Positions 1 to 64,000 of a stretch of 64,000 nt of DNA are shown piece by piece. This DNA is from Olsenella massiliensis (GTDB lineage: Bacteria > Actinomycetota > Coriobacteriia > Coriobacteriales > Atopobiaceae): positions 1-64,000 of the forward strand of contig NZ_LN898210.1 of NCBI RefSeq assembly GCF_001457795.1. Direction: 5' to 3'. A model generated the notes under the pieces. The model searched no databases. It was not told the DNA's origin and saw only the letters and a list, made by a program, of their open reading frames with translations. The position numbers and the translations under genes are program-made. Each line of letters begins with the position of its first letter. Within the stretch, counting starts at the first letter, position 1.

Positions 1-104
1 GGCATCCGAAGTGTAAACTAGTCAGGCTGTGTTTCTTGAGGGGACAGCTGTGTCGAGTGCCCGAGCTCGCCCGGCTGCCTTGAGCGGCGCGGCAACCATA
101 GGAT
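1..104. other. Disrupted sequence upstream of the AddB fragment
   Basis: All three forward frames contain stops here (for example TAA at 14-16, TAG at 19-21, TGA at 37-39, TGA at 81-83, TAG at 99-101), yet the AddB-like reading frame that begins at 105 should be preceded by several hundred residues of helicase-like sequence. The segment is therefore a decayed or frameshifted piece of addB, a junction with an inserted element, or a poor-quality sequence end. I recognise no transposon end. Confidence 0.5.
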
Positions 105-1532
105 GTGGTCCGCTGGGGAGGGCGCGACGAGCTGTCCCTGCGCAGGCTCGCGTTTGCCTCCCTGGTCAGGCTCCCTCGCCGCCACCTGGCGCTCGAGCGC
201 TCGCTCAGGGACGGCACGCTCAAGGAGCGCTGGCCCTCCGTCATGCTCACCGAGCTCGTCTCCTGCTATGGCGCACAAGATGCGGGGGACGTGGGCACGT
301 CGCTCGAAGTGCTGACCCTTGACGAGTCTCATGCCGAGGCAAACTGCTCTCCCTCGGGCAGGGCGTCCCGTTTCGTGGGCACGGAGGCCCTCGCGGCGTC
401 GGGGCACGTCTCCGCGCGGCTCCAGGGCCAGGTCGTGGTGCCCAACGAGGGCAGCGACCGACTTCCGCACGGACGTCCGCTCCTGTCGGCCTCGCAGCTC
501 GAGAGCTACCTCGAGTGTCCCTACAAGTGGTTCAGCCTTCGCAGGCTGGGCCTACAGGAGTCGGACGCGGGCTTCACGTCCATGGAGATGGGGACCTTCG
601 CCCACCGGGTGCTGGAGGTCACGCATAGGTCCCTGCTCGAGGAGGCCCGCCAGCGCCTGCTCGCGAGCCGGGGACTCGACCCGCTCTGCGAGCTGCCCCT
701 CACGGAGCGCATGGGGGCCTCGCGCGTCAGGGAGGGAGACGACGCCGCCCTGCGCCATGCCCAGCAGATCCTCCTGGACGAGTTTGAGCTTCACCTGAGG
801 CATCAGTTCCTGAGCCGGGGGCGTCGCGCCCGCTCCCAGGCGCTCGTCGCCCACGACGCGACGGACGAGGGGCAGATCGAGGCGCTGCGTCAGGACCTGC
901 TCTCGACTCTCGAGTACGAGTCGGGCCTGTTCGTGGGCTTTGAGCCGCGCCTCTTCGAGTGGGGCTTCGGCCGCGACGGCGAGCTCGTGGACTACGCGGG
1001 CTGCTACCTTCAGGGGACGGTGGACCGAGTGGACGTCGACGCGCACGGCCAGGCGGTCGTCATCGACTACAAGCATCGATCGCCCGGGTCGTTCGTGGGG
1101 GAGTACGGCGTCTTCGACAAGGGCGGGCCGAACGAGGGCGAACCCTTCGCGCTGCCGCGACGCGTGCAGTCGCTCATCTATGCCCAGGTGGTGAGGAGAC
1201 GTTACCCCGACCTGCGCATCGCGGGTGCCGTCTATCTGGGGAGCAAGGGGGCCCACGCCCTCGCGGGCGCCGTCGCGGCCAATCTCGCCGACCGCGTCTT
1301 TGGCTCGCGCGCCCCCGCCGCCTCCGCCCTCGCCTCCATGTGCGTCCCCGAGGATCTCAGCTTTGGCCAGGACGGGCGGCGAGGCCTGTCGGCGCTGCTC
1401 GACGCCACCGAGGACGCCATCGCAGAGAAGGTCCGCGAGCTCATGGCGGGCCGCATCGAGGCCGACCCCGTCGATGACGCGGCCTGCCAGTACTGCCCCG
1501 TCATGAACTGCGACAAGAGGAGGTCGTCGTGA
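105..1532 (+). CDS. AddB-like PD-(D/E)XK nuclease, C-terminal part only
   Basis: This is the nuclease half of an AddB/RexB-type subunit of the recombination helicase-nuclease that resects double-strand breaks. The visible part is 475 residues, against about 1,000-1,150 for full AddB. The iron-sulphur staple is intact: Cys138 in ECPYKWF and the C-terminal cluster Cys461-x2-Cys464-x4-Cys469. The PD-(D/E)XK core is seen as VIDYKHRS near residue 320. The region from RDELSLRRLAF onward looks like the end of the helicase-like portion. GTG at 105 is only the first possible start after an in-frame TAG at 99-101; no convincing ribosome site precedes it. The gene overlaps addA by 4 nt, the usual operon arrangement. 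Either the gene is broken or the window starts at a sequence artefact. The nuclease assignment is firm; functionality is doubtful. Confidence 0.75.
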   Translation: MVRWGGRDELSLRRLAFASLVRLPRRHLALERSLRDGTLKERWPSVMLTELVSCYGAQDAGDVGTSLEVLTLDESHAEANCSPSGRASRFVGTEALAASGHVSARLQGQVVVPNEGSDRLPHGRPLLSASQLESYLECPYKWFSLRRLGLQESDAGFTSMEMGTFAHRVLEVTHRSLLEEARQRLLASRGLDPLCELPLTERMGASRVREGDDAALRHAQQILLDEFELHLRHQFLSRGRRARSQALVAHDATDEGQIEALRQDLLSTLEYESGLFVGFEPRLFEWGFGRDGELVDYAGCYLQGTVDRVDVDAHGQAVVIDYKHRSPGSFVGEYGVFDKGGPNEGEPFALPRRVQSLIYAQVVRRRYPDLRIAGAVYLGSKGAHALAGAVAANLADRVFGSRAPAASALASMCVPEDLSFGQDGRRGLSALLDATEDAIAEKVRELMAGRIEADPVDDAACQYCPVMNCDKRRSS

Positions 1533-4500
1533 GCCGTGTCGACCTGACGGGTCTGAGCGACGAGCAGCGCAGGATTGCCATGTCGCTCGGCGAGCCCCTC
1601 TTCGTCGAGGCGGGGGCGGGCTCGGGCAAGACCTTCACGCTCACCCGCCGCCTCGCCTGGGCCCTCTCGCCCGGCTCGGGTCCCGATGGGGGACCGTTCC
1701 TCGACGACCTCTCCCAGGCGCTCGTGATCACGTTCACCAACGCCGCCGCGCGCGAGATTCGCGAGCGCGTGCGCGGCACGCTGCGCGCCGCCGGCATGCG
1801 CGAGGCCCTGCTTGGCGTCGATGCCGCCTGGATCAGCACCATCCATGGCATGTGCGCGCGCATCCTGCGGCGGCATGCCCTCGACCTGGGGATCGACCCC
1901 GAGTTTGCGATGGCGGGGGCCAACGAGGAGCAGCTCCTCAAAGGCCGCGCGCTGGAGGAGGTCGTCGGGTCCGCCTTTCGGGCCCGCAGGGGCGACCGGG
2001 GGCTGAGCCTGCTGTTCGGGGAGGCGTCGCTGGGCGTGGAGCGTCCCGGCGCCCGGCGCAGCGGGGCGTTGGGCATGGTCGAGCGTCTGTATGACCTGTC
2101 GCGCACGCTGCCGGACGGCTTCGACGGCATTCGCCTCGCCGCCCCCGCCGACGTCGCCGCCACGATGGACGCCCTCCTCCTGTCCTATGAGATGCTCCAT
2201 GCGCAGAGGCTGACGGAGGCCGCCGCGCGTCGGGTCGATCCGGCGCTCGAGCTTCTGCGGGGGTTTGCCCAGACGCCGCCCGCTGTGCGGGACGTCGATG
2301 CCGCCCTCGCGCTCGCCGAGCGCCTTGCGCGGATAGGCCTTCCCTCGACGCGGTCCAAGGCCTTTGGCGACGCCGCGCGCGAGGCGGGCCGCGCCTTGAA
2401 GAGGGCGCGCGCGACGTTGCTTCTCACGCGCATGACGCCTGCCGTCGAGGCGGCGCTGGGCCTGGCGAGGCGGGTGGGCGAGCGCTTCGACGAGCTCAAG
2501 CGCGCCCGCTCCGTCCTGGACAACGACGACCTCATCGGGCTCGCCCTGGCCGCGGTGCGCGACAACCCGCAGGTGGCGGCAGAGTATGCGGACAGGTTCA
2601 AGCTCATCATGGTTGACGAGTTTCAGGACACCGACGCCCGCCAGCTCGAGCTCGTGCGCCTGCTCGCGGGCGGCGAGGCGTGCCGCGTGGCGACGGTGGG
2701 TGACGCCCAGCAGTCCATCTATCGCTTCAGGGGTGCCGACGTCGACGTGTTCAGGAGCCATGGGAGGAGCGTCGGCAGCGCGGGCCACGTGCGCATGGCC
2801 ACGAACTATCGCAGCCATGCCGCCGTGCTCTCGTTCGTGGACGCCGTCTGCGGAGGCGGGCGGGGCGTCCTGGACGACTTCATGCAGCTTTCCCCCTCCC
2901 CGAAGCGCCAGGACCGCTACCGGGCCCATGACCTGCCGCGCGTGAGCGTGGAGGTCGTCCTCAGGGAAGGCGCGCCGACGTCGGAGGCCGTCGACGTCAT
3001 GGCCGACTCCGTCGCGGGGCGCCTGGCAGCCTTCGTCGAGGCGGGACAGCGTCCGGGCGACATGGCGCTGCTGCTGGGGACCACGACTCACGCCTCCGCC
3101 TACATCGACGCCATCCGCGCCCGGGGACTGGAGTGCGTCGTGACCGGCGGGTCGACCTTCACCAGCGCGCCGGAGGTCGGCGTCGTCGCGTCTCTGCTGC
3201 ACGTGCTCGCCAACCCGCATGACACGGGGGAGGGGCTCTTCCCCCTTCTGGCCAGCGAGCTGTTCGAGCTCGACGCCGACGACTTCGTGATGCTGGGCAC
3301 GCGCCCCCAGCTCGTCCTTGACGCCCCCACGAAGCGCTCGATAGACCGAGGGATCGCGTCCATGACCTTCTACGGCGACGTGGCGCCCTCCCTGCGTCTC
3401 CGCCTTGCTCACGACCTGATCCTTCGCGCCCGCAGCCGCCTGCGCCGCCAGAGCGTGGCGGACGTCTGCCTGGGCGTGGCGCGCGAGTCCGGCTGGCTCG
3501 CCCGCCTTGAGGCCCAGGGGCAGGAGGGCAGGTCGCGCGAGGCGAACGTCCTCGCCGCCGTCGAGTACGTCCGTGACCTGACCGACGAGCTGGGGATGGG
3601 CGCGGCGCGCGCCGCCTCGGAGTTTGACGCCTGGCTCCAGCTCTCCAAGGTGCCCCCGTCCACGCTGGCGGTCAGCGCTCGCAGCGCCGTGCGCGTCATG
3701 ACCGTCCACGCCTCCAAGGGGTTGGAGTTTCCCGTCTGCGCCGTTGCGGAGTGCTGGTCAACCCCCCGCCCTCCCTCTGGGGTGGTGGCGGGCAGGCTGA
3801 CGGGCGGCGAGGTCCACGCCGTGCTGGCGCCTCCCGGCGCGCGGCTCGACGAGACGTGCGTCGAGGCAACGGACGACCCGCGGGACATCGCGGAGGTCTG
3901 GGCCGCCCTGCGCGCGGGCGAGAGGGAGGCCGAGGCCCAGGAGAAGACGCGCCTGCTCTACGTGGGCCTCACGCGCGCCCGCGAGGCGCTCGTCCTGGGC
4001 CTGAGGGCCGACCTCCTGAAGGGGGGCGACGTCGCCGCAGGCCTGGCATATGACGTGCTGGACGCGCTCTTTGACGGGGTCGTGCCCAGGCCCGGCGCGG
4101 GCGAGCTCGAGGGGCCCGAGGGCGGACGGCTGGGAAGCTACCGCTGCCTGAGGGTGTCTCGGGCCGATGGGGCGACGGTCGTCGACGGCGCGACGGACGG
4201 GCCCCTCGCACCCGACGTCGTCTGCTCGGAGTGCCCGGATCGGCGGGCCTTCGACCTGTATGAGGTCGAGTCGGGGGACCTGTCGTCCCTCGTGACCATG
4301 GCGGACGCGCGCGACGGCAGCTTCAGCTACTCCTCCGTGGCGTCCCGGATCTCCGCGTCCTCGCACGTCGACGCCAGCATGACCTCTGACGGGGCGGACG
4401 AGGACAGGGCGACCAACCTCGGGTCTGCCTTCCACGAGCTGGCGCAGTCGCTCGTGGAGGCCCCCGGCGAGGCGCCGGACGCCCGCCGCCTGGACGCCGC

Positions 4501-4942
4501 CGCCCGTCGCTGGAGGCTCTCGTCGCGGTCGCGCGCCCGCCTCGAGACGGCGTTGGGGCGCTGGATGGGATCGGCGCTGCGCCTTGAGGCCCTCGCGCAT
4601 GACGTCGTCCGGGCGGAGCTGCCCTTCTTCCAGCACGTCGAGAGCGTCCACGGCAGTCACGTGACGGGCGCCATCGACCTGTTGTGCAGCGACGAGGGGG
4701 CCGAGCGCGCCCTCGTGGTCGACTACAAGACCGGCGACGCCGGGCTCGGCTGGGACGAGCTGCGGGCCCGTCACGCGATGCAGGCCAATTTTTACGCCAA
4801 GGTGCTCATGGGCGCCGGCTTTTCGGAGGTTGACTGCGCGTTCTGCTGCGTCGAGCGCGACGCCGCGGAGCTGGGGGGCGTCCCGGGCCAGCCGGTGGTC
4901 GTGCGCTGGCACTTCGATGAGCGCGAGCAGCCCCGCTGGTAG
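1529..4942 (+). CDS. addA: AddA-like UvrD-family helicase/nuclease
   Basis: This is the helicase-nuclease subunit of the AddAB recombination complex, which unwinds and trims DNA ends for RecA loading. The protein is 1,137 residues. Superfamily 1 motifs are in order: Walker A GAGSGKT at 29-35, helicase motif Ia region LVITFTNAAAREIRERV near 72-88, Walker B VDEFQDTD near 361-368, GDAQQSIYRFRGAD next, and motif V MTVHASKGLEFP near 724. The C-terminal nuclease core VVDYKTGD lies near residue 1062. Start GTG at 1529 overlaps the end of the addB-like gene (GTGA). The next gene, dnaE, begins 147 nt downstream. Length and motif order match AddA rather than RecB with its larger insertions. If the partner AddB is truly truncated, this subunit may work alone or be inactive. 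Confidence 0.88.
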   Translation: MSRVDLTGLSDEQRRIAMSLGEPLFVEAGAGSGKTFTLTRRLAWALSPGSGPDGGPFLDDLSQALVITFTNAAAREIRERVRGTLRAAGMREALLGVDAAWISTIHGMCARILRRHALDLGIDPEFAMAGANEEQLLKGRALEEVVGSAFRARRGDRGLSLLFGEASLGVERPGARRSGALGMVERLYDLSRTLPDGFDGIRLAAPADVAATMDALLLSYEMLHAQRLTEAAARRVDPALELLRGFAQTPPAVRDVDAALALAERLARIGLPSTRSKAFGDAAREAGRALKRARATLLLTRMTPAVEAALGLARRVGERFDELKRARSVLDNDDLIGLALAAVRDNPQVAAEYADRFKLIMVDEFQDTDARQLELVRLLAGGEACRVATVGDAQQSIYRFRGADVDVFRSHGRSVGSAGHVRMATNYRSHAAVLSFVDAVCGGGRGVLDDFMQLSPSPKRQDRYRAHDLPRVSVEVVLREGAPTSEAVDVMADSVAGRLAAFVEAGQRPGDMALLLGTTTHASAYIDAIRARGLECVVTGGSTFTSAPEVGVVASLLHVLANPHDTGEGLFPLLASELFELDADDFVMLGTRPQLVLDAPTKRSIDRGIASMTFYGDVAPSLRLRLAHDLILRARSRLRRQSVADVCLGVARESGWLARLEAQGQEGRSREANVLAAVEYVRDLTDELGMGAARAASEFDAWLQLSKVPPSTLAVSARSAVRVMTVHASKGLEFPVCAVAECWSTPRPPSGVVAGRLTGGEVHAVLAPPGARLDETCVEATDDPRDIAEVWAALRAGEREAEAQEKTRLLYVGLTRAREALVLGLRADLLKGGDVAAGLAYDVLDALFDGVVPRPGAGELEGPEGGRLGSYRCLRVSRADGATVVDGATDGPLAPDVVCSECPDRRAFDLYEVESGDLSSLVTMADARDGSFSYSSVASRISASSHVDASMTSDGADEDRATNLGSAFHELAQSLVEAPGEAPDARRLDAAARRWRLSSRSRARLETALGRWMGSALRLEALAHDVVRAELPFFQHVESVHGSHVTGAIDLLCSDEGAERALVVDYKTGDAGLGWDELRARHAMQANFYAKVLMGAGFSEVDCAFCCVERDAAELGGVPGQPVVVRWHFDEREQPRW

Positions 4943-5012
4943 CGCCGTCGGGTCACGGTCATGGATTTTTGCTGGTTGTTCGACCTGCGCGAACGGGCGC
5001 GCGACCAGCTGG

Positions 5013-5032
5013 GAGGGCGCCTTTGCGCCCTC
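5013..5032 (+). terminator. Hairpin after addA
   Basis: GAGGGCGC at 5013-5020 pairs with GCGCCCTC at 5025-5032 around a CTTT loop, 70 nt past the addA stop. No U-tract follows, so termination efficiency is uncertain. Confidence 0.4.
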
Positions 5033-5089
5033 GTGCGCACCCGTTGTTGGGCTATGCTCTAGCGGGCGGACATCAAGGCAAGGGGCGGC

Positions 5090-8000
5090 ATGGCATTCGT
5101 ACACCTTCACAGCCATTCGGACTTCTCGATCCTGGACGGCGCGGCGCGCATCTCGGACATCGTGGGCAGGGCGGTCGAGCTCGGCATGCCGGCGGTCGCG
5201 CTGACGGACCACGGCTACATGTTTGGGATCCCCAACCTCGACCTCGAGTGCCGCAGGTACAACGAGGAGGCGCTCGCCATGCGCCAGTGGAAGCGCGACC
5301 TCGAGTGCTTCCAGAAGTCCTGGGAGCTCACGGAGCCCGAGGCCGACCCGCAGGACGCCCCCCGCTATGACCGGGCCCACGCCCAGTGGGCATCGGACCG
5401 CGATGTCTGGGAGTCGTCCTCCCACGACATCGAGGCGGTCCGGGCAAACCGTCCGCCCCTCAAGATCAAGCCCATCTTTGGCTGCGAGGCCTACTTCATC
5501 AAGGGCGACCACGTGGAGCGCGGAACGCGAGAGCGTCGCTACCACCTGATCCTGCTCGCCAAGAACGAGACGGGCTACCACAACCTGCTCAAGTGCATGT
5601 CCGAGGCCGCCGGCCACGAGATGATGTACTACGGGAAGCCCCACACGACCCTGCCCATGCTGCGAAAGTACCACGAGGGCGTCATCTGCCTCAGCGCCTG
5701 CGTGCAGGGCGTCATTCCCCAGTGCGTGGTGTCGGGCCAGCCTGACGAGGCGCGCCAGTGGGCCCTCACCTTCAAGGAGCTCTTCGGGGACGACTTCTAC
5801 CTTGAGGTCCAGGACCACGGCAACGTCTTCGAGGGCGGCTGGGACGACCGCCGCCTTGACGAGCAGCTGGTCAGGCTGGGACGCGAGCTTGGCATCAAGG
5901 TGGTCGCCACCAACGACTTCCACTACCTCGTTCGCGACGACGCCCCCACGCAGGACCTCCTCTCCTGCATCGGCAAGGCGACGACGCTCGACGACCCCAA
6001 GCGCATGCGCATGCGGGGCAGCGAGTACTACCTCAAGAGCGAGCAGGAGATGCGCGAGCTCTTCTCGTGGTTGCCCGAGGCTGTGGACAACACCGTCGAG
6101 GTGGCCGACAAGTGCGACTACGAGCTCGACTGGTCCAGCATGTACCTGCCCTCGTTTCCTGGCCTGCGACCGGGGGAGACCGCCGAGGAGCGCTTTCGCG
6201 CGGAATGCGAGCGCGGCCTGGCGAAGCGCTACGGCGACGACTGGCGTGACGTCACGATCAACGGCGTCAACGTCCGGGAGCGCTTTGAATACGAGTATCA
6301 GGTCATCTGCGACAAGGGCTTCGCGAACTACTTCCTCATCGTCCAGGACTACGTCCAGTGGGCCAAGGACAACGGCATCGGCGTGGGGCCGGGCCGCGGG
6401 TCGGCCGCGGGCGCCATCGTCGCCTACGCCTTGAACATCACGACCTTCGACCCCCTTGAGAACGGTCTCATGTTCGAGCGCTTCCTCTCGCCCCAACGCT
6501 CCGAGATGCCCGACATCGACATGGACTTTGACGACGAGCACCTGCAGGACGTGCTCGCCCACGTCCGCGAGGTGTACGGCGAGGACCACGTCTGCAAGGT
6601 CATCACCTATTCCACGATCAAGGCCAAGCAGGCCATCAACGACGCCGCCCGCGTGCTGGGGCAGCCCGTCTACGTGGGGCAGCGGCTGTCAAAGATGCTC
6701 TCCAACGACCCCAAGCTCTCCCTGGAAAACGCGCTCCACAAGAACGAGAGGCGGCCCGACCAGTACTCCCCGGACTTTGAGCGGGCCTACCGTGAGGACC
6801 AGGTCGCGCATCAGATCATTGACGCAGCCCTCTCCATAGAGGGCATGACCCGCGGCGAGGGCGTGCATGCCTGCGCGACCCTCATCGCGCCCACGCCCGT
6901 CACCGACCACGTGCCCACGAAGCTCGACACCAAGGGCAACGTCACGATCACCCAGTACGAGGGTCATTCCGTGGCGGACATGGGCCTGCTCAAGATGGAC
7001 TTCCTGGGTCTGCGCACCCTGACGGTCATCAACAAGGCGCTCGACAACATCCGCGCTGCCCACCCCGGCCCCCAGGACGTCGCGGCCATGCCCGAGGCCG
7101 TGAGGGCCTGCCTCAAGCCGTCCGCGCGCGGCGTCGACATAGACGTTGACCTCATCGACTTCTCGGATCCCAAGATCTACGAGCTTCTGGGCTCGGGCCA
7201 TACGGCGGGCGTCTTTCAGGTGGAGTCCGCCGGCATGACGGCCACCATCAAGAACATGCAACCTCGCGAGTACAAGCAGATCGTGGCACTCATCGCCCTG
7301 TACCGCCCCGGCCCGCTGGGCGCCGGCATGGTCACGAGCTACATCAACCGCATGAACGGCAAGGAGCCCGTCGTCTTCTACGACGACCGACTCTCGAGCA
7401 TCCTGGACGAGACCTACGGCACGATCGTGTACCAGGAGCAGGTCATGCAGATCTCGGTCAAGATGAGCGGCTTCTCGGCCGGCGAGAGCGACTCGCGCAT
7501 TCGCAAGCCGGTGGCCAAGAAGAAGATCAAGCTTTTGACCTCCACCGTCTTTCACTGGGACGACGGCAGGGACGAGACCACCTACGACCACTGGATGAAC
7601 GGGGCGCAGGGCAACGGCTACGAGCGCGACGTCGCCCAGAAGATCTGGGACGACGTCCTGGAGTTTGCCTCCTACGCGTTCAACAAGTCCCACTCGGCGG
7701 GCTACGCCATCCTCGTCATGCAGACGGCCTGGCTCAAGGCGCACTTCCCCAAGGAGTTCATGGCCTCCGTGCTCACCTCCTACATGGGCAAGACCGAGAA
7801 GATCGTGCACTACGTCACGGCCTGCCGCCGCGAGGGCATAGAGGTCCTGCCGCCTGACATCAACGAGTCCGGCCGCGACTTCACCGCCACGCGAGAGGGC
7901 GTGCGCTTTGGCTTTGCGGGCATCCGGGGCGTCGGCGCCGGCGTCGGCGAGGTCATCATGCGCGAGCGCGAGCGCGGCGGCCCCTTCAGGAGCCTCCATG

Positions 8001-8998
8001 ACTTCGTGGACCGCCTGGACGGCAGCCAGGCGAATCGTCGCGTCGTCGAGGCGCTCATCAAGGCCGGCGCCTTCGACTCCACGGGATACCCGCGCAAGCA
8101 GCTGCTCGGCTTCGTGGACAAGGGCGACCCCATGAACATAGTCGACGCGGCCGCCCGCCGCCAGAAGGATCGCGCTTCAGGGCAGAGCTCGTTCTTCGAC
8201 CTGCTCGCGGACGTCGCGGGATCGGGCTTCGACGAGGAGGTGCCGCCGCCGGATCCCGCCGACGAGTGGGACCGTCACACCAAGCTCGCCCAGGAGCACG
8301 AGGTGCTCGGCCTCTACGTCTCGGACCACCCGCTCGCGCCCTACGAGTACGCGCTCTCGAAGGCGCGCGATTACGCCATCAGCGAGCTCTCCGAGTCCGA
8401 GGAGGTCGTCAACGCCGCGGACGGGTCCACCACCACGACCTTCAAGGTGCCCGAGGGAAGCTCCTTCAGCCTGGCGGGCATGGTCCCCACCGGCGGCGTG
8501 GCCAAGAAGGTCACCAAGAAGGGCGACCAGATGGCCATCGTCACCCTCGAGGACATGGAGGGCGAGATCTCCGTCGTCGTGTTCCCCAAGGCGTACAAGG
8601 AGTGCGCCGCCGCGCTCGAGGGCCAGATCGACCCCCAGACGGGCGAGCGCGTGGGTGACGTCTTCATCAAGGTCGTTGGCAAGCTCGAGCGCGGCGACAG
8701 GGGAGACCAGCTTATCGCGAGCTCGGTCGAGAGCCTGGAGCTCTCGGACAGGACGAACAGGCCCAAGGTCTTTGAGGTCTGCGTCAGCGCGCGGCTCCTC
8801 TCCCAGGAGCGCATGGAGCTCTTTCAGTCCATACTCGTGCGGTACGCGGGACTCGACCGGGTGGAGCTCCTCGTCGAGAGCGACGCCGGCGACCTCATGC
8901 GGCTCCTGCTCCCGACCAAGGTCGACGCCCGCAACGCCATCCTCCTGGCCGAGGTCGAGGACTTCGTCGGCAGGGAGGGGCACGTCGCGTATGCGTAG
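5090..8998 (+). CDS. dnaE: DNA polymerase III alpha subunit (DnaE1 type)
   Basis: This is the replicative polymerase catalytic subunit. The protein has 1,302 residues, about 100 more than usual. An N-terminal PHP domain begins FVHLHSHSDFSILDG and keeps HxH and TDHG motifs, so metal-dependent proofreading activity is plausible. Between about residues 52 and 122 the PHP domain carries an extra charged segment of roughly 70 residues. The polymerase core shows GPGRGSAAGAIV and the catalytic aspartates in PDIDMDFDD near 473-481, then the fingers motif YRPGPLGAGM and FNKSHSAGYA. An OB-fold follows near residues 1125-1180 (VTLEDMEGEISVVVFP). AAGGGGCGGC precedes ATG at 5090. The gene sits between addA and a NadE-like gene; the 54-nt gap to the latter suggests co-transcription. 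Confidence 0.95.
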   Translation: MAFVHLHSHSDFSILDGAARISDIVGRAVELGMPAVALTDHGYMFGIPNLDLECRRYNEEALAMRQWKRDLECFQKSWELTEPEADPQDAPRYDRAHAQWASDRDVWESSSHDIEAVRANRPPLKIKPIFGCEAYFIKGDHVERGTRERRYHLILLAKNETGYHNLLKCMSEAAGHEMMYYGKPHTTLPMLRKYHEGVICLSACVQGVIPQCVVSGQPDEARQWALTFKELFGDDFYLEVQDHGNVFEGGWDDRRLDEQLVRLGRELGIKVVATNDFHYLVRDDAPTQDLLSCIGKATTLDDPKRMRMRGSEYYLKSEQEMRELFSWLPEAVDNTVEVADKCDYELDWSSMYLPSFPGLRPGETAEERFRAECERGLAKRYGDDWRDVTINGVNVRERFEYEYQVICDKGFANYFLIVQDYVQWAKDNGIGVGPGRGSAAGAIVAYALNITTFDPLENGLMFERFLSPQRSEMPDIDMDFDDEHLQDVLAHVREVYGEDHVCKVITYSTIKAKQAINDAARVLGQPVYVGQRLSKMLSNDPKLSLENALHKNERRPDQYSPDFERAYREDQVAHQIIDAALSIEGMTRGEGVHACATLIAPTPVTDHVPTKLDTKGNVTITQYEGHSVADMGLLKMDFLGLRTLTVINKALDNIRAAHPGPQDVAAMPEAVRACLKPSARGVDIDVDLIDFSDPKIYELLGSGHTAGVFQVESAGMTATIKNMQPREYKQIVALIALYRPGPLGAGMVTSYINRMNGKEPVVFYDDRLSSILDETYGTIVYQEQVMQISVKMSGFSAGESDSRIRKPVAKKKIKLLTSTVFHWDDGRDETTYDHWMNGAQGNGYERDVAQKIWDDVLEFASYAFNKSHSAGYAILVMQTAWLKAHFPKEFMASVLTSYMGKTEKIVHYVTACRREGIEVLPPDINESGRDFTATREGVRFGFAGIRGVGAGVGEVIMRERERGGPFRSLHDFVDRLDGSQANRRVVEALIKAGAFDSTGYPRKQLLGFVDKGDPMNIVDAAARRQKDRASGQSSFFDLLADVAGSGFDEEVPPPDPADEWDRHTKLAQEHEVLGLYVSDHPLAPYEYALSKARDYAISELSESEEVVNAADGSTTTTFKVPEGSSFSLAGMVPTGGVAKKVTKKGDQMAIVTLEDMEGEISVVVFPKAYKECAAALEGQIDPQTGERVGDVFIKVVGKLERGDRGDQLIASSVESLELSDRTNRPKVFEVCVSARLLSQERMELFQSILVRYAGLDRVELLVESDAGDLMRLLLPTKVDARNAILLAEVEDFVGREGHVAYA

Positions 8999-9052
8999 GG
9001 CCGCACCCGCCCGCGCCGCGGGGCCTGTGAGGGCACCTGAGGGGAGACGAAC

Positions 9053-10918
9053 ATGAAGCTTGGCATCGCGCAGACGAACACGCGCCCCGGCGACCTCGAG
9101 CGCAGCGCGGCGCGCATCCGCACCTATGCCCGGATGGCCGCCAAGGACGGTGCCGACCTCCTGGTCCTGCCGTCCTGCGCCCTCACGGGCTACGAGCTCG
9201 TGAGGGAGGCGGACCAGGTGGGCTTCCTCAGGGACCTGGTGGCGACTTTGGCCTCCCTCGCTGCCGACGTGGCCTGCCCCTGCCTGGTCTCGGTGCTCGT
9301 CGGCGTCGAGGGCGTGGGCGTCCAGGAGCCCGTGCTGCTGAAGGACGGTTCGGTCAGGCTCCTGGGGATGTCGGGGAGCCTGGCCGACCTCCTGGCAAAG
9401 CGGGACGACGCCCCGCGCGACGAGCTGGCAACGAAGGAGGGGCCGCCCCTCTTCGACATCGCCGGGGAGCGCGTCGCCGTGTCGACGTCGCCGGACGACC
9501 TCGACCGGCTGAGAGGTCGCGACAAGGGCGCCACGGTCGTCGTGTACCTGGACGACCAGGGGTTCTGCGTGGACGATCCCGCAAGCGCCCTGGGGGCCGC
9601 CGTCGTCGAGGGCGGCTTCGTCCAGGACGCCCGGGACATGTCCTGCTGGCTCTGCGGCGTCGGCGGGGTGGGCCTGTACGGAGAGCGCGTCTTTGGCGGC
9701 TCGAGCTTCGTCCTCTCGCCCGCCGGTACGCTCGTCGCGTGCGGTCCCGCCTTCGAGGAGGGCCTCGTGCTCTGCTCGCTTGATGAGCGCGCCCCCGTTG
9801 ACCCCAGCCGCGGCAACGTCCTCTTTGACCAGACCTTTCATCTGTGGCAGGTGCTCACCCTGGGCCTTCACGACATGGTGGGCAAGTACGGGGGAGGCCG
9901 CCCCGTCGTCCTCGGGCTTGACGGGACCCTGTCCGCCTCCCTGCTCGCCCTGCTCGCGACCGACGCCCTCGGGCCGACGAGGGTGCACGTCCTCGTGTCC
10001 GCGCGACGCGACGAGGACGCGCGAAGGTCCCGCGAGCTCGCCGGCCGCCTGCGCCTTGACGTCCAGGAGCTCGACGACGCCCTCGTTCGCGCCGCCCAGG
10101 GCGACGAGGCGCTCCAGGAGGGCATCGCGCAGGCCCGGATCGCCGCCTGGGCCCGCGAGCTCGACGGCCTGGTGCTGTCGTCGCGGGACAAGACCGACCT
10201 GGCGCTGGGGCTGAGGTCGCAGCTGCCCACGGCCGCGTTCGCGCTGCCGTTGGGGGACGTCTATCGCTCCGACATTCTCGACCTCGCGCGCCTGCGCAAC
10301 ACCATCTCCCCCGTCCTGGGAAAGGCCCAGCTCACCCGTGCCGATCTGCCGGACCTGCCGGGACTGACGCTCCTTGGGCCGTCGGTCGAGGAGACGGTCT
10401 TTGCCATCGACGCGATCCTGCTCGAGCACCTCGAGGGACGTCACGGCCTGCGCGACGTGTCGGCCGTCACCGGTCGCTCCCCCGCGTACGTGAGCCGGGT
10501 CCTCGAGGCGCTCGACGAGGCGGAGCCCTGGCGCGTGGGGACGCCGCTCGTCATCGCCACGAGCTCGGCGCCCCTGGCCGACAGCCGCACGTCGCTGGGC
10601 CTGGCGTGGCGGCCCGACGGCTCCCTGGGCGACCAGGCGCTTCGTGACGACCTGGCCCGGCTGTCCAAGGAGGCGCTCATGGGAGCCGCAGGTGACGGCG
10701 CGCCGGCGCCGCCGGAGGCAGGGCCCTCCGCGGCGGATGTCGCGGGGCAGCTCTCCGAGGTCATGACGCTTCTGGGCGACCTTGCCAACAGCGGGCTTCT
10801 GCCGCGCCAGAACCTGGAGGGCCTCCAGGAGTGGCTCGGCGCCCGGCGGGCCGGCAAGGCCGGGGACAGGCCCGCGGGCGGCGTGATGCTCTGGGGACCT
10901 CCCTTCTCGGAGAACTGA
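9053..10918 (+). CDS. Degenerate NadE-like protein (nitrilase plus NAD synthetase folds)
   Basis: The 621-residue layout matches glutamine-dependent NAD synthetase: an N-terminal nitrilase-like domain (residues 1-265) and a C-terminal ATP pyrophosphatase domain (about 275-500), plus an unrelated C-terminal tail. The start MKLGIAQTNTRPGDLE and the segment GVGLYGERVFGGSSFVLSPAG align well with the family. However, the catalytic positions are changed. The nitrilase Glu motif (FPELxLTGY) reads LPSCALTGY, and the Cys motif (ICEDxW) reads VSTSPDDLD. The P-loop SGGxDS reads LDGTLSAS, and the TGNKSE motif reads SRDKTD. I infer a non-catalytic paralog with a regulatory or structural role. Its ribosome site GGGGAGACGAAC precedes ATG at 9053. 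It lies between dnaE and the SOS-controlled ruv operon. It should not be annotated as a working NadE without evidence. Confidence 0.75.
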   Translation: MKLGIAQTNTRPGDLERSAARIRTYARMAAKDGADLLVLPSCALTGYELVREADQVGFLRDLVATLASLAADVACPCLVSVLVGVEGVGVQEPVLLKDGSVRLLGMSGSLADLLAKRDDAPRDELATKEGPPLFDIAGERVAVSTSPDDLDRLRGRDKGATVVVYLDDQGFCVDDPASALGAAVVEGGFVQDARDMSCWLCGVGGVGLYGERVFGGSSFVLSPAGTLVACGPAFEEGLVLCSLDERAPVDPSRGNVLFDQTFHLWQVLTLGLHDMVGKYGGGRPVVLGLDGTLSASLLALLATDALGPTRVHVLVSARRDEDARRSRELAGRLRLDVQELDDALVRAAQGDEALQEGIAQARIAAWARELDGLVLSSRDKTDLALGLRSQLPTAAFALPLGDVYRSDILDLARLRNTISPVLGKAQLTRADLPDLPGLTLLGPSVEETVFAIDAILLEHLEGRHGLRDVSAVTGRSPAYVSRVLEALDEAEPWRVGTPLVIATSSAPLADSRTSLGLAWRPDGSLGDQALRDDLARLSKEALMGAAGDGAPAPPEAGPSAADVAGQLSEVMTLLGDLANSGLLPRQNLEGLQEWLGARRAGKAGDRPAGGVMLWGPPFSEN

Positions 10919-10936
10919 GCGGCGCTATGCTATAGT

Positions 10937-10952
10937 TAGAACGAACGTTCTA
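10937..10952 (+). promoter_or_regulatory. LexA/SOS box upstream of ruvCAB
   Basis: TAGAACG AA CGTTCTA is a perfect 7-bp inverted repeat with a 2-bp centre. It matches the Gram-positive/actinobacterial LexA consensus CGAACRNRYGTTC in its GAAC-N4-GTTC core. A TATAGT or TATGCT -10-like element lies immediately upstream (10926-10936) and ruvC starts 28 nt downstream. LexA binding here would block transcription of the Holliday-junction operon until DNA damage. Confidence 0.85.
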
Positions 10953-10979
10953 TCACATCGGGCAAGGTGGGACATTGGC

Positions 10980-11633
10980 ATGATCGTCCTAGGCATAGAC
11001 CCCGGCCTGGCACACACGGGATGGGGCGTCATCGAGACGCGCGGCTCGACCTGCCGCGCGCGGGCCTACGGCTGCGTGAGCACGGACGCCTCGCTCGCCA
11101 TCGACGTGCGCCTGGGAAGGGTCTTTGACGAGATATCCCGCATCGTTGCGACCTACGCCCCCTCGCAGCTGGCCATAGAGAAGGTCTTCTTTGGCGAGAA
11201 CAGCAGGTCCGCCATGGCGACCGCCCAGGCGCGCGGTGCCGCCATCGTCGCCTGCGCCAAGGCGGGCCTTGAGCTGGGCGAGTACACCCCCATGCAGATC
11301 AAGCAGGCGGTGGTGGGCACCGGGTCGGCAGACAAGCGCCAGGTCATCTTCATGGTGCGCACCGTCCTGGCCCTTGACCACGATCCCCGTCCCGACCACT
11401 GCGCAGACGCGCTGGCGGCCGCCATCTGCCATGCCAACCTCGCCCTCACCCGGCGGCGCCGCCGCGACGCGGCCGCCGTCCAGATGCTCGAGCAGGAGCA
11501 GGCGCAGCGTCGCCTCGAGCGCGCGCTGGCCCGCGACGTCACCGCCGCAGCCACCGCGACGCACGTGGCGGGCGGCGGTCGCGACCGCGCGGCTTTCAGC
11601 CACGTACGTCAGAGTAGGAGAAACAGCCAATGA
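10980..11633 (+). CDS. ruvC: Crossover junction endodeoxyribonuclease RuvC
   Basis: RuvC resolves Holliday junctions by paired nicking together with RuvAB. The RNase H-like fold is recognised from MIVLGIDPGLAHTGWGV (catalytic Asp7), AIEKVFF (catalytic Glu) and the C-terminal PDHCADALAAAI carrying the last acidic residues. The protein has 217 residues, longer than the usual 160-180, because of a charged C-terminal tail of about 45 residues that looks unstructured. ATG at 10980 is preceded by GGTGGG. Its stop overlaps the ruvA start by 4 nt (ATGA). It is the first gene behind the LexA box, so SOS induction is expected. Confidence 0.96.
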   Translation: MIVLGIDPGLAHTGWGVIETRGSTCRARAYGCVSTDASLAIDVRLGRVFDEISRIVATYAPSQLAIEKVFFGENSRSAMATAQARGAAIVACAKAGLELGEYTPMQIKQAVVGTGSADKRQVIFMVRTVLALDHDPRPDHCADALAAAICHANLALTRRRRRDAAAVQMLEQEQAQRRLERALARDVTAAATATHVAGGGRDRAAFSHVRQSRRNSQ

Positions 11634-12259
11634 TCGCCCAGCTGACGGGTACCCTTGTTGAGCTCGTGCCCCCCATGGCCCTCATCGACGTCGGTGGCGT
11701 CGGCTTTGAGCTGGGAGTCTCCGCCAACACGGCGGCACAGCTCCCGCCGGCGGGAACCGCCGGCGTCACGCTCTTGACCAGGCTCCTCGTCAAGGAGAGC
11801 TCCCTGGAGCTCTTCGGCTTCGCGACGCGCGAGGAGCGCGCCGTCTTCGACCGCCTCATCGCCGTCTCGGGCGTCGGCCCCAAGCTCGCGCTCTCCGTGC
11901 TCTCCACCCTCACGCCGGCCGCCCTTGCCTCCACGGTCGCCCTCCAGGACGCCGAGCGCATGGCACAGGTCCCCGGCGTGGGCAAGCGCAAGGCGCAGCG
12001 GCTGCTCGTGGAGCTTGAGGGCGTCTTCGCCAAGGACGTCACCCTGCGCGGCCTCGTCGGGGCGCAGGGCCAGGACGCTCCCGCGCCCTCGCGCCCCGCC
12101 GGCGCCGAGGCCCTGGTGGCTGAGGCCACCTCCGCCCTGCTGTCGCTTGGGTTCACCCAGCAGGAATGCGAGCTGGCCCTGGCCGACGCGGACGCCGCCG
12201 GCTCCTCGGTCGAGCTCCTCGTCGCCGGCGCCCTGCGTCGTCTGGGAGGTGGCGCCTGA
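11630..12259 (+). CDS. ruvA: Holliday junction branch-migration protein RuvA
   Basis: RuvA binds the four-way junction and loads the RuvB motor. It has 209 residues. The N-terminal OB-fold starts [13 protein letters not shown] and includes [10 protein letters not shown]-like sequence. Two helix-hairpin-helix motifs follow: [14 protein letters not shown] and [16 protein letters not shown]. An acidic/alanine-rich linker leads to the C-terminal RuvB-binding domain ([17 protein letters not shown]). The start overlaps the ruvC stop as ATGA and the stop overlaps the ruvB start as TGATG, so the three genes are translationally coupled. Confidence 0.96.
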
Positions 12260-13329
12260 TGTGGGAGGCGGCTGACGAGGACCTCTTTGCGTCCGAGAGC
12301 CCGTCGTCGCGCGTCCGGGGCGGCTCCCGCGGCGTGACGGGCGAGCTCACGGCCGACGACCTGGAGGTCGAGCGTGGCCTGAGGCCCAAGACGCTGGATG
12401 ACTACTGCGGCCAGGAGCGCGTCAGGGCCAACCTGCGCGTCCTCATCGCCGCGGCCAAGGAGCGGGGCGAGAGTCTTGACCACGTGCTCTTTTCGGGCCC
12501 TCCCGGCCTGGGCAAGACCACGCTCGCCGGCGTCCTGGCCAACGAGATGGGCGCCCGCCTCAAGACGACGTCGGGGCCGGCCATCTCGCGCACCGGCGAC
12601 CTCGCGGCCATCCTCACCAACCTCGAGGAGGGCGACGTCCTCTTCGTCGACGAGATCCACCGCCTCAACCATCAGGTGGAGGAGGTCCTCTATCCCGCCA
12701 TGGAGGACTTTTGCCTTGACATCGTCATCGGCAAGGGGCCCGCCGCCCGCTCCATTCGCCTGGATCTGCCGCGCTTCACCCTCGTGGGCGCCACGACGCG
12801 CACGGGCCTGCTCACGGGCCCTCTGCGTGACCGCTTCGGCATCTCGTACCGCCTTGACTACTACACGATCGACGAGCTGTCGCAGATCGTCTGCCGCTCG
12901 GCCCGCCTTCTGGGCGTGCAGGTGGACGCCCGGGGCGCCTCGGAGATAGCGAGCCGCTCACGGGGCACGCCGCGGCTGGCCAATCGCCTGCTCAAGCGCG
13001 TGCGCGACTATGCTCAGGTCAAGGCTGACGGCCTCATCAGCTGGGAGGTGGCCGCGCGGGCCCTCTCGTTCTTTGAGATCGACGAGATGGGCCTCGACTG
13101 GATGGACGCGCGCATCCTCGTGGCGCTGACCAAGACCTTCAGGGGTCGTCCGGTGGGGCTGTCCACCATCGCCTCGGCCGTGGGCGAGGACCCGTCGACG
13201 CTTGAGGACGTCTATGAGCCCTACCTGCTTCAGCAGGGGCTCCTTGTGCGCACGCCCCAGGGTCGGCAGGCGACGGCGCTTGCCTTCGAGCATCTGGGCG
13301 TCGCCGTGCCGCCGGACGGCACGGCGTGA
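12259..13329 (+). CDS. ruvB: Holliday junction ATP-dependent helicase RuvB
   Basis: RuvB is the hexameric AAA+ motor that drives branch migration. The protein is 356 residues. It has the family opening [18 protein letters not shown], Walker [10 protein letters not shown], Walker B VDEIHRL, the sensor/arginine-finger region [19 protein letters not shown], and a C-terminal winged helix around [25 protein letters not shown] chose ATG at 12259 (TGATG overlap with ruvA), because the more upstream in-frame start would lie inside ruvA. It is the third gene of the SOS-regulated operon. Confidence 0.96.
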
Positions 13330-13375
13330 CGGGCGTCTCGACCGGGGGGCCGCGGCGCCCCGACGAGGAGGAAGC

Positions 13376-13768
13376 ATGTTGCAGCATGACTATCTGCTTG
13401 AGGTCATCTCCCAGTTCGTCGAGACGGTCGCCCGTGCACTTGGGGCGCTGAGGCGCCATCCCACGCACGGCGACGTCGCGACGGTCGAGGAGGGCATCGC
13501 CGGCCTGCTCGACCTCGACCCCGAGGTGGCCCTCGCGCTCACCCCGGACTCGCTCGTCACGATGATGCTCCTTTCGGGCGTGGGGGACGCGGTCGCGGGC
13601 TATGTGGCCTTCTCGCTCCGTCAGCTCTCCGACGCCTACGGGCGCCTGGGTGACGACGATCTCGGGGAGCTCAGGCTCAGCCAGGCCCAGGCGGTGGAGG
13701 ACTCCTTCACCGTCGAGCCGGGCGTGATTCCCCGGGAGCTGGAGGAGCGCCTGGGTCACGCGGGGTGA
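13376..13768 (+). CDS. Small protein of unknown function downstream of ruvB
   Basis: A 130-residue soluble protein, predicted mostly helical, with no membrane segment or signal peptide. It begins MLQHDYLLEVISQFVETV and contains acidic and leucine-rich helices to the end (LRLSQAQAVEDSF). ATG at 13376 follows a strong GAGGAGGAAGC ribosome site. A longer in-frame extension into ruvB is rejected because it would be ruvB shadow sequence. The general look recalls the DUF6483-type small proteins of Firmicutes and Coriobacteria, but I am not certain. The 46-nt gap to ruvB suggests it may ride on the same transcript. Confidence 0.65.
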   Translation: MLQHDYLLEVISQFVETVARALGALRRHPTHGDVATVEEGIAGLLDLDPEVALALTPDSLVTMMLLSGVGDAVAGYVAFSLRQLSDAYGRLGDDDLGELRLSQAQAVEDSFTVEPGVIPRELEERLGHAG

Positions 13769-13779
13769 GCGCCGGCGCC

Positions 13780-13819
13780 CTCGCAGCTTTTGCGAGCTCC
13801 TCTTGGTTTCAGGTAAAAT
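13780..13819 (+). promoter_or_regulatory. Hairpin and promoter before the first lectin/L,D-transpeptidase gene
   Basis: CTCGCA (13780-13785) pairs with TGCGAG (13791-13796) and may terminate the preceding gene. Overlapping it, TTGCGA (13790-13795) and TAAAAT (13814-13819), 18 bp apart, form a plausible housekeeping promoter for the secreted protein starting at 13894. Confidence 0.5.
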
Positions 13820-13893
13820 GCGTCCTAGACCTCCTGAAGCGCTGGCTTTCGGTGAGGTCCCGCAGACGAGACCCATGAGAGGATCTGGTTTCC

Positions 13894-16800
13894 ATGCAAG
13901 CTCGCTACGTTCGCACGATGAGGGCGTCCCTGTCCGTCCTTGCCGCCTCGACGCTCCTGTGTGCCGTGCTTTCCGCCCCCCGGCCCGCCTTTGCGACACC
14001 TGCCGACGCCGCGACCACGCGTGAGTCCGCCGGTGCTCTGGGTGTCGTCCTGCCGCCTTCCCCCGAGCAGCCTGCGGCGAACGAGACGTCGGCACTGGCG
14101 CCTGAGGCCTCTGCAAGGACCGAGGACGAACCGTCCCCGTCCGGGCAGGCCGCCCCGCAGGACGCCGTCCAGTCGCCGCCCTCGTCCGCAGGGGAGTCTG
14201 CCTCGAACGGCTCCGCCGCCGGTGAGCCCAAGGCGGCGCCCCCGCAGCCGGACGCCTCCCCTGCGCCTGACAGCTCGCCAGAGCCCCCTTCCGAGCCGGG
14301 ACCCTCCGTCCCTCCCGTCGCGGAGGGGGAGTACGTCATCGAGTCGGTCAACGGCGGCAGAAAGGTCCTCGACGTGACCGCCGGGTCCACGTCCGACGGG
14401 GCCAACGTGCAGGCGTACGAGAGCAACATGAGCCCCGCCCAGCGGTGGAGGCTCACCTTCCATGAGGACAGCGGCTGCTACACCATCGGCCTGGCGGGGA
14501 CGAGCAAGGTGCTCGACGTGTCCGCCGCCTCGGCGAGGGACGGCGCAAACGTCCAGATATGGGACGACAACGGCACTGACGCCCAGCTCTGGACCATCGT
14601 GAAGATGGGCGGCAGCTATCAGGTCGTCTCGAGGCTGCGTCGCGACCTCGTCCTCGACCTTGCGGGAGGCCGTACCGCCAACGGCACGAACGTGCAGGTC
14701 TACACCGCCAACGGCACCGCGTCTCAAGGCTTCCTCTTCCTGCCCGCGACCGTGACGGTCGCCCCGGGCGCGACGCTTCCCGGAACGGACGGCTCCTACC
14801 AGCTGATCTCGGGCCCCTCGTCTTTGGGCTCGGTCGTCGTCGGCAGGGCAGGCTCCTCTGACGTCCGCCTGCTCGACAAGGACGGGTCCCCCTCCCAGCG
14901 CCTGTATCTCAAGCGTGACGCCAAGGGCTACTACGCCGTCTACGCCATCGAGTCGGGCAAGGTGCTCGAGGCGCGTTACGGCAGCGTCGTGCCGGGCACG
15001 CGGGTCCAACTGGCTTTTGATTGCGGGTCGGCCCAGCAGCGCTGGGCGCTCGTGCGTAATGCGAACGGCTCCTACGGCCTTGTCAACAAGGCCAGCGGCC
15101 TCGCGTTGGGCGTCGCCGACGCCCTGGCGGGCACGGCAGGAGCGGGACTTCAGACGCTCGTCGCCAACGAGGGGGAGGGCCAGTGGTTCTGGCTCGAGGC
15201 GGCAGCCAACCTCGCGGCCGGTCCGGCCGTCACCGACAAGGCGGGCACCTACATCATCCGCTCCGCCAACAGCCTGGTGCAGGTGATCGATTCCGCCGGC
15301 GGCGGCTCTGCGGACGGGACCAACGTCCAGACGTACCAGAGCACCATGTCAGGGACGCAGAGATGGACGCTCAGCCGTGTCGGCGACTACTACACGGTGG
15401 CGCGCGCAGGAACCAGCCAGGTCCTTGACGTGCAGGCGGCCGGGCTGCGCGACGGCGTCAACGTTGGCCTCTGGCATGCGAACGGCACCGACGCGCAGCT
15501 ATGGAAGCTCGTCAGGCGCGATGATGCCTACCTGCTCGTCTCGAAGCTACGTGCCGACCTCGTCCTCGACCTCATGTGGGCGGGCACGGCCAACGGCACC
15601 AACGTCCAGGCCTACACGGCCAACGGCACCAGGGCGCAGCTTTTCTACCTTCTCTCGCCCGACCCCTCGATTGAGCCTGGCGTGCGCGGGCTGGACGGCG
15701 CCTACCTGCTGGCAGGCGGGAGCGCGAGCTCGCGCCACGTGGCAGACATCGAGGCCGGCTCCCTGGGCAACGGCGCCAACGCGCGTCTGTACGCCAGGAA
15801 CGACTCGGGCGCGCAGCGACTCTACCTCAAGGACGACGGAAGCGGCTTCTACACCATCACGGTCATCGGAACGGGCAAGGTCCTTGACGTGGCCGACGGC
15901 AACGTCGTTCCCTCGACCAACGTTCGTCAGTGGCAGGCCAACGGGTCAGACGCGCAAAAGTGGGCACTGCGGCTCAACGCGGACGGCGTCTCCTACACCC
16001 TCGTGAGCAAGGCCAACGGCCTTGTGCTGGACATCAGCGGAGGCGTGATCGGCAATGGCTCCAACCTGCAGGTCTATGACGCAAACGGAACGGCCGCCCA
16101 GAGGTTCTGGCTCATTCCCTCGAGCATTCTCACCGAGGGCATCTACTCCATTCGCCCCCTCTCGAACACGGGCCGGGTCGTGGACATCACGAACGGCTCC
16201 TCGGCAAGCGGCGCGCAGGCGCAGATCTACGCCTCCAACGGGTCGCTGGCGCAGCGCTTCCAGGTTGTCTATGACGCCGAGACGGGCGCCTATCGCCTGC
16301 GTACGGCCGCGTCGGGAGGCTGGCTCACCGTGCGCGGGAGCTCCGTCCTCCAGGTGGGAAGCTCCCTCACGGCGCCTGGCGCCGAGAACCTCTGGAGGCC
16401 CGTGTGGAACGGGAGGTACTTCTCCCTCCTGTCTGCCTCGGCGGACCTCGTCATGAGCCTGGGCGCCGAGGGCAGCTCGAACGGCGCGAAGCTGGCCCTG
16501 CGGGGCGCCAGCGGGTCCGTGACCCAGCACTTCCTCTTCATGCCCGAGCGGCTCCTTGCGGGCGGCCTCTACGAGTTTCGCTCCGGCCTGGGCGCAAACC
16601 TCGTCCTTGACGTGAGGGGCGGCTCCTCGGCTGCCGGCGCCGACCTTCAGGCCTACGCGGGCAACGACTCGCTGGCGCAGAAGTTCTACCTCGTGCCCTC
16701 GGGCGAGGGCTACCTCATCAAGAACTTTGCCTCGGGCAAGGTCCTCGACGTTGACTCGGCCTCGTCCCTTGACGGCGCGCGCGTTCAGCAGTGGTATCTC

Positions 16801-17520
16801 AATCACTCCAACGCCCAGCTCTGGCGCGCCGAGATCGTCGACGGCGGCGGCGTCCGCTTTGTCAACGTCAACTCCGGCAAGGCCCTTGAGGTGGCCGCGG
16901 GACGCACGGCGTTCCAGGCGCAGCCGCGCGAGGGCCTCGCGTCGCAGCGCTGGACGCTCAAGAAGACGATCGGGTACGGTTGGGTCGCGCAGAACGGCAC
17001 CTGGCACTACTTCTATCGGGATGGCAGCTCGCGCGCCTTCTCCAACGTCGCCTACAGCGCCTTCCAGGCCATCCGCCACACGACCAGCAAGACGAACTAC
17101 CTTCTGTGCATCGACAACTGGAACTGTCGCACGATCGTGTTCAAGGGGTCGGCCGGCAACTGGGAGCCCGTGCAGGACTGGCTGTGCAGCGTGGGCACCA
17201 CCAAGCGCAGCGACCCGACGTTTGGGATCACGGCCCGGGGCAGCTTTGAGATCCTCAAGAAGGGGTACTTCATGGGCAACGACCCCGACTACTTCTACTG
17301 GTCGGAGTTCTTCGTTCCCAGCGGAAGCCCTGACGGCGAGGGGCAGCGCTTCCATTCCGCCGGCTTCTACCGCAACTACGGTAACCCGTACACGCCCGGT
17401 GCCCCCTATGACACCACCATCGGCAGGGCCGAGACGCACGGCTGCGTGCGTCTCTGGTTCGACCAGGCGAAATGGCTCTACGACACCTGCCCGATAGGGT
17501 CAAAGGTGTACAGCTACTAG
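13894..17520 (+). CDS. Secreted ricin-repeat lectin with C-terminal L,D-transpeptidase domain
   Basis: A 1,208-residue exported cell-wall protein. The N-terminus has a basic stretch, hydrophobic core and Ala-x-Ala-like site (PRPAFA) typical of a Sec signal peptide, followed by a Pro/Ser/Glu-rich linker to about residue 145. From about 145 to 1025 there are roughly seventeen repeats of 45-50 residues carrying the beta-trefoil signature Q-x-W/F (AQRWRLT, AQLWTIV, TQRWTLS, AQKWALR, AQRFWLI), with recurring DVxxGxxxxGxNVQxY segments. This is a carbohydrate-binding tandem. The last 130 residues are a YkuD domain with FHSAGF and the catalytic THGCVRL motif, so 3-3 peptidoglycan cross-linking or protein anchoring is expected. 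Downstream lies a strong bidirectional terminator. A second, related gene is at 30436. Confidence 0.85.
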   Translation: MQARYVRTMRASLSVLAASTLLCAVLSAPRPAFATPADAATTRESAGALGVVLPPSPEQPAANETSALAPEASARTEDEPSPSGQAAPQDAVQSPPSSAGESASNGSAAGEPKAAPPQPDASPAPDSSPEPPSEPGPSVPPVAEGEYVIESVNGGRKVLDVTAGSTSDGANVQAYESNMSPAQRWRLTFHEDSGCYTIGLAGTSKVLDVSAASARDGANVQIWDDNGTDAQLWTIVKMGGSYQVVSRLRRDLVLDLAGGRTANGTNVQVYTANGTASQGFLFLPATVTVAPGATLPGTDGSYQLISGPSSLGSVVVGRAGSSDVRLLDKDGSPSQRLYLKRDAKGYYAVYAIESGKVLEARYGSVVPGTRVQLAFDCGSAQQRWALVRNANGSYGLVNKASGLALGVADALAGTAGAGLQTLVANEGEGQWFWLEAAANLAAGPAVTDKAGTYIIRSANSLVQVIDSAGGGSADGTNVQTYQSTMSGTQRWTLSRVGDYYTVARAGTSQVLDVQAAGLRDGVNVGLWHANGTDAQLWKLVRRDDAYLLVSKLRADLVLDLMWAGTANGTNVQAYTANGTRAQLFYLLSPDPSIEPGVRGLDGAYLLAGGSASSRHVADIEAGSLGNGANARLYARNDSGAQRLYLKDDGSGFYTITVIGTGKVLDVADGNVVPSTNVRQWQANGSDAQKWALRLNADGVSYTLVSKANGLVLDISGGVIGNGSNLQVYDANGTAAQRFWLIPSSILTEGIYSIRPLSNTGRVVDITNGSSASGAQAQIYASNGSLAQRFQVVYDAETGAYRLRTAASGGWLTVRGSSVLQVGSSLTAPGAENLWRPVWNGRYFSLLSASADLVMSLGAEGSSNGAKLALRGASGSVTQHFLFMPERLLAGGLYEFRSGLGANLVLDVRGGSSAAGADLQAYAGNDSLAQKFYLVPSGEGYLIKNFASGKVLDVDSASSLDGARVQQWYLNHSNAQLWRAEIVDGGGVRFVNVNSGKALEVAAGRTAFQAQPREGLASQRWTLKKTIGYGWVAQNGTWHYFYRDGSSRAFSNVAYSAFQAIRHTTSKTNYLLCIDNWNCRTIVFKGSAGNWEPVQDWLCSVGTTKRSDPTFGITARGSFEILKKGYFMGNDPDYFYWSEFFVPSGSPDGEGQRFHSAGFYRNYGNPYTPGAPYDTTIGRAETHGCVRLWFDQAKWLYDTCPIGSKVYSY

Positions 17521-17561
17521 GTCGACGTCGTAGCTACCAGGCAGCTTGTCAGCGTCACGAG

Positions 17562-17589
17562 AAGGCGCCCCCGTTTGAGGGGGCGCCTT
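17562..17589. terminator. Strong bidirectional terminator
   Basis: AAGGCGCCCCC (17562-17572) and GGGGGCGCCTT (17579-17589) form an 11-bp perfect stem with a GTTTGA loop, with T residues on one side and A residues on the other. It serves both the lectin gene on the plus strand and the YfhO-like gene ending at 17594 on the minus strand. Confidence 0.9.
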
Positions 17590-17593
17590 TCCG

Positions 17594-20110
17594 TCAGCGT
17601 GCGTCCCCGCGCCGCCTGAGCCTAAGCCCAACCGCGCAGCAGGCGGTCGCGAGGCAGACGCCCATGCCTGCCAGGACCACGCCCAGAGAGGCGTTGGGCG
17701 CCTCGTAGCGCGCCTCGACCTGATGATGTCCCGCCGTCAGGGCGAACCCCACGAAGCCGTAGTTCACGCGGAAGGTCGGCACCTCACGGCCGTCCACGCT
17801 CACCCTCCATCCCAGGGTATGCGGCACGCTCAGGCAGGCCACGGACCCGTCGACGTCAGCGTCGGCCGCGCCGCTCAGCCGGTCCGCGCCGGCGAGGCAC
17901 AGCCATGCGGGAGCGGGGTCATAGGCGATGGGGCCGTCGGGACCGTCAACCGTGTGGCCGCCCACCTCCTGCTGCCCCGTGGGGCGGGCCTGTCGCTCCA
18001 ATGAGTCGGCGACCTCGTCAGGGACGATGACGCTCGCCGCAAGAAGCTCCCTGCGCCCCTCGGCGTCCATGAGGGCCGCGTCAGACTCCCGTACGACCCC
18101 CCGCCGCACCGACAGGGGGCACGCCGCCCCCAGCACCTCATAGACGCGCACCGAGCCAAATTGGGCCCTCTGGTCGTACGCGGGTCCTGCCAGGTCGTCG
18201 TGGGAGAGAAGGTAGCGCACGCCCAGCAGCCTCAAAAGCGCCGGCTGGTCGGGGTCGGCGAGGAACTCCTGGTAGGCGCTCTCGCCCACGAGGACGCGAG
18301 GCCACAGCTGGCGATAGAAGTCAATGACGTCGCTGTCGAGGGTGGAGTTGTACGAGGACACGCCGGCATACCCCTGCACGAGCGCGTCGTTGAGGCGCGT
18401 CCAGTCGCGGTAGCGCTTCTCCACCCTCACGAAGCCGTCTCCCTGTGCCCTGACCCAGGCGAGGGCCGCGCGCGTGTCCTTGTCGCGTCCGGGGCTCACC
18501 GCCGCCGGAAAGCGATCGGGCAGGCCCGTCGCCCTGTGATTGGTGGCCATGAAGGCGTCGGTCACGCTGCCGAACAGCGCGAGGGCGCAGAGCAGGACGA
18601 GCGCCACGTTCCGTCTGGCCCCCGTTCGACCCAGGCAAAGCAGGAGGGCGATGCCGCCGGCGACGCTCACAAGATAAACAAGGCAGGTGACGTGGCCGTC
18701 AACCGTATGCGCCAGGGACCACCCAATGACGACGAGGGTGAGTCCGCCCGTCGTAAGCAGCGTCGGGCGAGACGGGCGGCCCTGCGCGACGCGCCGCTCC
18801 CATCCGACCGCCATGGCCAGGCACAGGGGGATGGCAAGCGCGAAGGAGCTGCGATACTTGGGCTCGACGAAGAGGTTCGAGAGCGCCGGGAGAAAGAAGT
18901 TAAGGCAGTACAAGGCGCAGATGAGCGCGGCGATGCCGGCGAGCGTCCTCTCGCGCCTCTCCGCCCCCGTGAGCTCCCAATGGAAGAACTGCCCCAGGAG
19001 CATGACGGAAAAGCCGGAGAAGCCCATCTGGACGAACTCGTACACGTTGACGTAGCCGAACCCTGCGGTGGGGGGTATGACTGAGGGAGGGATGTCCGAC
19101 CCGGCGCTGATGAGCGTGGACCCCAGAAGGCGGCTTAGGACGGGCAGCACCCAGCGCACGGGGACAAAGGCGCCAAGGTAGCCCATGGCCCGTGAGACCA
19201 GGGTGCCCGTCCCGCTCACGCGCGCCGACTCGCCCAGAAGCAGCGTGGCATAGGGGACGACCGTCAGCATGGACACGAGCAGGCCGCAGATGACGGGCGC
19301 GGCCAGCCTGCCGAAGCATCTCGCGTACGTGGCCGGGGACGCGGCGTCCATGACGCAGGGCAGCCTCAGCGCGGCGTAGGCGCTGGCATAGAGCATCACC
19401 ATGAATCCCGAGTACGTGCTCATCATGACCGTCGCCGCGACGGCGCAGGTGACCCCCAGGAAGCGGGGGACGCTCCAGCGCCGCATGAGGAGCTCAAGCA
19501 GGAGGGTGAGCAGGGTCGCCATCACGAGCACGGTGCCGAGCCAGTAATGCTGCCCCCACAGGACCAGGTAGCCGCAGAAGGCAAAGAGCGACGCTCCCAG
19601 GACCCGCGACAGAGGGAGGCGGCAGTAGCCGCACAGCAGCCGGTCAAAGAGGAAGGCGCAGCAGACCACCTTGAGGGCCTGGACGATCGCAAGGGCGCCG
19701 CCGAGCAGGCCGTCGCCAAACGCCAGGCATAGCGGGATCAGGACCAGGTTGAACGGGTCGAGAGTCCAGCTCTGGTAGGACATGAAGCTGGTGCCCAGGC
19801 CGTAGTCGGCGTTCCACAGGCCCAGAGAGCCGTCCCTGATCGACCTCAGCAGGCTCAGGTAGTAGGGCACGTACTGCTCGGAGGTGTCGGAGCCCACGTC
19901 ATAGTAGGCGAACAGCCGTGCCCCCACGAGAAACCTCCCGTAGACGACCCAGACGCCGGCAAGGACCACGACCCCCAAGACGGCCGCCTCCGCGCGCGTG
20001 ACGCGCCACGACGCCGTCATGAGCCGGTCGGCACAGCGAAAAAGGACGGCCGCGGCGAGTCCGCCCGTCATGAGGACGCCAATCAGATAGGGCAAGAGCG
20101 ACGCTTCCAT
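17594..20110 (-). CDS. YfhO-family membrane glycosyltransferase
   Basis: An 838-residue polytopic protein with about a dozen membrane segments and an extracytoplasmic C-terminal domain. The first periplasmic loop contains the GT-C-like stretch QYVPYYLSLLRSI...GLWNADYGLGTSF typical of YfhO. YfhO proteins take sugars from undecaprenyl phosphate and add them to surface polymers; in Bacillus subtilis YfhO works with the glycosyltransferase CsbB. The start at 20110 is chosen because AGGAGG lies 6 nt upstream; an ATG ten codons earlier lacks a ribosome site. It is divergent from the wecE-like gene (98 nt). The ArnC/CsbB-like transferase at 22596 and the SMR pair at 27291-28018 are its likely partners. 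The acceptor is unknown. Confidence 0.85.
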   Translation of the reverse strand: MEASLLPYLIGVLMTGGLAAAVLFRCADRLMTASWRVTRAEAAVLGVVVLAGVWVVYGRFLVGARLFAYYDVGSDTSEQYVPYYLSLLRSIRDGSLGLWNADYGLGTSFMSYQSWTLDPFNLVLIPLCLAFGDGLLGGALAIVQALKVVCCAFLFDRLLCGYCRLPLSRVLGASLFAFCGYLVLWGQHYWLGTVLVMATLLTLLLELLMRRWSVPRFLGVTCAVAATVMMSTYSGFMVMLYASAYAALRLPCVMDAASPATYARCFGRLAAPVICGLLVSMLTVVPYATLLLGESARVSGTGTLVSRAMGYLGAFVPVRWVLPVLSRLLGSTLISAGSDIPPSVIPPTAGFGYVNVYEFVQMGFSGFSVMLLGQFFHWELTGAERRERTLAGIAALICALYCLNFFLPALSNLFVEPKYRSSFALAIPLCLAMAVGWERRVAQGRPSRPTLLTTGGLTLVVIGWSLAHTVDGHVTCLVYLVSVAGGIALLLCLGRTGARRNVALVLLCALALFGSVTDAFMATNHRATGLPDRFPAAVSPGRDKDTRAALAWVRAQGDGFVRVEKRYRDWTRLNDALVQGYAGVSSYNSTLDSDVIDFYRQLWPRVLVGESAYQEFLADPDQPALLRLLGVRYLLSHDDLAGPAYDQRAQFGSVRVYEVLGAACPLSVRRGVVRESDAALMDAEGRRELLAASVIVPDEVADSLERQARPTGQQEVGGHTVDGPDGPIAYDPAPAWLCLAGADRLSGAADADVDGSVACLSVPHTLGWRVSVDGREVPTFRVNYGFVGFALTAGHHQVEARYEAPNASLGVVLAGMGVCLATACCAVGLRLRRRGDAR

Positions 20111-20208
20111 GTGCCTCCTTTTGCGACGGCGGGCCTGCATGCGCGGCCGGCATGACTCTCTGCGCTATAGTGTAAGGGTTATGCGGCACCCGACCGTCTG
20201 GAGGCGGC

Positions 20209-21357
20209 ATGGCCGAAGAGGCTCCTACCATCAACTTCAACATCCCCCCGTTCGTGGGGACGGAGCTCGGCTACATCCGCGAGGCGGTGGAGGCAAACCA
20301 CAAGATCTGCGGGGACGGGCCGTTCTCGCGCAAGTGCCACGCGTGGATGGAGGAGCGCTTTCGTGCCGAGAAGGTGCTGCTCACCACGAGCGGAACCTCG
20401 GCCCTCGAGATGGCGGCCGTTCTCTGCGACCTCGCGCCCGGCGACGAGGTGATCCTGCCGAGCTACACCTTCTCGTCCACGGCCACGGCCTTCCAGGCCG
20501 TGGGCGCGCGCCTCGTCTTCGTGGACGTTCGCCCCGATACCATGAACATCGACGAGAGTGTCATAGAGGCCGCCGTCACCGAGCGCACGCGCGTCATCGT
20601 GCCCGTGCACTACGCCGGGGTGGCCTGCGAGATGGACGAGATCCTGCGCATCGCTCGCCGTCACCACCTCATGGTCGTCGAGGACGCCGCCCAGGGCGTC
20701 ATGAGCAGCTACAAGGGCAGGGCCCTGGGCACCATCGGGGACTTTGGGTGCTACTCGTTCCACGAGACCAAGAACTACTCCATGGGCGAGGGTGGGGCGA
20801 TTCTCATCAACAACCCCGAGAACATCGACCGCGCCGAGATCATCCGCGAGAAGGGCACCAACCGCCAGCGCTTCTTCCGCGGCCAGGTGGCCAAGTACAA
20901 CTGGGTGGACCGCGGCAGCTCCTACCTGCCGAGCGACCTCAACGCCGCCTATCTGTGGGCCCAGCTCGAGCAGGCCGACGCCATCAACGACGACCGGCTG
21001 GCGAGCTGGCGGTTCTACTATGACCAGCTGACGCCCCTCAGGGACGCGGGCAAGATCGAGCTGCCGACCGTGCCCGACGGCTGCGTGCACAACGCGCACA
21101 TGTTCTACCTCAAGTGCGCCGACCTCGACGAGCGCAGCTCCCTCATAGCCCACCTCAAGGCCAAGAACATCCAGGCCGTCTTCCACTACGTCCCGCTGCA
21201 CAGCTCGCCGGCGGGCCTGCGCTTTGGGCGCTTTGCGGGCGAGGACAACTGCACCACGACCGAGTCCGACCGCCTCGTGCGCCTGCCCCTGTACTATGGG
21301 CTCAGGCGAGAGGACGCCCGGCGCGTCGTGGATGCCGTGGGGGGCTTCTATGGCTAA
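20209..21357 (+). CDS. wecE: dTDP-4-amino-4,6-dideoxygalactose transaminase (WecE/RffA-like)
   Basis: A PLP-dependent DegT/DnrJ/EryC1 transaminase of 382 residues. WecE converts dTDP-4-keto-6-deoxyglucose plus glutamate to dTDP-Fuc4N. The family opening INFNIPPFVGTELGYIREAV is close to RffA, TTSGTSALEMAA holds the phosphate-binding turn, VEDAAQGVMSSYKGRALG the PLP aspartate, and SFHETKNYSMGEGGAIL the Schiff-base lysine. A TATAGT -10-like element lies at 20166-20171. It overlaps the following ATP-grasp gene by 8 nt, so the two are coupled. No rmlA/rmlB genes are in the window, so the nucleotide-sugar precursor must come from elsewhere. Transaminase function is clear; the exact sugar is inferred. 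Confidence 0.88.
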   Translation: MAEEAPTINFNIPPFVGTELGYIREAVEANHKICGDGPFSRKCHAWMEERFRAEKVLLTTSGTSALEMAAVLCDLAPGDEVILPSYTFSSTATAFQAVGARLVFVDVRPDTMNIDESVIEAAVTERTRVIVPVHYAGVACEMDEILRIARRHHLMVVEDAAQGVMSSYKGRALGTIGDFGCYSFHETKNYSMGEGGAILINNPENIDRAEIIREKGTNRQRFFRGQVAKYNWVDRGSSYLPSDLNAAYLWAQLEQADAINDDRLASWRFYYDQLTPLRDAGKIELPTVPDGCVHNAHMFYLKCADLDERSSLIAHLKAKNIQAVFHYVPLHSSPAGLRFGRFAGEDNCTTTESDRLVRLPLYYGLRREDARRVVDAVGGFYG

Positions 21358-22579
21358 GCCCGACGGACCCTCGATCCTCCTGCTTGGGGGGTCGCGCCAC
21401 CAGGTTCCCGCCATCGAGACGGCCAAGAGGCTTGGCTATCGCACGGTGCTGTGCGACTATCTCCCCGATAACCCGGGACAGTTCAGCGCCGACGTGTTCT
21501 ACCAGCTGAGCACGACCGACCGGCGGGCCATGCTGCGCGTCGCCCAAGACGAGGGCGTCTCGGGCGTGCTGGCGTTCGGGACGGACGTCGCGGCCGCCAC
21601 GGCGGCCTATGTGGGGGAGAGCCTCGATCTTCCCACGAACCCCCTGGCCGCGGTCGAGGTGCTGAGCGAGAAGCATCTCTTCAGAGCGTATCTTGCCGAC
21701 CATGGGTTTCCCTGCCCCCGCCACGCTCGCCTGGCCGCAAGTGCCTCCGTCGACGAGCTTCTGCGAGCGGCCGAGGGGATGAGGCTTCCCGTAGTGCTCA
21801 AGCCCACGGACTCGTCCGGCTCCAAGGGCGTCCACGTCCTGCGGTCCCTGAGCCCCAGCCTGGTCGCCGACGCCCTGGCCGACGCCGCGGGGTTCTCGCG
21901 CAACGGCCTGCTTCTCCTTGAGGAGTACATCGAGGCGGGCTTTCCTCGCGTCGTCGGGGGGGACGTCTTCGTCGTCGATGGCACGGTCAGGTTCTGGGGA
22001 CTCATGAGCTGCCTGCGCGACCGGGGCATCGGCGGGCTCGTGCCGGTGGGCGAGCGATGGCCCTCGGGGCTTGCCCCCGCCCAGCTCGACGCCGCCAAGG
22101 CCCAGATTAAGGCGCTCGTCACGAGCCTGGGCGTTCGCTTCGGCGAGATGAACGTCGAGATCATCTTTGACCGCCATGACGTTCCCCACTTCCTGGAGCT
22201 CGCCGCCCGCGCGGGGGGCAATATGCTCCCCAACCAGCTCTCCGACATCGCGGGGGTGGACCTCGTCGAGGCAAACGTCCGCTTTGCGATGGGCGAGACC
22301 ATGGAGCTCTCGTTTGACGGGGTCAGCGCCCCGGGCGCCTATGCCACCTACATGCTCCACGCGCAGCGCCCGGGCATCTACCGGGGCGTGGAGCTGTCGA
22401 GCGAGCTGCTGGCGCACCTCTATAGACGCGTGGACTACGTCGCCGAGGGGTCGCACGTGGGCGCCCTCGGCGACGCGAGCAAGGCGCTTGGCGTCCTCTT
22501 CCTGCGCTTCTCGTCAACGGCCGAGATGGAGGGCCTGCTTGATAGAATAGGGGAGCTCGTCTTGGTTCACATCGACTAG
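21350..22579 (+). CDS. ATP-grasp ligase (first of three)
   Basis: A 409-residue ATP-grasp enzyme of the carbamoyl-phosphate-synthase/PurK-like class. An N-terminal Rossmann-like preATP-grasp domain starts ILLLGGSRHQVPAIETAKRLG. The ATP-grasp core has VVLKPTDSSGSKGVHVL (ATP-binding lysine and loop), LLLEEYIEAGFPRVVGGDVFV, and the metal/phosphate region FGEMNVEIIF...FLELAARAGGNMLPN. These enzymes join a carboxylate to an amine or thiol through an acyl phosphate. ATG at 21350 overlaps the wecE stop, making it the best candidate for acting on the amino sugar made by that transaminase, for example by adding an amino acid. The substrate is not determinable from sequence. Confidence 0.82.
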   Translation: MAKPDGPSILLLGGSRHQVPAIETAKRLGYRTVLCDYLPDNPGQFSADVFYQLSTTDRRAMLRVAQDEGVSGVLAFGTDVAAATAAYVGESLDLPTNPLAAVEVLSEKHLFRAYLADHGFPCPRHARLAASASVDELLRAAEGMRLPVVLKPTDSSGSKGVHVLRSLSPSLVADALADAAGFSRNGLLLLEEYIEAGFPRVVGGDVFVVDGTVRFWGLMSCLRDRGIGGLVPVGERWPSGLAPAQLDAAKAQIKALVTSLGVRFGEMNVEIIFDRHDVPHFLELAARAGGNMLPNQLSDIAGVDLVEANVRFAMGETMELSFDGVSAPGAYATYMLHAQRPGIYRGVELSSELLAHLYRRVDYVAEGSHVGALGDASKALGVLFLRFSSTAEMEGLLDRIGELVLVHID

Positions 22580-22595
22580 ACACGGGAGCGTGCAA

Positions 22596-23558
22596 GTGAT
22601 TTCTACGACGGATGAGCGTGAGGGACGGGGCCCGTCGCGGCTCGTGTCGGTGGTCATCTCGTGCTACAACTCCGAGAGGACCATCCGTGAGGTCGTCGAG
22701 CTGTCGATGGCCGAGTTCGCGCGGATGGACGGCTACGACTGCGAGTTCGTCCTCGTGGACGACTGCTCGTCCGACCGGACGTTCGAGGTCATCCGGCAGC
22801 TCGCCGACGAGCACCCCAACGTCCGCGGGGCGAGCCTCATGCGCAACTTTGGCCAGCATAACGGCCTCATGTGCGCCATGCACTTTGCCCAGGGGGACTA
22901 CGTCCTGGGCATGGACGACGACCTTCAGACCCACCCCTCGCAGATACCCGCCCTGATCAAGAGGATGGAGGAGGGGTTCGACCTCGTCTACGGCTGCTAC
23001 CGCGAGTCGCTGAACGGCAGCCTCAAGCGCTTTACGAGCTGGCTCAACAAGGTCACCTCCAACAAGCTGCTGGGGCGTCCCGAGGGCATCCGCGCGAGCA
23101 ACTTCTGGGTCATCAGCTCCCAGGTCAAGGACCAGGTCATCCGCTACGCCAACTACAACCCCAACGTTGACGCCCTCTTCACGCGAATGACGAGGCGCGT
23201 GGCCAACGTCACGATCGAGCACCATCAGCGCGCGTACGGGTCATCGGGCTACACGCTCGCGAAGCTGGCCAGGCTCTGGCTCGCCTACTTCAACTACACG
23301 GTGGTGCCCCTGCGAATCGTGTCGGCCGTCGGCGTCATCACCGCCGGCGTCGGGTTCTTCGCGGGCGTCGTCACCGTCGTGCGCAAGGTCCTGAATCCCG
23401 GCATGATGGCGGGATGGGCCTCCACGATCTGCGTCCTGCTCTTTTTCTTCGGCCTGGTGCTGCTCACGCTGGGGGTCATAGGAGAGTACCTGGGCAACAT
23501 CGTCCTGTCCATCAACTCGACCCCGCAGTTCATCGTTCGCGACAAGGTCAATCTCTGA
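22596..23558 (+). CDS. ArnC/CsbB-like polyprenyl-phosphate glycosyltransferase
   Basis: A GT2 enzyme of 320 residues. It has SVVISCYNSE and DDCSSDRT near the N-terminus, the metal-binding DDDLQTHPSQIP motif, and two C-terminal membrane helices (VSAVGVITAGVGFFAGVVTVV and the segment around VLLFFFGLVLLTLGVIGEYLG). That architecture is shared by ArnC, CsbB and GtrB, which load a sugar onto undecaprenyl phosphate at the inner face. GTG at 22596 is preferred because GGGAG lies 7 nt upstream; a GTG at 22590 is too close to it. Its neighbours supply an amino-sugar transaminase, a flippase pair and a YfhO transferase, the expected partners. Confidence 0.87.
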   Translation: MISTTDEREGRGPSRLVSVVISCYNSERTIREVVELSMAEFARMDGYDCEFVLVDDCSSDRTFEVIRQLADEHPNVRGASLMRNFGQHNGLMCAMHFAQGDYVLGMDDDLQTHPSQIPALIKRMEEGFDLVYGCYRESLNGSLKRFTSWLNKVTSNKLLGRPEGIRASNFWVISSQVKDQVIRYANYNPNVDALFTRMTRRVANVTIEHHQRAYGSSGYTLAKLARLWLAYFNYTVVPLRIVSAVGVITAGVGFFAGVVTVVRKVLNPGMMAGWASTICVLLFFFGLVLLTLGVIGEYLGNIVLSINSTPQFIVRDKVNL

Positions 23559-23566
23559 GGAGGGTC

Positions 23567-23602
23567 ATGCCGAGGCGCCGCTTGGACGTGCCTCGGCGGC
23601 AT
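23567..23602 (+). other. Intercistronic hairpin
   Basis: ATGCCGAGGC and GCCTCGGCGGCAT form an 8-10 bp stem with one bulge between the glycosyltransferase and the next ATP-grasp gene. There is no U-tract. It could attenuate or stabilise the transcript. Confidence 0.35.
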
Positions 23603-23648
23603 CGGGCGTCGGCCCATGACAGACGGTAGATGACAGAAGGAAGAGGAC

Positions 23649-24839
23649 ATGGCGATCAACGGACACGTGACGAACGAGCTCGGCGCGCTTCTCAGGGACG
23701 GCTTCGCGCGTCCGCGAGCCGAGGAGTACCTGAGCATCCTCAAGGAGGAGATCGAGCCGCCCAAGACGTCCGAGAAGGGCACGTTTGAGGACGGCATGTT
23801 CGACCCGGACTACTGCGCCTGGGCCCACTCCTATGGCTTCTTTGCCAAGGAGGCCTACGTCTACGACCTTGACGAGGCCAACAAGGACGACTACATGTCG
23901 GACTATGACTACCACCGCGTGTGGCCGCTCAACGCCTGGCAGCGCATCTGGATCAACGACAAGCTCACCCTCAAGTACATGATGCAGGGAAGCAGCCTTG
24001 ACGCCTATCTCCCCGACTATTATTACTACTCGACCCCTCAGGGCCCCCTGCCGCTGTACGGGAGCGGCGCGAGGCCCGGCGACAAGGCGTTTCTTGACAC
24101 CCTGAGGGCTGTCGGCGAGTTTGCCTGCAAGCCCTGCAACGGCTCGCGCACGGTGGGCTTTCACAAGCTCGCCTGGCATGACGGCGACTACTTCATCGAC
24201 AATCGCCCCTCCAGCGCGGACGGCGTCATGAGCTTCCTGCATGCCAACCCCAACTTCGTCTTCACAGAGTTCCTTCACCCCAGCGCCCAGATGGCCAAGA
24301 TCAGCCCCGTCATCAACAACCTGCGCATCATGGTGTTCAACCCCTCGGGCGTCGAGCCCGTCATCGGCGCCTCGTACTTCCGCATCGCGATGGACGCCGG
24401 CACCGACGACAGCAAGTCCAACTACCGCTATCCCGCCAACGGCGACTGCGGCAACTACAACGTGTGGTTTGACTGGAAGACGGGGCGCTTTGGCAGAGGG
24501 ACGATCCTCTACGCCAACCGGGTCGTGGACGCGCCCCGCTCGCCTGACACCGGCGTGCTTGCCGAGGGCGTGCTGGAGGGCTGGCAGGAGGTCTGCGACA
24601 TGGTCCTTGAGATGTCCGAGCGCCTCAACCCGCTCGAGTACCTTGGTTACGACGTGTGCATCAGCGACAAGGGCCCCAAGGTCATCGAGATCAACTCGCA
24701 CTCGGGCAGCAAGTACCTCCAGTACTTCCAGCCCTTCTACAAGGACGACTTCCTCCGGGGCTACTTCAGGGACAAGGTCGAGGCCATCGAGGCGATGGAC
24801 GAGGACCAGATCAGGCGGCGCAACGCGCTCGTCCGCTAG
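23649..24839 (+). CDS. Sugar-transfer-associated ATP-grasp protein (second of three)
   Basis: A 396-residue protein resembling the ATP-grasp family found in surface-glycan clusters (PF14397-like). The N-terminal third is rich in acidic and aromatic residues. The ATP-grasp core is seen from GEFACKPCNGSRTVGFHKL (nucleotide-binding lysine region), FVFTEFLHPSAQMAKISP, NNLRIMVFNPSG, and the metal-binding end YDVCISDKGPKVIEINSHSG with Glu and Asn. Ligase activity on a sugar or a carrier-linked glycan is likely, with the substrate unknown. A ribosome site GAAGAGG precedes ATG at 23649. It stands 69 nt before a third, unrelated ATP-grasp gene. Confidence 0.75.
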   Translation: MAINGHVTNELGALLRDGFARPRAEEYLSILKEEIEPPKTSEKGTFEDGMFDPDYCAWAHSYGFFAKEAYVYDLDEANKDDYMSDYDYHRVWPLNAWQRIWINDKLTLKYMMQGSSLDAYLPDYYYYSTPQGPLPLYGSGARPGDKAFLDTLRAVGEFACKPCNGSRTVGFHKLAWHDGDYFIDNRPSSADGVMSFLHANPNFVFTEFLHPSAQMAKISPVINNLRIMVFNPSGVEPVIGASYFRIAMDAGTDDSKSNYRYPANGDCGNYNVWFDWKTGRFGRGTILYANRVVDAPRSPDTGVLAEGVLEGWQEVCDMVLEMSERLNPLEYLGYDVCISDKGPKVIEINSHSGSKYLQYFQPFYKDDFLRGYFRDKVEAIEAMDEDQIRRRNALVR

Positions 24840-24907
24840 GCCCCGGACCCTCGCGGGCGGCTCCCGGCGGGCCGGACGTATGATGAAGACGCGACCAAGG
24901 AGGACGG

Positions 24908-26092
24908 ATGCGGAGGCTGGCCATCATCGGAGCGGGGCCCATGGCGTGCGTCTTCGCTCAGAGGGCGCGAGAGCTGGGCATCGAGACGCACTGCTTCGCG
25001 TGGGCGCAGGGGGCCCAGGCCCGAGACGCGGTTGACGTCTTTCACGACGTCTCCGTCACCGAGCATCACCGGATCGCCCGCATCTGTCGCGACTTGGGCA
25101 TCGACGGCGTCGTCGCCACCACCGAGCTGACGATTCACCCCGCGGCGGCCGTGGCCCATGCGCTGGGTCTCAACGGCCACGACGTCGAGGTCGCGCGCGT
25201 CCTCACCGACAAGCATCGCAACCGCGAGGCCGTGCGCGACGTCGAGGGCCTCTGTCAGCCGCGCCATCGTCTCGTCAAGGCGGACGAGCCGGCGGACATG
25301 GGGAGCTGGGGCCTGTCCTATCCCGCCATCGTCAAGCCCACCTCGGAGGGAGGCAAGCGCGGGGTCACGGTGGTCACGGACGACGCCTCCCTCGCCGGCG
25401 CCCTGGCCTACGCGCGCCAGGAGAAGAAGGCGTCATCCGACATCATCGTCGAGGAGCTTGTGCCCGAGGGGCAGGAGTACTCGGTCGAGAGCCTCTCCTA
25501 CCATGGAGAGCACCGCGTCATCCAGGTGACGGAAAAATGGAGCTCGGGCGCCCCCCACTGCGTGGAGCTGGGACATCATCAGCCGGCGCGCCTCTCGGCC
25601 GCCCAGCGATCGCGCGTCGAGGACGTCCTGGCGCGCGCCCTCTCGGCGGTGGGCGTCTCGAACGGCTGCTGCCACACGGAGGTAAAGCTGTGCGGCGACG
25701 ACCTGTACCTCATCGAGTTCAACGCCCGCCCCGGCGGAGACCACATCTCGCACCCCCTGACGGAGCTGAGCACCGGCTATCCCTACGTCACCGGCATGAT
25801 CCAGATAGCGCTCGATGACTTCGAGCTGCCGGACGCGAGCTCCTTCGAGGCGAACGCCGCGGGCATCTGCTTCGTGACCGAGCAGACCAAGGAGCTCCGG
25901 GACGTCTTTGACCGGTGCCAGGACGAGCCCTGGTGCTATGAGAGGCACGAGGTCCCCGGGGGCCTCAGGTCGCTCGAGCACAATCACGTGTACGACACGA
26001 ACTACTTCATCTACTTCTCGCGCGAGGGACGTCCCGCGTTTCTCGACGACGTCGAGCGACATGCGTGGTGGCGCGAGGCCGCGGGGGCTTGA
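24908..26092 (+). CDS. ATP-grasp ligase (third of three)
   Basis: A 394-residue protein whose preATP-grasp domain begins RRLAIIGAGPMACVFAQRA, followed by an ATP-grasp core: YPAIVKPTSEGGKRGVTVV, IIVEELVPEGQEYSVES (with the EELVPG-type hinge) and the catalytic end CHTEVKLCGDDLYLIEFNARPGGDH. This resembles carnosine synthase/BacD/PurT-like amino-acid ligases more than the first ATP-grasp protein here. Such enzymes form peptide or amide bonds. AAGGAGGACGG precedes ATG at 24908. Its last 82 bp overlap the convergent gene ending at 26011. Substrate unknown; an amino-acid donor role in glycan decoration is inference. Confidence 0.8.
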   Translation: MRRLAIIGAGPMACVFAQRARELGIETHCFAWAQGAQARDAVDVFHDVSVTEHHRIARICRDLGIDGVVATTELTIHPAAAVAHALGLNGHDVEVARVLTDKHRNREAVRDVEGLCQPRHRLVKADEPADMGSWGLSYPAIVKPTSEGGKRGVTVVTDDASLAGALAYARQEKKASSDIIVEELVPEGQEYSVESLSYHGEHRVIQVTEKWSSGAPHCVELGHHQPARLSAAQRSRVEDVLARALSAVGVSNGCCHTEVKLCGDDLYLIEFNARPGGDHISHPLTELSTGYPYVTGMIQIALDDFELPDASSFEANAAGICFVTEQTKELRDVFDRCQDEPWCYERHEVPGGLRSLEHNHVYDTNYFIYFSREGRPAFLDDVERHAWWREAAGA

Positions 26093-27054
26093 CGGTCGCT
26101 CGCGAGCGCCCTCGCGATCAGCTCGCACTCATAGTCCATGTCATCTGTCGTGTAACGCTGGTCCACAGGCAAAGGCAGGATGTCTTTGGCGTAGCGCCCG
26201 GCGACGCCCGGCAGCTCCGTCGCGTTGCCCCAGAGCGTCGAGACGTAGAGCCTCTGCTCTTGCAGGCGCCTCCTCAGCGCGGCGCCCCCCTCGATGAGGA
26301 GGGGATACATGAAGGCGCCATAGGTCGAGCGCACGGCAAGCTCGTTCATGCCGTCGAGTCGCTTCGCCAGATGATCGAAGTTCTCCTGCCGCCTCGTCGC
26401 CACGTCCGCGTAGTCCACGGCACGCAGGATGTTGTGGGTGATGGGGCTCATCCAGCTCACCGGCTCGCTCACAAAGCGCTTGTTGTTGGCCGCGGACTCG
26501 GGATAGTGGTCGTTGGCGGGCAGCTCGCAGCGGGCCAGCACGAAGCCCATCTTGTCGTAGGACTGACAGCTGGGCAGTTCGCGCCCAACGCGCGCGTCCG
26601 TGTACAGATAGGCCCCGTCGGCGACGCCAAAGAACTTTCGGCAGGAGTAGAGCGTGTCAAGATGGGGGAGGGGCCTGCGGAAGAAGGCCATGACCTCATC
26701 GATGACGATCCTCCCGTCGCAGCGCCCCGCCGCCTCCCGTATGTCCTGGTCAAGGAGCTGCCCGTAGTAGTCCACCAGATAGAGGTAGTCGTTTTCTGAC
26801 ACGTCGACGGTCCCGTAGTCGGGGCGCAGGTCCGCCGCGACGTCGTACGGTCGCACCCTGACGCCCAGGGAAAGCAGGGTCGCCTCGACGGAGCCGCAGA
26901 GGTAGCGGGGGACCCACATGGACGTGATGGCGCGCGCCTCCACGAGGTAGGCGAGGCAGGACCTCGCGCAGTTGAGCGCCAGGGCGCCCTCGTGATACTC
27001 GCGTCCCGAGAAGCGCTCGAGCTCAAAGTAGCCGCCGATCTCACGCTGCGTCAT
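26011..27054 (-). CDS. Aminotransferase-fold (DegT-like) PLP protein
   Basis: A 347-residue protein with the outline of a fold-type I PLP enzyme. GALALNCARSCLAYL corresponds to the phosphate-binding region, VIDEVMAFFRRPL to the acidic ring-nitrogen site, and YSCRKFFGVADGAYL to the Schiff-base lysine segment. It differs strongly from the two DegT transaminases nearby and lacks their GEGG turn. The start at 27054 is favoured by GAGGTGGG upstream; seven codons further upstream another ATG exists. It faces the other cluster genes, has its own promoter candidate (27096-27124), and runs 82 bp into the 3' end of the ATP-grasp gene. The reaction is unknown; it may use an amino sugar or amino acid. 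Confidence 0.65.
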   Translation of the reverse strand: MTQREIGGYFELERFSGREYHEGALALNCARSCLAYLVEARAITSMWVPRYLCGSVEATLLSLGVRVRPYDVAADLRPDYGTVDVSENDYLYLVDYYGQLLDQDIREAAGRCDGRIVIDEVMAFFRRPLPHLDTLYSCRKFFGVADGAYLYTDARVGRELPSCQSYDKMGFVLARCELPANDHYPESAANNKRFVSEPVSWMSPITHNILRAVDYADVATRRQENFDHLAKRLDGMNELAVRSTYGAFMYPLLIEGGAALRRRLQEQRLYVSTLWGNATELPGVAGRYAKDILPLPVDQRYTTDDMDYECELIARALASDRQAPAASRHHACRSTSSRNAGRPSREK

Positions 27055-27095
27055 GTCCACGTTCCCACCTCGCATCCGCCCGGCCGTCTGGGCAC

Positions 27096-27124
27096 ACGAT
27101 ACCCCTTGGCAGGCCGGCCATCAA
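27096..27124 (-). promoter_or_regulatory. Promoter candidate for the minus-strand PLP gene
   Basis: Reading the minus strand, TTGATG (27124-27119) and TATCGT (27101-27096) are separated by exactly 17 bp, close to the sigma-70-type consensus, 42 nt before the start at 27054. Confidence 0.55.
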
Positions 27125-27290
27125 GGAGTCAGGCGCAGGCGCGGGCCGAGGGGAGGCCGCCTCGTGCGGGGCGCCTCCATCAAGTATCATGAGAGAAGTG
27201 GTGACGGCCCCTTCGGGGGCGGGAAGGTCGTGGGCTCATGACGGTTCAGGCGAGGCGTGACAGGGTGCGGGCGCTTGGCGGGGAGGCCCT

Positions 27291-27671
27291 ATGACGAGGC
27301 CTCTCGCGGCGCGCGTGTCGGGCAGGGCAGGGACGCTTTTGTCCCTGCACCTGCTGCTTGCCGTCTTCTCGCTCAGCGGCATCATGAGCAAGCTGGCGGC
27401 CCGTCACGCGTTCATGAGTCCGGGCTTCCTGCTGTGGTACGCGGGCATGGTCGGCGTGCTCGCCGTCTATGCCGTCGGATGGCAGCAGGTGATCAAGCGC
27501 CTCCCCCTCACCGTGGCATACGCGAACCGCGCCGTGACCGTCATCTGGGGCATCGTCTGGGGGGCGTCGCTCTTTGGGGAGACGATCAGCTGGCAGAAGG
27601 TCGTCGGCGCCCTCGTCGTCCTCGTCGGGGTCGTGCTGTACTCCACCGCAGGCGGGGGCGAGCGCCCATGA
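27291..27671 (+). CDS. SMR/EamA-type flippase subunit 1 (ArnE-like)
   Basis: A 126-residue, four-helix membrane protein of the small multidrug resistance/EamA superfamily. Helices include TLLSLHLLLAVFSLSGIMSK, a central pair, and VVGALVVLVGVVLYS at the end; the family-typical LPLTVAYANRAVTVIWGI segment is present. It overlaps the next, similar-sized gene by 4 nt (ATGA). Paired SMR proteins next to an ArnC-like transferase recall ArnE-ArnF, which flips undecaprenyl-phosphate-aminoarabinose. I infer transport of an undecaprenyl-phosphate sugar rather than drug efflux. GGGGAGGCCCT precedes ATG at 27291; a TATCAT box lies at 27185-27190. Confidence 0.75.
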   Translation: MTRPLAARVSGRAGTLLSLHLLLAVFSLSGIMSKLAARHAFMSPGFLLWYAGMVGVLAVYAVGWQQVIKRLPLTVAYANRAVTVIWGIVWGASLFGETISWQKVVGALVVLVGVVLYSTAGGGERP

Positions 27672-28018
27672 GCGGCGTCGCCCCGTATGCGGCCCTCGCC
27701 CTCCTGGGCGTCTTCGTGAGCGGCGTCTCGCAGGTCCTGCTCAAGAAGTCCGCCATACGGGGGCACGCGTCGCGCAGTCGGGAGTACCTGAACCCGCTCG
27801 TCATCACCGCCTATGCGCTCTTCGTCCTGGCGACCTTGCTCTCCACCCTCGCGTATAAGGTGATTCCCCTCTCCATGGGTCCCATCCTCGACGCGACGGG
27901 CTACCTCTACGTGACGGGCTTTGGCGTGACGATCTTCAAGGAGCGCCTCGACCGTCGTCAGGCGCTGGCCCTGTGCCTCATCATCGGAGGGATCGTCATC
28001 TATGCGCTGGGAGTCTGA
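27668..28018 (+). CDS. SMR/EamA-type flippase subunit 2 (ArnF-like)
   Basis: A 116-residue four-helix protein, partner of the preceding gene. Helices are visible at YAALALLGVFVSGVSQVLL, LVITAYALFVLATLLSTLAY, GYLYVTGFGVTIF and ALALCLIIGGIVIYALGV. The MGPILDATGYLYVTGFG region corresponds to the conserved central part of SMR proteins. The translational coupling suggests a heterodimer. The two subunits are only distantly alike, as with ArnE/ArnF or EbrA/EbrB. In this context a lipid-linked sugar flippase serving the transferase at 22596 and the YfhO protein is the most economical role. Confidence 0.73.
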   Translation: MSGVAPYAALALLGVFVSGVSQVLLKKSAIRGHASRSREYLNPLVITAYALFVLATLLSTLAYKVIPLSMGPILDATGYLYVTGFGVTIFKERLDRRQALALCLIIGGIVIYALGV

Positions 28019-28187
28019 CGGGACGTCTCGGCCGCCTTCCTGACGTCCGTCATGCCGCACGCGCCGCCCGCGCGCCGCGGCGGCACCGCCCGTCCGCGCG
28101 AGCAGGGGAGGAAGGGTTACTATGAGCACTGCACCATCTGCAAGGTGGCCGGGCGCGCCACCGTTACGGCAAGCGACGGGAGCCAGC

Positions 28188-29300
28188 ATGAACATCGATC
28201 CCATCCTCGTGACGCGATCATCGATGCCGCCCTTCGAGGAGTACGTCTCGGAGATAGCCCCGCTCTGGGAGTCGCGGTGGCTCACCAACATGGGCGTCAA
28301 GCACCAGGAGCTCGAGCGTAGGCTCGAGGAGTACCTGGGCGTCGCCGACCTCGCCCTGTTCGTCAACGGCCATCAGGCCCTGGAGTGCGTCCTCGAGGCC
28401 ATGGGGCTCTCGGGAAAGGTCATCACGACGCCCTACAGCTTTGCCTCGACGACCCACGCCATCGTCCGCAAGGGCCTCACGCCCGTGTTCGCCGACATCC
28501 GCCCGGATGACTACACCCTTGACCCCGCCGAGGTCGAGCGTCTGGTGGACGGTGAGACCTGCGCCATCCTGCCGGTCCACGTCTACGGGAACCCCTGTGA
28601 CGACGACGCGCTCGCCGACATAGCCGAGCGGCACGGGCTGCGTCTCATCTATGATGCGGCCCATGCCTTCGGGGTCAGGGTGAACGGGCGCCCCGTGGCG
28701 TCCTTCGGCGACGCGTCCATGTTCTCGTTCCACGCGACCAAGGTGTTCAACACCATCGAGGGCGGCGCGGTGTGCTTCAAGGACCCCCAGCTCAAGACCA
28801 AGCTCAACCGGTGGAAGAACTTTGGCATCGCAGACGAGGAGAACGTCGAGTTCGTGGGCGGCAACGCCAAGATGAACGAGTTCTGCGCCGCCATGGGGCT
28901 CTGCAACCTGCGCCATCTTCCCGGGGAGATCGAGAAGAGACGTCTCGTGGCGCAGCGCTACTGGGAGCGCCTGGAGGCCGTGGACGGCATACGGGTCCAT
29001 CGGCCCGCGTCCGGCGTCTCCTCGAACTACGCCTACCTTCCCGCCGTCTTCGAGGAGGGGCGCTTCGGCGCCACGCGCGACGACGTCTTCGCGGCCCTGC
29101 GGCGCCAGGGCGTCTTCTCGCGCAAGTACTTCTATCCCCTCATCAGCGACTTCGCGTGCTACCAGGGGAGGTTCGACTCTGACCTCACGCCCCATGCCCA
29201 GCACGTCGCCGCACGCGTGCTGACGCTGCCGCTGTACGCCGACCTCGCCCTTGAGGACGTGGACCGCATCTGCGACGTCATCGTCGCGTGCGGGCGCTAG
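28188..29300 (+). CDS. DegT/DnrJ/EryC1-family sugar aminotransferase
   Basis: A 370-residue PLP transaminase of the VioA/DegT type. MPPFEEYVSEIAPLWESRWLT is the usual N-terminal helix, FVNGHQALECVLEAM the cofactor phosphate site, IYDAAHAFGVRVNG the aspartate site, and SFHATKVFNTIEGGAV the Schiff-base lysine turn. It is the second sugar transaminase in this cluster and differs enough from the WecE-like one to suggest a different substrate. ATG at 28188 (GGGAG 5 nt upstream) fits the family N-terminus. An ATG at 28122 has a stronger AGGAAGGG site and would add 22 low-complexity residues, so the start is not certain. The glycosyltransferase gene follows closely. Confidence 0.85.
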   Translation: MNIDPILVTRSSMPPFEEYVSEIAPLWESRWLTNMGVKHQELERRLEEYLGVADLALFVNGHQALECVLEAMGLSGKVITTPYSFASTTHAIVRKGLTPVFADIRPDDYTLDPAEVERLVDGETCAILPVHVYGNPCDDDALADIAERHGLRLIYDAAHAFGVRVNGRPVASFGDASMFSFHATKVFNTIEGGAVCFKDPQLKTKLNRWKNFGIADEENVEFVGGNAKMNEFCAAMGLCNLRHLPGEIEKRRLVAQRYWERLEAVDGIRVHRPASGVSSNYAYLPAVFEEGRFGATRDDVFAALRRQGVFSRKYFYPLISDFACYQGRFDSDLTPHAQHVAARVLTLPLYADLALEDVDRICDVIVACGR

Positions 29301-29334
29301 CGAGGGTCGCGTCGTCGTGAAAGGAGCACTCCCG

Positions 29335-30294
29335 TTGGATGCGCCCGTCATCTCCGTCATCGTGACCGTCTACAATCACGGCCCCTATGTCGAGCGCTGC
29401 CTGCGGGGCATCCTCATGCAGCGCTGCGACCATCCCTTTGAGGTGTGGGTCGGCGAGGACTGCTCCCCCGACGACTCGCGCGAGGTCATGCGGCGCATCG
29501 AGCCGGAGTTCCCGGACAACTTCCACTTCCTCTATCGCGAGCACAACCTGGGAGACGACAACAACACGGACCTCATTGCGCGCTGTAGCGGCAGGTACCT
29601 GGCAATCTGCGAGGGCGACGACTTCTGGACCTACGAGGGGAAGCTCCAGGAGCAGGTTGACTTCCTGGAGGCGCATCCCGAGTACGTGGCCTGTTACCAT
29701 CACTGCACGGTGGTGGGAGAGGACTCCCTGCCCAACGGCGAGCGCTATCCCGACTGCCTGGCGGACGACTACTCCTTCCGGGAGAACTTCCTGTGCACCA
29801 TGCCGGGCCAGACGAGCACCTCGGTGGTGAGGATGAGGCCCTATCTTGCGCAGAAGGAGCGCTTCCTGTCGTTCAAGCGCTTCGACTCCTATCCCGAGGA
29901 CCGCCGCAACGCCTTCATCCTGCTGACGGTGGGCAAGGTCAAGGTATTCCAGGAGGCCTGGGGGGCATATCGTCACGTGACGCACGGCGGCACGAGCTAT
30001 TCGGCCCAGGTCAAGGTCAGCGAGACGTACGCGCGCAACGAGGTCCTCTTCGGCCAGACGCTCGTGGACTACGCCCTCGCGTCCGGCAACCCCGAGGCGG
30101 TCGACGCCGCCCGCCGCACGTACTACCGACTGCTGCTCAAGTGGAGCGTGGGAAGGGTGCGCGTCGCGTCGCTCGCCGACTCTTTGAGGGAGCTCGCCCG
30201 CGAGCCGCACGCCCTGCGCTACCTGCTTTCCGTTCCGCGCTGGTACGCCATTCTGGGCGTGCGCGCGCTGGCAGGCAGGGGCGTCACGCTCTAG
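29335..30294 (+). CDS. Family 2 glycosyltransferase
   Basis: A 319-residue soluble GT2 enzyme. It begins ISVIVTVYNHGPYVERCLRG, has GEDCSPDDS and the metal-binding EGDDFW motif, then a conserved acceptor region VACYHHCTVVGEDS. This sub-type (EGDDFWT) is common in polysaccharide clusters and adds single hexoses or amino sugars. TTG at 29335 is the likely start, with AAAGGAG 8 nt upstream; a GTG at 29317 is an alternative. There are no clear membrane helices. It is the last gene of the co-directional glycan set before the second lectin gene. Confidence 0.83.
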   Translation: MDAPVISVIVTVYNHGPYVERCLRGILMQRCDHPFEVWVGEDCSPDDSREVMRRIEPEFPDNFHFLYREHNLGDDNNTDLIARCSGRYLAICEGDDFWTYEGKLQEQVDFLEAHPEYVACYHHCTVVGEDSLPNGERYPDCLADDYSFRENFLCTMPGQTSTSVVRMRPYLAQKERFLSFKRFDSYPEDRRNAFILLTVGKVKVFQEAWGAYRHVTHGGTSYSAQVKVSETYARNEVLFGQTLVDYALASGNPEAVDAARRTYYRLLLKWSVGRVRVASLADSLRELAREPHALRYLLSVPRWYAILGVRALAGRGVTL

Positions 30295-30435
30295 GGCCGC
30301 CCGCCACGGCCCCGGTCTTGTCCCTTTAGGTCCTGACGTCGAGCTTCTGGCGTTTGCGTGTCCTGCGCCGAGAGCCGCGCCGCTGCCCTATCATGAGGGC
30401 AAGCGATTCGTTGCCCAGCGAGAGGGGATGTCCGC

Positions 30436-32769
30436 ATGCGCACCAGCCAGCTACGCCGTCTGATGGGGGGGATGGTCCGCCCGGCGCTGTGCCGCGCGGC
30501 TGCCCTCACGCTTCTTCTCGTCTGCGCCTGGCTCCCCCAGACGGTCCGCGCCGCTGAGTATGCCCAGGTCGAGGACGGCGTCTATGCCATCACCTCCGCG
30601 TTGTCGGGCAACGCGCTCGACATCGCGGCGGCGCGGACCTCAAACGGCGCGAACGTCCAGACGTGGGAGGCCAACGGCACCTTCGCGCAGTACTGGCGCG
30701 TGACGCGCGTGGACGGGCACTACGCCATCGTGAACTCCCTTACGGGCGTGTCCCTTGACGTCGCGGGCGGTCGGGCGACGTCCGGCACGAACGTCCAGAT
30801 ATATGAGGCAAACGGCACGAAGGCCCAGCTGTGGGACTTCGTGCGACGTGACGACGGCACGTACGCGATCGTCTCGGCGCTTGACGGGCGCCTTGTTCTG
30901 GACGTCGCGGGGGCGAGCCCCAGGAGCGGGGCGAACGTCTGGGCCTATGCCGCCAACGGCACGAAGGCCCAGAGCTGGCGCCTCTGTAAGGTGGAGCGCG
31001 CCCTCGATGACGGCCTCTACACGATCGCGAGCTCCCTGAGCCCTGACAGGGTGCTCGACGTACGGAACGGGTCTGCCGCCAACGGCGCGGCGATTCAGCT
31101 CTGGTCGCCCAACGGCACCGCCTCCCAGACGTGGTCCCTCTCGTGGGACGAGCGCACGGGCTTCTACACCCTGCTTGCGGCCGGGTCAGCCAAGTCGCTG
31201 GACGTGCCCGGCGCACAGGGCTCAAACGGCGCGCGGCTGCAGCAGTATGACGCCAACGGCACCCGTGCCCAGGCCTGGGCCGTCCGCCGCGCGTCCGACG
31301 GCAGCTACGTCATCACGTCGGTCGTCTCCGGGAGGGCCATCGACGTGCCGGGGGCCCACGCCGGGCAGGGGTCCGCGGTGCAGCTCTGGGACGCCAACGG
31401 CAGCAGGGCGCAGGGATGGTCCCTGACGCCGACCACGCTCTCGTTCTCGGGCACCTATCGGGTCGGCAGCGTCGCCAACGAGGACGGCGTCCTCGACGTG
31501 CGCGGCGCCTCCATGGCCCAGGACGCCACGGTTCAGGTGTGGGAGGCCAACGGCACCCTCGCGCAGACCTGGGAGCTTGTCGACTGCGAGGACGGCACCC
31601 ATACCCTCAGGAGCGCCAACTCGGGACGCTATCTTGCCGACGAGGGCGGCGCCCTCGCCAGCCTTGCCACGCCCGCCGAGACGGCCCGCTGGAAGGTCCA
31701 GGTGGGCAGGGGCGGCTACGTGTTGAGAAATGCCGTCACGGGCAGGGTCCTCGCCGCCTCGGACGGCGCCCGCCGAGGGGCCGTCGTGAGCCTTCGGGCG
31801 GAGGAGTCCGGGGAGCGGCTGTGGAAGCTCGTCCCCGCCGCGCTGGTGGGGGAGGGCACCTATGTGCTCTACAACCGCAGCGCCCCCGGCCAGGTCCTTG
31901 ACGTTCCCGGCGGCACGGCCGCGAGCTACCAGGCGCTTCAGACCTATGGCTTCAATGACAGCGGGGCCCAGAAGTGGGTGGTCAAGGCTGCGGGCAACGG
32001 CTTCTACACCATCACCAACGCCAGCTCCAACCTCGCCCTCGACGTGCGCGGGGCGTCGGCCGCAAGCGGGGCCGTCGTGCAGCAGTACACCGCCAACGGT
32101 ACCAAGGCGCAGCTCTGGCGCTTCGTCGTCGCCCCCTCGGGAGGCGTCGAGGTGGTCTCGGCCCTCGGCTCGGGCACGCTCGCGTTGACGACGTCGCGGC
32201 CCGTCGCGGCGAACGGCGTCCCGACCGTCGTGTCCACGTGTGACCCGGCGGCGGGCCCGAGCTTCTCCTGGAACTTGGCAAGGACCACCTTCTCGCGCAT
32301 CACCGAGGTGGCGGACGTCTGGGGCGACCCGTCGTACGTCGCGCAGATGCGTGCGCGTGCGACCGAGGTCGGCAGCTCGACGCCCTGGGTCGTCCTGGCG
32401 GACAAGGCGCGCGGGCGGGCGACGGTCTTCTTCCGTTCGGGCGGTTCGTGGGTGCTCGCCAACTCCATGGACATACGGACGGGCGGAAACACCTTCACGG
32501 GAACCTTCAAGGTGTACATCACGGCTCGCGGCTACTGGAAGTGGCCCGACTGCGATGACGTCAACGACTGGTATGTGGGCTACATGGAGGACTGGTGGGA
32601 ACATCCCAGCTCCTCCCACATGAGAGAGGTGTCCGGCAGGGGGTATGACGAGGGGCAGGGCTTCCATTACGGCTACGTCGGCTCCGGCTGCATCACCGTC
32701 GAAGACAAGGGCAGGATCAAGTGGATGCACGACAACGTGACGGTGGGATCGACGGTCAGCATCTTCTAG
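30436..32769 (+). CDS. Secreted ricin-repeat lectin with variant L,D-transpeptidase-like C-terminus
   Basis: A 777-residue exported protein, smaller sister of the one at 13894. A Sec signal peptide (ALTLLLVCAWLPQTVRAAE) is followed by about eleven ricin-type repeats with Q-x-W motifs (AQYWRVT, AQLWDFV, SQTWSLS, AQAWAVR, AQTWELV, AQKWVVK, AQLWRFV). The last 150 residues resemble a YkuD domain (VVLADKARGRATVFF; FTGTFKVYI) but the catalytic region reads FHYGYVGSGCITV. Cys and the first His are kept, the loop between them is shortened, and the His of the usual S/T-HGC is replaced by Ser. Cross-linking activity is uncertain. Repeat units share near-identical DNA (gccaacggcac and relatives), which could recombine. 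GAGAGGGGATGTCCGC precedes ATG at 30436. Confidence 0.82.
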   Translation: MRTSQLRRLMGGMVRPALCRAAALTLLLVCAWLPQTVRAAEYAQVEDGVYAITSALSGNALDIAAARTSNGANVQTWEANGTFAQYWRVTRVDGHYAIVNSLTGVSLDVAGGRATSGTNVQIYEANGTKAQLWDFVRRDDGTYAIVSALDGRLVLDVAGASPRSGANVWAYAANGTKAQSWRLCKVERALDDGLYTIASSLSPDRVLDVRNGSAANGAAIQLWSPNGTASQTWSLSWDERTGFYTLLAAGSAKSLDVPGAQGSNGARLQQYDANGTRAQAWAVRRASDGSYVITSVVSGRAIDVPGAHAGQGSAVQLWDANGSRAQGWSLTPTTLSFSGTYRVGSVANEDGVLDVRGASMAQDATVQVWEANGTLAQTWELVDCEDGTHTLRSANSGRYLADEGGALASLATPAETARWKVQVGRGGYVLRNAVTGRVLAASDGARRGAVVSLRAEESGERLWKLVPAALVGEGTYVLYNRSAPGQVLDVPGGTAASYQALQTYGFNDSGAQKWVVKAAGNGFYTITNASSNLALDVRGASAASGAVVQQYTANGTKAQLWRFVVAPSGGVEVVSALGSGTLALTTSRPVAANGVPTVVSTCDPAAGPSFSWNLARTTFSRITEVADVWGDPSYVAQMRARATEVGSSTPWVVLADKARGRATVFFRSGGSWVLANSMDIRTGGNTFTGTFKVYITARGYWKWPDCDDVNDWYVGYMEDWWEHPSSSHMREVSGRGYDEGQGFHYGYVGSGCITVEDKGRIKWMHDNVTVGSTVSIF

Positions 32770-32805
32770 GGGCGCCCGCCGCGACGGCGCAGGGCGTCCG
32801 CCGAC

Positions 32806-33858
32806 CTACCATTTGAGGTCTCTGCCCGACAGGCGCAGCAGGAGACGATAGGCCGTCAGGAAGGGCCCCATGAGACCCGCCTTGTAGAACAGGCGTGCGA
32901 GCCAGAGCTTGCGCGCCGCCGACCCCTGCGTGAGGGCGGCGTGCAGGCTCATGTAGGGAGACCTTCGCCAGGTGGGAAAGTGCTCGTCAAGGTAGCCCGT
33001 CGTGGCACGCAAGCCCTCCCTGAGGGCGCGCCCGTCACCGCAGGAGAGCCTGAAGGACATGGAGACGCCCAGGTGCAGGAAGGCCGTGGCGTCCAGGGAC
33101 GCCAGGAGGCCCTCTGAGGCCCCGCCCCTCTCAAAGAGCTCCCTGACCTCAAGCAGGGCTACCCGGACGCTCTGAACCTGAGCCGGCGTCACGCTGTTGA
33201 TCATGGAGCCACGCCTGATCAGGTAGTTGTAAGGGGCGTCGCCGGTAAACGCCACCGGGCGCCTCGACGCGAGATAGGCCAGCTGGCTGAGCATGACGTC
33301 CTCGAGGATGGCGGGCGGCTCCTCGAGCCGGCCCATGCGTCTTAGAAGCTCGGCGCTAAAGCACTTGTTCCAGGCGGCGGGGTTGATTCCCACGAGACGC
33401 CCTGGCTCTTGGCGTGCGAGAAAGGGGGGCAGCGGATCGGCCATCTCGACGGAGAGGACCCTGCCGTCCTCCTCGGCCACGCGCCTGAAGCCGCAGACGA
33501 CGACGTCGGCACCTTCGCGCAGGGCGGTCGCATGGAGGCTCTCGGCAAACGTCGGTTCGACGAAGTCATCGCTGTCAACGTAGGTGACGTAGGTCCCGCG
33601 TGCGACCTCGGTGCCGCTCCAACGGGCCGCCCAGAGGCCTCCGTTGGCCTTGTCGACGACCCTGATGACGTCCGGGCGCCGCCGCTCGTAGTCGCGCAGC
33701 ACTGCCAGGCAGCCGTCAGGCGAACCGTCGTTGACGCCGATGACCTCTATGCCGTCGAGCGTCTGCGCCAGCAAGGAGTCAAGGCAGCGCTTCAGGTAGC
33801 GCTCGGTCTTGTAGCAGGGGACGACGATGCTCAGCTTTGGTGGTGCGTCGTGTGCCAT
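32806..33858 (-). CDS. Family 2 glycosyltransferase
   Basis: A 350-residue GT2 protein of the EpsJ/WaaA-like group used in capsule and wall polysaccharide assembly. LSIVVPCYKTERYLKRCLDS, GVNDGSPDG and YVDSDDFVEP define the nucleotide-sugar and metal sites. The C-terminal half (LEDVMLSQLAYLASR and following) is the usual acceptor domain, with a hydrophobic end AYRLLLRLSG. The start at 33858 is chosen for GGAGGG 9 nt upstream; an earlier start adds 13 atypical residues. It is divergent from the glycosyltransferase at 33957 across a short AT-richer spacer. The donor and acceptor are unknown. Confidence 0.85.
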   Translation of the reverse strand: MAHDAPPKLSIVVPCYKTERYLKRCLDSLLAQTLDGIEVIGVNDGSPDGCLAVLRDYERRRPDVIRVVDKANGGLWAARWSGTEVARGTYVTYVDSDDFVEPTFAESLHATALREGADVVVCGFRRVAEEDGRVLSVEMADPLPPFLARQEPGRLVGINPAAWNKCFSAELLRRMGRLEEPPAILEDVMLSQLAYLASRRPVAFTGDAPYNYLIRRGSMINSVTPAQVQSVRVALLEVRELFERGGASEGLLASLDATAFLHLGVSMSFRLSCGDGRALREGLRATTGYLDEHFPTWRRSPYMSLHAALTQGSAARKLWLARLFYKAGLMGPFLTAYRLLLRLSGRDLKW

Positions 33859-33956
33859 CCGTCCGACCCTCCCGTGTGGTTTGCTCCCGTCGTACAATCA
33901 CAATCGTCCCTATGGTAGCGTGTGCAGACGGAAGAACGACCTTGGGAGGACCCTTC

Positions 33957-34862
33957 ATGCCAGTGAGCGGACCGAGCGTCGCCGTCGTCATGTCAACGTA
34001 TAACGGGGCCGACCATCTCGTCGAGCAGCTTGAGAGCGTGCTCGGGCAGGACGTGGGCGCCTTGTCGGTCCTCGTGCGCGACGACGGATCCTCGGACGGG
34101 ACGCTCGAGCTGCTGAGGTCCTACGCGAGCGCGGGGAACGTCGAGCTTGTCAAGGGCGAGAACCTGGGGGTCACCCGGTCGTTTTTGGACGCCCTCTCGC
34201 GCGTCCCTCGATCGGTTGAGTACGTGGCCCTCTGTGACCAGGATGACGTCTGGCATGCCGACAAGCTCTCGCGCGCCCTGGACGTCCTCGAGGCCAAGGG
34301 CCGTGACCTGCCGCGCCTGTACTGCTCCGAATACACCTTCTGTGACGCCGACATGCGGCCGCAGGGCCGCTCGCGGCTCAATCGCATCGGCGTCGACTTT
34401 CCCAAGATGCTCTTCGAGAATCGCGGCTCGGGCAACACGATGGTCCTCAATCGGAGGCTCGTCGACCTGGTGGTCGAGGCGGGGCCCGACGACGTGTACT
34501 GCCATGACTGGTGGATCGCGCTTGTCGCCACGGCGGTGGGCGAGCTGACGTACGATGACGTCTCGACGCTCGAATACCGGCGAACGGGGTCCAACGCCAG
34601 CCCGACGGGGTCGGGGGGGCTGCGGCTGCTGCGCTATCGGGTGCGCACCTTCTTGCAGAGGGGGCAGCTCGACGACGTGACGAGGCAGCTGGGCAAGCTT
34701 GAGGCGGTCTTTGGCGAGCGCATGGACGCCCGGCGCAGGGACCTGCTAAAGCGGGCGCTCAGAGGCGGGCGTCTGACCAAGGCGCTGACGCCGCTGCGTT
34801 TGCGGCAGACGCTAGCGGGCGAGCTCGCCCTGAGGGTCCTCTTCCTCGCGGGGCTCCTCTGA
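33957..34862 (+). CDS. Family 2 glycosyltransferase (rhamnosyltransferase-like)
   Basis: A 301-residue GT2 enzyme. VAVVMSTYNGADHLVEQLES, VRDDGSSDGT and CDQDDVWHADKL place it with the RgpB/WchF-like transferases that commonly use dTDP-rhamnose or UDP-hexoses, and the HDWWIALVATAVG motif is typical. ATG at 33957 follows GGGAGGACCC. The upstream in-frame extension to 33837 lacks support. Its 3' end overlaps the convergent DUF2304 gene by 51 bp, so one of the two reading-frame ends may be non-essential. The sugar is inferred only at family level. Confidence 0.82.
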   Translation: MPVSGPSVAVVMSTYNGADHLVEQLESVLGQDVGALSVLVRDDGSSDGTLELLRSYASAGNVELVKGENLGVTRSFLDALSRVPRSVEYVALCDQDDVWHADKLSRALDVLEAKGRDLPRLYCSEYTFCDADMRPQGRSRLNRIGVDFPKMLFENRGSGNTMVLNRRLVDLVVEAGPDDVYCHDWWIALVATAVGELTYDDVSTLEYRRTGSNASPTGSGGLRLLRYRVRTFLQRGQLDDVTRQLGKLEAVFGERMDARRRDLLKRALRGGRLTKALTPLRLRQTLAGELALRVLFLAGLL

Positions 34863-35225
34863 CGCCTGCGCCCTCGCTTCCTCGTGTTCGAGGCGTTCGA
34901 GGGCGATCTCCTGCGCGAGCTCGTTGACCTTGTCCTTGAGCCTCGAGATCTCGCTGGCGTTGGTGAAGGCCTTCCAGAACAAGAGGACGATCACGGCCAA
35001 AAAGACGAAGTTGCTCGCGGACATGAAGCCGAGCGCCTGCGACGCCATCACCGCTATCTGGGGAAAAATGGCCAGCACCACCAGCACGGCGGCGAGCACC
35101 ATCCAGAAGATGGCGTCCTCCACCAGGATGCGCTCCCTCCTCACGCGGTTGGAGATGACGACGAACGCAAGCAGGGCGCCGAGGACCAGCAGAAGCCTGA
35201 GCTGAAGGGGGAGCATGCGGGACAC
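34812..35225 (-). CDS. DUF2304 small membrane protein
   Basis: A 137-residue protein with two to three membrane helices (LRLLLVLGALLAFVVI, AIFWMVLAAVLVVLAIF, SNFVFLAVIVLLFWKAF) then a coiled coil (SRLKDKVNELAQEIALERLE) and an acidic tail. It matches the DUF2304 pattern, which is nearly always found beside a small GT2 enzyme. Indeed it starts directly after the stop of the GT2 gene at 35226, giving a translational pair. It probably acts as membrane anchor or activator for that transferase in lipid-linked sugar synthesis. The start could be GTG at 35225 or ATG at 35216. Its end overlaps the convergent gene by 51 bp. Confidence 0.8.
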   Translation of the reverse strand: MSRMLPLQLRLLLVLGALLAFVVISNRVRRERILVEDAIFWMVLAAVLVVLAIFPQIAVMASQALGFMSASNFVFLAVIVLLFWKAFTNASEISRLKDKVNELAQEIALERLEHEEARAQASEEPREEEDPQGELAR

Positions 35226-35909
35226 CTATCTAAGAAAGCGGAGCATGATGATGGACAGGCAGGTACGGGCCATGTACTTGAGCACGTTGCCCAGCTTGAG
35301 GTAGCTTTCGCCGCCCTGACGCTCTCGCATGGAGGCCTGTATCTCGACGACGGCGCCCTGTTCGCGCGCGACGAGCGCGATGGTGTCAGGCTCGGGGGCG
35401 CAGTCGAAGCCCTGGGCGAAGAGGCGTATCATCTGCCGGTCGTACATGCGCATGCCGCTGGTCGGGTCCGTGATGACGGCGCCCGTCGTGATTCGTATGA
35501 GCAGGGTGATCAGGCGCGAGCCCGCGCCTCGCGCCCCGGTTGGCCTCACGCTGCCGTCAAGGTAGCGCGAGGCTATGGCGACATGCGCGCCGCCCTCCTC
35601 GAGGGCGGCCGCCAGCTGCGGGATGTAGCGGGGCAGATGCTGACCGTCGGCGTCAAACTGCACCACAGCGTCATACCCGTGACGTTGGGCGTACTTCATC
35701 CCCGTCTTGAGCGCGGAAGTGAGGCCCGTGTTCACCGGCAGGTTCGCGACGCGCGCCGCGCAGCGGCGAGCCACCTGCGCCGTGCGGTCCCGCGAGCCAT
35801 CGTTGACGATGAGGCAGTCAACGTCCGGACAGGCTTGCACAAGCATGTCCACGGTCGCGAAGAGGCACTGCTCCTCGTTGAAGGCCGGGACCACGGCAAG
35901 CACTCTCAT
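35226..35909 (-). CDS. Family 2 glycosyltransferase (dolichyl-phosphate-mannose-synthase-like)
   Basis: A 227-residue compact GT2 enzyme without membrane helices. It has RVLAVVPAFNEE, IVNDGSRDRT, and the metal motif QFDADGQHLP, plus IASRYLDGS and DPTSGMRMYD, which are shared with DPM1-type and GtrB-type synthases that load a sugar on polyprenyl phosphate. Unlike the transferase at 22596 it lacks C-terminal helices; the adjoining DUF2304 protein may supply the membrane part. ATG at 35909 has AAAGGG 8 nt upstream, better than the ATG two codons earlier. It follows the large membrane protein gene on the same strand by 54 nt. Confidence 0.83.
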   Translation of the reverse strand: MRVLAVVPAFNEEQCLFATVDMLVQACPDVDCLIVNDGSRDRTAQVARRCAARVANLPVNTGLTSALKTGMKYAQRHGYDAVVQFDADGQHLPRYIPQLAAALEEGGAHVAIASRYLDGSVRPTGARGAGSRLITLLIRITTGAVITDPTSGMRMYDRQMIRLFAQGFDCAPEPDTIALVAREQGAVVEIQASMRERQGGESYLKLGNVLKYMARTCLSIIMLRFLR

Positions 35910-35963
35910 GTACATGACCCTTTCGTCTCACGTTGACGTCGATAGTCTAGCACGGCATGACGC

Positions 35964-38075
35964 CTACCTGACGATCTCGTAGAGCGCGCCCGCCTCGGAG
36001 CTGACGACACGGGCAAACCCCGGCGTCTGTGGGCCTATGGAGCGTATGCCAAGAAACAGCGACTCGTCGTAGTCGTCCCTCAGGTCGACGAAGCCGCTCG
36101 TCTCCTCCGTCCCGCGCAGGACGAGGACGTAGCGCGCGTCAAGGCGCCGCACCGCCTCCTGGACGTCCTGGTCGGTGGCATAGGCGGCCAGGCGCGTGCG
36201 GATGACCTCGCTCTCGGGCGACTCGGCCGACGAGCCAAAGCCGGTGAAGGTGCGATACAGGACGCGTATGCCATGGGCGCCGTAGGCCAGGAAGCTCCCG
36301 TCCATGGGGTCGTTGATGACGAGGGACCCCGTGGGGACGCGCTCGGCGACGGCCGCGAGCAGCTCCTGCTCCTGCTTGTCGAGGGGGGTGTCAAAGGCGT
36401 AGGTCGCGACGGCGTTTGACCGGTAGTCCCCAAAGGTCGTGCGAACGCTCTTGGGCCAGTCCTTGCGCTCGTCGTCCTTGTGCCTCTGCACCTCCTCGGG
36501 ACTCAGCTGCAGGCGCAGGCCCGCAAGATTGAAGCTGGGCATGAAGGTGATGATGGCGAAGCCGGCCGCCAGGACGGCGACGACGCGGCGAGGGTGCGCC
36601 GGCCTGCCAACGACGCGCCCGTAGGCGTCGGCCGCGCGCAGCGCGACCTCTCGGACCCAGACGAGGCCCTGAGTCGCAAGGGGAATGGCGGCGATGGCGC
36701 AAAGGGCGGCGAGGCGCATGGGGTCGGTGTACCAGAAGCCGGCGAGCAGCTGCTTGATCGGTCCCGAACGCGTGGCGCTGACGAACATGATGAGACAGGC
36801 GGCGGCATATGAGGCGCACAGCCAGCGATACGGGCGCCGGTGCAGGCAGCGCACGAACCCGGCGACCACGAGGGCGGCCAGGAGGGGCTGGCAGGCGACC
36901 TCGCTGTCAAAGCCAAAGTTGTATGACAGGACGAGGATGTTGACGAGCTCCTGAAAGGTCCAGGAGAAGGGGGGCCACCTATGGCTCACGGTGGCCTGAA
37001 ACGCGGGAAGGTGATAGCAGACGAGCCAGACGCCCGCGAAGACGCCCGCGAAGGCGGCGCAGCACAGGAGCCGTTGGGGTCGCGGCAGGCCCGCATCCTC
37101 GCAGACGTCCCAGATGCGCGACACGCAATGGGGGGCGAGCAGGACCGCACAGGAAAACAGGGTGTTGGGGTGGCACAAGGCGAGGCCGGCCACGCAGAGC
37201 GTCAGCAGCGCCGCCGCCCGGAGCCTCTCACCGGCGCCCGGTCCCTTCGAGACGAGGTGGACAAAGAGCGCCATGGCGCTCGGCATGAGGGCAAAGCCGG
37301 CGACGTTGGCGTATAGGGGCCCAAAGGTGAGCATGTTCCAGGGAAAGGACACAAAGGCAAGGCAGCAGAGGAGCCCTGCGCGAGGGGCGCTCGCGTCATC
37401 GGGAAAGATCGTCGAGATGAGGGCGAGCGCCGACAAGGGAAAGCCAAGGCAGGCGATGACGAACATGGAGGCATTGATCACCACGGGCGTCGCGACGCCC
37501 GTGGCCTGGCAGACCAGGGCGCAGAGCACGTGCCATGCCGCAGGGTAGAACCCCGAGGTCGAGATGGGGGCTATGGCCGCGTCGGCGGCCGAAAGGTAGG
37601 GACTCGCGCCCAGGGAGGAGAGGTGGCCCGAGTCGGCCATCGCCTGGATGAGGTCAAGGTGCCAGGTGACGTCATAGGCCTGAAACACCACGTCGGGCGA
37701 CCCCAGCCTCAGGATGAGGAGGTTCCAGCCGAGAAGGCCGCCGGCCAGGGCATATAGCGGGGGTAAGGTCGTTGCCAGGGCGGGAAGGCAGAGCGCGGGC
37801 CCCCTCTCGTGCAGGCAGGCGAGCGTCAAGAGCCCGATAAGCGTCGAGCCGCCCAGGACGAGCCCCGCAGGCGCCGTGACGCCCGCCAGCGCGAGCGCCT
37901 GGCCCACGAGCGCGAGCAGCGACAGGCTCACGAGGGGGGAGAGGCAGACGGACCACGAGCGCGTGGCGCCCAGGCCGCGCAGGACCAGATAGCCGGGGAG
38001 CAGTAGAAAGGCGCAGAGCGCCAGGGAGGCCACGACGAACGAGGACCACATGCGAACCACCTCCATGAGCACCAC
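35964..38075 (-). CDS. Large polytopic membrane protein (DUF6541-like)
   Basis: A 703-residue protein with about 13 membrane helices in the first 480 residues and a soluble C-terminal part. Features include LLLPGYLVLRGLGA at the N-terminus, the loop VVFQAYDVTWHLDLIQAMADSG, and conserved HPNTLFS in the middle. The arrangement matches large actinobacterial DUF6541 proteins and is reminiscent of GT-C transferases or polymer ligases. It heads a minus-strand set: membrane protein, DPM-like transferase, DUF2304 protein. That context suggests it uses the lipid-linked sugar made by the next gene. GTG at 38075 with AGGAG 5 nt upstream is the probable start; an ATG lies three codons later. Function is inferred. 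Confidence 0.72.
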   Translation of the reverse strand: MVLMEVVRMWSSFVVASLALCAFLLLPGYLVLRGLGATRSWSVCLSPLVSLSLLALVGQALALAGVTAPAGLVLGGSTLIGLLTLACLHERGPALCLPALATTLPPLYALAGGLLGWNLLILRLGSPDVVFQAYDVTWHLDLIQAMADSGHLSSLGASPYLSAADAAIAPISTSGFYPAAWHVLCALVCQATGVATPVVINASMFVIACLGFPLSALALISTIFPDDASAPRAGLLCCLAFVSFPWNMLTFGPLYANVAGFALMPSAMALFVHLVSKGPGAGERLRAAALLTLCVAGLALCHPNTLFSCAVLLAPHCVSRIWDVCEDAGLPRPQRLLCCAAFAGVFAGVWLVCYHLPAFQATVSHRWPPFSWTFQELVNILVLSYNFGFDSEVACQPLLAALVVAGFVRCLHRRPYRWLCASYAAACLIMFVSATRSGPIKQLLAGFWYTDPMRLAALCAIAAIPLATQGLVWVREVALRAADAYGRVVGRPAHPRRVVAVLAAGFAIITFMPSFNLAGLRLQLSPEEVQRHKDDERKDWPKSVRTTFGDYRSNAVATYAFDTPLDKQEQELLAAVAERVPTGSLVINDPMDGSFLAYGAHGIRVLYRTFTGFGSSAESPESEVIRTRLAAYATDQDVQEAVRRLDARYVLVLRGTEETSGFVDLRDDYDESLFLGIRSIGPQTPGFARVVSSEAGALYEIVR

Positions 38076-38190
38076 GATGACTCCTGTGCGTCAGCCTAGC
38101 ATACGCGCTCAAGGGGGTGCCTCGCGACCGTCTCGGCCGGACCTTCTGAGTTCTCCTCAGATTGTTGGCCCCGACGGGCCTCTCTTAGGC

Positions 38191-38275
38191 TAGAATGACA
38201 CTCGTGGCCTACGGTCACATGTATCGCGCTTAGGCGCAGCGTTCTGCCCCTCGGGGCAAGAAAGAAAGGCACGAC
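38191..38275 (+). promoter_or_regulatory. Promoter and leader of the cold-shock gene
   Basis: TAGAAT (38191-38196) is a good -10 box; no convincing -35 is seen. The leader of about 75 nt contains a small hairpin TGCCC-CTCG-GGGCA (38245-38258) just before the AAGAAAGGCACGAC ribosome site. Long structured leaders are usual for cold-shock mRNAs, so thermosensing is possible but not shown. Confidence 0.4.
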
Positions 38276-38479
38276 ATGGCACAGGGTACTGTCAAGTGGT
38301 TCAATCCCGACAAGGGCTACGGCTTCATCTCTCGCGAGGACGGCGACGACCTGTTCGTCCACTACTCCGAGGTCAAGATGGACGGCTTCAAGACGCTGGA
38401 CGAGGGCCAGGCTGTCGAGTTTGACATCACGCAGGGTCAGAACGGCAAGCTCCAGGCTTCCAACGTCAAGAAGATCTAA
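38276..38479 (+). CDS. Cold-shock protein (CspA family)
   Basis: A 67-residue single-stranded nucleic-acid-binding OB-fold protein that acts as an RNA chaperone. The sequence holds both RNA-binding motifs, KGYGFI (RNP1) and LFVHYS (RNP2), after the family start GTVKWFNPD. Length is exactly that of the family. AGAAAGG precedes ATG at 38276, and a rho-independent terminator follows at 38507-38533, so it is a monocistronic gene. Confidence 0.97.
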
Positions 38480-38506
38480 GTCTCTTACATCAAGAGCATT
38501 CTGAAG

Positions 38507-38533
38507 GGGAGGCCCCATCGTGGCCTCCCTTTT
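38507..38533 (+). terminator. Rho-independent terminator of the cold-shock gene
   Basis: GGGAGGCC (38507-38514) and GGCCTCCC (38522-38529) form a perfect 8-bp stem followed by TTTT. Confidence 0.9.
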
Positions 38534-38602
38534 GCATGCGCAGGCGACGAGCGGGGCGACTTCGGCGCGTGAGGCCCCCGGTGAGCGACAAGGAGTTGGT
38601 GC

Positions 38603-40051
38603 ATGGCTGACGAGCGGCTCAAACAAGAGGTCGACGAGTACGTCGATGAGGTGTGGGAGGACGTCGTCGAGGACATACGCTCCCTGGTGAGGATCCGCTC
38701 CGTCGAGGACCTCTCGCATGCCACGGCAGCAGACCCCTGGGGTCCCGCCTGCCACCGGGCGCTTCGTCAGGCCCTCGCGATCGCCGAGCGCCTGGGCCTT
38801 GAGGCCCATGACTGCGAGGGCCGCATCGGCTATGCCGACCTGCCCGGCCGCTCCGAGCGCTATCTGGCCACCATCTGCCACGCCGACGTCGTGCCCGAGG
38901 GCCGGGGCTGGACGTTCGACCCCTTTGACGTGACGCGCAAGGACGCATGCCTCGTGGGCCGCGGCGTGCTGGACGACAAGGGGCCCCTCGTGCTCAGCCT
39001 CTACGCTGCGCACTTCTTCGTCCGGCGGGCGCTACGCACGGGCGAGCGCCTGCCGCTCACCCTCCGAGCCATCGTGGGCTCGGAGGAGGAGACGAGCATG
39101 CGTGACGTCGCCTACTATCTCGAGCGTCACCCCCAGCCCGAGTTCCTCTTCACGCCCGACGCCGACTTCCCGCTCATCTGCGGCGAGAAGGGCGTCTTTC
39201 AGGGTCGCTTTTGCTCCGTCGCCACCGTGGGCGGGCATGACGCGCCCATCGAGAGCATGGACGGCGGCACCGTGCCCAACGCCGTCTGCGGGCGCGCCGA
39301 GGCGGTCGTGAGGGTGAGGGCGGCAGACCTTCCCGGTCGCGAGCGCATCGATGTCACGGACCTGGGCGACGGTCGCTCGCGCGTGGTCGCCCGGGGCGTC
39401 GGCGGGCATGCCTCGCTCCCCGAGGGCACGCTCAACGCCATCGGCCTCTTGTGGGCGTACCTGCTTGATGCGGGCGTCGTTCCCGAGGAGCTCGCGCCCT
39501 TTGCCGAGCTCGAGCTCAGACTGTGCGCCCAGGGCTTTGACGGCTCCTCTCTGGGGGTCGCCTGCTCGAACGACCGCTTTGGCCCCCTCACGCTCATCGG
39601 CGGGACGCTTCGCACGGAAGGGGGGCATCTCGTGCAGACCTGTGACTGCCGCTACCCCGACGCCATCGACGCGCACGCCCTCGAGCGGGCGCTCGCACGG
39701 CAGGCCCAGGCGCGCGGCGCCAGCTTCGTCGTCACCGGCGTGAAGCCGCCCTTCCACATCGACCCCGAGAGTCCCGAGCTGCGCTGCCTGCTCGACACCT
39801 ATGACGAGTTCAGAGGCACGACGTCTCGCGCCAAGGTCATCGGCGGCGGCACCTACGCCCGCAAGTTCATGAGGGCCTGCGCCTTCGGGCCTCATGAGCC
39901 CGCGGACCCCCTGCCCTCGTGGGCGGGCCCCGAACATGGGGCCGACGAGGCCATCGGCGAAGGAACGCTCAGGCGTGCCCTCAAGATCTACATCGTGTCA
40001 ATCTCGCGACTCATGCGCCTGCATGCCCAAGACGGCCGTCGCAATGGCTGA
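38603..40051 (+). CDS. Sapep-family M20 dipeptidase (first copy)
   Basis: A 482-residue zinc-dependent cytoplasmic dipeptidase of the PepV/Sapep group. Metal ligands appear in ICHADVVPEG, GRGVLDDKGP, VGSEEETSM and TPDADFPLICGEKG, and the C-terminal GGGTYARKF motif holds the last ligand region. A lid domain lies between. AAGGAG stands upstream of ATG at 38603. The stop overlaps the start (40044) of the disrupted radical-SAM gene. A paralog with the same order of motifs is at 46961; the two likely differ in dipeptide preference, which suits an amino-acid-fermenting organism. Confidence 0.92.
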   Translation: MADERLKQEVDEYVDEVWEDVVEDIRSLVRIRSVEDLSHATAADPWGPACHRALRQALAIAERLGLEAHDCEGRIGYADLPGRSERYLATICHADVVPEGRGWTFDPFDVTRKDACLVGRGVLDDKGPLVLSLYAAHFFVRRALRTGERLPLTLRAIVGSEEETSMRDVAYYLERHPQPEFLFTPDADFPLICGEKGVFQGRFCSVATVGGHDAPIESMDGGTVPNAVCGRAEAVVRVRAADLPGRERIDVTDLGDGRSRVVARGVGGHASLPEGTLNAIGLLWAYLLDAGVVPEELAPFAELELRLCAQGFDGSSLGVACSNDRFGPLTLIGGTLRTEGGHLVQTCDCRYPDAIDAHALERALARQAQARGASFVVTGVKPPFHIDPESPELRCLLDTYDEFRGTTSRAKVIGGGTYARKFMRACAFGPHEPADPLPSWAGPEHGADEAIGEGTLRRALKIYIVSISRLMRLHAQDGRRNG

Positions 40052-41170
40052 CGAGCTCGCGTCCCTTGAGCCGTATGAGCGCTGCCGGCTCTGTTGTCCT
40101 TGAGGACGTAGGTGCCGTCCGTGATGGTCGAGCCCCTCTCGGCGGTGAGCGCGGTCTTGAAGCCGGTCATCGTGAGCGTGCCCGCGCCCGTGGGGGGGGC
40201 GCCGCCCTTGAGGACGATGCCGTCCACGCCGTTGTCGCTACCGGGGGCCTGCGCGCCGGCGGCCGCAACGGAGCGCGTCGCGCCCGCGGGGACCTCGCGC
40301 CTGCGCGTGGCTCGCTGCGCCCTGCACTTCTGGGAGGAACCGCCCATCTCGGGCGAGGCGGGCTCCGGCGCCATCTTCTTCACGGGCTGCCCCTTGCGCT
40401 GCGTCTTCTGCCAGAATCACGGCATCTCCCAGGAGGGCTTTGGCCTCGAGGTGTCCTGCGAGCGGTTGGCGGCCATGATGCTCGAGCTCGAGGCTCAGGG
40501 TGCGCTCAACATCAACCTGGTGACGCCCCTGCACTTTGCGCCTCAGGTCAAGCTCGCCGTGCGCGCCGCCCGCGCGGCGGGGATGAGCCTGCCTGTGGTG
40601 TGCAACACCTCGGGCTACGAGACGGAGGAGGTCGTCTCGCTGATGTCGGACGTCGTGGACGTCTGGCTCACGGACTTCAAGTACGCGTCCCGCGAGCTGG
40701 CGGGTCGTCTCTCGCACGCCGCCGACTACCCCCTCGTCGCCGAGCGGGCCCTCCTTCGGATGCTCGCGGGGCTCAGGGGGCGCGGGGGCCGGCGACTTGG
40801 CGAGGACGGGCGCATGCTCCAGGGCGTCATCGTGCGCCACCTGGTGATGCCCGGGCAGACGGACGACTCGCTCAGGGTGCTCGATCGCGTCTGGGCGCTC
40901 GGCGGCAACGAGCTGGACCTTTCGGTCATGAACCAATACACTCCCAACGAGCGCTGCCGCCGCGAGGGGGGAGACCTCGGGCGCGCGGTGACGGACGAGG
41001 AGTACGAGCGCGTTCTTGACCATGCCGACGACCTGGGCTTTGAGCGCCTATGGTGGCAGCAGGGCGGCACGGTCTCGGAGAGCTTCGTCCCCGCCTTTGA
41101 CGCGACGGGCGTGCGCGGGGCGGAGCTGGGACGACAAGACGTCGGACAGGATGGGGGCAGCCATGAGTGA
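40044..41170 (+). pseudogene. Radical-SAM protein (PflA/PflX-like), interrupted near its N-terminus
   Basis: The downstream part is a radical-SAM enzyme of the pyruvate-formate-lyase-activase-like group. LRVARCALHFWEEPPISGEAG leads into the cluster motif TGCPLRCVFCQN (C-x3-C-x2-C), and later NINLVTPLHF, DVWLTDFKY and DLSVMNQYTP. The family normally begins with a short Cys-rich segment. Here it is found from ATG at 40044 (overlapping the dipeptidase stop): ELASLEPYERCRLC. It then runs into a stop at 40101. The expected continuation PGACAPAAATERVAPAG resumes only at 40241 in another frame. About 146 bp of foreign, reverse-oriented coding sequence lie between. The catalytic domain could still be translated from an internal start (for instance 40112), without the N-terminal cysteines. 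The 3' end overlaps the next gene by 8 nt. Confidence 0.75.
40095..40240 (-). other. Inserted reverse-strand fragment of a surface-protein-like gene
   Basis: On the minus strand this segment encodes a repetitive beta-helix-like peptide, GIVLKGGAPPTGAGTLTM followed by TGFKTALTAERGSTITDGTY and VLKDN, typical of large bacterial adhesins or autotransporter-like surface proteins rather than of radical-SAM enzymes. Two internal repeats share cttgaggacg, and GTTGTC occurs near both ends (40093-40098 and 40231-40236). A run of eight G (40192-40199) is present. It interrupts the radical-SAM gene. No other part of the donor gene is in the window. Confidence 0.6.
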
Positions 41171-41471
41171 CATGCCGGACGCAGGCCCGCTCTCGGACGA
41201 GGAGCGCGCGGAGCTCCAGAGGCTGCGCGCCGAGCGGGCGAGACGCCTTGACGCCGAGCGCGCTCGCAAGGAGCGCCTCGAGCTTCAGCAGCTCAAGGAG
41301 GAGCGCGCAGAGGCCGCGAAGGACGAGCGCATCCGCGAGCTGCGCCGACGCAACGCGAGGCTCATGGAGCCCGACGACGAGCTCAACATGCCGTTGGGGC
41401 AGAAGGTCGTGCTGGGCGCCATCCTGATCGTCGCCTTGGCCCTCCTGCTCATGATGCTCCTCAACCACTGA
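41163..41471 (+). CDS. Small coiled-coil membrane protein
   Basis: A 102-residue protein of unknown function. Residues about 10-75 form a highly charged coiled coil (repeated ERARRLDAERARKERLEL type) and the C-terminus is a single membrane helix (VVLGAILIVALALLLMMLL), so it is a tail-anchored protein. ATG at 41163 overlaps the radical-SAM stop and has GGGGG upstream. It lies 116 nt before pncB. No family is recognised. Confidence 0.65.
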   Translation: MSDMPDAGPLSDEERAELQRLRAERARRLDAERARKERLELQQLKEERAEAAKDERIRELRRRNARLMEPDDELNMPLGQKVVLGAILIVALALLLMMLLNH

Positions 41472-41587
41472 GGCCGCGGACGTCCCCTGAGGGGCCGCCC
41501 CTCACGTCCCGTGCGTCCCGACGTGCTACGCTGGTGTCCGTAACGACCGCCTGACGGTCATGACGCCACGAGAGAGGGCCCGCGCCC

Positions 41588-43066
41588 ATGGCATTGACAG
41601 ACACCACCACGCCGCATGACGTGGCGCTCAACACCGACCTGTACGAGCTGACGATGGCCCAGGGCTTCTGGGAGTCGGGTATGCTCGACGTCCACGGCTG
41701 CTTCACGGTCTTCTTCCGTGACAACCCCTTCGGCGGGGGCTACGCCGTCGCCTGCGGCATGGGACAGATCGCGGACCTCGTCCGTAACTTCGTGTTTGAC
41801 GAGGCGTCCATCGCCTATCTCGCCTCGCTCGAGGCGCCGTCCGGCGGCCCCCTGTTCAAGCGGGGCTTCCTTGACTATCTGCGCGACTTTCACCTGCGCG
41901 TGAGCGTCTGGTCCGTCGCCGAGGGCGAGCTCGCCTTCCCGCGCGAGCCCCTCGTGCGCGTCGAGGGTCCCATCATCGACTGCCAGCTCCTCGAGACGGC
42001 CCTGCTCAACCTTGTCAACTTCCAGACGCTCGTCGCCACGAAGGCGTCGCGCGTCGTGTACGCCGCCGAGGGCCACCCCGTGTCCGACTTTGGCCTCAGG
42101 CGCGCCCAGGGCCCTGACGGTGGCCTCGCGGTCGCCCGCGCGTCCTACGTGGGCGGCGCGTCGTCCACCTCAAACGTGCTCGCCGGCAAGGTCTACGGCA
42201 TTCCCGTCTTTGGCACGCATGCCCATTCCTGGGTGATGGCGTTTCCCACCGAGCTCGACGCCTTCCGCGCCTTCGCCGCCTCGAGCCCCAAGAACTGCGT
42301 CCTGCTCCTTGACACGTACGACGTGCATCAAGGCATCAAGAACGCCGTCGTCGTCGCCCGCGAGATGGAGGAGGCCGGTGAGCATCTGGCCGCCGTGCGC
42401 ATCGACTCGGGGGACCTCGCCAAGCTCTCCAAGGAGACGCGACGGGCCTTTGACGAGGCGGGCCTGCCCTCCGTGAAGATCTCGGCGTCAAACGACCTCG
42501 ACGAGTACACGATTCAGTCGCTCTTTGCCCAGGGGGCGCCCATCGACTCCTTCGGGGTGGGAACGAAGCTCGCCACCTGTGACCCGCAGCCGTCGCTGGG
42601 AGGCGTCTACAAGCTCTCGGCAACGCGCCCGGCGGCGTCGGCGGCCTGGGAGCCTGTCATGAAGCTCTCGGAGATGTCCTACAAGCGCACCATCCCCGGC
42701 ATCCAGCACGTCAGGCGCTACGTTGACGCCTCGGGCTGCCCGGTGGGCGACATGATCGTCGACGACGCCTACGACATGGGCGGAACCCTCATGGTCGACG
42801 CGGTGGACGACCTCGCGAGCTTCGACCTCGCGGGGTATGAGGCCCATGAGCTTCTCGTGGAGCTCGTGCGCGAGGGGCGTGCGGTGGGCGAGGGCGAGGG
42901 CATCGAGGCCGCCCGCACGCGCTGTCGCGACGCGCTCATGCACCTGGACCCCGCCGTGCGACGCTTTCTCAACCCGCAGATATACCCGGTGGGCATCGAG
43001 GAGGGGCTTGCCCGCGTGAGGCGCGAGCTCGCCCTGCGTGAGCACAGCGGCTCACGGCGCGGGTAG
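41588..43066 (+). CDS. pncB: Nicotinate phosphoribosyltransferase
   Basis: PncB makes nicotinate mononucleotide from nicotinate and PRPP, the entry step of the Preiss-Handler NAD salvage route. The protein has 492 residues. Family signatures are LNTDLYELTMAQGFWESG at the N-terminus, FGLRRAQGPDGG, the GGASSTSNVLAGKVYGIPVFGT region, the active-site THAHSWVMAF, and LLLDTYDV and VGTKLATC phosphate-binding segments. The length fits the long bacterial type II-like form. GAGAGAGGGC is upstream of ATG at 41588. Together with the degenerate NadE-like gene at 9053, it implies niacin dependence with a true NadE encoded elsewhere. Confidence 0.94.
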   Translation: MALTDTTTPHDVALNTDLYELTMAQGFWESGMLDVHGCFTVFFRDNPFGGGYAVACGMGQIADLVRNFVFDEASIAYLASLEAPSGGPLFKRGFLDYLRDFHLRVSVWSVAEGELAFPREPLVRVEGPIIDCQLLETALLNLVNFQTLVATKASRVVYAAEGHPVSDFGLRRAQGPDGGLAVARASYVGGASSTSNVLAGKVYGIPVFGTHAHSWVMAFPTELDAFRAFAASSPKNCVLLLDTYDVHQGIKNAVVVAREMEEAGEHLAAVRIDSGDLAKLSKETRRAFDEAGLPSVKISASNDLDEYTIQSLFAQGAPIDSFGVGTKLATCDPQPSLGGVYKLSATRPAASAAWEPVMKLSEMSYKRTIPGIQHVRRYVDASGCPVGDMIVDDAYDMGGTLMVDAVDDLASFDLAGYEAHELLVELVREGRAVGEGEGIEAARTRCRDALMHLDPAVRRFLNPQIYPVGIEEGLARVRRELALREHSGSRRG

Positions 43067-43110
43067 GGCGGCTCCCGGCGCCTCACGATGGGCTGCCGCG
43101 CCCTGGTCTC

Positions 43111-43119
43111 TGATACAAT
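43111..43119 (+). promoter_or_regulatory. Extended -10 promoter element for argS
   Basis: TGATACAAT is an extended -10 (TGn followed by TACAAT) 61 nt before the argS start; no clear -35 is present, as is common for extended -10 promoters. Confidence 0.55.
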
Positions 43120-43180
43120 GCAGAAGGTCTATGGAGTGGCGCGCCACGCGCGCCGCGTTCGTCAAACGAAGGAGCAAGCG

Positions 43181-45025
43181 ATGCCCGATACGCTCGAAAA
43201 TCTGGTCAGGGAAGCCATCCGCGCCGCCCAGCAGGCGGGCGACCTTCCCCCATTCGAAGTGGATGACTGCGGGCTGGAGCGACCCGCCGACACGACGAAC
43301 GGCGACTGGTCGAGCACCGTGGCGATGCGCTCCGCCCGTCTTGCCCACCTGGCCCCCGCCAAGATCGCCGCGGCCATCGTCAAGCACCTGCCTCCCAACG
43401 ACGCCGTGGCCACGTGCGAGGTCGCCGGCCCCGGCTTCATCAACTTCTACCTGAGCGCCTCCGCCAACAACGAGGTGTTTCGCACCATTCGCGCCGCCGG
43501 CGCCGACTGGGGCAAGGTCAACGTGGGCGACGGGCTGAGCCTCCAGGTCGAGTTCATCTCGGCCAACCCCACCGGCCCCCTGCACGTGGGCCACGGCCGC
43601 TGGGCCGCCATCGGCGACTCGCTCTGCAACGTGCTCGAGCATGCCAACTTCAAGGTCCAGCGCGAGTACTACATCAACGACCATGGCAGCCAGATGGACG
43701 TCTTCGGCCATTCCGTCGCCCTCAGGTACCTGCAGCTTGACGAGGTCATCAGGAAGCAGGGCCTGAGCCTGGACGAGGCTGCGGCGGAGCTGCTCGCCGA
43801 CCGCGAGCGCTACGTGGACGACGACCTCGACGCGCATCCTGAGCTGCACCCCTACATGGACGCCTTCAACGAGGCGCTGGGCGGCAACTCCTATGGCGGG
43901 GATTACATCATCGACATCGCCAAGGAGTTCTATGCAAAGGACGGCGACGCGTGGGTGTCCGTCAGCCCCGAGGTGCGTGACCCCGAGTTCCGTGAGCGCT
44001 CCTATCAGGCCATGCTCGACCGCATCAAGGCCACCTGCCACACGGTTCGCTGCGACTTTGACGAGTGGAAGAGCGAGCGCAGCTTCTACCAGAAGGGCGA
44101 GGACGGCTCCACGCCCATCGACCGCGCCTTCCAGAACCTCCGCGAGAAGGGCTACGTCTACACCTCCGAGGACGGCGCCCTCTGGTTCAAGTCGACGGCC
44201 TTTGGCGACGACAAGGACCGCGTGCTCATCAAGAGCAACGGCGAGTACACCTACTTCGCCTCCGACGTGGCCTACTGCCTCGACAAGTTCGAGCGCGTGG
44301 ACTACGAGATCAACATCTGGGGCGCCGACCACCATGGGTACATCAAGCGCGTCCAGTCCGTCGCGGACGCCTTCGGCTATCCCGGCAAGTATGAGGTCCT
44401 GCTGGGCCAGTTCGTGAACCTCCTGCGCAACGGCGAGCCGGTCCGCATGTCCAAGCGCAAGGGCACGATGGTCACCTTTGACGAGCTCATCGAGGAGGCG
44501 GGCGTAGACGCCACGCGCTACACGCTCATCAGCCGCTCGTCCAACCAGACCATCGACTTCGACATCGAGGCCGTCAAGCAGAAGGACAACTCCAACCCGG
44601 TCTATTACGTGCAGTACGCCCACGCGCGCATCTGCTCCATCCTGCGCAAGGCCGCCGGCGTCTCTGAGGATGAGGCCCTGCGGCTGGGCATGGACGAGGT
44701 CGCGCGGCGCGCCATCGGCGATGACTGCGACCTTTCGCTGCTCACCGACCCCACCGAGGCCGCCCTGGCCCGCAAGGTCTCAGAGTTCCCCGAGCTCATC
44801 GCCGGCTGCGCCCGCGACCGCGCCCCGTTCCGCATCACGCACTTCTGCGAGGAGCTGGCGAGCGCCTATCATGGCTTCTACGCCAACTGCCAGGTGCTTC
44901 CCAGCGAGGGGCGCCCGGTGGACGCCGCGCTCTCGCGTGCCCGCCTTGCCGCCTGCGACGCCGTGCGCATCAACCTCGAGGTGGCCCTCAGGCTCATCGG
45001 CGTCAACGCCCCCGAGGTCATGTAG
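43181..45025 (+). CDS. argS: Arginyl-tRNA synthetase
   Basis: A class I aminoacyl-tRNA synthetase that charges tRNA-Arg. It has 614 residues. An N-terminal ArgRS domain (VREAIRAAQQAGDLPPFEV) is followed by the HIGH-equivalent SANPTGPLHVGHGRW, WGADHHGYIKRVQ, the KMSKS-equivalent MSKRKGT, and the anticodon-binding DALR-type helix bundle at the C-terminus (ACDAVRINLEVALRLIGV). GAAGGAGCAAGCG precedes ATG at 43181, so longer upstream frames are rejected. It is followed by a GC-rich hairpin facing the convergent YdcF gene. Confidence 0.96.
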   Translation: MPDTLENLVREAIRAAQQAGDLPPFEVDDCGLERPADTTNGDWSSTVAMRSARLAHLAPAKIAAAIVKHLPPNDAVATCEVAGPGFINFYLSASANNEVFRTIRAAGADWGKVNVGDGLSLQVEFISANPTGPLHVGHGRWAAIGDSLCNVLEHANFKVQREYYINDHGSQMDVFGHSVALRYLQLDEVIRKQGLSLDEAAAELLADRERYVDDDLDAHPELHPYMDAFNEALGGNSYGGDYIIDIAKEFYAKDGDAWVSVSPEVRDPEFRERSYQAMLDRIKATCHTVRCDFDEWKSERSFYQKGEDGSTPIDRAFQNLREKGYVYTSEDGALWFKSTAFGDDKDRVLIKSNGEYTYFASDVAYCLDKFERVDYEINIWGADHHGYIKRVQSVADAFGYPGKYEVLLGQFVNLLRNGEPVRMSKRKGTMVTFDELIEEAGVDATRYTLISRSSNQTIDFDIEAVKQKDNSNPVYYVQYAHARICSILRKAAGVSEDEALRLGMDEVARRAIGDDCDLSLLTDPTEAALARKVSEFPELIAGCARDRAPFRITHFCEELASAYHGFYANCQVLPSEGRPVDAALSRARLAACDAVRINLEVALRLIGVNAPEVM

Positions 45026-45054
45026 GCCTGCGACCGCCATCAGCGCATGACCAG

Positions 45055-45080
45055 GGCCCCCGGACGCATGTCCGGGGGCC
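45055..45080. terminator. Hairpin between argS and the convergent YdcF-like gene
   Basis: GGCCCCCGGAC (45055-45065) and GTCCGGGGGCC (45070-45080) make an 11-bp perfect stem with a GCAT loop. There is no long U-tract, but the position between convergent genes fits a terminator. Confidence 0.65.
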
Positions 45081-45108
45081 TCGTGCACGAGGGGGCGAGG
45101 ATCAGGCG

Positions 45109-45906
45109 CTACCGGCATCCTGTCCGGGAGGCAAAGCGCGGGTTCGCGACGCGAGCGCGGACGCCGAACTCGTCCCTGAGCGTCTCGAAGGCGCGAAGCA
45201 CCTCGTCGGGCACGTCCACGTGGGCGATGAAGCCCCTGCCGGCCGGCCCGTAGCCTTCTGGCGTGTCATGCAGGCGGGGTATCTCCCCCATGAGCAGGCT
45301 GACGTATCGCCCTATGTCCCAGCTGCCGTGCGGCTCTCGCGCATAGGCAAGCTCGCCGTCGCGTTCGACGACGTGCGCGTCGTAGGTCGCAAAGTTGACG
45401 ACCCTCACCTGCGGGGCGTGCAGGGCGAGGCCGGCGGCCATCCGGCGCTGCATGGTGGCGTCCTGGCAGATGATGAGGCTGTCGTGGGGAACGTCTCGGG
45501 CCTTGAGGAGCGCGAGGAGGTTGGTGACGTTATTGCCGCAGTTGGTCGACGCGGTCTCGAGCAGGTCGGCATGAAGCCCGTAGGCGGCGGCCAGGTAGCA
45601 ATCAAAGATCTCCGCCTCGCAACGCCCGGCGGTCGTGACGTCGGGACGTTCCGCCTGAACGCGCCGGCGCAGCGCCTCGGTGGTGTGGCCCACGCCTCCG
45701 ACGATGGCGTAGGCGCGCGCGACGTCTTCCCGCATCGCATGGGCGAGGACGTCCGCCCCCGCGAGGATGCTCCCGCCAAAGAGGACCATGACGTCAGCGC
45801 GCGGGACGCCCAGAGACTCGCGCAGCCTGTCTTGCGTCAGGGCGGAAACGTCACGGGGCCCGCAGAACCTGCCGAGCATGTTGACGCAGTCCGCCTTGAG
45901 TTCCAC
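45109..45906 (-). CDS. YdcF-like DUF218 protein
   Basis: A 265-residue cytoplasmic member of the ElyC/SanA/YdcF (DUF218) superfamily. The match to Escherichia coli YdcF, which binds S-adenosylmethionine, is clear over the whole length: VMVLFGGSILAGADVLAHAM, IVGGVGHTTEA, ASTNCGNNVTNLLALL, IICQDATMQRRMAAG, RYVSLLMGEIPRL and YGPAGRGFIAHVDVPDEVL. No membrane anchor is present. GTG at 45906 with AGAGG 6 nt upstream is the start; the upstream extension of the frame runs through the tRNA gene and its terminator. Biological role unknown. Confidence 0.88.
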   Translation of the reverse strand: MELKADCVNMLGRFCGPRDVSALTQDRLRESLGVPRADVMVLFGGSILAGADVLAHAMREDVARAYAIVGGVGHTTEALRRRVQAERPDVTTAGRCEAEIFDCYLAAAYGLHADLLETASTNCGNNVTNLLALLKARDVPHDSLIICQDATMQRRMAAGLALHAPQVRVVNFATYDAHVVERDGELAYAREPHGSWDIGRYVSLLMGEIPRLHDTPEGYGPAGRGFIAHVDVPDEVLRAFETLRDEFGVRARVANPRFASRTGCR

Positions 45907-45925
45907 GGCGTTCCTCTCGGGAGGG

Positions 45926-45957
45926 AAAAAGACGGACGCGCCCAAAGGGCGCGTCCG
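45926..45957 (-). terminator. Terminator of tRNA-Ala
   Basis: On the minus strand a hairpin of 11 bp (CGGACGCGCCC / GGGCGCGTCCG, 45957-45933, 3-nt loop) is followed by GTC and then five T residues (45930-45926). It ends the tRNA transcript before the YdcF-like gene. Confidence 0.85.
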
Positions 45958-45968
45958 CGTCAGAGTCA

Positions 45969-46044
45969 TGGTGGAGATGAAGGGGTTCGAACCCTCGGCC
46001 TCAGCGTTGCGAACGCTGCGCTCTCCCAGCTGAGCTACATCCCC
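45969..46044 (-). tRNA. tRNA-Ala (anticodon CGC)
   Basis: A 76-nt cloverleaf with encoded CCA end. Acceptor stem GGGGATG pairs with CATCTCC (one G-U pair), the D arm is GCTCAGCTGGGAGAGC, the anticodon stem-loop CAGCG-TTCGCAA-CGCTG gives anticodon CGC reading GCG alanine codons, and the T arm contains GGTTCGAACCC. It has its own terminator and reads away from the HAD gene. Confidence 0.95.
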
Positions 46045-46105
46045 GTGCGCGGTGCACAAGGGGTAGTATCGCAATTCCGGCGTGGGCTGTCAACACTCGC
46101 GGGGC

Positions 46106-46801
46106 TCATGCGCACTTTCCCACGGGAGCTATGTCACGCCAGTCGTCGAGCCAGAGGTCGGTGTTGCTACGCAGCTCATGGGGGTCCTGGTTGGCGTCGC
46201 CCGAGCGCACGCCGCACACGAGCGCGCCCGCGCGCCTTGCCGAGCGGGCCGCCGCCAGGATGTCCTCAAAGACGATGCACGAGGAGGGGCTGGCCTGGAG
46301 GAGCTCGGCCGCCCTGAGGTAGATGTCGGGCTCGTCCTTGGTCACGCCCAGCTCGCCCGCATGGACGCGCACGTCAAAAATCTCGTCCAGGTCAACCGAG
46401 CGCATGGCGTCGAGCACGCCGCGTCCGTTGGTGGTGGCAAGGGCGACGGGGACGCCCCGGTCCCTCAGGGCTCGGATGTATGCGTACGCGCCGGGGCGCA
46501 GCGTCGCCCTCGTCTCGTACAGGGCCCTTGCCATACGCTCCCATTCAAGGCAGACGTCCTCCACGGATTCGGGCAGCCCGTAGCGCTCGATGGTGTAGCG
46601 GGCGCCCGCCGCAAAGCCCAGGATGTTGAGCCGGCGCGAATACTCGACGTCCATCGCGATGCCGCGCGCTCCCAGAAACGCCCTGTCCACCTCATGCCAG
46701 AGGGGGGCGGTCGTTGCGATCGTGCCGTCAAAGTCAAAGATGGCGGCCTTGAAGGTGGGGGGCCAGAGATGACGAACGTCTTGTCCTGCCGATGGCGTCA
46801 C
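46106..46801 (-). CDS. HAD-superfamily hydrolase (beta-phosphoglucomutase-like)
   Basis: A 231-residue phosphatase or phosphomutase. The nucleophile motif FDFDGTIATT is at residues 22-31, a four-helix cap follows, motif II is VALATTNGRG, and the Lys/Asp motifs are VTKDEPDIYLRAAELL and CIVFEDILAAARSARRAG. This order is typical of subfamily IA enzymes acting on small phosphorylated sugars. The gene lies upstream of the tRNA on the same strand and is divergent from the second dipeptidase gene. The substrate is unknown. Confidence 0.88.
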   Translation of the reverse strand: MTPSAGQDVRHLWPPTFKAAIFDFDGTIATTAPLWHEVDRAFLGARGIAMDVEYSRRLNILGFAAGARYTIERYGLPESVEDVCLEWERMARALYETRATLRPGAYAYIRALRDRGVPVALATTNGRGVLDAMRSVDLDEIFDVRVHAGELGVTKDEPDIYLRAAELLQASPSSCIVFEDILAAARSARRAGALVCGVRSGDANQDPHELRSNTDLWLDDWRDIAPVGKCA

Positions 46802-46960
46802 GAGGCTCCTCTCTCATGTCACGACCGCGTTGTCGTCCCACCAGTCTATCAGAGTCAGCCCCTCCGGCCCGCTGGTCGAGGGGTTGCGCGCCTGTGGCAT
46901 GACGTCTGATATCCTCAGGAGGACCTCTGTCACGACACATCCCAGCGAGAAGGGAACGCA

Positions 46961-48373
46961 ATGACCGACCCCGACATCAAGGACCAGGTACGCGCCTACG
47001 TCGATTCCATTTGGGAGGACGCGGTGCGTGACCTGGGAACGCTCGTCTCCATTCGCTCCGTCGAAGACCTGAGCCAGGCCGAGGAGGGCAAGCCCTACGG
47101 CCCCGAGTCCTATCGCGCGCTCAAGGCCGCCGTCGACATCGCCGGTCGTCTGGGCCTGGACGCCCATGACTGCGACGGCCACATTGGCTATGCGGACCTG
47201 CCGGGCGCCAGCGAGCGTCAGATCGCGATGATCGCCCATACCGACGTGGTCCCCGAGGGCACCGGCTGGACCTACGACCCGTTCACGCTGACGCGTAAGG
47301 ACGGGATGTTGATCGGCAGGGGCGTCCTGGACGACAAGGGGCCGTTCGTCCTCTCGCTCTACGCTGCCAAATATTATGCAGACCAGGTGCGTCGTACGGG
47401 CGAGCCCTTGCCCTACACGCTGCGCGTCATCATCGGAAACAACGAGGAGACCGAGATGGCCGACGTGGAGTGGTATCTCGAGCACTTCCCCCAGCCTGAG
47501 TTCTGCTTCTCGCCCGACGCGAACTTCCCGCTCATCTGCGGCGAGAAGGGCGGCTACTCCGCCACCATACGCTCCAAGGCCATAGCCGACGTCATCGTCA
47601 GCTTCGAGGGCGGCACGGTGGGCAACGCCGTGGCGGGCGAGGCGACGGCGCTCGTCAGGGCGCAGGCCTCAAAGCTGCCCGCCACCGATCGCATCGACGT
47701 CGAGGACGCCACGGACGGCCTCGTGCGACTGACCGCCCACGGCATCGGAGCGCACGCCTCGACGCCGCAGGGGTCCGTCAACGCCATCGGACTTCTCGTT
47801 TCCTACCTGCTTGAGCATGGGCTCTGTTCCGAGGCCGAGCGGGACTTCCTCGAGCTGGAGGCGCTCGTCTTTGGCTCGACGGACGGCTCGACGCTGGGCA
47901 TCGCCGCGTCCGACGAGCTCTTTGACCCGCTGACCTGCATCGGAGGCACGATGCGCACGGTCGATGGCCACTTTGAGCAGACCATCGACTCGCGCTATCC
48001 CACCTCCATCACCAGCGAGCAGATCACCGAGCGCGTGGGGGCGCTGTGCCGCGCGCATCACTGCGAGCTCACGGTCGACCTTGACATGGTCCCCTGGTCA
48101 ACGGACCCCAGCTCCGACGCCATCCGTGCCTGCGTGGGCACGTACAACGAGTACACCGGTCGCAAGGCCGAGCCCTTCACCATCGGCGGCGGCACCTATG
48201 CCCGTCACTTCAAGGCCGGCGGCGCCTTCGGGCCCAACGACCCGGCCTTCCCTCTGCCGGACTGGGTGGGCGCCGAGCACTCGGCGGACGAGGGCTTCGC
48301 GGAGGAGCAGTTCAAGCGTGCCCTGGAGATCTACATCGTCTCTCTGGGCAAGCTCATGGCGCTCGACTTCTAG
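46961..48373 (+). CDS. Sapep-family M20 dipeptidase (second copy)
   Basis: A 470-residue paralog of the protein at 38603. The same metal-binding motifs are present: IAHTDVVPEGTGW, GRGVLDDKGP, IGNNEETEM, SPDANFPLICGEKG and GGGTYARHF. The start at 46961 is preceded by GAGAAGGGAACGC. The two copies are about half identical by eye, so the duplication is old rather than recent. Both probably cleave dipeptides, including those with N-terminal D- or beta-residues as described for PepV-type enzymes. Confidence 0.92.
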   Translation: MTDPDIKDQVRAYVDSIWEDAVRDLGTLVSIRSVEDLSQAEEGKPYGPESYRALKAAVDIAGRLGLDAHDCDGHIGYADLPGASERQIAMIAHTDVVPEGTGWTYDPFTLTRKDGMLIGRGVLDDKGPFVLSLYAAKYYADQVRRTGEPLPYTLRVIIGNNEETEMADVEWYLEHFPQPEFCFSPDANFPLICGEKGGYSATIRSKAIADVIVSFEGGTVGNAVAGEATALVRAQASKLPATDRIDVEDATDGLVRLTAHGIGAHASTPQGSVNAIGLLVSYLLEHGLCSEAERDFLELEALVFGSTDGSTLGIAASDELFDPLTCIGGTMRTVDGHFEQTIDSRYPTSITSEQITERVGALCRAHHCELTVDLDMVPWSTDPSSDAIRACVGTYNEYTGRKAEPFTIGGGTYARHFKAGGAFGPNDPAFPLPDWVGAEHSADEGFAEEQFKRALEIYIVSLGKLMALDF

Positions 48374-48551
48374 AGGCGCGCCGTCCCTGCCTGTGCGCCG
48401 CGCGCAGCTCGCATGCCTGGCTTGTGGGGATATGGGTCTGGGACGTGGCAGGGTGTCTGGGGGCGCGACGGGGGTGTTTCACCTTGGTCGCGCCCCGTCA
48501 TATTCACCGGTTCCATTGTCCGGTCACGGCCGAGGGCCGATCCCACGACCT

Positions 48552-48585
48552 CACCGGCGCGCGGCGCTGCCGCCGCGTGCCGGTG
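48552..48585. terminator. Hairpin between convergent genes
   Basis: CACCGGCGCGCGGC (48552-48565) and GCCGCGTGCCGGTG (48572-48585) form a 14-bp stem with one G-T pair between the dipeptidase gene and the TPR gene. The rest of 48374-48615 holds nothing I can identify. Confidence 0.6.
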
Positions 48586-48615
48586 AACGTCCGCCGAACG
48601 ACATGGCGTCAGACG

Positions 48616-51282
48616 CTAGGCGTCAGGCTCACCCTCGAGCGAGCGCATGACGCCGATGAGGACGTCGTCCGGATGGAGCGTGACCAGGGTGCTGACGAAG
48701 CTTCGGGCGACGGGAAAGACCTCGGCGTCCACCGAGGCGCGCATGCACGAGAGGAACGACGCGGTCATCTGCTTTGTGGGAGCGACGGGAATGCCGGCAC
48801 CCTCCAGCAGCGAGGCGGTCTCATCGTGACTCAGGTCCTGGCGAAAGGTGTCGGGGTGCTGGGCGGCAAGCGCCGCCAGCTCCAGGGCCGCCAGGGGAAA
48901 CGAGCCCTTGAACGCGGCGATCGAGCTGTGATAGGCGGCCTGGGCGGCGAGGATGTTGCCCTTCTGCCACTGGAAGGAGGCCATGCGGTAGTAGCCGATG
49001 CCCAGGCCCTCCAGGTCGTGGGCGCGAAGGAGCAGCACCTTGAGCGCCTCGATGGCCTCGTCCGTGTCGCCCCTCTCCTCCAGGCAGCGCACCAGATGGA
49101 GGAAGCCGCGATGGTCGAGCGGGGCCAGCTCGACGAGCCTGCGCGCGTGACGGCAGGCCTCGTCGCTGTCACCCAGGGCGAGCCGCGCGCTCGAGCAGAT
49201 GAGATGACACTCAAAGTAGCCGTCGGGGACGAGCATGATCGACGTCTCGGGCGGGGCAAACAGGCGGTTGTAGAGAGCCCGGTCAACGTAGCTGCCAAAG
49301 TAGCGCCACTCGATGCCCTCCGCGTCATCATAGAGCCCCCTGCCGTCAACCTCGCCGAGCGCGCGCTCGCAGCGTTCGAGGGCGGCTCGAGGGTCATGGC
49401 GTGCGAGGCTCTCGCGCCCGGCTGCGGCCGCGCGCGAGAGGGCGTCCCCGCTGACGAACTCCTCGGCGATGGCCAGCGGCTCGTTTGACAGCCTCCCGTC
49501 GATGAGCCCGCGCACGGTGCGCTCTGCGGCGCTGCGGACGTCGGGGTCGGGATCGTCGCCCGCAAGCTCAAGGATCGTGCCCACGTTTCGCGCGGTGGCG
49601 TCCTTGTCGACGTCATGGCTCACGAGACGTCGCAGGATGTCGGTGGCGATCAGGGAACGCTTGTCCGCCTCCTGGATCGCGAGGCCATAGACGCTCTGAC
49701 AGCCAAGGTCGTGCGCCTGCCGGGGCGGGAGCCTGCGGGAGGAGAGCGAGGGCGACTCATGGCGGCGGGGCGGGCAGAAGCGCGCCTCGTTGAGCGAGAA
49801 CGACTGCTCGACGGGCCTCAGCATGCCCCGCTCGCGTCGGATCACGGGAACGAAGCGGCGGTACACGCGCTCGAAGTCGCTGACCTTGGCAAGGTCGTGC
49901 GCCAGGTCGATCTGGGAGAAGCGCCCGCGGTCAAAGTCAACGGAGAGGTAGCACCAGTGGCGGTTGGCGGTGTCAAGCGTGGCCGCGACCCATACGTGTC
50001 GCACCTTCGTCGAGGCCCGGAACGCCTCGGCGGCGAGCAGGATTGCGAGGCGCTGGGCGTAGGCGGAGGCGGCCTTGCGGCGCATCTCGCGGGAGCTTGT
50101 CACGACGCCCAGCTGGTCCACAAGCATCGAGGCCGGAAAGACACGGTCGGGCGTCATGGCGAACTCGATGGCGACGTTGCCGTCCGCCACGTTGGTCCTG
50201 AACGAGGCCTCCAGGCGATAGGGGAGCACGAGCGACTCTATGGCGTTCGAGATCTGACGCCGGGTCGCCCACTCGCCGTCGGGCACCTCGCCCTCCAAGA
50301 GCTCGCCCGCCTCGTCGATGGGCCTGGCCTGGGCGCAGACGTGCCTCAGGACCAGCTCGTTGGCCTCGTAGCAGTCCTCCTCGCTCGCTGACGACTCGAG
50401 GTACTTTGAGCAGAAGACCAGCTGGTTGAGGGCCGCCTCAAGGCCCAGGACGCGCAGCCGGGCGAGATAGGCGACGGGACCTGGCGCCATGCGCAGGTAG
50501 AAGAGGCCCGACCTGCCCAGCAGGACGACCTTGAGCTGCGGAAGCTCGACGTCATCCTTGAAGAGACCGGCCTCCTCGAGGCGGCGCGCGGCAAAGAGCT
50601 CCATCGGCGAGGGGACGAGGCGAGGCGTCGGACGAGACGCTTCCGCCTGCGCCGGCATCGCCAGCGACGCCCCCGCCGCAGGCGTCGGCGCCTCCCCGAG
50701 GGGGCGGGATTCGACGTCCTCGGCACCAGCCGGCGCCGCCTCGCGCGCTCGTATGTCTTTGACAAAGAGCTTGAGCTCGGCGAGGGGGTCGTCACTTCGC
50801 GCGAGCTGCGCGGCGAGGGATTCCAGGTCGAACTGGGACTGGGCCGTCGTCGTGACGTCGGCTGGCGACGAGCCTACATCCTGCCAGGGGCGCCCGTCCT
50901 GCGCGTCCGGGCCCTTGGGACAGAGCCCTGGCGTCGCGTGCCCGGCGACCCCGGCATCCGGGTGCGCCGAGCCGTCATCCGCGTCGTCCGCGTCGGAAGG
51001 GACAAGGCGCGAGGCGACGGACGGCCGCTCGTGGACGCCGCTTCTGAACAGCTCGAGCAGAATGAGGCACGCACATCCCAACGCCGACGCCACGATCCAG
51101 GCGACGCCGCCCCCGCCGGCCGCAAAGGCCACGCTCACGGCGAAGGCGACTCCCGTCACGAGCTCGACCAGCGCCAGCGACAACGACTGGCGAGCCGACG
51201 GGCCCTCCTGCGAAAAGGGTGATGTTGGCGCATGACGTGACATGGGACTCCGGGTCATAGGTGGCAGAGCGGGACGCTTCAT
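48616..51282 (-). CDS. Membrane-anchored TPR protein of unknown function
   Basis: An 888-residue protein. Two membrane helices lie near the N-terminus (SLALVELVTGVAFAVSVAFA and AWIVASALGCACLILLELF), then an acidic low-complexity linker to about residue 220, then a long soluble region. The C-terminal 250 residues contain tetratricopeptide-type helices (ECHLICSSARLALGDSDEACRHA; LVRCLEERGDTDEAIEAL; ASFQWQKGNILAAQAAYH). No catalytic motif is visible. A scaffold role at the membrane is the simplest inference. AAGGG precedes the start at 51282; later in-frame ATGs exist. It is 27 nt behind the deacetylase gene, so the two may be one operon. Confidence 0.7.
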   Translation of the reverse strand: MKRPALPPMTRSPMSRHAPTSPFSQEGPSARQSLSLALVELVTGVAFAVSVAFAAGGGGVAWIVASALGCACLILLELFRSGVHERPSVASRLVPSDADDADDGSAHPDAGVAGHATPGLCPKGPDAQDGRPWQDVGSSPADVTTTAQSQFDLESLAAQLARSDDPLAELKLFVKDIRAREAAPAGAEDVESRPLGEAPTPAAGASLAMPAQAEASRPTPRLVPSPMELFAARRLEEAGLFKDDVELPQLKVVLLGRSGLFYLRMAPGPVAYLARLRVLGLEAALNQLVFCSKYLESSASEEDCYEANELVLRHVCAQARPIDEAGELLEGEVPDGEWATRRQISNAIESLVLPYRLEASFRTNVADGNVAIEFAMTPDRVFPASMLVDQLGVVTSSREMRRKAASAYAQRLAILLAAEAFRASTKVRHVWVAATLDTANRHWCYLSVDFDRGRFSQIDLAHDLAKVSDFERVYRRFVPVIRRERGMLRPVEQSFSLNEARFCPPRRHESPSLSSRRLPPRQAHDLGCQSVYGLAIQEADKRSLIATDILRRLVSHDVDKDATARNVGTILELAGDDPDPDVRSAAERTVRGLIDGRLSNEPLAIAEEFVSGDALSRAAAAGRESLARHDPRAALERCERALGEVDGRGLYDDAEGIEWRYFGSYVDRALYNRLFAPPETSIMLVPDGYFECHLICSSARLALGDSDEACRHARRLVELAPLDHRGFLHLVRCLEERGDTDEAIEALKVLLLRAHDLEGLGIGYYRMASFQWQKGNILAAQAAYHSSIAAFKGSFPLAALELAALAAQHPDTFRQDLSHDETASLLEGAGIPVAPTKQMTASFLSCMRASVDAEVFPVARSFVSTLVTLHPDDVLIGVMRSLEGEPDA

Positions 51283-51309
51283 GTGACCCTTATACCCAAG
51301 CCCCCGTCG

Positions 51310-52650
51310 CTAGGCGTCGCCGAGCTCCGTAGGCCAGACCGTGTCTGCGGGAGGCCTGGCGTTGCCGCTCTTGATGTCCTGCGGGATGGAGCCGTCGGAT
51401 TGCATGAGCTCGTTGAGGGTCACGAACTTGTATCCCCGCGCCTGGAGCGCCTCGATGATCTTGGGCAGCGCCTCCAGGTCCTGCTCGCGAGGACCGCCCC
51501 CGTCATGCATGAGGATGATGGATCCCGGCACCACCCCGGCCGTCGCCTTGGAGACGATCGCGTCAACGCCGGGTCGCCTCCAGTCCTCGGAATCCTGGGT
51601 CCAGTGCACGGAGAGCGACAGAAGGCCGTTGGACCGCAGCCAGGTGGACTCCTTGAACTCTCCGTAGGGGGGTCTCAGGACCGTCGTCTCGACGCCCGTG
51701 GCGTTCTTGATGGCCTCAAATCCCTGACTCAGCTCGCCCTGCACGCCCGCGGCGTCGAGCTTCGTGAGCAAGGGATGCGTATGCGAGTGGCAGGCCACCT
51801 GATGCCCGTCGTCCACGACCGCCTTGGCGACGTTGGGCAGGCCTTGGACGTTCTGACCCAGCTCGAAGAAGGTGGCCTTGGCGTCGTACCTCTTGAGTAT
51901 GTCAAGGTATGCCTGCGTGTATTGGGAGGGGCCGTCGTCAAACGTCAGGGCCACGAGCTTCTCGCCCCCGTCAGGCTTGGGATAATGCAGCTTGATGACG
52001 CAGTCCTTCTTCTCCTTCGTCGTGACCTGGGCCGTCTCGCCCGAGACCGAGCCGGTGCGGGTCTCGACCTCGCCGACCTGCCCCCACTGCGCGACGTAGG
52101 CCAGCGGGCCCTCGACGCCGTCCATCGTGAGCGCGGGCTGCTGCGTGGCGGTCTCGGCCGTGTACTGCTCGATCACGTCATCGCCGTCTGTGACGGTCAC
52201 CTCGTCGCCCTTGGCGACGCGGTAGGCGCCTGCCTGCTCGTCCGTGAGCTCGGCGCCGTTGACGGTGGCGTTGAGCGGACGTCCGCCGCCCTCCTCGAGG
52301 ACGGTCCCGCCGACCGAGACAAAGTTGCCCGCCTTGACCGAGACGCCGTTGTCGGCCATGAGCGCGGAGAGGGTCGTGCCGGGCCTGGCCTCGACCTGTT
52401 GGCCGTCAAGCGTGAGCGAGACGGGGCGGGTGAGCCAGACGTAGGCCCCGCCCGCCGCGATGAGCACCATGACGACCAGGGCCACGACGAGGGGGAGCTT
52501 GGAGCCTCCTCGTTCGGCCGCCCTGCGCGAGCCCTTCTCGGACGCCCCGTCGTAGCTTGACGCGGGGATGTAGTAGGCCTCCTGCGCGTCACGTCGGGGC
52601 GTGGGTCGGCCGTGCGTCCTGGTGGGGTGTGCGTGCGTCGACGGTGCCAT
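51310..52650 (-). CDS. Membrane-anchored polysaccharide deacetylase
   Basis: A NodB-homology enzyme that removes acetyl groups from surface glycans or peptidoglycan. Residues about 50-71 form a single membrane helix (LPLVVALVVMVLIAAGGAYV), followed by a small beta-rich domain resembling DUF348/G5-like modules, and then the catalytic domain: TFDDGP, metal ligands in HSHTHP, RPPYGEF and LMHDGGG near the end. All five NodB motifs are intact. I prefer the start at 52650 (AGGGA 9 nt upstream, 446 residues); the frame is open to 52902 but that stretch is low-complexity and repetitive. Neighbours are DUF1015 and TPR genes on the same strand. Confidence 0.85.
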   Translation of the reverse strand: MAPSTHAHPTRTHGRPTPRRDAQEAYYIPASSYDGASEKGSRRAAERGGSKLPLVVALVVMVLIAAGGAYVWLTRPVSLTLDGQQVEARPGTTLSALMADNGVSVKAGNFVSVGGTVLEEGGGRPLNATVNGAELTDEQAGAYRVAKGDEVTVTDGDDVIEQYTAETATQQPALTMDGVEGPLAYVAQWGQVGEVETRTGSVSGETAQVTTKEKKDCVIKLHYPKPDGGEKLVALTFDDGPSQYTQAYLDILKRYDAKATFFELGQNVQGLPNVAKAVVDDGHQVACHSHTHPLLTKLDAAGVQGELSQGFEAIKNATGVETTVLRPPYGEFKESTWLRSNGLLSLSVHWTQDSEDWRRPGVDAIVSKATAGVVPGSIILMHDGGGPREQDLEALPKIIEALQARGYKFVTLNELMQSDGSIPQDIKSGNARPPADTVWPTELGDA

Positions 52651-52900
52651 GCCAGGTTTCCCTGCCTGCACGGCACCCGAGAAGTGCCGCGCGGCACCCC
52701 TCGGATGACGAGAGTCGCTTGTGTGTCCCTGCGTGTTGGCTGCCATCGACGCTCGATTCCGCCGCGCCGTCATGGCTCGTCGCGTATGACCCTGCGTGTG
52801 ACGGGCGGCTGTGCCAGAAAAGTAAACGTGGTTGAACCCTATCATGCGACCGCCTCTGACGCAAGGTGGCGACTCCGCAAAATGGCTCGCGGACACGGCC

Positions 52901-52936
52901 ATGCCCGCCTTTAGGGTGCCATGCCCGCCTTTAGGG
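52901..52936. repeat. Short tandem direct repeat
   Basis: ATGCCCGCCTTTAGGG occurs twice, at 52901-52916 and 52921-52936, period 20 bp, in the gap between the DUF1015 gene and the deacetylase gene. It may be replication slippage or a binding-site pair. Confidence 0.7.
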
Positions 52937-52970
52937 CGTGGCCGAGGCGTGCCAGGTGAGCCGGACGAAG

Positions 52971-54203
52971 TCAGATGCGCCGGATGAACAGGCCGCTTCT
53001 GAGCTTTGGCTCAAACCAGGTCGACTTGGGCGGCATGAGCAGTCCGGCGTCGGACACGGCCATGAGCTCGTCGACCGAGGTGGGGTACAGCGAGAACGCC
53101 ACGCCCTCGGGACCGGCCAGCTCCTCGAGGCGGCCGCTGCCCTCGATGCCGCCCACAAAGCGAATGCGCTCGCTGGTGCGGGGGTCGTCGATGCCCAGGA
53201 GGGGCGCGAGCACGCTCTCCTGGAGGACCTGCGCGTCAAGACGGGACACGGGGTCCGCCGGGTTGACGTCGGCCTGCGAGAGCTCAAGCTCATGCCAGGC
53301 GCCGTCAAGATACATGCCCACCCGTCCGTGCTCGCGGGGCACGGACGCGGCGGGCGCGGACGTGCCGACGACGTGCCCGACCTGGCGCATGAGGTCCATG
53401 AGCTGCCGGGGGGAGTGACCGTTGAGGTCGGCGACCACGCGGTTGTAGGCAAGGACCTTGAGCTGGCTGGCGGGGAAGAGCACGGCGAGAAAGAGGTCGC
53501 TCGCCCGCTCGCCGTCGTCCGTCCGTGCCCGTCGCCTCTCGACGCCCACGCGCACCGCGCTTGCGGCGCGGTGATGACCGTCGGCCACGTAGGCATGCGG
53601 GACGGTGGCGAAGGTGGCCCTGAAGGCCTCGACGGCGGCAGGGCGCGCGACGCGCCACACCGTCTGCCGCACGCCCTGCCCATCCGTGAAGTCGTAGAGC
53701 GGCGTGGCGCAGCTGGCCGCCTTGACCAAGGCGTCCAGGGCGACGTTGTCGGGATAGGTGAGGAAGATGGGCCCCGTCTGAGCTCCCGTGGCGCGAATGT
53801 GCTTGACGCGGTCCTCCTCCTTGGCCGCCGTGGTGTTCTCGTGGCGGCGAATCGTGTCGTCTTGGTACTCGTCGACGGAGCAGGCGCAGACGACGCCGGT
53901 CTGGGCTCGCCCGCCCTGCTCAAGACGGTAGAGGTAGTAACAGGGCGTCCTGTCGTCGAGCAGGGTGCCGTCCTGCGCCCGCGCCCGGAGGAGCTCGGCC
54001 GCCTTGGCATAGACCTCGGGCGCGTACATGTCCTGCTCGGGCGCAAAGTTGGTCTCGGGCCGGTCGATCCTGAGGAAGGACGTGGGGTGCGAGGTCACGT
54101 AGGATCGTGCCTGGGCGCGGTCGAACACGTCATAGGGAAGGCTCGCAAACGAGGCCGCCTTGCCCGGGGCGGGACGAAGGCAGCTGATGGGCTCTGCTCG
54201 CAT
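52971..54203 (-). CDS. DUF1015 family protein
   Basis: A 410-residue cytoplasmic protein of the DUF1015 family, in which some archaeal members are serine kinases (SerK). Family signatures are LPYDVFDRAQARSY near residue 22-35, FLRIDRPETNF, YYLYRLEQGG, and the central VADGHHRAASA motif. The C-terminal third has the usual MPPKSTWFEPKLRSGLF ending. Its biochemical role in bacteria is unsettled. It is preceded by a short palindrome at 54279-54293 and is divergent from the HAD gene at 54382. Confidence 0.9.
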   Translation of the reverse strand: MRAEPISCLRPAPGKAASFASLPYDVFDRAQARSYVTSHPTSFLRIDRPETNFAPEQDMYAPEVYAKAAELLRARAQDGTLLDDRTPCYYLYRLEQGGRAQTGVVCACSVDEYQDDTIRRHENTTAAKEEDRVKHIRATGAQTGPIFLTYPDNVALDALVKAASCATPLYDFTDGQGVRQTVWRVARPAAVEAFRATFATVPHAYVADGHHRAASAVRVGVERRRARTDDGERASDLFLAVLFPASQLKVLAYNRVVADLNGHSPRQLMDLMRQVGHVVGTSAPAASVPREHGRVGMYLDGAWHELELSQADVNPADPVSRLDAQVLQESVLAPLLGIDDPRTSERIRFVGGIEGSGRLEELAGPEGVAFSLYPTSVDELMAVSDAGLLMPPKSTWFEPKLRSGLFIRRI

Positions 54204-54278
54204 GGGACGTCCTCCACATCTGTGACGATGACCGCACGTTGGCCGGGACGCCTCGCGGTGCCTGCCGGTACGTCAAGC

Positions 54279-54293
54279 ATAGCTTCGAGCTAT
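54279..54293. promoter_or_regulatory. Small palindrome in a divergent promoter region
   Basis: ATAGCT-TCG-AGCTAT is a perfect 6-bp inverted repeat between the DUF1015 gene and the HAD gene, close to a GATAAT -10-like box (54305-54310). It could be an operator. Confidence 0.35.
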
Positions 54294-54381
54294 CATGGGA
54301 CAATGATAATTTCCCGTTTGGTCACGCGCGCGGGCCGCAGCGCCGGACGCGCGGACGCGGGACTGCGAAGGGGGTTGGGCC

Positions 54382-55071
54382 ATGGCGGAGCGCACGGACG
54401 TGAGGGCGGATCTTGCCGCCCGCCGCGTCGTCGCCTTTGACTTTGACGGGACGCTGGCGGACACCAGGGCGGGCATCGTCGGGGTGGCCAGCACGGTGCT
54501 GCGCCGTCACGGCGTGGGCGATGACGACCTGACGCGCGTGGGCGACATCGTGGGTCCCCCCTTCCCGCAGGCCTTTCAGCTCGTGTTCGGCCTCAGCGAG
54601 GAGGAGTCCGTCGAGGTCACCCGCGAGTATCGCGCGATCTATCACAACCTGGGGCCTGACGGCTGGCCCCTGTTTGCGGGAGTGCGCGAGCTGCTCGTCA
54701 CGCTCAAGGCCGACGGCAGGATCCTCACCACGGCCAGTTCGAAGCGGGTGGAGCTCCTGCGCGCGGGCCTCACCGACAATGGCGTGATCGACCTCTTTGA
54801 CCTCGTTCTGGGCAAGACCTCCGACGAGGGGTTCTCAAAGGCCCAGGTTCTCGCCCGGGCCGTGGACGCGCTGGGCATGACGTCGAGCGACGTGGTCATG
54901 GTCGGCGACCGGCGCTTTGACGTGGAGGCGGCGCACGCGTGCTCGATCCCGTGCGTGGGCGTCGAGTACGGTGGCACCGCCGCGCCCGGGGAGCTCGAAA
55001 GGGCGGGTGCCGTCGCCGTGGTGGGATCGGTCGAGGAGCTGGGCCGTCTGCTCCTGGGAGGTCCGCGCTGA
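54382..55071 (+). CDS. HAD-superfamily phosphatase (phosphoglycolate-phosphatase-like)
   Basis: A 229-residue subfamily IA HAD enzyme. It shows FDFDGTLADTRAGI (nucleophile), a helical cap, ILTTASSKRVELL (motif II), KTSDEGFSKAQVLARAV (motif III lysine) and VVMVGDRRFDVEAAHA (motif IV). The sequence is close to phosphoglycolate phosphatase and to PpaX/5'-nucleotidase-like relatives, so the exact substrate is open. ATG at 54382 follows GGGGGTTGGGCC. A 138-nt gap separates it from the phasin-like gene. Confidence 0.88.
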   Translation: MAERTDVRADLAARRVVAFDFDGTLADTRAGIVGVASTVLRRHGVGDDDLTRVGDIVGPPFPQAFQLVFGLSEEESVEVTREYRAIYHNLGPDGWPLFAGVRELLVTLKADGRILTTASSKRVELLRAGLTDNGVIDLFDLVLGKTSDEGFSKAQVLARAVDALGMTSSDVVMVGDRRFDVEAAHACSIPCVGVEYGGTAAPGELERAGAVAVVGSVEELGRLLLGGPR

Positions 55072-55209
55072 CGCCGCCCGTGCGACGGCGTCTGTCGCCG
55101 TCTGCGGCCGTCATCGCCCCCTCGGACTGAAGCCGGGGCAAATGGGGCATGAGAGCAGCATGTAGGGATGCCGCCCCAGCGGCAGAAACGGCGCATGAAA
55201 GGGGTCCGC

Positions 55210-55581
55210 ATGGCAAACTTCGATGATGTGGGAGAGGGCGTCCGCAAGGTCTTCCTGGCCGGCGTCGGCGCGCTCGCCATGGGCGCGGAGCGTTCGCAGA
55301 AGATCGTGGAGGACCTCGTCAAGAAGGGCGAGCTGACGGTCGAGCAGGGCAAGGCCCTCAACGAGGAGCTCATGCGGAAGGTGCATGACGCCTCGCAGGA
55401 CGGCTCGGACGCCCTCATGCGCGCCAAGCTCAGGAGCATGGGCGCCGAGGAGCGCGCCGCCTGGCTCGACAAGCTCCGCCAGATGTCTGACGAGCTGGAC
55501 GCCCAGGGCGCCGACGCCGACCCCGAGGAGGCGTCGGACGAGCCCGAGGTCGAGGACCCGGACGACGACGACAGCGACTAG
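55210..55581 (+). CDS. Phasin-like protein
   Basis: A 123-residue protein with an amphipathic helical body (DDVGEGVRKVFLAGVGALAMG; KIVEDLVKKGELTVEQGK) and a very acidic C-terminus ending in repeated Asp/Glu. This matches the polyhydroxyalkanoate granule-associated (phasin-superfamily) proteins that in Gram-positive bacteria are encoded next to ABC1/UbiB kinases. ATG at 55210 has GAAAGGGG upstream; an alternative ATG at 55195 adds five residues. It ends 10 nt before the kinase gene. A role in granules is not implied; membrane or lipid association is more likely. Confidence 0.75.
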   Translation: MANFDDVGEGVRKVFLAGVGALAMGAERSQKIVEDLVKKGELTVEQGKALNEELMRKVHDASQDGSDALMRAKLRSMGAEERAAWLDKLRQMSDELDAQGADADPEEASDEPEVEDPDDDDSD

Positions 55582-55591
55582 GGAGCCATCC

Positions 55592-57310
55592 ATGTCTGAC
55601 GTGCCGGCCGAGGCCGCCGAGGGGCGGTCGCGGTCGGGCGCCGGCGCCCAGGGCGGCACGCATGACGAGACGATCGGGCTGCTTGGCGGCGGTCTCAAGG
55701 GGGCGGGTCGATACCGAATCTCACGGGCGAGCAAGCTTGCGCGCCTGTGGGAGATTCTGTCCATAGCCAGCCATTACGACCTGCTTCGCGGCCTGACGCC
55801 CCTCACCCTGCGCCAGCTGCTCGAGGAGTTGGGGCCAACCTTCGTCAAGGCCGGGCAGATACTCTCGATGCGCTCCGAGATCCTGCCGCAGAGCTTCTGC
55901 GAGGAGCTCGCCAAGCTGCGCACGAGCGTCGAGCCCATGGGCCGCGACCTTCTCCTTGACACGCTGCGTGCCGAGTACGACCAGCCCCTTGAGGACATCT
56001 TTGACGCCATTGACGACGTGCCCTTGGGCTCGGCGTCCGTGGCGCAGGTCCACAAGGCTCGTCTCGCCTCGGGAGAGCTCGTCGCCGTCAAGGTGCAGCG
56101 CCCGCACGTGCAGGAGATCATGGCGCAGGACATCTCCATCATGCGCTCCCTTGCCGCCCGCGCCGCCCGCGTCATGGGCGAGGAGCAGTTTCTCGACCTG
56201 CAATCCGTGATGGACGAGCTCTGGCAGTCGTTCCTCGAGGAGACGGACTTTCAGGTGGAGGCGCGCAGCCTGGAGGAGTTCAGGCGCAACAACGCGGACT
56301 GCCGGTTCGTCGGCAGCCCCCGGCCCATCCCGCGCTACTGCACCGAGCACGTCGTGGTCATGGAGTACATGGAAGGCATTCCCATAGACGACGTGGACGC
56401 GCTCAGGGAGGCGGGTTACGACCTGCGCGAGGTCGGCACGAAGCTGGTGGACAACTACGCCCAGCAGATGCTCGACGATGGCTTCTTCCACGCCGACCCC
56501 CATCCCGGAAACCTCGTCGTCCAAAAGGGCAAGATCATCTACCTCGACCTGGGGATTATGGGACGCCTCTCGTCCCATGACCGGCTCGCCTTGCAGGAGA
56601 TGGTCTTTGCCGTCGCAGGCCACGACGTCGCGCGGCTCAAGGAGGGTCTGCTGCGCTTCTCCGTCGGGGAGCTGGGAGACGTCGATCACCCTCACCTGCT
56701 GGCCGACCTCGACCACATCATGGACGAGTTTGGCACGGCCGACCTGTCCGAGCTCGATGTGGCTGCCTTCATCAACGCCCTCATCTCGATGGCGCGCAAG
56801 GACGGCGTCGAGCTGCCGGGCTCGGTGATCATGCTGGGCAGGTCGCTCGTCACCCTCGAGGGCGTCGCGAACGCGCTCATTCCCGACGTCTCCATGGTCG
56901 AGATCATCCGCGACCACATTCGCGCCCATCGCGACCCCGTCTCCCAGGCGCGCGACGACATCCGGGACTTCGCGCAGGACGCGCTCAAGGCGACGAGGGG
57001 TCTCGTGCGCGCCGTGCCGGAGGCCTCCGAGACCCTGCGCATGCTCACGCGCGGGCAGCTGCGCATGAACCTCGACCTTCCGGGGACCACCGACCCCATG
57101 AGCGACATCGCCCACGCGGCGGACCGCCTTACGATGGGCATCGTGGTAGCCGGCCTCTTCATCGGCTCGTCGGTGGTCTACTACGCCCGCATCAAGCCTG
57201 TCATCTTTGGGATTCCCATCATCGGGCTCATCGGCTACCTTGTCGCCCTCGTGCTGGGTCTCTGGATCGTGAGCCAGATCATCGCCGAGGACCGGCGCCG
57301 CCGCCGCTAG
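55592..57310 (+). CDS. ABC1/UbiB-family atypical protein kinase-like protein
   Basis: A 572-residue AarF/UbiB protein. The family-specific KxGQ motif is in FVKAGQILSMR, the nucleotide-binding Ala/Lys region in GSASVAQVHKARLASG and VAVKVQRP, the catalytic loop in FFHADPHPGNLVV, and the metal-binding aspartate in YLDLGIMGR. Two membrane helices close the protein (GIVVAGLFIGSSVVYYA and PIIGLIGYLVALVLGLWIV), anchoring it. UbiB proteins support lipid-quinone metabolism or lipid transport as ATPases. An organism without obvious respiration would use it differently. It is paired with the phasin-like gene upstream. Its end carries a 35-bp direct repeat. Confidence 0.92.
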   Translation: MSDVPAEAAEGRSRSGAGAQGGTHDETIGLLGGGLKGAGRYRISRASKLARLWEILSIASHYDLLRGLTPLTLRQLLEELGPTFVKAGQILSMRSEILPQSFCEELAKLRTSVEPMGRDLLLDTLRAEYDQPLEDIFDAIDDVPLGSASVAQVHKARLASGELVAVKVQRPHVQEIMAQDISIMRSLAARAARVMGEEQFLDLQSVMDELWQSFLEETDFQVEARSLEEFRRNNADCRFVGSPRPIPRYCTEHVVVMEYMEGIPIDDVDALREAGYDLREVGTKLVDNYAQQMLDDGFFHADPHPGNLVVQKGKIIYLDLGIMGRLSSHDRLALQEMVFAVAGHDVARLKEGLLRFSVGELGDVDHPHLLADLDHIMDEFGTADLSELDVAAFINALISMARKDGVELPGSVIMLGRSLVTLEGVANALIPDVSMVEIIRDHIRAHRDPVSQARDDIRDFAQDALKATRGLVRAVPEASETLRMLTRGQLRMNLDLPGTTDPMSDIAHAADRLTMGIVVAGLFIGSSVVYYARIKPVIFGIPIIGLIGYLVALVLGLWIVSQIIAEDRRRRR

Positions 57311-57372
57311 TGCCCCGCAGTCCTGGCTCACGCGCCCGCCGCTAGCGCCCCGCAGTCCTGACTCCCGTGCCG
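57303..57372. repeat. Tandem direct repeat at the end of the UbiB gene
   Basis: GCCGCTAGTGCCCCGCAG and following bases (57303-57337) recur with few changes at 57338-57372, period 35 bp. The first copy includes the stop codon of the kinase gene and the second copies it outside the gene. This looks like a recent slippage duplication. Confidence 0.75.
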
Positions 57373-57416
57373 GTCCTTGCGACCGGCGCCTCGTTGTGAC
57401 CGGACCTCTCGTCCGG
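57370..57416. terminator. Two hairpins between convergent genes
   Basis: CCGGTC-CTTGC-GACCGG (57370-57386) and CCGGAC-CTCTC-GTCCGG (57400-57416) lie between the UbiB gene and the convergent RlpA-like gene. Each has a 6-bp stem; together they probably end transcription from both sides. Confidence 0.5.
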
Positions 57417-57417
57417 C

Positions 57418-58440
57418 CTAGCCGACGACGCGATAACCCACCGTGCCGACCCCGTCAAATCCTAGTGCCGCCGCGACGGCGGGCTGAAGGTCAATCTGAC
57501 GGTTGCCGGCATAGGGACCGCGGTCGTTGACCTCGGCGCGGACGGTCCTGCCTCGATAGGTGATCTCGATGATCGTGCCCAGGGGCATCGTCTTCATGGC
57601 CACGGCCATGGAGGTGGGGGTCACGACGTCTCCCGAAGCCGTGACGCCGTACATGAGGCCGTCGCCCACGCCGTACATGGAGGCGAGCACGTACGTGTAC
57701 GGCGTCTCGGCGTTCGAGCCCTGGCTCGACCCGGAGGATGAGCCCGTGCCCGCATTCGCGGGGCGCGTCGGGGACGTCCCCGTTCCGCCGTCGGACGAGA
57801 GGCTGTCGTTGACGGCCGTGGTCGAGGGGTCGCTCACCGTTCCCGCCGCTCGCTGCGCCTCATAGGCGGCCTGAGCGCTGGCGGCATGCTCGACGGCCTT
57901 TCTCCGGGCCGCCTGACTTGCCGACTCGGCCTCGTCATAGGCCTGCCTGGCGCTTGCGGCCTGTCTCTCGGCGTCGGCCTTCTGTGCCTCGAGCGTCGCC
58001 TTCGTGCGATCGAGCTCGGCTTCGGAGTCCTTGAGCTCGGCGATGGCGTCCGTCTGATAGTTGGCGATGGTGTCGAGGTAGGTGACCTGCTCGATCAGCT
58101 CGCCCAGCGTGTCGGCGCTCAGTATGAGACTCACGAGGCCGGGGCCGTTCTCCTGCAGCCGGTACTGGGAGCGCATGGCGAGCGACGCCCGCTCGCGCTG
58201 CTGGGGGAGCGTCGCCTCGATCTGGTCGATGCGCGACTGATTCTCGGCGATCTGGTCGTTGAGGGCGTCGACGCGGTCCTGGGCCTGCTGGTAGGCGGCG
58301 CTTGCCGCGATCGCCCTGTTCTGGAGGTCTTCGAGGTCACCCTCCGCGAGAGCGGGGGAGGCCCCCATGGCAAGCAGGGCGAGCAGGAGTAAGGCGGCGA
58401 GTGCCGACGCGAGACGGGGTGTCCGATTGAGTGAGGGCAT
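57418..58440 (-). CDS. Secreted coiled-coil protein with RlpA-like double-psi beta-barrel domain
   Basis: A 340-residue exported protein. A Sec signal peptide (LASALAALLLLALLAMGASPALAEG region) is followed by a long coiled coil (residues about 35-190, with QNRAIAASAAYQQAQDRVDAL and following), of the type seen in PcsB/CwlO-like cell-wall proteins. A Ser/Gly-rich linker leads to a C-terminal RlpA-like domain: YVLASMYGVGDGLMYGVTASG, MPLGTIIEITYRGR, and VRAEVNDRGPYAGNRQIDL with the conserved Asp. RlpA domains cleave or bind denuded glycan strands. A role in cell separation is likely. The next gene on this strand is the cyclophilin. Confidence 0.85.
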   Translation of the reverse strand: MPSLNRTPRLASALAALLLLALLAMGASPALAEGDLEDLQNRAIAASAAYQQAQDRVDALNDQIAENQSRIDQIEATLPQQRERASLAMRSQYRLQENGPGLVSLILSADTLGELIEQVTYLDTIANYQTDAIAELKDSEAELDRTKATLEAQKADAERQAASARQAYDEAESASQAARRKAVEHAASAQAAYEAQRAAGTVSDPSTTAVNDSLSSDGGTGTSPTRPANAGTGSSSGSSQGSNAETPYTYVLASMYGVGDGLMYGVTASGDVVTPTSMAVAMKTMPLGTIIEITYRGRTVRAEVNDRGPYAGNRQIDLQPAVAAALGFDGVGTVGYRVVG

Positions 58441-58627
58441 GCTCCTCCAGGGTGACGTGGATAGCTGTCATCCGGCGTCTGGCACGGCGTCCAAGGCGCA
58501 CGATTGCTGTCTGATGGTACTGCGAAATGCGTGCCTTCGACAAAAATCCTTAAGTACGGCTTGAGAGTTTTGCCGGCGCGCGACGCCGCTCGGATGATCG
58601 GGCGATGGCTTGGCCACGTCAGGCCGG

Positions 58628-59314
58628 CTAGTCGAGCATGCGAATGGAGCTGATCTTGGGCTGCCGGTCGGGCGCCACCGTCCCGTTGTCATCCGTGACG
58701 GGGGTGGTCTCGCAGATGTCGTCGATGACGTCCATGCCGTCGGTCACCCTCCCGAAGGCGGCATAGTTTCCGTCGAGCGAGCTGGCGTCCTGTTGGACGA
58801 TGAAGAACTGGGAGCTTGCCGAGTCGTTCTCACTCGAGCGCGCCATGCTGATGACTCCGCGCTCGTGTCGGATGGCGTTGACGACGCCGTTGGCGCCGAA
58901 CTCTCCCATGATGGTCCGACCCGAGCCCCCGGTGCCGTCCCCCTTGGGATCGCCGCCCTGCGCCATGAAGCCCTTGATGATGCGATGGAACGTGAGGCCG
59001 TCGTAAAAGCCTCGCGTGACCAGGTCGGCAAAGTTGCTGACCGTGATGGGGGCGTTGCTGGCGTTGAGCTCCAGCGTGAGGGTCCCGTGTCCCTCGACCT
59101 CCAGCGCGGCATGGTGAAGACCCGTGTCAAAGCCGTTGTCGAGCGCCTTGGTGAGGGTGCCGGAGAGCGTGCCGGAAGCGTCGTCCGCGGCGGGCGTTGC
59201 GGCGGGCACAGAGCAGCCGGCAAGGGCCAGCGAGGCGGCCCCGGCAGCCGAAAGGACGAAGCTGCGACGTGTCATCGCGGGCGACGTGGGAAGGGTGTGC
59301 GCGCTCATGGGCAT
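58628..59314 (-). CDS. Cyclophilin-type peptidyl-prolyl isomerase, Tat lipoprotein
   Basis: A 228-residue surface foldase. Its signal has twin arginines and a lipobox: MTRRSFVLSAAGAASLALAGC, so it is exported folded and lipid-anchored. The cyclophilin domain shows FHRIIKGFMAQGGDPKGDGTGG and GVISMARSSENDSASSQFFI, with the active-site Arg and the substrate-binding Gln/Phe residues kept. Two possible starts, 59314 and 59308, differ by two codons. The start overlaps by 10 bp the end of the AbiEi-like gene, so co-expression is possible. It probably assists folding of secreted proteins such as the large lectins. Confidence 0.9.
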   Translation of the reverse strand: MPMSAHTLPTSPAMTRRSFVLSAAGAASLALAGCSVPAATPAADDASGTLSGTLTKALDNGFDTGLHHAALEVEGHGTLTLELNASNAPITVSNFADLVTRGFYDGLTFHRIIKGFMAQGGDPKGDGTGGSGRTIMGEFGANGVVNAIRHERGVISMARSSENDSASSQFFIVQQDASSLDGNYAAFGRVTDGMDVIDDICETTPVTDDNGTVAPDRQPKISSIRMLD

Positions 59315-60447
59315 ACAACCTCGCTTTGCTGGAAGGGAAGGCGCCGGCCCGCCCGCGAGCGACGCCTGCGGCGCATGTCGATCACCTTGTACCATAGCTC
59401 ATGCGGTCCGAGGCGAAGCTGACGCCAGCGCAGTCCCCGCGCCCGCCCGCGCGTCCGATTGCGCGCCTGAGTCTGTGGCGGAATGCCTTTTGCGACGCCA
59501 AAGGCTGCGAGCACGCGTCCCACGCGGGCTGCGTCACGGGCGTCGGACCCGGAGAACCGGGCGACCTCGATGCCATAGGCCGTGACGCGTGACTCGCGGA
59601 GTCGCTCCGCGCGGCGGACCTCCTCGGGGTCGGCGCCGCCGGTCAGGTTGGGGTCGAGGTACTTGTCGCGACCATCGAGCTCGATGTCCACCAGCACGCC
59701 TGCGGCATTTCTGACCACGAGGTCAAGGCGAAAGCTTCGGGAGGGGTCGATGGGATCCTTGATGACGAGCTGCGGCGTCGGGACGGGAAAGCCCAGCTTG
59801 ACGATCGTCGCCCGCAGGGCGGACTCGCCACCGCTCTCGGAGCGCCCGTCAGCGAAGGAGGCGGTCAGACGCGCCTGAGGGACGCCCTTGACGCCGTGTC
59901 CAAGATCCTTGAGGAGGTTCTGAAGCTGACGTCGCGTCGTTCCCGTTCGACGCAGATACCCATCCGCCACGACGAGGCCCTCGGTGAAGTCAAGCGAGCA
60001 GAGGCAGTCGACGACGGTCTGGTCAAGCGACGTGACGCGCACGCCGTCATGGGTCGTGACCTGCGCATCGCTGCGCTGATGCCATCTAATCGAGGATGTT
60101 GGCCCCTGCCTGCGACCGCCGGTGGAACGCAGGGCGTGAACCTGTCCCAGCAGCTGCCAGCTGACGGGCAGGTCCCATATGAGCGCGGCGGTCACATGGC
60201 AAAACGTGAGGTAGGGGTGCTGGCGGGCGAGCGCTCGCACGATGCGGCGGCATCGTTGGGCGGGGTTCAGGCGGTCCCAGAGCTCCGTCGGGCAGTAGAG
60301 GCCGCGCAGGGGGGACGTCATGCGATCCTGACGCACGAGTCGACACAGCCGCAAGCGATCACGCTGGCTGTCTGCGACCAGGCACCGCTCCTCCTGCTCA
60401 GCCTCCTCGATCATGAGTCGCAGCTCGTTCGCAACGCGTTCGCTCAT
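59305..60447 (-). CDS. AbiEi-like protein with C-terminal endonuclease-like domain
   Basis: A 380-residue protein. The N-terminal part (residues 1-150) has a winged-helix-like region (DRLRLCRLVRQDRMTSPLRGLYCP) and the HVTAALIWDLPV segment, as in the AbiEi family antitoxin/transcription-factor domain. The C-terminal part contains LDLVVRNAAGVLVDIELDGRDKY, which recalls the very short patch/DUF559 nuclease fold. Such two-domain proteins are widespread in actinobacteria and their function is unproven. I see no AbiEii nucleotidyltransferase beside it. ATG at 60447 has AAGGAGG 6 nt upstream. The region upstream carries a striking inverted repeat at 60510-60594, so autoregulation is likely. Confidence 0.65.
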   Translation of the reverse strand: MSERVANELRLMIEEAEQEERCLVADSQRDRLRLCRLVRQDRMTSPLRGLYCPTELWDRLNPAQRCRRIVRALARQHPYLTFCHVTAALIWDLPVSWQLLGQVHALRSTGGRRQGPTSSIRWHQRSDAQVTTHDGVRVTSLDQTVVDCLCSLDFTEGLVVADGYLRRTGTTRRQLQNLLKDLGHGVKGVPQARLTASFADGRSESGGESALRATIVKLGFPVPTPQLVIKDPIDPSRSFRLDLVVRNAAGVLVDIELDGRDKYLDPNLTGGADPEEVRRAERLRESRVTAYGIEVARFSGSDARDAARVGRVLAAFGVAKGIPPQTQARNRTRGRARGLRWRQLRLGPHELWYKVIDMRRRRRSRAGRRLPFQQSEVVCP

Positions 60448-60509
60448 GGGCGCCTCCTTGGGACTCGCCTGGTGACACCATACCTCCCGGCAAACGTATG
60501 CATGGGTGT

Positions 60510-60594
60510 CGCTTAGCCAAAACACGACCGATATATCAAAAATTTGGAGCTTTGGGGGGATATTCTGATATAAGTGTCGTGTTTTGGCTAAGCG
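60510..60594. repeat. 19-bp perfect inverted repeat upstream of the AbiEi-like gene
   Basis: CGCTTAGCCAAAACACGAC (60510-60528) is the exact reverse complement of 60576-60594. Inside, TATATCA (60532-60538) and TGATATA (60566-60572) continue the pairing after a 3-nt mismatch, leaving a 27-nt loop. The region is AT-rich, unlike its neighbours. It lies 63-147 nt before the AbiEi-like start, where AbiEi proteins are known to bind paired inverted repeats to repress their own operon. A MITE or a terminator are alternatives. Confidence 0.85.
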
Positions 60595-60635
60595 GACTCG
60601 CCGCAGCGCCGTGGCATCGGCCCGACGCGGCAGGG

Positions 60636-60678
60636 CTATGAATCAGTATTCACTTCATAGAATAATAATGGACATTAT
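60636..60678. promoter_or_regulatory. AT-rich palindromes before the AbiEi-like gene
   Basis: CTATGAA (60636-60642) and TTCATAG (60654-60660) form an inverted repeat, and ATAATG-GA-CATTAT (60665-60678) is a second palindrome. The stretch 60630-60700 is far richer in A+T than the surrounding DNA. These may be operators or promoter elements between the ABC exporter gene and the AbiEi-like gene. I see no gene in 60448-60743. Confidence 0.4.
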
Positions 60679-60743
60679 ATGCATTAGCATCGCAGGTTCG
60701 GTGCGTCTCCCGTCACGCGACCGTCACGCGCCGCCACCACCCG

Positions 60744-62741
60744 TCATTCGAGCTCGAACGCTCCGGTATAGAGCTGGTAGTAGGTGCCCCCCTGGGCGAT
60801 GAGCTCATCGTGCGTGCCACGCTCTATGATGCGCCCGTGGTCAAGTACGATGATGACGTCGGAGTTGCGCACGGTCGAAAGTCGGTGAGCGATCACGAAG
60901 GTCGTGCGCCCTTGCATGAGGGCGTCCATGCCGCGTTGCACGATCTGCTCCGTGCGTGTGTCGATGGAGCTCGTGGCCTCGTCCAAGATCATGACCGGCG
61001 GATTGGCCACGGCAGCTCGCGCAATGGACAGAAGCTGTCGCTGACCCTGGGAAAGCTGGGAGGCGTTATCGGTGAGAAGGGTCCGGTAGCCCTGGGGCAG
61101 GCGCTCGATGAAGCTATCCGCCCCCGCAAGACGGGCGGCCGCCCGGCATTCCTCGTCCGTCGCGTCGAGGCGGCCATAGCGGATGTTGTCCATGACCGTG
61201 CCCGTGAAGAGGTTCACGTCCTGCAGGACGATGCCCAGCGAGCGGCGCAGGTCGGCCTTCCTTATTTTGTTGATGTTGATGCCGTCGTAGCGAATCTTGC
61301 CGTCGTCGATGTCGTAGAAGCGGTTGATGAGGTTGGTGATCGTCGTCTTGCCCGCGCCCGTCGCGCCAACGAAGGCGACCTTCTGCCCGGGCAGCGCGTA
61401 GAGCGATATGTCGTGCAGCACGATGTGATCCGGGCTGTAGCCAAAGTCAACGTGGTCAAGGACCACCTCTCCCTGAAGCGGGACGAGCGTGGTCGTGCCC
61501 TTTGCCCGATGCGGATGCCTCCAGGCCCAGCCCGTGCCGTCATTCGCGCTTCCGTGCCCATTGCCTTCGCACCTGTTGCCTTCGCACCCGTCGTCCTCAC
61601 GCACGAGCGTGACGTATCCGTCGTCAGCCTCGACGTCACGGTCGAGCAGGGCAAAGATGCGCTCGGCGCCGGCCAGGCCCATGACCACGAAGTTGACCTG
61701 CTGCGACACCTGTCCGATGGAGCCTGCGAAGCGCTTGGTGAGGTTGAGGTAGGGAACGACGATGTCGATGGACAGCGTCATGCCGCTGAGGGAGGGGTTG
61801 GGAAGTCCCACCGCCAGGAACAGGCCGCCGCAGAGCGCCACGAGCACATAGGCGAGGTTGCCAAGGTTCATGAGAATGGGCCCCAGGCTGTTGCCGTAGA
61901 TGTTGGCGTTCCTCGCCGCCTGGAACAGCTCCTCGTTGACGACGTCAAATCCCGCCTGCATGGCCGGTTCGTGCGAGAAGACCTTGATGACCTTCTGCCC
62001 GTTCATGGCCTCTTCGGCGAAGCCCTCGGCCTTGGCGAGCGAGACCTGCTGCGCCAGGAAGAAGCGCGCCGAGCGCCCGCCCATGAAGCGCACGAGCCAC
62101 CCCATCACGGCCACGAAGACGAGCACCACGAGCGAAAGCGGCAGCGAGAACCATGCCATGACGGCCAGCGTCGACGCCATCTGCAGGAACATCGAGAGAA
62201 GGTTGGGGAGCGCCTGGCTGATGAGCTGGCGCAGCGTATCGACGTCGTTCGTGTAGTGCGACATGATGTCGCCGTGCTTGGTGGTGTCAAAGTAGCTGAT
62301 CGGCAGCTTCTCCATGTGGTCAAACATCTGGTTGCGGACCTTCATGAGGGTGCCCTGGGTGACGACGGCGCCCAGCTGCGTCTGTATGGTGGTGCAGGAG
62401 AAGGCGACCACGTAGACGCCTATGAGCCTAAGAACGAGGGGGGCGATCTCCCGCTCTGCTCCCGCCCAGTCGCCCGCCGCCCAGTACCTTGACACGATCT
62501 CGAGGGCCCTCTGCATGAAGACGGAGGGAAGCGACGTCAGGATTGCCGCGACGAGGATGCACGCGGCCATGGCGGTGACATGCACGGGAAAGTAGCCAAA
62601 GACGAGCCTGAGGGTGCGTCCCAGGGTGGCCATGGGCCTGCCGGCGCCCCGCCCGCGCTTGTCGCCGAGGTTGAGGTTGGCGCGCTCATCGGAGACGAAC
62701 TGCCCCTCCGACTTGCCCTTGTTGGAGACGTTCTTACTCAT
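60744..62741 (-). CDS. Heterodimeric ABC exporter, second subunit
   Basis: A 665-residue half-transporter: an N-terminal transmembrane domain (six helices, about residues 45-360) and a C-terminal ATPase. Walker A is GATGAGKTT, the signature is LSQGQ instead of the canonical LSGGQ, Walker B is VMILDEATSSID with catalytic Glu, and the H-loop AHRLSTV has His. A Gly/Asp/Asn/Cys-rich insertion (EDDGCEGNRCEGNGHGSAND) separates the two parts. It overlaps the first subunit gene by 8 nt, and the start at 62741 has GGGAGG upstream. In heterodimers like BmrCD and TM287/288 the consensus subunit carries the working Walker B and a variant signature, as here. Substrate unknown. Confidence 0.9.
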   Translation of the reverse strand: MSKNVSNKGKSEGQFVSDERANLNLGDKRGRGAGRPMATLGRTLRLVFGYFPVHVTAMAACILVAAILTSLPSVFMQRALEIVSRYWAAGDWAGAEREIAPLVLRLIGVYVVAFSCTTIQTQLGAVVTQGTLMKVRNQMFDHMEKLPISYFDTTKHGDIMSHYTNDVDTLRQLISQALPNLLSMFLQMASTLAVMAWFSLPLSLVVLVFVAVMGWLVRFMGGRSARFFLAQQVSLAKAEGFAEEAMNGQKVIKVFSHEPAMQAGFDVVNEELFQAARNANIYGNSLGPILMNLGNLAYVLVALCGGLFLAVGLPNPSLSGMTLSIDIVVPYLNLTKRFAGSIGQVSQQVNFVVMGLAGAERIFALLDRDVEADDGYVTLVREDDGCEGNRCEGNGHGSANDGTGWAWRHPHRAKGTTTLVPLQGEVVLDHVDFGYSPDHIVLHDISLYALPGQKVAFVGATGAGKTTITNLINRFYDIDDGKIRYDGININKIRKADLRRSLGIVLQDVNLFTGTVMDNIRYGRLDATDEECRAAARLAGADSFIERLPQGYRTLLTDNASQLSQGQRQLLSIARAAVANPPVMILDEATSSIDTRTEQIVQRGMDALMQGRTTFVIAHRLSTVRNSDVIIVLDHGRIIERGTHDELIAQGGTYYQLYTGAFELE

Positions 62742-64000
62742 GGGACCCTCCCTGTCCCTGACCAGGGTCCTCGACGCCTGCCATGGCGCCCATCTTGAGG
62801 TCATGGGACTGCTTGTTCTGCGAGGTGTAGGTCTCGCGGTAGATGTCGTTGTCGCGAAGCAGCTCCTCGTGGGTGCCGATGGCGTCGATGCGCCCGTCAC
62901 GCATGACCACGATGCGGTCCGCGTCCTCCACGGAGCTCGTGCGCTGTGCGATGATGATCTTGGTCGTCTGGGGGACGAAGGTCATGAGACCCTGTCGGAT
63001 GAGCTTGTCGGTCTTGGTGTCCACGGCGCTGGTCGAGTCGTCGAGGACGAGGACCTTGGGGCGCCTGAGCAGGGCGCGTGCTATGCAGAGGCGCTGCTTC
63101 TGCCCGCCGGAGACATTGGTGCCCCCCTGCTCGACGTACGTGTCGTACTTCTTGGGCATGCGCTGGACGAACTCGTCGGCCTGGGCGAGCCTGGCGGCCT
63201 CGATGAGCTCCTCGTCCGTGGCGTCGGGGTTGCCCCAGAGCAGGTTCTCCCGGATGGTGCCCGAGAAGAGCACGTTGCGCTGAAGCACGACGGCAACCTC
63301 GCCCCGCAGGGTGTCCAGGTCGTACTCGCGCACGTCGCGCCCGCCCACCTTGACGGTGCCGTCGCTGACGTCATAGAGCCGGCTGATGAGCTGGATGAGT
63401 GTCGACTTTGACGAGCCGGTGCCGCCTATGATACCGATGACCTCGCCGCTTCGTATGTGGAGGTCGATGTCGTCCAGGGCCGGTCGCTCCGCGTCCCTGT
63501 CATAGGCAAAGCTCACGTGGTCAAAGTCCACCGAGCCGTCGAGCACGGTGTAGCGGGGGTGGTCTGGGTTTTTGATGTCCGGCGTCTCGACCAGCACCTC
63601 GCAGATGCGCCTGGAGCTCTCCTCCGACATGGTGACCATCACGAAGATCATGGAGAGCATCATGAGGCTTATGAGCATGGAGAAGCCGTAGGTGATGAGC
63701 GCGGACATCTGCCCCACCTGCATGGCCCTGCCGGCGGAGGACACGATCGCCATCGACCCGAAATAGATGACGAACGTGTAGATGACGTCGATGGCGAGGG
63801 TCATCATCGGGGCGTTGAGGGCGAAGATGCGCTCGATGTGCAAAAAGTCGTGACACAGGTCCAGGGAGGTCCGCCGAAAGCGCTCGCACTCGTAGTCCTC
63901 GCGCACGAACGACTTGACAACGCGGATGCCGCTGACGTTCTCCTCGACGAAGTCGTTGAGCGCGTCGTACTTCTTGAAGACTCGGCGAAACAGGGGCATG
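62734..64000 (-). CDS. Heterodimeric ABC exporter, first subunit (partial, runs off the right edge)
   Basis: The visible 421 residues are the end of the transmembrane domain and the whole ATPase domain; the N-terminal part lies beyond the window. Walker A reads GGTGSSKST (Ser for Gly), the signature VSGGQKQRL is complete, Walker B is VLVLDDSTSAVD with Asp in place of the catalytic Glu, and the H-loop is IIAQRTS with Gln in place of His. These changes define the degenerate-site subunit of a heterodimeric exporter. The next gene's start overlaps its stop. The Asp-rich, ATP-binding but weakly hydrolysing site is expected to hold nucleotide stably. Confidence 0.88.
   Translation of the reverse strand, partial: MPLFRRVFKKYDALNDFVEENVSGIRVVKSFVREDYECERFRRTSLDLCHDFLHIERIFALNAPMMTLAIDVIYTFVIYFGSMAIVSSAGRAMQVGQMSALITYGFSMLISLMMLSMIFVMVTMSEESSRRICEVLVETPDIKNPDHPRYTVLDGSVDFDHVSFAYDRDAERPALDDIDLHIRSGEVIGIIGGTGSSKSTLIQLISRLYDVSDGTVKVGGRDVREYDLDTLRGEVAVVLQRNVLFSGTIRENLLWGNPDATDEELIEAARLAQADEFVQRMPKKYDTYVEQGGTNVSGGQKQRLCIARALLRRPKVLVLDDSTSAVDTKTDKLIRQGLMTFVPQTTKIIIAQRTSSVEDADRIVVMRDGRIDAIGTHEELLRDNDIYRETYTSQNKQSHDLKMGAMAGVEDPGQGQGGSHE

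Follow-up and report, generated by a model that had tools for sequence, protein, structure and literature searches.

The window, by which we mean all 64,000 nucleotides analysed here (positions 1 to 64,000 of contig NZ_LN898210.1 of Olsenella massiliensis, hereafter C12), carries a radical-SAM gene whose 5' end is occupied by sequence that reads well only as part of a surface-protein gene on the opposite strand (Table 1). Upstream lies a Sapep-type dipeptidase gene (38603-40051), the stop of which overlaps the radical-SAM ATG at 40044. The frame opened by this ATG soon reaches a stop (40101-40103), and the radical-SAM body picks up again at LRVAR (40301). The CxxxCxxC motif, here GCPLRCVFC (approximately 40387-40413), and a match to profile PF04055 (E 9.6e-11) together place the gene in the radical-SAM superfamily; the NCBIfam matches to its protein are all under their cut-offs. 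In its undisturbed part it is an ordinary member of the superfamily, resembling the PflX-like or glycyl-radical-activase-like proteins with an N-terminal CxLCPRxC, and differing from them in that this N-terminal motif is absent, which is so in this assembly only. The dipeptidase gene is the first member of a paralogous pair (38603-40051 and ca. 46910-48373; 68% DNA identity between 38693-39999 and 47051-48342) that flanks the block of radical-SAM and pncB-like genes.

Table 1. Features of the radical-SAM locus and of the start of the contig (window positions)
Feature	Position	Strand	Basis or remarks
Misplaced scrap opening the window's contig (C12)	1..121	+	Exact copy of C13:713265-713385, the intergenic region between rpsJ and rplC
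Native start of the radical-SAM gene (MADELASLEPYERCRLC)	40044..40094	+	Homologs share the YxxCxLC segment
Left microhomology CGCTGCCGGCT, 11 bp, common to native gene and donor	40080..40090	+	Donor alignment
Misplaced inverted fragment of a surface-protein ORF	40095..40292	-	Donor alignment; native length expected from homologs
Error tract	40193..40292	.	11 differences from donor, all donor A/T to window G/C
Remainder of the radical-SAM gene, intact	40293..41170	+	Open to the stop at 41168-41170, with CxxxCxxC motif

The foreign stretch and its donor

Window positions 40080-40292 form an inverted, ungapped match to contig C13 of the same assembly (G000:C13:582076-582288), with 200 of 213 positions identical (94%). 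The matching sequence belongs to the 5' part of a 1629-codon stop-to-stop frame, whose protein carries a Listeria-Bacteroides repeat domain and has a C-terminal end that, as we take it, resembles a cell-wall anchor. This donor gene is present once at full length in the genome, on a contig other than that of the window, and in relatives its protein family is encoded by an ordinary gene. C13:720980-723439 holds weaker paralogous matches, and a search of the genome with the whole donor gene as query found no further insertion. A reading made from the letters of the window (the sequence-only reading) had held that a reversed piece of a surface-protein gene disrupts the N-terminal Cys segment and that the donor adhesin gene would be found elsewhere in the genome: the donor has indeed been located, and the disruption is borne out as far as the letters in the file are concerned.

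The details are different from those first proposed. The foreign stretch begins just after CRLC (around 40095) and donor homology continues until 40292, so that its length is about 198 bp and not 146 bp. From CxLC to LRVAR the homologs have 21 codons (63 bp) against 206 bp in the window, some 198 of them donor. Judged by these lengths, about 63 bp of native codons are gone, replaced rather than displaced, and the N-terminal segment and its continuation are not merely separated as had been supposed. The residues PGAC (40241-40252), once expected to be that continuation, are donor antisense (CCGGTGACCTGC) with two substitutions and occur in none of the aligned homologs, nearly all of which show PRxC. 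Two copies of GTTGTC (40093-40098 and 40231-40236) had been regarded as repeats at the borders; the donor has both, and the second is internal to the insert. What the borders do share is the 11-bp match on the left, which is either chance or microhomology, and GGGGA on the right, where we infer the native side.

Microhomology-mediated (template-switch) insertions are a known class of real rearrangement, to which the locus is alike in its inverted ectopic copy, its short border sharing and its clustered errors. Such an event would consist of a template switch at CGCTGCCGGCT, the inverted copying of about 200 bp of the surface-protein gene and a switch back with deletion of about 63 bp; an error-prone polymerase, changing only A/T to G/C, would have to be assumed for the second half. 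A donor that exists in the genome, short sequences shared at the borders and errors confined to one side of the insert all speak for it, but we consider it improbable, since the remaining radical-SAM frame is intact and without sign of decay, and for two further reasons that concern the adapters and are given below.

Hardly any credence can be given to a programmed cassette, a shufflon or a diversity-generating system that shuttles surface-protein segments. That an inverted surface-protein segment is present at all is the sole point in its favour; against it, there are just one donor and one misplaced copy genome-wide, neither a duplication nor repeats at the borders, a metabolic gene as the target, and relatives that are devoid of the insert. 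The changes within the insert also affect A and T alike (on the donor's sense strand, 5 of the changed sites are A and 6 are T), unlike the adenine-specific mutagenesis of a diversity-generating retroelement, which is thereby rejected.

The altered half of the insert is sharply delimited. No difference from the donor occurs over the 100 bp from 40093 to 40192, and the bases at 40091-40092, which account for the two differences on the left, are native to the radical-SAM gene. In the error tract all 70 G/C sites are unchanged as against 11 changes among the 30 A/T sites (p = 4e-7, with position alone considered). Of the 11 changes, 10 alter the amino acid when read in the donor frame (T->P, L->P, L->R and similar). 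Two relatives have homologous surface-protein genes, and at the changed sites these agree with the donor and not with the insert; the insert is therefore the altered copy and not a functional allele. On account of the same agreement and of the excess of nonsynonymous changes, another functional surface-protein allele is rejected as the source. A mosaic of donor and native radical-SAM sequence was likewise rejected as the origin of the 11 changes: with the tract aligned to 29 radical-SAM homologs, 57 of 100 random A/T->G/C controls fitted as well or better.

Another history would start from an insertion of some age: GC pressure in the genome would have degraded it, a recent gene conversion from the donor would have restored its left half, and an internal start, GTG (40112) or ATG, would now give a shortened protein. 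The frame from 40112 to 41170 is open, and the window's fourfold-degenerate sites have a G+C content of about 88%, so that drift from A/T to G/C could occur. This history is nevertheless very improbable: the contrast between G/C and A/T sites in the tract opposes it, it requires two coincident events, and the N-terminal Cys motif is found in every complete homolog.

Homologs in relatives and the rest of the assembly

Of 60 relatives, 57 have a homolog of the radical-SAM protein. The set compared comprised 29 loci from these relatives and 80 loci from named Atopobiaceae and neighbour genomes; one of these 109 begins mid-gene at a contig edge and was left out of the complete loci. In all 108 complete loci CxLCPxxC...WEEP is uninterrupted, its two elements being separated by 26-28 residues, and the foreign segment is in none of them. 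Since the motif is intact throughout, the segment is private to this assembly, and an insertion conserved among homologs, the finding that would have spoken against the sequence-only reading, is ruled out. A native radical-SAM N-terminus was not found elsewhere in the assembly, in which contigs C1 and C5-C8 are all N. These are five small contigs (1.2-1.8 kb) that read N throughout.

Adapters, errors and other misplaced fragments

The assembly retains synthetic sequence in many places. The 38-bp palindromic Nextera mate-pair junction adapter occurs at 15 places, with three further partial copies (contigs C4, C9, C10, C11, C12 and C13), and its 19-bp half gives 29 matches genome-wide (up to two mismatches) as against 0 for the reversed control. 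Contig C9 opens with part of this adapter, while contig C2 contains an Illumina P5 adapter. In the latter, a run of T precedes the P5 adapter within the first 220 bases, a low-GC stretch (45%, versus about 68% in the window) that is probably junk or a contaminant.

Because the true sequence of the adapter is known, every mismatch in its copies counts as an error. The 15 aligned full adapters have 50 errors in 570 bases (8.8%): 36 A/T->G/C, 6 W>W, 5 S>W and 3 S>S. The right half of the insert, with 11 changes in 100 bases, has a similar rate (p = 0.45), and its spectrum (11 of 11 A/T->G/C against 36 of 50) gives p = 0.054; the two error spectra are compatible, and the agreement extends to this half alone. 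This correspondence in rate and kind is the first of the two further points against a real template switch, for an error signature equal to that of synthetic adapters is where the locus departs from that class of rearrangement.

The second is that other misplaced scraps in this assembly adjoin synthetic adapters. Between two adapters at C13:277065-277224 lies a 51-bp fragment inverted from C13:667143-667193, in which 6 bases are wrong (A/T->G/C in 4 cases), together with a 30-bp fragment of C12:279415-279445. The adapter at C13:403962 adjoins an exact 42-bp copy of C13:406327-406368; the source is 2.4 kb away, and sequences about so far apart are brought together by a mate-pair circle. The window itself opens with a scrap (Table 1) that joins a nuclease-like gene via a shared 15-bp GAGCTGTCCCTGCGC (window 1-143); the contig start being a misplaced 121-bp copy, the apparent start of that gene (105) is chimeric. 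Fragments out of place, brief shared stretches and noisy bases thus characterise the assembly in general. A scan of 60 kb of the window turned up no further short ectopic match of high identity save 45969-46044, a 76-bp match (86%) to C13:362141-362216 that may be a shared motif or a further misplaced scrap.

Origin of the insert and its meaning

With a known donor, homologs that are free of the segment, adapters spread widely through the assembly, scraps linked to these adapters and a shared excess of A/T->G/C errors, we regard the insert as very probably a wrong gap fill or a chimeric read and not a biological feature. Of the three origins offered by the sequence-only reading, the evidence favours the chimeric assembly over illegitimate recombination or a shuffled cassette, and a gene split by a reversed piece is unsupported as a statement on the genome of the organism. 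A short piece of the radical-SAM gene, at its 5' end, would have been misassembled when one or a few low-quality or chimeric surface-protein reads bridged a gap, overlapping the contig edge via CGCTGCCGGCT. The most likely step is mate-pair scaffolding followed by gap filling, in which one or two unsupported reads, one of poor quality, may have been used to close a scaffold gap at a difficult position rich in GC. High misassembly rates at gap-closing sites have been reported for gap fillers, GapCloser being called greedy (PMC9575681), and a pipeline of Nextera mate pair, SPAdes, SSPACE/Opera and GapFiller has been published for other bacterial genomes (PMC5225428).

The locus shares with artefacts of gap filling and chimerism in Nextera mate-pair data the junction adapters in contigs, the short misplaced fragments adjoining them and a raised single-read error rate, but differs in that the patch has no internal adapter remnant. 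Two observations count against an artefact: the insert and its surroundings, indeed the whole window, are free of adapters (up to 3 mismatches), and the left half is identical to the donor over 100 bp, so that the sequence looks bad only in part.

For the reading of this genome, the adapter copies offer an internal yardstick of sequencing error by which other odd patches can be judged, and genes that span leftover junction adapters will appear broken. Since the assembly has both adapter-linked and adapter-free misplaced fragments, what look in it like broken genes, chimeric proteins or short inverted duplications should not be taken for evolution. The insertion would gain biological importance only if it proves real in the reads; the organism itself presumably carries an ordinary, intact radical-SAM gene.
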